Virus record (IMG/VR): IMGVR_UViG_3300017917_002339
Coordinates: 1-21,405 of that record
Length of the DNA stretch: 21,405 nucleotides
Source of the DNA: a virus
Reading direction: 5' to 3' (one strand)
Numbering within the stretch: position 1 is the first letter of the stretch; the number at the start of each line of letters is the position of its first letter. A model generated the notes under the pieces. It ran no database searches and had not been told where the DNA came from. It saw nothing but the letters and a program-made list of their open reading frames with translations. This document shows, one piece after another, positions 1 to 21,405 of this stretch. Made by a program: the position numbers and the translations under genes.

Positions 1-1
1 A

Positions 2-379
2 GGTGGTCCCAAGTTTGATTTGGTTCCTGTGACCAAGCAAAAGGACATCATGGTCAATGTTGCCCGTATGCATGCTCAACAGGAATACAACCGAATTACC
101 GAATTGGTAGAAGTGCTACAGCGTCAAGCAGCCGAACTCAAACGTCGTTTGGACATTACAGACATGGTACATGCGTCCCGTTACGAATTCCAAGTTTATC
201 ATGGCCAAACCTATTGGTTGGTCAACGACACCAAACGTGGTGGAACCAGACTTACTCATAATGGCCCCCGAGATTGGACCACAGGAGCACCTGAAGAATA
301 TGAGTATATTTGCCAAGTCAAATGGTTAGGTGACTATACCTGGATTGAAGTTGACAACAATGGCAACTCTGTGCTATAA
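2..379 (+). CDS. DUF2452-type phage protein, 5' partial
   Basis: The reading frame is open to the left edge, so the gene starts upstream of the window; 125 residues are visible. It starts in the window with GGPKFD, then has a glutamine-rich helical stretch with coiled-coil character (about residues 28-54), then a compact domain with the motif YHGQTYWLV and a C-terminal aromatic stretch (VKWLGDYTWIEV). This order, a helical segment followed by a G-x-T-Y-x-L domain and a W-x-V end, is what I recall of the DUF2452 family, which is common in T4-like marine phages and bacteria and has no known function. The final codons contain the -10 box of the promoter for the next gene: the TAA stop lies inside TATAAT. 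A TTG or ATG inside the visible part could start a shorter protein, but conservation-like sequence continues before both. Confidence 0.75.
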   Translation, partial: GGPKFDLVPVTKQKDIMVNVARMHAQQEYNRITELVEVLQRQAAELKRRLDITDMVHASRYEFQVYHGQTYWLVNDTKRGGTRLTHNGPRDWTTGAPEEYEYICQVKWLGDYTWIEVDNNGNSVL

Positions 380-380
380 T
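351..380 (+). promoter_or_regulatory. Sigma-70 promoter for the gene at 408
   Basis: TTGACA at 351-356 and TATAAT at 375-380 are both perfect consensus boxes, 18 bases apart, with GC before the -10 box as in the other promoters of this window. The expected start of transcription is near 387, giving a leader of about 20 bases. Confidence 0.8.
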
Positions 381-407
381 TGTATATCCAAACACCACAA
401 GGTAGAT

Positions 408-695
408 ATGTACAACGAAATTGATGACAACATGGGCTATCCGATCCCACTAAAAATCCGCAGACGCTGGATCAACATCAACAGCATGACCTTTTTGATG
501 AAATGGATCAGTACAGCAATTATGTTGACCGCAGCTGTGGCCATTGTAAACGATTGGAAGCCTTACACTATCTGGTTGCTAAACGCAGGCAGTGTGAGTT
601 GGTTGATTACCAGCATCCTCTGGCGTGAGTGGAGTTTGATTGTAGTCAATGCGGCCTTGTTGGCCGTGTATGGATATGGGCTGGTAATTGCATGA
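408..695 (+). CDS. Small membrane protein, three predicted transmembrane segments
   Basis: This 95-residue protein has a charged N-terminus (with PLKIRRRW) followed by three hydrophobic stretches, roughly residues 30-48, 52-68 and 76-94, so it probably sits in the inner membrane with a cytoplasmic basic N-terminus. I do not recognise a family. The open frame extends upstream to a GTG at 330, but the ATG at 408 is preferred because it follows the consensus promoter (-10 at 375-380) and an AAGG ribosome-binding element at 399-402. The stop overlaps the next start in an ATGA junction, so the two genes are probably translationally coupled. Confidence 0.65.
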   Translation: MYNEIDDNMGYPIPLKIRRRWININSMTFLMKWISTAIMLTAAVAIVNDWKPYTIWLLNAGSVSWLITSILWREWSLIVVNAALLAVYGYGLVIA

Positions 696-934
696 TCAAT
701 GGACCTTGGCAGTTTGACGGAACGTCGTTTAACAAATTGGAACAATACAAATCAGTAACCGCAAAACAATATGAAGATTGGAAAAAACAGTTTACAGCCG
801 ATGCTTTACGTGGTCAGCGTTACGGACAAAGCTTCTGCAATCGCTTTGGTATCACCGACAACTTGCTTCAATACACAAGAGAAATCGAGTGGTGCGACAG
901 ATACATTCGAGACAAGTACATTGCGAGACGATAA
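692..934 (+). CDS. Hypothetical 80-residue phage protein
   Basis: The start is set at the ATG that overlaps the upstream stop (ATGA); a GTG at 629 in the same frame would overlap the membrane protein by 67 bases and is less likely. The product is soluble, charged and probably helical, with two Cys (FCNRFG and EWCDRY) but no recognisable motif. It reads like a small phage protein with a QYEDWKKQF helix and a YGQSFCNRFG motif. No function can be assigned. It sits in a chain of small overlapping genes transcribed from the promoter at 351-380. Confidence 0.65.
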   Translation: MINGPWQFDGTSFNKLEQYKSVTAKQYEDWKKQFTADALRGQRYGQSFCNRFGITDNLLQYTREIEWCDRYIRDKYIARR

Positions 935-1142
935 ATTTCCTTACCCTGTTGTAATACCTTGGAGCTCTAAGTTAGACACTGTAACGGCTTGGAACGAAGT
1001 TTGTGCTCAAGGAATGGAACTGTTTGGATTACCGGGTAACCGCTATATCACAGATGCCAATGTCAATGACATGACATGGTGGTTTCGAGACGAACAAGAC
1101 GCATTGTTAATGACACTTAAATTTAGCGAGCAACTACAATGA
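921..1142 (+). CDS. Hypothetical phage protein, probable TTG start
   Basis: The frame is open from further upstream (an ATG at 771), but that region lies wholly inside the preceding gene and does not read like real protein. The conserved-looking part starts at RDDKFPYPVVIPW, and a TTG at 921 gives a 73-residue protein that overlaps the upstream gene by 14 bases. It contains LFGLPGNRYITD and FRDEQDALLMTLKF, the pattern of a small protein often seen in marine T4-like phages (KFPYPV at the start, an aromatic and QDAL block near the end). No clear ribosome-binding site supports the TTG, so the exact start is uncertain. Function unknown. Its stop overlaps the next start (ATGA). Confidence 0.55.
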   Translation: MRDDKFPYPVVIPWSSKLDTVTAWNEVCAQGMELFGLPGNRYITDANVNDMTWWFRDEQDALLMTLKFSEQLQ

Positions 1143-1585
1143 AATATCCTACATCACTTTACTTTGCTTATGGCGCCAATATCAACGCAGACGACATGGC
1201 CTGGCGATGCCCACAAGCTCGACCTATTGGAGCATTTGAACTACGCGATTGGCAACTAGAACTTTATTGTCATGCCACTATTGAGCCTAAACAGGGCAGT
1301 AGCGTACATGGTGTGCTTTGGGAACTTACCCGCGAGTGCGAAGAATCATTGGACGTATTCGAAGGCTATCCTAGTTATTATACTAAACGCACTTGGTTTC
1401 AAAACGGACAGTGGTTCTTCTTTTACGAGATGACAAATCCTAAATCAGGTACTCCTTCAGAAGGATATATACGTGGAATAACCATGGGATACGATCAATG
1501 GCGATTACCACAATCGAAGTTAAAGGAATCTCTTGACAGAACCTACAACCTACAACGTGTCAATCAAGAATATATCAGCTGTTGA
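1139..1585 (+). CDS. Gamma-glutamylcyclotransferase-fold (AIG2/GGCT-like) protein
   Basis: The 148-residue protein starts with SLYFAYGANIN (YGAN at residues 11-14), the phosphate-binding-like loop of the gamma-glutamylcyclotransferase superfamily. It continues with VHGVLWELT (about residues 56-64) and LDVFEGYPSYYTK, where Glu75 is in the position of the catalytic acid. Family members release 5-oxoproline from gamma-glutamyl amines or peptides in the cytosol. The fold call is firm; the substrate is inference, and the role in a phage is unknown (amino-acid or glutathione turnover, or removal of a gamma-glutamyl adduct). Length is typical for the family. Starts at an ATGA overlap with the upstream gene and ends inside the next gene. 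Confidence 0.85.
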   Translation: MKYPTSLYFAYGANINADDMAWRCPQARPIGAFELRDWQLELYCHATIEPKQGSSVHGVLWELTRECEESLDVFEGYPSYYTKRTWFQNGQWFFFYEMTNPKSGTPSEGYIRGITMGYDQWRLPQSKLKESLDRTYNLQRVNQEYISC

Positions 1586-1772
1586 TGCTGTAAACATCAA
1601 GCATCAACTAGTTGAAGTATATAAATTGGTCGACGGTCAAGATTTTACCTGGGCTTGGTATCCTGAGGTATTAGACGAATACAGCTACTTTCAAACTGAA
1701 CCGCGTCGTATGGAAGTTCGATTTGTAGATCAATCCAACGCTACATTTTTTGAATTGAGGTATAGACAATGA
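1533..1772 (+). CDS. Hypothetical protein, TTG start inside upstream gene
   Basis: A 79-residue protein rich in aromatic residues (DFTWAWYPEVLDEYSYF) with alternating hydrophobic stretches suggestive of a small beta-alpha domain. The TTG at 1533 is supported by AAAGGAAT directly upstream at ordinary spacing, although it makes a 53-base overlap with the cyclotransferase-like gene. Downstream it ends in an ATGA overlap with the next gene. I do not recognise a family; the pattern NISAVDAVNIKHQLVEVY followed by a W-x-W and MEVRFVDQSNATFFELRY may form a small sheet. Function unknown. Confidence 0.6.
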   Translation: MTEPTTYNVSIKNISAVDAVNIKHQLVEVYKLVDGQDFTWAWYPEVLDEYSYFQTEPRRMEVRFVDQSNATFFELRYRQ

Positions 1773-2029
1773 AATTACAAAAACCTCCACTAGACTCTGG
1801 TATAATTTATAGAACTCGAGAAAGTTTCAATCACGCTACAGAAATAGTTAAACCATTTGGTGTGCTTGAGCAAGTATTAGACTGGTGTAAGAACGAACTA
1901 CGTGACGAGTTTCGGTGGCAGTTAGTCGAAATGTCCAGCGATATCAAACCCGGTCGCTACATATTCTTTTTTGATGACGAGCGTGATTACTTGGCCTTTG
2001 TATTAAAATGGTCAAATTGGCAAGGTTGA
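1769..2029 (+). CDS. Conserved phage protein of unknown function
   Basis: This 86-residue protein has the pattern WCKNELRDEFRWQLVEMS followed by KPGRYIFFFDDERDYLAFVLKW. I recognise that as a very common small protein of marine T4-like phages, without a known role. It is probably a compact alpha/beta domain, given the central W-x-x-x-E-L helix and the RYIFFF strand. It starts at an ATGA overlap with the gene before it. Its last codons contain the -35 box of the next promoter (TTGACC at 2026-2031), so it closes the first transcription unit. Confidence 0.7.
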   Translation: MKLQKPPLDSGIIYRTRESFNHATEIVKPFGVLEQVLDWCKNELRDEFRWQLVEMSSDIKPGRYIFFFDDERDYLAFVLKWSNWQG

Positions 2030-2054
2030 CCAGAAATTAGTCGTTTGCTATAAT
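2026..2054 (+). promoter_or_regulatory. Sigma-70 promoter of the GGTTGACCA family
   Basis: TTGACC at 2026-2031 and TATAAT at 2049-2054, spaced 17 bases. The wider form GGTTGACCA, 14 bases, GCTATAAT recurs almost identically at 8090, 9221 and 14195. Drives the gene at 2085 and those after it. Confidence 0.8.
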
Positions 2055-2084
2055 TACAAAATAGTAACTCACTCAAGAGCTGAT

Positions 2085-2456
2085 ATGGAAAAAGAAATCA
2101 CACAAGATCTACGCAGTTTTAGGTTTATCGGAGAAGAAGCCCAATCATTGGGTAACCGTTTGGATGCAGCTAGATTGGCTCTAGAATCTTCAACCACACA
2201 TTGGGCCAAGCGTTACTGGACCTTGGTCATTGATCAGTTGTTGTTTCAATGGCGCAGTTTACCGGCATTGCACGATGGAGAAGCTGCCATGAGCATTGTG
2301 CCACGCTGGAAGATTGATTATGATTTTTATGATATTGATCACAGTCCTGCTGGATACGGTATTACAGATAAAATTTTTGATGAAATTTTCAGAACCAGTT
2401 TAGATGAAAGTTGGAATCGTGCAAGAGAGGCACGATTGGCAAGAGCACAGTATTAA
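2085..2456 (+). CDS. Hypothetical 123-residue phage protein
   Basis: First gene after the promoter at 2026-2054, with a leader of about 25 bases. The product looks helical: an amphipathic N-terminal half (residues 1-60, with AARLALESSTTHWAKRYWTLVIDQLLF) and an acidic, aromatic second half (KIDYDFYDIDHSP) ending in an Arg/Ala-rich helix. No motif, signal peptide or membrane segment is visible, and I do not recognise the family. The ribosome-binding site is weak (AAGAG). The next gene follows after only 12 bases with an excellent AAGGAGGAG site. Confidence 0.65.
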   Translation: MEKEITQDLRSFRFIGEEAQSLGNRLDAARLALESSTTHWAKRYWTLVIDQLLFQWRSLPALHDGEAAMSIVPRWKIDYDFYDIDHSPAGYGITDKIFDEIFRTSLDESWNRAREARLARAQY

Positions 2457-2468
2457 GGAGGAGCTAAA

Positions 2469-2636
2469 ATGGTAGGGTCATTATATAAAGATGCCACGGG
2501 TCGAGAATTCGTAGTTGAGTTTGTAGATCACAATATGAATGGGTCTTGGGTACATTACACACAAGTAGGAACTGACAAAAAATTTAACTGTTTGGTTGAA
2601 GCATTCAAAGAGCGTTTTACAAAGGTAGTGAAATGA
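2469..2636 (+). CDS. Small hypothetical protein (55 residues)
   Basis: The best ribosome-binding site in the window (AAGGAGGAGCTAAA just before the ATG) marks this short gene. It encodes a 55-residue protein with SLYKDATGREFVVEFVD, then HYTQVGTDKKFNCLVEAFKERF. The first half looks like a beta hairpin and the second like a helix. No family is recognised. The stop overlaps the next ATG (ATGA), consistent with coupled translation. It is short, but the Shine-Dalgarno sequence and the gap-free packing make it convincing. Confidence 0.75.
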   Translation: MVGSLYKDATGREFVVEFVDHNMNGSWVHYTQVGTDKKFNCLVEAFKERFTKVVK

Positions 2637-2827
2637 TTACAGAAGAACGCGAAATGATTGTGCAGGCAGTGTTGGCAGGTGAATTGGATGCTGACTATTT
2701 GACTGTATCAGAAGTCAAAGATCTTGAGTTGTTGGTGTTTGATGCTGCTATGGAAAAGCAACTAGAGGAAGCCTTGCTGGCAGGTAAAGCAGTGTTTTGG
2801 GGACTAGATGGAGATCCACTACAGTGA
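2633..2827 (+). CDS. Small acidic hypothetical protein (64 residues)
   Basis: A strongly acidic, helical 64-residue protein: MITEEREMIVQAVLAGELDADYLTVSEV followed by a leucine- and glutamate-rich helix and a short glycine-containing tail (FWGLDGDPLQ). Overlaps the genes on both sides (ATGA before, GTGA after), so it is translated as part of the 2085-3156 chain. The composition would suit a small protein-binding or DNA-mimic function, but nothing in the sequence proves that; function unknown. Confidence 0.65.
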   Translation: MITEEREMIVQAVLAGELDADYLTVSEVKDLELLVFDAAMEKQLEEALLAGKAVFWGLDGDPLQ

Positions 2828-3156
2828 ACCACCAGTTTATTGTTTCCTGGGATTGCAACGGTTTGGAAGTGTGCTGTGATGTTACAGCCGCACAACAACG
2901 AGCAGTATGGGAACAACTACGTGGAGAGTTACCCAGTGAAAGTGGGATTCCAAGTCTTGGCCACTTGAAGTTAAGAGCACAGTATAATCCTCAACGACAC
3001 TATGAGATTTACATCGTTGAAGCAGTAGATGGTATAACTGAAAAAGATATTCGAGAAATGTTCACAGCTGATCCTCAAACAGCTGCCGACACAATTCGTC
3101 GATTAGGTACATGTTTTCACAGTGACAGGGCTACCACCAAGCCTGTTATTGTATAA
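2824..3156 (+). CDS. Conserved phage protein of unknown function
   Basis: The frame is open from a TTG at 2797, but the GTG at 2824 is the better start: it overlaps the preceding stop (GTGA), follows a GGAG element about 10 bases upstream, and starts the recognisable part (NHQFIVSWDCNGLEVCCDVT). The 110-residue product contains LKLRAQYNPQRHYEIYIVEAVDGITEKDIREMF, a pattern I know from small proteins of marine T4-like phages with no assigned function. It is probably a single alpha/beta domain of soluble type. It is the last gene before the non-coding stretch at 3157-3419. Confidence 0.7.
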   Translation: MNHQFIVSWDCNGLEVCCDVTAAQQRAVWEQLRGELPSESGIPSLGHLKLRAQYNPQRHYEIYIVEAVDGITEKDIREMFTADPQTAADTIRRLGTCFHSDRATTKPVIV

Positions 3157-3419
3157 AGTGTCAGTGGGATAACGACCCACTAGTGTGACCCGCACGACGT
3201 ATTAAGTGAGCTAGTTACTCACGGGTGGTAGTCTTATGAACCTAAAGGCCGGTGGCAACCCGTTAGCGGCCCCTGCTGGGAAGAGGAGACCTCGCTGGTA
3301 TGATTGTTTATTTGCTGTCAAATTTAAGGGCAACAAATCCTTAGATAGCACCGGGACACCAAATACGCCAGAAGGTAGACAGTTAAAGTTAACCTCCGAG
3401 GGGTGCAGAGCACTTTTTT
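3157..3419 (+). ncRNA. Candidate structured RNA ending in a terminator
   Basis: This stretch, inside the 398-base gap between genes, is clearly richer in G and C than its surroundings. It holds a run of hairpins: 3163-3168 with 3176-3181 (6 bp), 3188-3191 with 3223-3226 enclosing 3206-3210 with 3218-3222, 3247-3251 with 3267-3271, 3283-3286 with 3290-3293, and a two-part stem 3314-3319 with 3344-3349 stacked on 3325-3329 with 3339-3343. It ends with a terminator at 3403-3419. No consensus promoter lies directly in front (only TATAAA at 3152), so it may be read from the upstream operon. It does not match any RNA class I can recall in detail. An RNA gene or an attenuating leader are both possible; the helices were found by eye. 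Confidence 0.5.
3403..3419 (+). terminator. Probable intrinsic terminator
   Basis: GTGC (3403-3406) and GCAC (3410-3413) form a short stem with an AGA loop, extended by G-U pairs to the T-run, and followed by six T (3414-3419). The 5' arm (GGTGC at 3402-3406) could pair instead with GCACC at 3348-3352, which would disrupt the terminator. Confidence 0.6.
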
Positions 3420-3447
3420 CTTATGTTAGTGTGTATTAACATTTAGG

Positions 3448-3476
3448 TTGACAGAATATCTAAAATTCTGTATAAT
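3448..3476 (+). promoter_or_regulatory. Consensus sigma-70 promoter with a spacer inverted repeat
   Basis: TTGACA at 3448-3453 and TATAAT at 3471-3476 are perfect boxes with 17-base spacing. The spacer and the end of the -35 box form an inverted repeat (CAGAAT at 3452-3457, ATTCTG at 3465-3470), a possible operator. It drives the operon 3555-8060. The leader of about 70 bases contains two small hairpins (CAAGT/ACTTG and GCCT/AGGC) before the AGAAAGGAA ribosome-binding site. Confidence 0.8.
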
Positions 3477-3554
3477 TATTATTGAGTTAGTCAAGTATTG
3501 CACTTGTCGGCTTTTAACCCAACGCCTTACTGTTAGGCATAGAAAGGAAACATC

Positions 3555-4607
3555 ATGGCACAACGCCTCACACGCAAACTTACGGACGTGGCCCGTGAAG
3601 TAGAGCAACAAATCAAAGCCCACTACAACATCACTCAAAAAGAGCTGGATGGTTGGCGAGCAAAAGCCAAACTAAGTCAAAATTTTCCACAGTCTAAAAT
3701 GGTCACTATCTCTGATCTTTGGATTGACTATGAAGTGCAACGAGACGTACTTCACAAACACATCATCAACATTATGAAAAAGTGGGACAGTCGCATCTGC
3801 TCTCCAGTGTCAGCTTGTCGTTTAATTGACAGCGATCGGGTGGATACATACGATGGACAACACAGAACTATTTCAGCAACCATTTTAGGCTTTACAGAAA
3901 TTCCAGGTGCTGTGGTTGTTACCGATGACAAAAACTTTGCGTCATATGCTTTTGAAATGCTCAACGACACAGGCGTCAAGCGGTTGAGTCCCGGCGACTT
4001 GCATCGTAATGCTTTGGTTCGTTATAAAAACGGTAGTAAAGAAATTCGCAATCTTCGTGCTAGAACACTGCAAGATCAATTTGATAACAACGGTATCGAC
4101 TTGCAAGACAAAGGCTCTCGTTCAAGTGATAACCTGCGTGGCGACAATGATTACTTCTTTAGTCATTTTAAGTATGCCTACAAAGGTATCGAACTTGACG
4201 AATCAGGACGAGTATTAGGCAACATACTAAAATCAATCAAAGAAGTTTTTCCACTGCAAGAAGAAATTGATCAAGGTGTCTTTATCGGTTTGTATGAATT
4301 ACAACGTATTGCTGGCACAGCAGGTAATGTTAAATTGCCGGATGACTGGATGACTACTGTATTAAAGAGTGCTAAGAAAGTATTCAACAGTTCGCACTTA
4401 GTACATAGCAAAGCCAAGATACAATGGGAACACAGCCACCCTGGTGCAGGATGGAATGCTCCGCTGGCAATGAGTAATTTCTTGCGTGAATTACATGTAT
4501 TAGATGGTGCCAAAATTAATTTACCATTCCATGGTGCCGCAAGCAAAACTGGTATCGAAGATGGTAATGTAGCTGAAGGTTTGTTTCCACAGCGTGAGGT
4601 GGCATAA
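3555..4607 (+). CDS. ParB/sulfiredoxin-fold protein with DGQHR motif
   Basis: The 350-residue product carries RVDTYDGQHRTISATILGFTEIPGAVV, with DGQHR at residues 100-104. This motif is typical of ParB/Srx-like (DGQHR-type) domains that bind or hydrolyse nucleotides and occur in phage and mobile-element proteins. The N-terminal 45 residues form a basic helical region; residues about 50-135 make the ParB-like core; the long C-terminal part (about 140-350) is helical and not recognised. First gene of the operon behind the promoter at 3448-3476, with a clear AAAGGAA site. Its TAA overlaps the next ATG (TAATG). A role in nucleic-acid processing or modification is inferred from the fold and from the neighbours; the biochemical activity is not known. 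Confidence 0.75.
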   Translation: MAQRLTRKLTDVAREVEQQIKAHYNITQKELDGWRAKAKLSQNFPQSKMVTISDLWIDYEVQRDVLHKHIINIMKKWDSRICSPVSACRLIDSDRVDTYDGQHRTISATILGFTEIPGAVVVTDDKNFASYAFEMLNDTGVKRLSPGDLHRNALVRYKNGSKEIRNLRARTLQDQFDNNGIDLQDKGSRSSDNLRGDNDYFFSHFKYAYKGIELDESGRVLGNILKSIKEVFPLQEEIDQGVFIGLYELQRIAGTAGNVKLPDDWMTTVLKSAKKVFNSSHLVHSKAKIQWEHSHPGAGWNAPLAMSNFLRELHVLDGAKINLPFHGAASKTGIEDGNVAEGLFPQREVA

Positions 4608-5101
4608 TGAGTAACTTTTTATACGTTCATAAAGACATGAGTGGAGACCCAGCCTGGAACAAGGTTGGTATAAGTATTACTCCTTATTCGGCTGTTCGAT
4701 CAAGACAAAAAAATTGTTCACAAAAATTTACTCTAGATCATTTATATTTTGGTCGACCTGGGCATATCGAACGTCTTGAATCTATATTAAAAGACACATA
4801 CAAAGATTTTACTGGTAAGGCCATTACCGGCCGCGGACAAACAGAATTGTTTAAACTAACACAAGACCAATTAGTAAAAATTATCAATGAGACTGTGATT
4901 AAAAAACAATTCGACATAATCAAAGTAGCTTTAGAAAACCCTTACAGTGCTAGCAAAGCAAGTGATTGTCCATTTAATGTACCATCCGAAAGTTCTGTTG
5001 CATCCTGGGCTAAGAAGTTAGTGTTAGAAACATGGGGCGAGTCTGAGGAAGAGAAAATTATTAAAAACTTGTGGAAAGGAACTCCTTTTGAACATGCTTA
5101 A
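4607..5101 (+). CDS. GIY-YIG (T5orf172/MUG113-like) nuclease-fold protein
   Basis: The 164-residue protein starts with FLYVHKDMSGDPAWNKVGIS, which fits the degenerate G-I-Y...Y-I-G strand pair of T5orf172-type GIY-YIG domains. It is followed by an Arg-containing helix (YSAVRSRQKN) and HIERLESILKDTYKD with the expected catalytic-position Glu. GRGQTELFKLT closes the domain near residue 88. The C-terminal 70 residues are helical and charged. GIY-YIG proteins cut DNA in homing, repair or restriction; this subfamily is common in phages and its targets are mostly unknown. It overlaps the ParB-like gene by one base and the next gene by 8 bases, so all three are probably co-translated. Domain call moderately sure; activity is inference. 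Confidence 0.7.
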   Translation: MSNFLYVHKDMSGDPAWNKVGISITPYSAVRSRQKNCSQKFTLDHLYFGRPGHIERLESILKDTYKDFTGKAITGRGQTELFKLTQDQLVKIINETVIKKQFDIIKVALENPYSASKASDCPFNVPSESSVASWAKKLVLETWGESEEEKIIKNLWKGTPFEHA

Positions 5102-5651
5102 AGAATCGCTTGATCAATTTGTAGCACCTATCTATGGCAAAACTCAACGTACACCTGATACCTATCGAACTGTAGCTAGCCATTGTTCAACACACATCGA
5201 ACAATTAGTAAAAGAATATCATGCTGTGGTCAATGATCAACAGTTGTTGCGTGAAATTCGCAACGACATTGATTACTACTTGCGTAGATATCACGAATAC
5301 TGTATTCAACAACGTGATGGTATGAAAGCACACTATCACGAAATTGGTGCAGATGACGACTGTGATTTTGAACATTTGATTCCGGCTGCACGTATTCGTG
5401 ATCTGTTGTTGGCCAGTGCTATTTCGGTAGAACAAGCTCTCAATGCTCCTACTGTGAGATTAAGTCGGAGCAAACACCATGCACTCAAGGATGCCGGTTG
5501 GGCCAGCAAAACTCCTAACATGTGGTTACCGTTTGAAAGATATACCAACGTGTTTCAAGCAACGTATCAAACACATGATGGAACGGCAATCGATCCGTTG
5601 ACATGGACACTGGAAAACCATTATAATTACTTTAAACACTTAGTGATTTAA
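5094..5651 (+). CDS. Conserved phage protein of unknown function
   Basis: The product (185 residues from ATG 5094) contains CDFEHLIPAARIRDLLL, then VRLSRSKHHALKDAGWASKTPNMWLPFERYTNVF. I recognise this combination as a conserved protein of marine T4-like phages. EHLIPAARI and SKHHALKDAG recall an HNH-like nuclease with a degenerate H-x-x-P core, but I cannot place the metal ligands with confidence. A TTG at 5088 is an alternative start with better spacing to AAAGGAA. The start lies inside the preceding gene, and the stop is one base from the HNH endonuclease gene, which looks like an insertion between this gene and 7005. Confidence 0.65.
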   Translation: MLKESLDQFVAPIYGKTQRTPDTYRTVASHCSTHIEQLVKEYHAVVNDQQLLREIRNDIDYYLRRYHEYCIQQRDGMKAHYHEIGADDDCDFEHLIPAARIRDLLLASAISVEQALNAPTVRLSRSKHHALKDAGWASKTPNMWLPFERYTNVFQATYQTHDGTAIDPLTWTLENHYNYFKHLVI

Positions 5652-5652
5652 A

Positions 5653-7005
5653 ATGATACAATGGCCAGTTCAACCACAAAACAAAAAATATGAGCGATGG
5701 TACGATCTGTTGATAACCAGCGCCCAGGCAAGACAGCTTGGCGATGATATCTATACCGAGACTCATCATATTATTCCAAGAAGTTTTGATGGTTCAAATG
5801 ATCGAACCAATTTAGTTGACTTAACAGCTCGAGAACATTATATTGCACATGCACTACTTTGGAAAATGAACTTTCCTAAAAAGTATGGACGCAAGATGTC
5901 ATTTGCATTTAATACATTCATGAACAAGATGCAAAAAAACAATCCGGTCAACAAGCATAGACACAATCATGATTACAAAATAAACAGTCGAATTTATGAA
6001 AGTTTTCGAATACAATATGCTCAAATGCTAAGTGAAAAAATGAAAGGTAAAGGCAACCATTTTTATGGCAAAACTCACAGTGAAGAAACTCGGCGAAAAA
6101 TTGGAGAAAAAAGTAAATTAAAAGAATTCAAACGTGGATCTGATCATCCAAATTGGGGTAAACCAAGTCATGTCACTCCGGAGGGCAAAGCAAGACAAAT
6201 TTCTGCAATCAGACAACGATGGGCCGATCCAGAATTTAAAAAAACAATGATTGAAAAACGAAAAGCGTTTTTACAGACTCCTCAGGGCATTGAACAAAGA
6301 AAAAAATTTGCCGAGAACAATAGAACAAGAGTAAGAACGCCTGAACAAATTGAAAAAACTGCAGCAGCCAAAAGAGGAAAAACCTGGGAAGAACTTTACA
6401 CTGCTGAACAAATAGAAAGATTAAGAGCCGGAGCTAAAAATCGAGTGCTGAGTCCAGAAGCTCGCGCTCGAATAAGTGAAGCAACTAGAAAACTTGGTCA
6501 GCGTCCAAAATCTGAGGAACACAAAAGAAAAATATCAGAAAGCAACAAAGGCAAACACAGTGGCATGGTAGGTGAAAAAAATCATCGATGGGGTAAAAAA
6601 CTATCAGCTGAACAAAAAGAAAAATTACGCCAAGCAAATTTACAAAGATACCATGATAGATTATCTCAGAAATTTGTTGGCCCAATGAGACCTCTGACAG
6701 CTTTTGAATTTCGAGGTGTTGTGTACAAAACTGTTGGCACAGCAGCAAGAGCACACAATCTAACAATTGGAAAAGTTCGATTACAAGTCAAGTATTGGGG
6801 CAATAATCCCAGTGAAAGCACAATTGAAAAAATTAATTCAGGCCAACTAAAATATCCTCGAACAGCACCAAACAAGGGTATACCAATGACCGACGAACAA
6901 AAAAGAACTATAAGTCAAACAAAACAAAAAAAGATGCAGGAGCTTCAAGAAGCTGGCATTCCATTACCCAACACCGGAAGAAGAAAGATACATAAGGAAT
7001 CCTAA
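5653..7005 (+). CDS. HNH homing-type endonuclease with NUMOD3 repeats
   Basis: Residues 36-66 carry an HNH core: THHIIPRSF (His38/His39), N53 in DRTNLVDL, then H62 and H66 in REHYIAHALL. Behind it are several NUMOD3-type DNA-binding repeats, for example GNHFYGKTHSEETRRKIGEK (about residues 136-155), SEEHKRKISESNKGKHSG and KNHRWGKKLSAEQKEKLRQA. The C-terminal part resembles a NUMOD1-like helix-turn-helix (GVVYKTVGTAARAHNLTIG). Such proteins are free-standing homing endonucleases that cut and spread into phage genomes lacking them. The gene is richer in A and in AAA/AGA codons than its neighbours, as expected for a recent mobile insertion. It sits exactly between two operon genes: one base after 5651, and its TAA overlaps the ATG at 7005. 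No intron is seen. Confidence 0.88.
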   Translation: MIQWPVQPQNKKYERWYDLLITSAQARQLGDDIYTETHHIIPRSFDGSNDRTNLVDLTAREHYIAHALLWKMNFPKKYGRKMSFAFNTFMNKMQKNNPVNKHRHNHDYKINSRIYESFRIQYAQMLSEKMKGKGNHFYGKTHSEETRRKIGEKSKLKEFKRGSDHPNWGKPSHVTPEGKARQISAIRQRWADPEFKKTMIEKRKAFLQTPQGIEQRKKFAENNRTRVRTPEQIEKTAAAKRGKTWEELYTAEQIERLRAGAKNRVLSPEARARISEATRKLGQRPKSEEHKRKISESNKGKHSGMVGEKNHRWGKKLSAEQKEKLRQANLQRYHDRLSQKFVGPMRPLTAFEFRGVVYKTVGTAARAHNLTIGKVRLQVKYWGNNPSESTIEKINSGQLKYPRTAPNKGIPMTDEQKRTISQTKQKKMQELQEAGIPLPNTGRRKIHKES

Positions 7006-8060
7006 TGTCCAATTACCTAGATGAAATCAAGTCCCGATACGATATCAAGGATCATGTAGAGGCACCCGTTACTATTCCTAAGTTGCCCACAGAAGGCATT
7101 GTGCTGATTGTGGGCACATCAGGATCGGGTAAAACTACCATACTAAAAACAGTAGACGATCCTAGACCCATTGTAATTGATAACACAAAAACAGTTATTG
7201 AAAACTTTAGTACGCCAGAACGTGGCGAAGAATTGTTGTTGGCCTGTGGACTAAGAACAATTCCTGCTTGGTTTCGCACACCTAACACTCTAAGCAACGG
7301 TGAGTTTCATAGATTTGAGATTGCCATGGGCATAGATCAGGGCCACAACATCATTGATGAATTTACATCAGTTGTGGATCGAGATACTGCTAAAAGCCTG
7401 GCATACAGTGTTCGTCGATACTTCGATAAAAATCCTGGTGTGCTGTATATTGCAAGTTGCCATAGAGATATTATTGACTGGTTAGATCCAGATTACATTT
7501 ACGACACCGACATGCAGGAATTATCTGCAAGGAGGTCACTTCATCTTCGATTGGGGAGACCAAAACTTTCACTCACCATCCGAAGCACAAGTGCGGACTA
7601 TTGGCGACTATTCCGGAAATATCATTATTTAGATAGTGCTATCAGTCGAAGTGCTCACTACTATGTACTCTTACTAGGTGACAAACCCATTGGATTTCAT
7701 GCGGCTATCCATAGCACCAATCGTGATATTCATTCATACTGGCGCGGTCATAGAACTGTAATTTTACCCGAGTTTCAAGGTCTAGGTATAGGCACAGCAT
7801 TCAGTGATGCCATTGCTGAACTATATGTTAGTAAGGGCCTTAGGTATTTCAGCAAAACTGCCCATCCTAGCTTTGGTGAACATCGTGAGAAATCACCGCT
7901 GTGGCGACCAACTAGCACCAATCGACAATCGAGAAAAGGTAGTTATCTAAACAAAGATGGTACAGTACGCAAAATGCCCGGCTATGGTGGCACTACTACA
8001 GCACGAGATGCAGGTCGTGTGTGCTATAGTCATGAATACATTGGTAAAAAAACTCAATAA
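7005..8060 (+). CDS. ABC-type ATPase fused to a Mom-like GNAT acyltransferase (COG2401-like)
   Basis: The N-terminal half is an ABC ATPase core: Walker A GTSGSGKTT at residues 37-45, signature LSNGE at 96-100, Walker B NIIDEF at 115-120 and H-loop His153. Residues about 190-351 form a GNAT acyltransferase domain with HYL at 207-209, HRTVILPEFQGLGIG at 249-263 (the acyl-CoA-binding Q-x-x-G-x-G loop) and KTAHP at 284-288. The fused architecture is the one known as COG2401. The pattern HYL, HR-x-V-x-LPE, QGLGIG and T-x-HP resembles Mom of phage Mu, which adds a carbamoylmethyl group to adenine in DNA. Modification of phage DNA is therefore a reasoned inference, not shown. No transmembrane segment is present, so it is not a transporter. 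Last gene of the operon that starts at 3555. Confidence 0.85.
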   Translation: MSNYLDEIKSRYDIKDHVEAPVTIPKLPTEGIVLIVGTSGSGKTTILKTVDDPRPIVIDNTKTVIENFSTPERGEELLLACGLRTIPAWFRTPNTLSNGEFHRFEIAMGIDQGHNIIDEFTSVVDRDTAKSLAYSVRRYFDKNPGVLYIASCHRDIIDWLDPDYIYDTDMQELSARRSLHLRLGRPKLSLTIRSTSADYWRLFRKYHYLDSAISRSAHYYVLLLGDKPIGFHAAIHSTNRDIHSYWRGHRTVILPEFQGLGIGTAFSDAIAELYVSKGLRYFSKTAHPSFGEHREKSPLWRPTSTNRQSRKGSYLNKDGTVRKMPGYGGTTTARDAGRVCYSHEYIGKKTQ

Positions 8061-8091
8061 AATCAATGACTTAGCAGACCTAATAAAATGG

Positions 8092-8120
8092 TTGACCAGA
8101 ATCTACCGTTCTGCTACAAT
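8092..8120 (+). promoter_or_regulatory. Sigma-70 promoter of the GGTTGACCA family
   Basis: TTGACC at 8092-8097 and TACAAT at 8115-8120, 17-base spacing, with the same GGTTGACCA and GC extensions as at 2026. Drives the small-gene cluster 8151-9194. Confidence 0.8.
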
Positions 8121-8150
8121 ATTACTATAGTTAAAAAATAGGAGAACTAA

Positions 8151-8294
8151 ATGAGTTTGGAAAAAGAAACAATTGATGTATTGATGATTTTGGCAATTTT
8201 GGGATATGGTGTCTTTTTGGGTTACTGTGCTGGTCGCGCCAAAGGCTACAGTGAAGGTGCTGACATGGTCAAAGAAGTTTACGGTCGTAAGTAA
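8151..8294 (+). CDS. Small membrane protein (47 residues)
   Basis: A short gene directly behind the promoter at 8092-8120, with TAGGAGAA 6 bases before its ATG. The product has a hydrophobic segment at residues about 9-27 (VLMILAILGYGVFLGYCAG) followed by a basic-polar tail (RAKGYSEGADMVKEVYGRK), so it is most likely a single-pass inner-membrane protein with its tail in the cytoplasm. No family is recognised. The next gene starts two bases after its stop. Confidence 0.75.
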   Translation: MSLEKETIDVLMILAILGYGVFLGYCAGRAKGYSEGADMVKEVYGRK

Positions 8295-8296
8295 TC

Positions 8297-8944
8297 GTGG
8301 CCAAACTAGCTCAACCTGTTGACAGTCAAAATGCATGGGCTGCGGCTTGTGGCGCATACCGTATCAACGGTAATGAATATCTCAAAGCTGGATTCATTAC
8401 AGATGATCGCAAGACTAATCAGCAAATTGTGGCTGAACTGTTGGCCAACCCAGACGAGATACTAGATAGTGATCGTGCTCAAGGACAGACGGTGCGTGAT
8501 TACATTAGCAAGGTTGTGACCTTGGCTACCCTTAAAGGTACATTGGATACCTGGGGTCAGGAAATGGCTAGAGTGAGTCAGTTGAATGTGATCTCTGATA
8601 CTTACGATCTTCATATCATAGCATCATTACCCGCAACCTACGCAAGATACCTTGAACGTGAGCGTGTGCATGAACGATTAACTGGCACTAGTGCTGAATA
8701 CAATGCTCAGTTGGGTGACAAGATCGAGCTAAATGTAGAAGTTCTAGAAAACAAATACAGCCAGAAATGGGCGACCTACTATGTTACAGTAGTAGACACA
8801 GATAATCGTGCTTGGTATTTTGCTCATCGTCAAAGTTTGAAAAAAGGCAATCAATATACTATTCGTGGCACAGTTAAGCGAATAACAGATCGCATGGTAC
8901 AATTGAATCGTGTTAAATTGTTGGACAAGGAAACAACCATATGA
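8297..8944 (+). CDS. Hypothetical phage protein with OB-fold-like C-terminus
   Basis: The 215-residue protein uses a GTG start two bases after the preceding stop, without a clear ribosome-binding site, so it probably depends on coupling. Residues 1-140 are helical and not recognised (AWAAACGAYRINGNEYL, then a charged region). Residues about 140-210 (GDKIELNVEVLENKYSQKW, then TYYVTVVDTDNRAWYFAH, KGNQYTIRGTVKRITDRMVQLNRVKLL) alternate like the five strands of an OB-fold, which suggests binding of single-stranded nucleic acid. Similar proteins exist in T4-like marine phages without assigned function. It overlaps the next start in an ATGA junction. The OB-fold assignment is by pattern only. Confidence 0.65.
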   Translation: MAKLAQPVDSQNAWAAACGAYRINGNEYLKAGFITDDRKTNQQIVAELLANPDEILDSDRAQGQTVRDYISKVVTLATLKGTLDTWGQEMARVSQLNVISDTYDLHIIASLPATYARYLERERVHERLTGTSAEYNAQLGDKIELNVEVLENKYSQKWATYYVTVVDTDNRAWYFAHRQSLKKGNQYTIRGTVKRITDRMVQLNRVKLLDKETTI

Positions 8945-9069
8945 CCAAGTTTGTAGTAGGTGTAATAGTTGGAATAACCCTGGCAACAGTAGGGTTATCA
9001 GGGGTGGCTCACATTGTAGACAGCGGTGTGGCTAAAATACAACAGATCACAAAGGAAGCAACAAAATGA
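8941..9069 (+). CDS. Small membrane protein (42 residues)
   Basis: MTKFVVGVIVGITLATVGLSGVAHIVD forms one hydrophobic segment (residues about 4-24), followed by an amphipathic tail (SGVAKIQQITKEATK). The start overlaps the preceding stop (ATGA) and the stop overlaps the next start (ATGA), so it is translated within the cluster. It could be an uncleaved signal anchor with a periplasmic tail. The form is known to me from small membrane proteins of aquatic phages; the role is unknown. Gene too short for many gene finders. Confidence 0.75.
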   Translation: MTKFVVGVIVGITLATVGLSGVAHIVDSGVAKIQQITKEATK

Positions 9070-9194
9070 AAACATTTTTAGTAGTATTAACAGCATTGAC
9101 ACTGACAGCCTGCGGTACAGTGTCAGGACTTGGCAAGGACATCCAAAAAGGTGCCGAATGGACCAAGGAAAAAATGACTGGTACGCCCTTGTAA
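9066..9194 (+). CDS. Entericidin-like lipoprotein
   Basis: The 42-residue product has a signal peptide (MKTFLVVLTALTLTAC) with a lipobox LTAC, so Cys16 should be lipidated after signal peptidase II cleavage. The mature peptide is CGTVSGLGKDIQKGAEWTKEK. This closely follows the entericidin EcnA/EcnB pattern (C-x-T-V-x-G-x-G-K-D-x-Q-K-G-G/A-E). Bacterial entericidins are small envelope lipoproteins that form a toxin-antidote pair linked to lysis under stress. In a phage it could weaken or protect the envelope; that is inference. It overlaps the preceding small membrane protein gene (ATGA), so the two may act as a pair. The family match is by eye but strong over the mature part. Confidence 0.8.
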   Translation: MKTFLVVLTALTLTACGTVSGLGKDIQKGAEWTKEKMTGTPL

Positions 9195-9222
9195 TTTGGG
9201 CATCCAAAAGGATATGTTATGG

Positions 9223-9251
9223 TTGACCAATATAGACAAATCAGCTATAAT
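9223..9251 (+). promoter_or_regulatory. Sigma-70 promoter of the GGTTGACCA family
   Basis: TTGACC at 9223-9228, TATAAT at 9246-9251, 17-base spacing, with GGTTGACCA and GC extensions. It drives the gene at 9331 with a leader of about 70 bases. Confidence 0.8.
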
Positions 9252-9330
9252 ATATGTATATGCTAAGAAATTGGGCATATAAAGCAAGTAGGCAACAAAC
9301 TTTATTTTAAACTTAGAAAGGCAACACAAA

Positions 9331-9648
9331 ATGGCAGCAGAAAAATTATTCACAGTAGCAGGTACAGCAACCAACGCAGACGGTACAGTTAAAGCTCGTT
9401 TCGCGAACGACTTGGTAGCACGTATCAAGATTTTAAACAAAGCCGGTTGTACTGACATTAACTTGGTAGAATTGCCACGTGCAATGACCAAGCTAGAGGC
9501 ATTGCAGTACATTCAAGAAACACAGACACCAACTGGTGATGCTGGTTACGCTGTAGCCAACAAGTTAGCAGAGAAGACAAAGATCGCCAAACGTGATCAA
9601 GTCAAGATTGCTGGCAAAAGCACAGCTAAGGTAGCTGACGAAGCATAA
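9331..9648 (+). CDS. Conserved phage protein of unknown function (105 residues)
   Basis: The protein starts MAAEKLFTVAGTATNADGTVKARFANDLVARIKIL and continues with GCTDINLVELPRAMTKLEALQYI, a pattern I recall from T4-like phages of open water, always of unknown function. The sequence is soluble, alanine- and lysine-rich, probably a small alpha/beta domain with a basic disordered tail (KIAGKSTAKVADEA). It is expressed alone: a dedicated GGTTGACCA-type promoter upstream and a strong terminator at 9667-9695 downstream. That isolated arrangement and the codon choice (many GCA, GTA, GGT) suggest strong expression, which is inference. Confidence 0.7.
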   Translation: MAAEKLFTVAGTATNADGTVKARFANDLVARIKILNKAGCTDINLVELPRAMTKLEALQYIQETQTPTGDAGYAVANKLAEKTKIAKRDQVKIAGKSTAKVADEA

Positions 9649-9666
9649 TAGAGCTCGACTCTAATC

Positions 9667-9695
9667 AAAAACGGCATCTTCGGATGCCGTTTTTT
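9667..9695. terminator. Strong bidirectional intrinsic terminator
   Basis: CGGCATC (9672-9678), loop TTCG, GATGCCG (9683-9689), with an A-run on the left (9667-9671) and a T-run on the right (9690-9695). It can stop transcription of the plus-strand gene 9331-9648 and of the converging minus-strand gene that ends at 9701. Confidence 0.92.
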
Positions 9696-9700
9696 ACAGA

Positions 9701-10483
9701 TTAAAATTTTAGATATTCTAATTCTAATACAGGACAATTTACTGTGGTTACGAGATCCTCTGAATTTACAACTTTTCCGATTACAGGATGCCCAGTAAAC
9801 TTTTCAATTGTATCCCATCCGTGTTGTTCAACAAAATCTTTTCCATTTATTTCGAACCATTGGCGGTATTTTTTAAAATTAAGATTACTTGGACAGTCCT
9901 TAATAACTAAGTTTAACCCCGGTTTAACAAAATTATGAAATTTACATGTTTGTGCTATATTGGCAGTATCTTGTTGTTGATATAAGAATAATGGATGGTG
10001 CCCTACAAACGGGTTTTGCAATCGTAAATCGCCAAACTCTAAATCAAGTTTAGCAGGATACTCGGAACTATCAATAAAAAATCCTGCGTCGTTGTACCAC
10101 TCTATCTGTAGCCAACTATCTCTTCGACTTCCACTCTCAATCGCGTGTAAACAAAAATGCAATTCGTGTAACAAATGATCATGATCTTCGGGTATATTTT
10201 CAAATCCTTCTGAAAGATATTGTTCAATGTCTTTGTGTAACTTAGTGGTTGTAGCTAGATCATAATGTTCAAACTGCCAATTCCATCCCAGTGTATGTTG
10301 TGCCTGATCGACTAAATTTTTAAAATACAAAAGTGTATATTTTTGCTGGTCTCTAAACAACGGAAAAGGATCGTGACGATACTGATGATACAACAAAGTA
10401 TAATAACGTTCAGCCAACGTTGTAGAATCTAATTTATAATGTAGTTCTGGGCATTGATAAAATTTAACAACAAACTCAAGCAT
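9701..10483 (-). CDS. Hypothetical protein, only minus-strand gene
   Basis: A 260-residue protein rich in His, Tyr, Phe and Trp, with no signal peptide or transmembrane segment. Recognisable local features are RYYTLLYHQYRHDPFPLF, an HDHLLHELHFCLHAIESG helix with several His, and a C-terminal aromatic domain (WFEINGKDFVEQHGWDTIEKF). The clustered His could bind metal, but no catalytic signature is evident. I recall similar proteins among T4-like marine phages without function. It runs opposite to every other gene and ends at the bidirectional terminator, so it forms its own transcription unit, like a cargo (moron) gene. Start chosen at the ATG of MLEFVVKF; the ribosome-binding site is weak. 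The 69 bases between it and 10553 probably hold divergent AT-rich promoters. Confidence 0.7.
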   Translation of the reverse strand: MLEFVVKFYQCPELHYKLDSTTLAERYYTLLYHQYRHDPFPLFRDQQKYTLLYFKNLVDQAQHTLGWNWQFEHYDLATTTKLHKDIEQYLSEGFENIPEDHDHLLHELHFCLHAIESGSRRDSWLQIEWYNDAGFFIDSSEYPAKLDLEFGDLRLQNPFVGHHPLFLYQQQDTANIAQTCKFHNFVKPGLNLVIKDCPSNLNFKKYRQWFEINGKDFVEQHGWDTIEKFTGHPVIGKVVNSEDLVTTVNCPVLELEYLKF

Positions 10484-10552
10484 ACGATATTTACAACTTT
10501 AAAACTTTGATTATAAATTATTAGAACTAAGTATTATAAACAACAACAACTC

Positions 10553-10792
10553 ATGTCCATTAGTACCATACGCCACGGCGAACCTTTATATCTAGTAATC
10601 ATGCGAGACCCAAGAGCCACTGCTCTGTTCAAGTCTTGGATCTCTGACAACCGTATCAAGAATTGCCAAATCACTGAAAACAAGATGCACATGTATGATC
10701 AACACAGTTTGAACATGTTTATGGTCACATGGACCGAATGGACCAACTTGGTCATATGGGATTGTTGGAATCGGCGACATATCTATACCTAA
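10553..10792 (+). CDS. Hypothetical small phage protein (79 residues)
   Basis: A 79-residue protein with EPLYLVIMRDPRATALFKSWI in the first half and a tryptophan-rich end (VTWTEWTNLVIWDCWNRRHIYT). The W-x-x-VxIWDCxxRRHxY end looks like a pattern found in small proteins of T4-like phages, function unknown. There is no Shine-Dalgarno sequence before the ATG (the upstream bases are CAACAACAAC), so translation may be weak or use an A/C-rich unstructured leader. A weak promoter (TTGATT at 10507, TATTAT at 10532, 19-base spacing) may lie in the gap shared with the divergent minus-strand gene. Confidence 0.55.
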   Translation: MSISTIRHGEPLYLVIMRDPRATALFKSWISDNRIKNCQITENKMHMYDQHSLNMFMVTWTEWTNLVIWDCWNRRHIYT

Positions 10793-10796
10793 ATCG

Positions 10797-10842
10797 TTGA
10801 CACGCTAAAAATATTAGCCTACACTGTAAAAGTGTCTAAATA
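10797..10842 (+). promoter_or_regulatory. Tandem sigma-70 and late-type (TAAATA) promoter region
   Basis: TTGACA at 10797-10802 and TACACT at 10820-10825 with 17-base spacing, followed by a TAAATA element at 10837-10842, 27 bases before the ATG at 10870. The same TAAATA element is found before the structural genes, so this unit may be transcribed both early and late. Confidence 0.6.
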
Positions 10843-10869
10843 AACACACTTAACAGAAAAGGAAAAACT

Positions 10870-11058
10870 ATGTCAGCTAATCATGACGCAATCAAAACAG
10901 CATTTGAAACCTACATCGCAGAAAACGAAAAGTTTACAGCCAAGGGTGTAAAAGCATCAGCAGCTCGTGCTCGTAAAGCTCTACAGGAAATGTCAAAAGC
11001 AATCAAAGAGCGCCGTAAAGAAATCACAGCAGAAAAAGAAGCACTAGCGGCCAAGTAA
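10870..11058 (+). CDS. Histone H1-like (Hc1-type) basic protein
   Basis: The 62-residue protein is helical and basic: FETYIAENEKFTAKGVKASA, then ARARKALQEMSKAIKERRKE. The pattern 'E-KFxxKGxKAxAxRARKALQE' matches the short Hc1-type histone H1-like proteins of Chlamydia and Bacteroidetes, which bind and condense DNA. The protein is not as lysine-rich as true H1 tails, so the call is moderate. A good AAAAGGAAAAA site precedes the ATG, and the TAAATA and sigma-70 promoter elements lie just upstream. One base separates it from the next structural-type gene, which may mean a virion or DNA-packaging role (inference). Confidence 0.6.
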   Translation: MSANHDAIKTAFETYIAENEKFTAKGVKASAARARKALQEMSKAIKERRKEITAEKEALAAK

Positions 11059-11059
11059 T

Positions 11060-11440
11060 ATGGCTTTAGTTCTTAACCCTACTGTTAGTGTCACTGATAG
11101 TACCACTGTGAGTAACACTAGCGGTCCTTACTCAATTACTTCCGGAATTTCAATTCCTTGGACTGGTAGTGTCAGTAGCGACACCTACACTATTGATCCT
11201 AATTGGCCTAACAGTACCTCGGCTAAGATTCAACTCGACGGCCCAGATGCCGATATTGAAATCAACGGCGAAAGTTTATTAGACATGCTCCGCAACATTG
11301 AACAACGTCTAAATATACTGAAGCCTAATCCTGAATTGGAATCAGAATGGGCAGAACTTAGGGCACTTGGTGAACAATACAGAGCACTGGAGAAGCACAT
11401 TCAAGCCAAAATGAAGACGTGGGACGCTATCAGTAAGTAA
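11060..11440 (+). CDS. Probable virion structural protein
   Basis: The 126-residue protein has a Ser/Thr-rich N-terminal half (residues 1-60) with short beta-like repeats, the motif IQLDGPDADIEINGESLLDML at about residues 56-76, and a helical C-terminus (EWAELRALGEQYRALEKHIQAKMKTWDAIS). I recognise the C-terminal helix, with ELRALGEQYRALEK, as widespread in tail or structural proteins of marine T4-like phages, where it may form a coiled coil. The exact place in the virion is not known. It follows the Hc1-like gene by one base and its TAA overlaps the next ATG (TAATG), so it is co-expressed with the radical SAM gene. Confidence 0.65.
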   Translation: MALVLNPTVSVTDSTTVSNTSGPYSITSGISIPWTGSVSSDTYTIDPNWPNSTSAKIQLDGPDADIEINGESLLDMLRNIEQRLNILKPNPELESEWAELRALGEQYRALEKHIQAKMKTWDAISK

Positions 11441-12861
11441 TGTCTACATGGTCTGAGTTTTACAATGAAATAAAAGATCCAAGCTGGCCCGAGTGTAACG
11501 ACGAGAGCCAGTTTGATTCTTTGCCTGAGCACATTCAACAAGAATGTGTTGACGTTTTTGGATATGTACCTGGACAATTTAAAAAATCCAGCAAACTAGT
11601 CAATCGAGTATTTCCTATCAAGACAGCTACAGCCTGTCAGCTCAAGTGGAATTGGAGCACAATCTTCTTAACTACAGAAGAAACTGCCAGTTGTCATAGA
11701 ACCAATCATCACCAATTTGATACAGATCAATTTGATTTTCATAATACTCCAAGCAAGTTGCAGGATCGGCAACATATGTTAAATGGTGAGTGGCCTGAAC
11801 ACGGATGTAGTTATTGTCAAGACATTGAACATGCCGGGGGACAAAGTGATAGAATTACTAACTTAGACTTTCCTGGCATCCATGCACCATTGGAGTTAGA
11901 AAATAACTCAACCGCTACAGTAGTAACTCCACGTATTTTAGAAGTTTATTTTGATAATACTTGTAATTTAAAATGTCTTTATTGCGGTCCTCATTTCAGC
12001 AGTCTCTGGGACGCTGAAAATAAACGCCATGGTAAATTTGTCAAAGGTGATTTGATAATCAATAACAAATTTCAAAAAAGTATCAATATTGAAAAAAACA
12101 AACAAAAAATGTTTGAGTGGTTGATTTTAAACAGACAACATCTTACTAATTTTAATATTTTAGGTGGCGAGCCATTTTATCAACAAGAGCTAGAACAGTG
12201 TTTGGATTTGTTTGATCAACACCCGGCGCCAGAATTAAAACTGCAAATTTTTACAAATCTCAATGTTAAACTTTCTAAGCTTCAAACTATTATACAACGT
12301 ATTAAATGTTTAATAGATCAAGACAAACTACGAGAGTTTGAAATCACTGCTAGCCTGGACTGTTGGGGATCACCGCAAGAGTATGTTCGATATCCACTGA
12401 ACCTGGTCAGTTGGGAAGAAAACTTTAACTATCTATTGTCGCAATCATGGATTAATCTAATTGTTAGTTCTACAGTTACTCCATTAACTGTTAAAACATT
12501 ACCAGATTTGTTACAAAAAATCAATCAGTGGAATCAACAAAGAACCGTGTATCACTATCAAAATTCAGTCAATGGACCGAGCTACATGTTTATTGATATA
12601 TTTGGTGATATATTTGTTGACGATTTTGCTCAGGCTCTATCACTCAAACAAACAAATAATCCAGAACAAATTGCTAGCAAAAATTATCTGTTGGGTATAG
12701 CTCAACAAAGTGCCAGCAAAGGACCTAATATCCCTGAAATAACCAAACTTTTTAATTTCCTAAATGAAATGGATCGCAGGCGTAATACCAATTGGCAGCA
12801 GATATTTCCATGGTTAGTGCCTGAATTTTCCAAATACGGATTGACAATAACCAAACTATAG
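11440..12861 (+). CDS. Radical SAM protein
   Basis: The 473-residue protein has the radical SAM cluster motif C175-x3-C179-x2-C182 in FDNTCNLKCLYCGPHFSSLW, which binds the [4Fe-4S] cluster that cleaves S-adenosylmethionine, and the downstream GGEP motif (residues 242-245) expected for AdoMet binding. Earlier Cys residues (C123-x2-C126 in CSYCQDIEHAGGQSDR, and SCHRTNHH) could hold a second cluster. The C-terminal part after about residue 330 is not recognised. Proteins of this type occur in marine T4-like phages, often called 'twitch-domain radical SAM', with unknown substrate. It sits between structural genes (TAATG overlap with 11060-11440), so a peptide or protein modification in the virion, or a nucleotide modification, are both possible. 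Catalysis call firm, substrate unknown. Confidence 0.88.
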   Translation: MSTWSEFYNEIKDPSWPECNDESQFDSLPEHIQQECVDVFGYVPGQFKKSSKLVNRVFPIKTATACQLKWNWSTIFLTTEETASCHRTNHHQFDTDQFDFHNTPSKLQDRQHMLNGEWPEHGCSYCQDIEHAGGQSDRITNLDFPGIHAPLELENNSTATVVTPRILEVYFDNTCNLKCLYCGPHFSSLWDAENKRHGKFVKGDLIINNKFQKSINIEKNKQKMFEWLILNRQHLTNFNILGGEPFYQQELEQCLDLFDQHPAPELKLQIFTNLNVKLSKLQTIIQRIKCLIDQDKLREFEITASLDCWGSPQEYVRYPLNLVSWEENFNYLLSQSWINLIVSSTVTPLTVKTLPDLLQKINQWNQQRTVYHYQNSVNGPSYMFIDIFGDIFVDDFAQALSLKQTNNPEQIASKNYLLGIAQQSASKGPNIPEITKLFNFLNEMDRRRNTNWQQIFPWLVPEFSKYGLTITKL

Positions 12862-12890
12862 TGTATAATAACAGTATTGTCGTTAAATAC
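12841..12890 (+). promoter_or_regulatory. Consensus sigma-70 promoter plus late-type element for the 12.9-13.3 kb RNA
   Basis: TTGACA at 12841-12846 and TATAAT at 12864-12869 are perfect boxes with 17-base spacing at the end of the radical SAM gene (expected start near 12876). A TTAAATAC late-type element follows at 12883-12890. There is no gene start within the next 400 bases, so both serve the structured RNA or leader downstream. Confidence 0.8.
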
Positions 12891-13270
12891 CTATATAATG
12901 GCAAAAAGTGGTAAGAAAAGAGCTGTTTTTAGCTCAAGACAGTGCTCGGAACTAAGTATTTGTGCATGTGGTAAAAACAACTTAGCTGATCATATTGATA
13001 CAGCAGAAGATCACAATCTTAGAACCACAGCACCTCGGTAGTTTGTGCCGAGTAACAAACAGCAAACATAGGTGCAGTGATTGAAGTTTGTCCAAACTGA
13101 TATTGCTGTTCGAAAGAGACCGTCGGAACGTCTCTTCGTTGACAAATGGTATTGACTGAGTTTGTAGTATTTCGGACAAAAAGCTCAGTCCAAGAGAGTA
13201 TGGCAAAGAAGGCCCCGAGTCTCGTTATGTATATCTCACACCGTCAATGCGCTCATTCCGAGCACCTCCG
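12876..13270 (+). ncRNA. Candidate large structured RNA or lysis-gene leader
   Basis: The 443 bases between the radical SAM and hydrolase genes hold no convincing ORF but a nested set of helices: a 10-bp closing helix (12942-12951 with 13256-13265, both strands perfect), 12952-12957 with 12980-12985, 12986-12992 with 12996-13003, 13007-13011 with 13016-13020, 13030-13035 with 13070-13075, 13085-13089 with 13094-13098, 13114-13120 with 13130-13136, 13137-13143 with 13243-13249 (one G-U pair), and 13154-13160 with 13184-13190 stacked on 13161-13165 with 13176-13180. 13058-13065 can also pair perfectly with 13103-13110, crossing the 13030 helix as a pseudoknot. A GAGCT/AGCTC hairpin at 12920-12935 precedes the closing helix. 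No terminator is seen before 13305, so it may be the leader of the hydrolase mRNA. Confidence 0.65.
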
Positions 13271-13304
13271 CTGAAGAGCCCAGTATGGTTCAAAGGAGAA
13301 TGAC

Positions 13305-13892
13305 ATGACTCAACCGTCAAGTAAACAACCAGTAGTAGAAGACATAAAAGTATGGGCAGTCAAAACATTTTGTTTTTTCTGTGTGATGTTTGCAGTGGTT
13401 ATAGTAACCACAATCAAGCTAGATCAACTAGCATCATCTAATGACGCTTGGCGTCAAGGATTTGTTTCAGCAGAAGACCGTACACGGCAGTTGAAATGTA
13501 TGACCCAGAACATTTACTGGGAAGCCGCTAGCGAGCCATTTGAAGGCAAAGTAGCAGTGGCACAAGTAACCATGAACCGGGTGGCGTCAGGACGTTTTGC
13601 ATCAGATGTTTGTGGTGTTGTTTATCAAAAGAACATTGTCTATGAGAAAGTGGTTTGCCAGTTCTCGTGGTATTGCGAAGGCACTCACCGAGTGCGACCA
13701 GTGCATGCGGCACTTTGGAAAGAATCAGAAGAAGTTGCCAAAAAAGTTTTGCTGGAAGGATTCCGATTACCATCAATGAAAGACGCACTATACTATCACG
13801 CAGACTATGTAAACCCTCAATGGGGCAAACCAAAAATTGACAAAATTGGACGTCACATATTTTACAGAGAACGTGAAGGGCGCCGTATATGA
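13305..13892 (+). CDS. SleB-type cell wall hydrolase with N-terminal membrane anchor
   Basis: The 195-residue protein has a transmembrane segment at about residues 20-37, then a SleB/Hydrolase_2 domain from about residue 63: MTQNIYWEAASEPFEGKVAV holds Glu73 in YWEAASEP, the catalytic Glu of this family, and the VAQVTMNRV helix with the conserved N-R follows. YYHADYVNPQWGK near the C-terminus matches the end of the family. It cuts bonds of peptidoglycan, and the anchor or a signal-arrest segment would place the domain in the periplasm, so it most likely acts in phage lysis. A clear AAAGGAGAA site precedes the ATG. The next gene, a small membrane protein, overlaps it by ATGA, as expected for a lysis cassette. 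Domain call firm; role as endolysin is inferred. Confidence 0.88.
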   Translation: MTQPSSKQPVVEDIKVWAVKTFCFFCVMFAVVIVTTIKLDQLASSNDAWRQGFVSAEDRTRQLKCMTQNIYWEAASEPFEGKVAVAQVTMNRVASGRFASDVCGVVYQKNIVYEKVVCQFSWYCEGTHRVRPVHAALWKESEEVAKKVLLEGFRLPSMKDALYYHADYVNPQWGKPKIDKIGRHIFYREREGRRI

Positions 13893-14191
13893 TTTCTTTC
13901 AAAGAACGTGCCAATGCTTGGTTGTCCGAACACTTGCCTAAAGTAAGTGCCGATACCCTGGGTTGGTTAGCAGTGATTCTAATTCACTGTGCAACCATCC
14001 CTACTTTGTTGGCCTTGCTCACAGGACTTTCAGACAACGTCCCTAACTTGGATATTGTGCTATTCATGTGGGCAGGTTTGGTACTACTATTCATTAGATC
14101 TGTAGTATTAAAGGATACTTTAAATATCATTACAATTGGTACAGGCTTTATTGTACAAGCTGTAATAATGGCTATGATCTTGTTCAAATAA
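13889..14191 (+). CDS. Small membrane protein, holin candidate
   Basis: The 100-residue protein has three hydrophobic segments, about residues 24-44, 54-71 and 79-98, with short charged loops between them. It overlaps the hydrolase gene by ATGA, and the size, number of segments and position next to an enzyme that must reach peptidoglycan suit a holin. There is no sequence match I can name, so the role is inferred from context. The 3' end lies just before a GGTTGACCA-type promoter at 14197. Confidence 0.6.
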   Translation: MISFKERANAWLSEHLPKVSADTLGWLAVILIHCATIPTLLALLTGLSDNVPNLDIVLFMWAGLVLLFIRSVVLKDTLNIITIGTGFIVQAVIMAMILFK

Positions 14192-14196
14192 ATTGG

Positions 14197-14225
14197 TTGA
14201 CCAAAAACTCCTATCATGCTATAAT
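14197..14225 (+). promoter_or_regulatory. Sigma-70 promoter of the GGTTGACCA family
   Basis: TTGACC at 14197-14202 and TATAAT at 14220-14225, 17-base spacing, with GGTTGACCA and GC extensions. Transcribes the genes from 14254, including IF-1 and superoxide dismutase. Confidence 0.8.
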
Positions 14226-14253
14226 ATTGTTATAGTGAAATAGGAGTTTTATT

Positions 14254-14490
14254 TTGACCTTAAGATACGACAATCCGCAGTTACGTAGGCTAACAGTTAA
14301 AGACGAAGATTTTTGTATTATATCTGGCTTTGCATATTATCCACGTGCAGCAATCAATATTGAATCATCTTGCCCTGCTGATGTACAAAAAATTGTTCAG
14401 TTGGCCATAAGCAAGGGTTGGATTTCTGCCGAAGCTTGGATCAAAGATTCAGAATACATGTGGGAGAAGCTCAATGACAATGCATCTTGA
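14254..14490 (+). CDS. Hypothetical small protein, TTG start
   Basis: The 78-residue protein starts at a TTG that follows TAGGAG by about 7 bases, close to the promoter at 14197-14225, so the start is well supported. It reads MTLRYDNPQLRRLTVKDEDFCIISGFAYYPRAAINIE and then a helical half (CPADVQKIVQLAISKGWI, AEAWIKDSEYMWEKL). No family is recognised. Its 3' end overlaps the next gene by 17 bases. Confidence 0.65.
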   Translation: MTLRYDNPQLRRLTVKDEDFCIISGFAYYPRAAINIESSCPADVQKIVQLAISKGWISAEAWIKDSEYMWEKLNDNAS

Positions 14491-14896
14491 AGGACCGTGG
14501 CTCAGTACAACTGGCAAAAAGAAAGGCCCAAAAAAGTGGGCCAGCTCAGAAGCCAAAGCACATGCTGAGCGCCTAGCACGTGAGTGGCGTGATCGTGAAC
14601 GTGAGTGGGCTAAACTGGCTCCAAAGTTTAGTTCACGAAACACCACTGCAAAAACTACCAAGCCAGTAGAACCTAAAAAAACTGCACCATTAAAGAGTTC
14701 TGGACCCAAATTTCCTCCTGGACGTGAACCCGTGGCAGTAAACAGTTTAGATACCGGTTGGGTAACCTGTAGCAAACCCACAGATCAAGAATACACAGGC
14801 ACTAAAGTCAAGGGTATTGGTACCATGCACAAGTCAAATGCTGTGCCTATTTTCTCAGATGATGAGGCAATTGAAATAAGTAAAATGCGTCGTTAA
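14474..14896 (+). CDS. Conserved phage protein of unknown function (140 residues)
   Basis: MHLEGPWLSTTGKKKGPKKWAS at the start (from the second ATG at 14480), a basic helical segment (EAKAHAERLAREWRDREREWAKL), a Lys/Pro/Thr-rich linker, and a closing domain with SLDTGWVTCSKPTDQEYTGTKVKGIGTMHKSNAVPIFSDDEAIEISKMRR. The first and last parts match a well-known small conserved protein of marine T4-like phages, whose function is unknown. It is basic and could contact nucleic acid (inference). It overlaps the gene before it, and a GGAGAAG site precedes the ATG at 14474. IF-1 follows 40 bases later. Confidence 0.75.
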   Translation: MTMHLEGPWLSTTGKKKGPKKWASSEAKAHAERLAREWRDREREWAKLAPKFSSRNTTAKTTKPVEPKKTAPLKSSGPKFPPGREPVAVNSLDTGWVTCSKPTDQEYTGTKVKGIGTMHKSNAVPIFSDDEAIEISKMRR

Positions 14897-14913
14897 TGAA
14901 AGGATCGCACTTG

Positions 14914-14937
14914 ATGAAAAGAAGTAATTTAAAATAA
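14914..14937 (+). CDS. Possible leader mini-ORF (MKRSNLK) before IF-1
   Basis: An ATG with AAAGGA about 9 bases upstream opens a seven-codon reading frame whose TAA overlaps the ATG of IF-1 (TAATG). IF-1 itself has only a weak ribosome-binding site, so a ribosome that ends the mini-ORF could restart at IF-1. It may be a chance ORF; the evidence is only the spacing and the overlap. Confidence 0.35.
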
Positions 14938-15155
14938 TGGCTAAAGAAGAAGGATTCAAAATGGATGGGCAAGTAGTTGATGTGCTACCCAATGCCATGT
15001 TTAGAGTCAAAATTGACAACATTGAACAACCTGTAACAGGTGTTATATCAGGAAAAATGCGCCAGCACAATATCAAAATTTTGCTAGGCGACACAGTAGA
15101 AATAGAATTCAGTCCTTACGATCTAACTCGAGGTCGAATTACAAGACGCAGATAA
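14937..15155 (+). CDS. infA: Phage-encoded translation initiation factor IF-1
   Basis: The 72-residue protein has the full length of bacterial IF-1 and its hallmark sequence: [25 protein letters not shown] at the start, [22 protein letters not shown] in the middle and [13 protein letters not shown] at the end, where bacterial IF-1 reads ISGKMR-x5-I-x-GD-V-x-V-E-x-SPYDL-x-GRI. IF-1 is an OB-fold protein that binds the ribosomal A site and helps start-codon selection. Here it would tune translation in the infected cell (inference). Translation may be coupled to the mini-ORF before it. Codon use and context are those of the neighbouring phage genes, so it is not a recent host insertion by that measure. 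It lies 10 bases before the superoxide dismutase gene. Confidence 0.9.
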
Positions 15156-15165
15156 GTACTTTATT

Positions 15166-15708
15166 ATGCGTAAAGAAATCAACCTAATAGAAGCCAGCAC
15201 ACGTCCAGCCAAACTGGAAACTACTCCTTTGCCTTATTCGGAAAAGGATCTAGAACCAGTGATGTCCAAAGACACAATAGACTACCATTATGAGCATCTA
15301 GCCAAAGGTTATGCAAAACGCTACAATGCCGGTGAAGGCAATGCTGATTTCAATCGTGCAGGTAGTTTTTTACACAATAAATTTTTCCCACAATTATGTG
15401 CCCCAAAAGGTGCCAACAAACCCAAAGGTGCTGTGCTAGAGCTAATTGAGGCCAACTTCAAAACCTACGAAGACTTCAAAGCGGCTGTGAAAGAAACAGC
15501 AATGAAAATTCAAGGGTCGGGTTGGGTTTATCTTTCAACCGGCGGCGAAATCAAAACAATCAAAAACCATGCGGTGCGTACAGATATATGCGTACTTATT
15601 GATTGGTGGGAACACGCATGGGCACTTGACTATCAAAGCGATAAAGAACGTTACCTAGACAATATTTGGAAAATTATTGACTGGGACGTTTGTAACCAAC
15701 GCTTGTAA
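15166..15708 (+). CDS. Fe/Mn superoxide dismutase
   Basis: The 180-residue protein has the four metal ligands in order: His41 in TIDYHYEHL, His70 in SFLHNKFF, and Asp146 and His150 in DWWEHAW. The gateway Tyr is at position 49, eight residues after the first His as in bacterial enzymes. GSGWVYL (117-123) and DWWEHAWALDY match the family. It converts superoxide to oxygen and hydrogen peroxide and probably protects the infected cell. The residue four before His70 is Gly66, as in Mn enzymes, but the Gln expected near the NQD site is replaced by His135, so metal preference is unclear. The C-terminus lacks the usual extension after DWDVCNQRL. It follows IF-1 closely and ends before the tail genes. 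Confidence 0.9.
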   Translation: MRKEINLIEASTRPAKLETTPLPYSEKDLEPVMSKDTIDYHYEHLAKGYAKRYNAGEGNADFNRAGSFLHNKFFPQLCAPKGANKPKGAVLELIEANFKTYEDFKAAVKETAMKIQGSGWVYLSTGGEIKTIKNHAVRTDICVLIDWWEHAWALDYQSDKERYLDNIWKIIDWDVCNQRL

Positions 15709-15720
15709 TCTCAAATACTG

Positions 15721-15753
15721 GCTATAGCAATCTCTGGTAAATACAATCCAGAG
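15721..15753 (+). promoter_or_regulatory. Late-type TAAATA element within an inverted repeat
   Basis: TAAATA at 15738-15743 lies in the loop of CTCTGG (15732-15737) and CCAGAG (15748-15753), and follows the palindrome GCTATAGC (15721-15728). It stands 22 bases before the ATG at 15765. The T4-type late promoter is TATAAATA; this is a related form. Function inferred from position. Confidence 0.6.
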
Positions 15754-15764
15754 GACTCTAATCT

Positions 15765-16028
15765 ATGGCACAACAAGTAATCAACGTAGGCACTGCACCC
15801 AATGATGGTTTAGGCGACCCTATACGCACAGCATACATCAAATGTAACGATAATTTTGGTGAATTGTTTAGTCGTGTTCAAGACACGCCACCTAGTGGCC
15901 CAACTGGCACTGTTGGAGATTCAGCCGGTATGATTGCATTTGATAACACGTATCTTTATGTTTGTGTTGCAGACTTTGACGATACTACAGAAATCTGGCG
16001 TCGTGTAGCGTTTGACCCAACTTGGTAA
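15765..16028 (+). CDS. Small tail-associated protein with fibre-type N-terminus
   Basis: The 87-residue protein starts with QQVINVGTAPNDGLGDPIRTAYIKCNDNFGELF, the standard opening of many T4-like tail and fibre proteins (INVGTAPNDGxGDPxRTAYxKxNDNF). The rest is a small beta-rich domain (GTVGDSAGMIAFDNTYLYVCVADFDDTTEIWRRVAF). It is probably a virion component attached to the baseplate or fibre, but no exact position is known. AGAGGA precedes the ATG, and the late-type element at 15738 lies just before. The large Ig-repeat protein follows five bases later. Confidence 0.7.
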   Translation: MAQQVINVGTAPNDGLGDPIRTAYIKCNDNFGELFSRVQDTPPSGPTGTVGDSAGMIAFDNTYLYVCVADFDDTTEIWRRVAFDPTW

Positions 16029-16032
16029 TCAA

Positions 16033-18999
16033 ATGGCTCAACCGATCTGGATCACTCCTGCTGGTAGTTTAGGAACTATACCCGAAGGTATATTCTATCA
16101 GACCAACATGTTGGCTGATACTGCCACAATTACTACGGTAAATTGTACAGCAACCTCATCTGCGACCAATCTTATTACATGTGATAGCACTGCTAATATT
16201 TGGCCAGGATTAAATCTAATATTCTCCGGTGGTTTGTTTGGTGGAGTAAGTCCAAGTATTAGATATTTTGTGTTAGCAGTTCCTGATAGCACACACTTTT
16301 CAATTGCACCTTTTGAATATTCTACTACAGCTATACCATTAACTGATGGTACAGGGTCAATGACTGCAACATTTAATCAGCATGTATTGTTTACTATACA
16401 AGCTGGGACTCTACCGTCGGGAATACAAATCAGCGACAACGGATTAATTGAAGGTGTTCCAAAAGCTGTGGCTAGTATACAAGGTGTGCCTACACAAGTC
16501 TCAGAGGATGTAACTAGCAAATTTACAGTACGAGCTTATACTAAAACACGTGCTGGCACATTAGATCGTATCAACGACAGAACATTTAGTTTGACAGTAA
16601 CCGGTCAAGATGCACCAGAGTGGATAACACCAGCTGGTCAAATCGCACAAGAATACGACGGTCAACAAATTACTCCAATACAGGTGGAATATACCGATGT
16701 CGATCCTAGTGACACTGTAATTATATCTCTCAAAGCTGGAGAATTGCCGCCAGGATTAACTGTTAGTAGTACAGGATTAATTTCTGGGTTTATCACCCCA
16801 TTAAGCCCGGTGGATGCTACTGCTGGATTCAGTCGTGATGGTCAAGGATATGATGAATATCCTTTTGATTTTTCAACCAAAAGTGTCAATACCAACTATG
16901 AATTTGTTCTTGAAATTTCAGACGGTAAGTCAAGTAGCTTAAGAACTTTTAGTATATTTGTTTACTCAAAAGATTCAATGACTGCAGACACCACAGAAAT
17001 CACAGCCGATAATACATTTATTACAGCTGATGTCAGCCCTGTTCGTGTGCCGTTTATTATAAGTCCGGCCCCGGGTAGCATTGGCAGAATACGCAATGAC
17101 AATTTCTTTGCTGTACAATTTGTAGGACTTGATCTCGACGGAGATCCAATAGAATATGAACTAGGATATGACATTGGCGATTCGACTGCTATCCCAGGAC
17201 TTACACTTGATCCAGGAACAGGTTGGTTGTATGGCTATATTCCTTCCTTGGGTCTAACTGAAAACACCTATAATTTTTATGTACGTGTCTATAAAAAAGA
17301 CAATCCTACAGTTATTAGCAATCAATACGATTATTCATTGACAGTCGTTGGGCCAATTGATACTGATGTAACTTGGTTAACCAACAGTGATCTAGGTACC
17401 ATTGACAATGGTGCTACTAGCACATTATATGTTTTGGCTACTAATTTGGCCGGGATACCTCTACAATATCAACTTGAATCTGGCAGCGATAGCAATCTTC
17501 CACAAGGATTGCAACTGTTACCGTCGGGCGAAATTGCTGGTCGAGTAAGCTTCAATACCTTTGCATTAGATTTAGGAACAACAACATTTGATGTTACATT
17601 AAATGATCTTGCTATATCAGGTGAAGATACAGAAACTACATTTGATATGACTCATACATTTACAGTTAATGCGTACAGTGTAAATGGATTGGTAAGTGTT
17701 TTTAAAACATTCACTATCACAGTAAATCGGGCTTATAACGAACCATACGAAAATCTTTACATACAGGCAATGCCCCCATTGAGCGATCGTGAGTTTATTG
17801 ATAGTTTACTTCAAAATCAAGATATCTTTAGACCTGAACTTTTGTATAGGCCAGCTGATCCAAACTTTGGACGTGCTACAAATGTAGTTTATGACCATGC
17901 ATTTGGATTAACTGCTAGTACCATTGAAGAATATTACAGTAGTTTATACGAGAATCATTATTGGAAGAATCTTACCTTGGGTGAAATTCGGGTGGCACAA
18001 GCACTTGATAGTAATGATAACATCATATATGAAGTAGTCTATAGTGCAGTAGTTGACAACCTATTAAACAATGAAGGTGAGAGCGTCAGTAAAGAAGTAG
18101 TACTTCCTTATACAGTAACTGATGCAACTGGGGAAGAGATTAATTTAGTATATCCAAACAGTTTAACTAACATGCGTGATCAAGTGATTGACACTGTTGG
18201 GCAGATTTCTAATATTTTGCCGCTATGGATGACCAGCAAACAATCTAACGGTCGCGTGCTAGGATTTACTCCTGCATGGGTATTGGCCTATGCCAAGCCA
18301 GGTAAAGGCGAACAAATTGCCTACTACATACGCACAAAGTTTGGTGAAAGATTGAACTTGGTAGATTTTGAAGTTGACCGATATGAGTTAGATAGATTAT
18401 TAAGTCATAATTGGGATCCCGCTGGAGATTCAACTACTGGTGCTTGGGAACCAACTCCAGCAGAAACTACATTTGACTTAACTGACCATTATCAACTATC
18501 TGAGCCTAATGATTCAAGTCTTTTATTCAGCGGCGGCCTTGGATATGCAGTTGGTGACACTATTCTTATAAACGGTAGCCAAGTAGGTGGCGTTGATGGA
18601 ACCAATGATATAATTGTTCGAGTTGAACAAATAGACACAAATGGCACCATTGAACAAGCACAAGCCACTGGAACTGCACCACTTTTAAGTACCGGTAATA
18701 GTTATACAAATATTGCAGGGACAAATATCACTGGTACTGGTACAGGTGCTACCTGGGACATTGAAGTTGTAGGCGCTGATGCAACGACATTTGACGGAAC
18801 AAGTGTAAGATTTATTGCACCTGTAGATATGTACAGCAATACCACAGACTACGACAAATATCTTGTTTTCCCGTATAAAACAATTCTTGATCCGGTGGAT
18901 GCATCGGGTCCAGTTAATTGGACAAATAACAATAATAGCATAGTAGAATGGACTAACAACTCCAATGTTACTGTAACATGGGTAAACAGTAATACATAA
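16033..18999 (+). CDS. Large tail protein with Ig-like (He_PIG-type) repeats
   Basis: 988 residues from ATG 16033 (a TTG at 16012 would overlap the previous gene). Four beta-rich repeats, starting near PIWITPAGSLG, PEWITPAGQIA, PFIISPAPGSIG and VTWLTNSDLG, each contain a 'LPxGLxxxxTGLIxG' type loop such as GELPPGLTVSSTGLISG and end in a hydrophobic strand with T-V. That is the look of putative Ig domains of the He_PIG type, common in extracellular adhesion proteins. The remaining 420 residues (from YNEPYENLYIQAMPPLSDRE) are a distinct alpha/beta region followed by a Gly/Asn/Thr-rich end. In T4-like marine phages similar proteins are virion structural or baseplate/fibre proteins. A role in host recognition is inferred. 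The fibre gene follows after 29 bases. Confidence 0.75.
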   Translation: MAQPIWITPAGSLGTIPEGIFYQTNMLADTATITTVNCTATSSATNLITCDSTANIWPGLNLIFSGGLFGGVSPSIRYFVLAVPDSTHFSIAPFEYSTTAIPLTDGTGSMTATFNQHVLFTIQAGTLPSGIQISDNGLIEGVPKAVASIQGVPTQVSEDVTSKFTVRAYTKTRAGTLDRINDRTFSLTVTGQDAPEWITPAGQIAQEYDGQQITPIQVEYTDVDPSDTVIISLKAGELPPGLTVSSTGLISGFITPLSPVDATAGFSRDGQGYDEYPFDFSTKSVNTNYEFVLEISDGKSSSLRTFSIFVYSKDSMTADTTEITADNTFITADVSPVRVPFIISPAPGSIGRIRNDNFFAVQFVGLDLDGDPIEYELGYDIGDSTAIPGLTLDPGTGWLYGYIPSLGLTENTYNFYVRVYKKDNPTVISNQYDYSLTVVGPIDTDVTWLTNSDLGTIDNGATSTLYVLATNLAGIPLQYQLESGSDSNLPQGLQLLPSGEIAGRVSFNTFALDLGTTTFDVTLNDLAISGEDTETTFDMTHTFTVNAYSVNGLVSVFKTFTITVNRAYNEPYENLYIQAMPPLSDREFIDSLLQNQDIFRPELLYRPADPNFGRATNVVYDHAFGLTASTIEEYYSSLYENHYWKNLTLGEIRVAQALDSNDNIIYEVVYSAVVDNLLNNEGESVSKEVVLPYTVTDATGEEINLVYPNSLTNMRDQVIDTVGQISNILPLWMTSKQSNGRVLGFTPAWVLAYAKPGKGEQIAYYIRTKFGERLNLVDFEVDRYELDRLLSHNWDPAGDSTTGAWEPTPAETTFDLTDHYQLSEPNDSSLLFSGGLGYAVGDTILINGSQVGGVDGTNDIIVRVEQIDTNGTIEQAQATGTAPLLSTGNSYTNIAGTNITGTGTGATWDIEVVGADATTFDGTSVRFIAPVDMYSNTTDYDKYLVFPYKTILDPVDASGPVNWTNNNNSIVEWTNNSNVTVTWVNSNT

Positions 19000-19002
19000 A
19001 TA
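18996..19002 (+). promoter_or_regulatory. Late-type TAAATA element for the repeat fibre
   Basis: ATAAATA, followed by CAAT, lies 26 bases before the ATG at 19029 and overlaps the stop codon of the preceding gene. It matches the elements at 15738 and 20402. Confidence 0.6.
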
Positions 19003-19028
19003 CAATCAACTAAAATAATGAGATTATA

Positions 19029-20381
19029 ATGTCAACCGTTCCGTATACTTTTGCTAATGCTAGTGGAAATATTCCACTGAGTCAGCTAGACACCAATTTT
19101 GCAAATGTCAAAGCATTTGCAAATACCGCCGGCACTGTGACCACAGCTGCACAACCCAACATTACATCAGTTGGTACACTATCAAGTTTGAGTGTAACTG
19201 GTAACATTGTTGGGACCTTGTCTACTGCTGCACAACCCAACATTACATCAGTTGGTACATTAACATCATTGACCGTTGCTGGCAATATAACTGCTGGTAA
19301 CATTATTGGAACCATTGTTGGAAGCATTTCCAATGCTGTTTATTCTAACACTGCAGGTACTGTGACCACAGCTGCACAACCCAACATTACATCAGTTGGT
19401 ACATTGACATCGTTGGCAGTTACTGGTAACATTACCAGTGGCAATGTCAGTGGCACTAACATTGTTGGAATCTTGTCCACTGCTGCACAACCCAACATTA
19501 CATCAGTTGGTACATTGACATCGTTGGCAGTTGCTGGTAACATTACCAGTGGCAATGTCAGTGGCACCCGTGGTGCATTTACCAATTTATCAGGAACATT
19601 AGAAACTGCTAGTCAACCCAACATTACATCAGTTGGTACACTATCAAGTTTGAGTGTAACTGGTAACATTACCAGTGGTAATGTCAGTGGCACCCGTGGT
19701 GCATTTACCAATGTATCAGGAGCATTAGAAACGCCAACAGTGAATTTAGGAACAGTGAGCGGAAGTTTACAAATTGATGTGTCTGCTGGATCAGAACAAA
19801 ACTTTACAACCTCTGGCAACGTCACCTTGTCGTTTGCTAACTGGCCAACCACTGGTACTTACAAAGAAATAAATGTTACTGTTACTGTGGCAAATTCTGC
19901 ACATAAAATCACAGGTCCAATCGGAATAGTAAATTCATATGGTATAGTTGGATTAAATTATGCCACTGGAGTTATGTCATTTCCAGTGTCTGGTGTGTAC
20001 AAATTTACGTTCTCGTCACAAGATGCTGGATCCACTATATCAATAAGTGAAAACAATACTATATTGCGCCCTTATAACTCAAGCTCAGAAACAATAACTG
20101 CAACATCAAATGCAACTATCAGCATAGGAACTTCTTACAGTATATACAATCCAAGTCCGTCGTCATCTGCAGGAACTGCATATTTAGGCAATGGTGTTGC
20201 CGGACAAATTAAAACGGTTGGTAGCTTTGGATTATCAACATGGGCAGTTACAGTTGCCAGTGCAAGTTGGGGAAATACCATCACATTTAACTCAGCTGGG
20301 CAAAATGTTACATTGGTTTGGTCAGAGCCATTTGGTGCTTGGCTATTGCTAAACAGACTTGGATCTCCTGTGCTTTCTTAG
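19029..20381 (+). CDS. Tail fibre protein with internal repeats
   Basis: The 450-residue protein has an N-terminal adapter-like stretch (NIPLSQLDTNFANVKAF, about residues 15-31). A repeat region of about residues 36-235 follows, with five copies of (A/S)QPNITSVGTL(T/S)SL and copies of VTGNITSGNVSGT. The C-terminal domain (about 240-450) is beta-rich: VTLSFANWP, VSGVYKFTFSSQDAGSTISI, GQIKTVGSFGLSTWAVTV and SEPFGAWLLLNRLG. The repeats are those of phage fibres that form trimeric beta-helical shafts, with the end domain binding the host. The ribosome-binding site is weak (GAGATTATA). The gene follows the Ig-repeat protein and precedes a paralogous fibre. The DNA repeats are described separately. 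Confidence 0.82.
   Translation: MSTVPYTFANASGNIPLSQLDTNFANVKAFANTAGTVTTAAQPNITSVGTLSSLSVTGNIVGTLSTAAQPNITSVGTLTSLTVAGNITAGNIIGTIVGSISNAVYSNTAGTVTTAAQPNITSVGTLTSLAVTGNITSGNVSGTNIVGILSTAAQPNITSVGTLTSLAVAGNITSGNVSGTRGAFTNLSGTLETASQPNITSVGTLSSLSVTGNITSGNVSGTRGAFTNVSGALETPTVNLGTVSGSLQIDVSAGSEQNFTTSGNVTLSFANWPTTGTYKEINVTVTVANSAHKITGPIGIVNSYGIVGLNYATGVMSFPVSGVYKFTFSSQDAGSTISISENNTILRPYNSSSETITATSNATISIGTSYSIYNPSPSSSAGTAYLGNGVAGQIKTVGSFGLSTWAVTVASASWGNTITFNSAGQNVTLVWSEPFGAWLLLNRLGSPVLS
19146..19640 (+). repeat. Imperfect tandem DNA repeats within the fibre gene
   Basis: Five nearly identical blocks encoding AQPNITSVGTL start at 19146, 19227, 19371, 19482 and 19608; the spacings of 81, 144, 111 and 126 bases are all multiples of three. 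A second block, AACATTACCAGTGG(C/T)AATG, recurs near 19427, 19540 and 19664. Near-identity at the DNA level would allow in-frame gain or loss of repeats by recombination. Confidence 0.85.
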
Positions 20382-20400
20382 CACACACTGATATTTTGCG

Positions 20401-20408
20401 ATAAATAC
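20401..20408 (+). promoter_or_regulatory. Late-type ATAAATAC element for the second fibre
   Basis: ATAAATAC lies 22 bases before the ATG at 20431, which has an AGGA ribosome-binding element. It belongs to the same family as 10837, 12883, 15738 and 18997. Confidence 0.6.
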
Positions 20409-20430
20409 ACCAAATAACTTAGGATAACTT

Positions 20431-21324
20431 ATGACAAGTGCAATTAACCCAAACAACATTGACGGTACTTACCCAGTAGCCGGTCAAGACAACAATTCAC
20501 AAGGTTTTCGTGATAATTTTACGAATATCAAAACCAATTTCCAGTATGCAGAAGATGAGATTACCGACCTGCAGAACAATGCTATTTTAAAAAGTGCGTT
20601 ATCTGGATCTACACTAGATAACAACATGCTAGGTAGCTTACTTTACAACGTTGAACTAGGCGACTTAGGATACACTCGTTTAGCACTTGGTACAACAGGT
20701 GGGTCTGTGACTCTCAACTATGCTGTTGGCACATATCAAACAATGACCACTAACGCCAGCACCAGCTTAGGTTTTAGTAATTGGCCAGCTGCTGGTGTTG
20801 CTGGAGAAATTTATCTACAAATCACTGTAGCTAGTGTAGCTCATACATTAACATTGCCAGCTGCAGTTAGTGTAGGATTAACAGGCATCCAGGGTATTAG
20901 CGGACAAGTTATTACATTTGGTGCAACAGGAACATATAACTTTAGATTCACATCAAATGATGGCGGATCTACTATTACCGTCTACGACTTAAATCGTCCG
21001 CTAAATGTTTATACAAATCCATTGTTCTTAACGGGCAGTGAAGATTTAGCCAGTGCGGCTGCTGCAAGTTTAACATTACCAACAAGTTATTTTTCAACAG
21101 GTGGTTCTGGAGAAACAGCTACATTAGCAGCTGGTACCAATGGACAGATTAAAACATTTGCTATGTTTGCCGACGGTGGTGGCGATATGGTTATCACTGT
21201 AACTAATCCTGGATGGGGCGGCTCAGGCACTATTACTTTTGCTGATGTTGGTGATGCTTGTACGCTTCAATATATTAACTCAAAATGGTTCTGCACAGGT
21301 AACAATGGTTGCGTATTTGGTTAA
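20431..21324 (+). CDS. Tail fibre or virion structural protein, paralogue of the repeat fibre
   Basis: The 297-residue protein opens with INPNNIDGTYPVAGQDNNSQ and GFRDNFTNIKTNFQYAEDEI, a recurring start of structural proteins in marine T4-like phages (a DNF/TNF adapter plus coiled coil). LKSALSGSTLDNNMLGS follows. The C-terminal half shares motifs and order with the repeat fibre: LGFSNWP with LSFANWP, TGTYNFRFTSNDGGSTITV with SGVYKFTFSSQDAGSTISI, GQIKTFAMF with GQIKTVGSF, and a closing SKWFCTGNNG with GAWLLLNRLG. So the two genes end in homologous domains on different stalks. Role in receptor contact or baseplate assembly is inferred. Late-type promoter element and AGGA site upstream. It lacks the long repeat shaft. 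Confidence 0.78.
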   Translation: MTSAINPNNIDGTYPVAGQDNNSQGFRDNFTNIKTNFQYAEDEITDLQNNAILKSALSGSTLDNNMLGSLLYNVELGDLGYTRLALGTTGGSVTLNYAVGTYQTMTTNASTSLGFSNWPAAGVAGEIYLQITVASVAHTLTLPAAVSVGLTGIQGISGQVITFGATGTYNFRFTSNDGGSTITVYDLNRPLNVYTNPLFLTGSEDLASAAAASLTLPTSYFSTGGSGETATLAAGTNGQIKTFAMFADGGGDMVITVTNPGWGGSGTITFADVGDACTLQYINSKWFCTGNNGCVFG

Positions 21325-21333
21325 CCAAAATCA

Positions 21334-21362
21334 TTGACTTTGTACCTGGAGTGTTGTAAACT
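21334..21362 (+). promoter_or_regulatory. Sigma-70 promoter for the gene at the right edge
   Basis: TTGACT at 21334-21339 and TAAACT at 21357-21362 with 17-base spacing. The expected transcription start (about 7 bases after the -10 box) is at or next to the ATG at 21369. Confidence 0.6.
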
Positions 21363-21368
21363 ACACAC

Positions 21369-21405
21369 ATGGAACATCCTCTATTACCCAGCTTAGACCA
21401 CATGA
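21369..21405 (+). CDS. Unknown phage gene, truncated at the window edge
   Basis: Only the first 12 codons are visible: MEHPLLPSLDHM. This is the opening of a small conserved protein of marine T4-like phages, as far as I recall, with an ATG directly after a promoter and no ribosome-binding site. With the -10 box ending seven bases before it, the mRNA may be leaderless. The rest of the gene lies outside the window, so the call rests on these few residues. Confidence 0.5.
   Translation, partial: MEHPLLPSLDHM

Follow-up and report, generated by a model that had tools for sequence, protein, structure and literature searches.

In a group of large phages, the cell-wall hydrolase gene is preceded by a conserved and covarying RNA, and the evidence supports its being a new RNA family without a match in Rfam. 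The RNA was studied in a 21,405-nt fragment of IMG/VR (record IMGVR_UViG_3300017917_002339, positions 1-21,405; hereafter the window). A structured RNA is conserved on the same strand as, and directly 5' of, a SleB-type gene wherever the flank is present, which is the arrangement of a cis-acting leader. We consider it probable that the RNA is the 5' leader of a lysis operon, controlling in cis the output of SleB and of a holin-like protein. Lysis timing is usually explained by the holin and endolysin proteins. If our reading is correct, this new RNA family would offer a concrete RNA route to lysis timing. In the phage group in question, the endolysin gene is immediately preceded by one of the larger structured leader RNAs, which covaries strongly and has no known relative.

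The SleB leader and its family

The features that delimit the leader in the window are as follows:

12841-12869, + strand: sigma70-type promoter TTGACA-N17-TATAAT, with 12 of 12 consensus bases matched
12876-13304, + strand: whole leader RNA, from the transcription start inferred from the promoter to the SleB start codon (nhmmer family)
13294-13298, + strand: Shine-Dalgarno AGGAG of SleB, from the sequence
13305-13892, + strand: SleB/Hydrolase_2 cell-wall hydrolase (Pfam PF07486, E=1.7e-24; phrog_938 endolysin)
13889-14191, + strand: 100-aa holin-like protein with three hydrophobic segments by hydropathy, its start overlapping the SleB stop

The first-pass annotation of this DNA had claimed a perfect promoter, and both hexamers are indeed intact (TTGACA at 12841-12846, TATAAT at 12864-12869, 17-bp spacing), one base upstream of where they had been placed. 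It had also described about 430 bases without a gene start; there is none before the ATG at 13305, except that of a 47-codon ORF (12898-13041) whose frame is lost in relatives. A radical-SAM-like gene (11440-12861) ends just at the leader promoter, with the -35 hexamer inside the gene and the -10 hexamer immediately after the stop codon. No intrinsic terminator-like site was found on the + strand between the promoter and SleB. In the shuffled-sequence folding test that had been proposed, the window leader is more stable than its dinucleotide shuffles (-122.7 versus -101.3 +/- 5.7 kcal/mol, z = -3.7; a single shuffle in 100 is equally stable), and the same test on two homologues gives z = -1.6 (L017) and z = -2.5 (L117).

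SleB has an N-terminal hydrophobic (membrane) segment at about residues 16-40, and the 100-aa protein, which has no Pfam match, is conserved beside SleB in the family loci; from these features the two look like a signal-anchored endolysin and a holin. The genes upstream of the RNA belong to six unrelated protein clusters, whereas SleB and the holin-like gene are constant; the RNA thus moves as a unit with these two genes.

Searching with the SleB protein yielded 80 loci, and iterated nhmmer searches with the leader located the RNA upstream of SleB in many of them. Scanning with the helix F motif, in which SleB was not used, found the RNA in 49 IMG/VR contigs, and scans with two more motifs, drawn from the 3' domain and the 5' domain, respectively, brought in additional family members. 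By our own count, the long form (350-430 nt) occurs in about 56 further IMG/VR contigs and a short form of about 140 nt in about ten (L018, L023, L047 and relatives). Across the three RNA-motif scans, every real member with a downstream flank has a SleB-type gene directly 3' of the RNA; in L089 and L135 the end of the locus cuts this flank off. The association extends to SleB proteins that are only about 31-35% identical (L016, L090, L118, L120, L130 and L136). In L016 and L090 the RNA stands before a divergent second SleB (about 33-35% identical), and the main SleB comes next, without a leader of this RNA family. A near-perfect promoter (at most 2 mismatches in 12) lies at a fixed distance from the RNA in 26 of 37 homologous loci, while the remaining 11 lack it yet keep the RNA. 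The carriers are large, uncultured phages, all members being from metagenome assemblies, and each of 13 large viral contigs (83-337 kb) has one full copy per genome.

The Rfam search with Infernal proposed in the first-pass annotation (cmscan, Rfam 15; window and 16 homologous loci) gave no match for the leader, with GOLLD and ROOL absent even at E<=1 or 5 and no hit to known riboswitch aptamer families or to group I/II introns; in addition, the RNA stops at the Shine-Dalgarno, and its flanks show no exon reading frame. The suggestion that the RNA is either a new class or a long leader regulating the SleB-type hydrolase is thus supported, since the RNA precedes SleB wherever the flank is present and matches no Rfam family. 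Among isolated phages, blastn with the window region and the L017 RNA gave only short chance matches, mostly to the promoter stretch, and in six isolated phages the gap upstream of the SleB gene is about 130 nt at most and gives no covariance model match. Two motif scans of 84,980 bacterial and archaeal genomes yielded no convincing member (0 matches for the first motif and 3, chance-like, for the second). A weak match at L144:1909-2069 (covariance model E=0.04, nhmmer E=0.001), on a contig binned to a Planctomycetota MAG and with no SleB nearby, is probably due to chance. No paper describing the leader RNA was found in the PMC open-licence literature.

Fold and covariation

A fold was derived from a sequence-only alignment of 35 full-length members. 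It comprises nine helices (B, A, M, E, F, G, K and I among those named) and two H-type pseudoknots (C/D and S1/S2), and leaves the 5' ~70 nt without an assigned fold. Its elements in the window are:

12891-12958, + strand: 5' domain (TATATAATGGCAAAAA ... ACTAAGTA), from the alignment; related to the shorter SleB leaders of sister phages
12964-13031, + strand: helix B, 12964-12965 and 12967-12972 with 13024-13031, enclosing helices A and M
12985-13004, + strand: helix A, 12985-12992 with 12996-13004 and one bulge; 47 double-changed cells in 6 of 8 pairs
13008-13019, + strand: mini-hairpin M (AGAU-CACA-AUCU); 87% of cells paired, 3 double-changed cells in 2 pairs
13034-13067, + strand: H-type pseudoknot 1, stem C 13034-13038/13048-13052 and stem D 13041-13045/13063-13067, from pairing and double changes
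13075-13108, + strand: peripheral helix E, 13075-13077/13106-13108 and 13085-13089/13094-13098; window-like subgroup only, 93% of cells paired
13114-13136, + strand: helix F (AAGAGAC with GUCUCUU, cap c(NUCG)g); 100% of cells paired
13137-13249, + strand: helix K, 13137-13143 with 13243-13249, closing the 3' domain; 96% of cells paired
13154-13190, + strand: helix G (GACUGAG with CUCAGUC); in the window-like subgroup 96% paired, with 23 double-changed cells in 6 of 7 pairs
13251-13263, + strand: hairpin I (GCUC/GAGC), 13251-13254/13260-13263; 100% of cells paired, two compensatory pairs, pair 13253-13261 at E=0.046
13270-13291, + strand: H-type pseudoknot 2, S1 13270-13273/13281-13284 and S2 13276-13280/13287-13291, directly 5' of the Shine-Dalgarno

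Covariation was assessed with our own R-scape-style re-implementation (G-test with APC), in which the null replays substitutions on a FastTree tree of the sequence-only alignment and the E-values are approximate. With this phylogeny-aware test, E falls below 0.05 for nine pairs, which belong to helices A, B, F, I, S1 and S2. When all column pairs are tested without an assumed structure, three are significant, all of them canonical and all within the model. For the 3' domain (MAFFT alignment), 94.9% of cells are standard pairs, versus at most 53% in slid registers, and the covariation score is 0.324 versus 0.146 for shuffles and at most 0.086 for slid registers. Helices C, D, E, G, M and K are backed by pairing or double changes, with no single pair reaching significance.

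Pseudoknot 2 is the best-supported element of the fold. S1 is complete in 42 of 42 sequences, in the variants GCUG/CAGU, GGUG/CACU, GCAG/CUGU and GCCG/CGGU, and its pair 13271-13283 covaries at E=1.5e-4. Three pairs of S2 are significant (E=7e-5 to 8e-4), and all five show double changes in the 3'-domain alignment. The distance from the end of the pseudoknot to the Shine-Dalgarno is 0-3 nt across the family. In the window, the Shine-Dalgarno is predicted to pair (P=0.98) with a CUCC at about 13266-13269, just 5' of the pseudoknot. As a family-wide feature this covering was rejected, for it exceeds P 0.5 in only 12 of 37 members.

In the 5' half, helix A contains two significant pairs (12988-13001, E=0.003; 12989-12999, E=1.4e-5). 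Helix B is paired in 89% of cells, with 28 double-changed cells in 7 of 8 pairs and pair 12969-13027 at E=0.018; its 6-bp match is found with 40 of 40 own partners, versus a mean of 5.57 bp after partner swapping. This domain is absent in L092 and L107, and L092 has a perfect 11-bp version of helix E in the alignment. Stems C and D of pseudoknot 1 are 89% and 86% paired in ten window-like sequences, with 5 and 14 double-changed cells, respectively, and no single pair significant on the tree. A pairing of CGG near 13036 with CCG near 13268, proposed by RNAalifold alone, was dropped in favour of stem C, which has double changes. Helix F shows compensatory changes in two pairs (13120-13130, E=0.039). 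Helix K is mostly invariant, with one pair changed on both sides, so its covariation support is weak, and helix G is not significant on the joint alignment because the other subgroup pairs in a different register. The RNA also contains long stretches of conserved but unpaired sequence (ACUAAGUA, AAAUGGUAU and GAGAGUAUGGCA).

This architecture differs from the one first drawn from the window, which had proposed eight or more local helices, several of which are real and covarying. Its three named complementarities are exact in the window, but among the 35 homologues they are paired little more often than the best slid register: a 10-bp closing helix (12942-12951/13256-13265) is 50% paired versus 44% in the best slid register, an 8-bp pseudoknot (13058-13065/13103-13110) 71% versus 56%, and a GCACCT/AGGTGC helix 48% versus 38%. 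The closing helix is already lost in L002, whose leader is 88% identical, and in the very similar L121, and it competes with the conserved hairpin I, whose 3' strand it uses. In the covariation check that had been proposed alongside them, none of the 24 pairs drawn from the window covary, in contrast to the nine of the homologue-derived fold. The three were rejected as family structure and are features of this one sequence.

Proposed role in lysis and competing explanations

We propose that transcription of the leader starts at a strong sigma70-type promoter of its own, or reaches it by read-through where this promoter is lacking, and that the leader would set the timing and the level of production of SleB endolysin and the overlapping holin-like protein. 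Pseudoknot 2 would be the output part, positioning or withholding the Shine-Dalgarno, and the upstream domains may act as a sensor with a putative ligand or protein binding site that sets the switch. Control would presumably be translational, as no intrinsic terminator was found in the leader. A simple sequestration switch lacks family-wide support, since the CUCC pairing is strong in the window but is predicted in only about a third of the members. It also speaks against the leader model that 350-430 nt is long for plain translational control, and that related phages manage with less, as the other SleB genes in the locus set have shorter leaders (gaps of about 60-195 nt) or, in some phages, none.

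Between the two options raised at the outset, the evidence strongly favours a cis-acting leader over an independent RNA of the GOLLD/ROOL kind, on account of its fixed position, single copy, retention without the promoter and movement with the lysis cassette. Such an independent RNA would act in trans, being co-transcribed with SleB and released by processing, and its location would only time its expression. For a plain leader, the RNA is unusual in its size, its pseudoknots, its accretion of domains and its long stretches of conserved unpaired sequence, all of which would suit this explanation, as would the promoter carried by most loci and the increase of GOLLD during lysis (PMC12286853). 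We nevertheless think it unlikely, given that there is no terminator before SleB, that the RNA is never found apart from SleB and persists in the promoterless loci, that its distance to the Shine-Dalgarno is fixed and that Rfam gives no match to GOLLD or ROOL. GOLLD and ROOL, too, are large and ornate phage RNAs with pseudoknots, known mostly from metagenomes (PMC12286853). They are, however, bigger (GOLLD often >800 nt), form cages and are found close to tRNA islands, whereas the SleB leader measures 350-430 nt and is fused to a coding gene, and the 21.4-kb window contains no tRNA genes. Membership in either class thus fails on both model match and location.

A special case of the leader model is a riboswitch proper, in which translation of the lysis genes would be switched by a small molecule bound to the RNA. 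The conserved unpaired stretches and an expression platform adjoining the Shine-Dalgarno would fit, and a c-di-GMP riboswitch in a phage lysis module provides a precedent (PMC3649979); the known classes in Rfam 15 do not match, however, the RNA occurs with one gene type only, a mutually exclusive fold is not among the results and a phage or host protein is an equally likely ligand, which leaves this case rather improbable. We give a similarly low chance to a constitutive translation or stability element, whose compact fold would shield the leader from nucleases and present the Shine-Dalgarno without switching. In many members pseudoknot 2 is stacked immediately 5' of a Shine-Dalgarno that is left uncovered, and helix E and domain B are gained and lost modularly, both as such an element would allow, but these roles rarely require extensive conserved unpaired sequence and the same gene is served by short leaders in sister phages. 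That there is no functional RNA at all, and that the complementarities are due to chance or the region encodes a small protein, is very improbable. The window does contain the 47-codon ORF and a 74-codon minus-strand ORF; yet the strong covariation already refutes this explanation for the 3' domain and helices A and B, and stops in the frames and non-triplet indels in the aligned homologues argue against coding. A small protein encoded in the leader was accordingly rejected, its reading frames not being conserved in homologues.

Known systems offer partial parallels to the cis-acting leader. In T4, mRNA structure at the start of the lysis gene e (lysozyme) prevents premature lysis, and a pseudoknot in the gene 32 leader is an autogenous translational operator (PMC3014915). 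The likeness to gene e lies in the structure at the start of a lysis gene (PMC3014915); in T4, however, a single hairpin masks the start region on read-through transcripts, whereas the SleB leader would be carried on the gene's own promoter transcript and its covering of the Shine-Dalgarno is not conserved in the family. The gene 32 pseudoknot lies about 67 nt before the start codon, while the SleB leader has two pseudoknots, one of them adjoining the Shine-Dalgarno, in an RNA of about 400 nt with at least nine helices and no AU-rich operator, and it serves a lysis gene whose product is a Hydrolase_2 and not an ssDNA-binding protein. The c-di-GMP-I riboswitches in the lysis modules of phiCD119-like prophages are also structured cis RNAs (PMC3649979), but belong to a small known aptamer class in Firmicutes prophages, to which the fold of the SleB leader is unrelated. 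As a single cis element beside a reporter-friendly start site, the leader has a role that can be tested with ordinary fusions.

Shorter leaders and neighbouring genes

One class of the short leaders shares the start of the RNA (GTTAATGGCAAAAA ... TAAGTA), and a profile of these leaders places the first ~35 nt of many members correctly, each match being weak (E 0.005-2.5). Short leaders of about 80-100 nt precede SleB in L030, L039, L045, L048, L055, L061, L080 and relatives; they end in GAGTAAGTAAAAGCC, directly adjoining the start codon, and have no clear Shine-Dalgarno, and their first part resembles the 5' domain of the window RNA. Two further short leader classes, conserved and unrelated, also lie before SleB, each behind its own promoter (L037, L046, L064, L069-L075, L078, L079 and L081; and L020, L021, L034, L038, L043, L051 and L053). 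Consensus folds for the short leaders of the other SleB genes show no covariation support.

Within the family, domain B is the addition seen in the short form; pseudoknot 1, helix F and the 3' domain come in with the long forms, and helix E is added in the window-like subgroup only. This distribution suggests that the leader may have grown in a modular manner, by domains, in which case the short, 350-nt and 430-nt forms would illustrate the stepwise growth of a structured leader. A more ambitious possibility, which we lean against while taking it seriously, is that the RNA represents a new large sensor class (a riboswitch or RNP switch) with which large aquatic phages would gauge the state of the host or infection, refold pseudoknot 2 and free lysis, its domains having accreted onto an ancestral leader of about 90 nt.

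Three other features of the window were observed. At 14197-14225, just after the holin-like gene, lies another near-perfect promoter (TTGACC-N17-TATAAT), whose -10 is preceded by TG. A homing-endonuclease-like gene is found at 5653-7005, and positions 15166-15708 encode an Fe/Mn superoxide dismutase (Sod_Fe_C E=7e-22, Sod_Fe_N E=3.5e-7), which is unusual in a phage.
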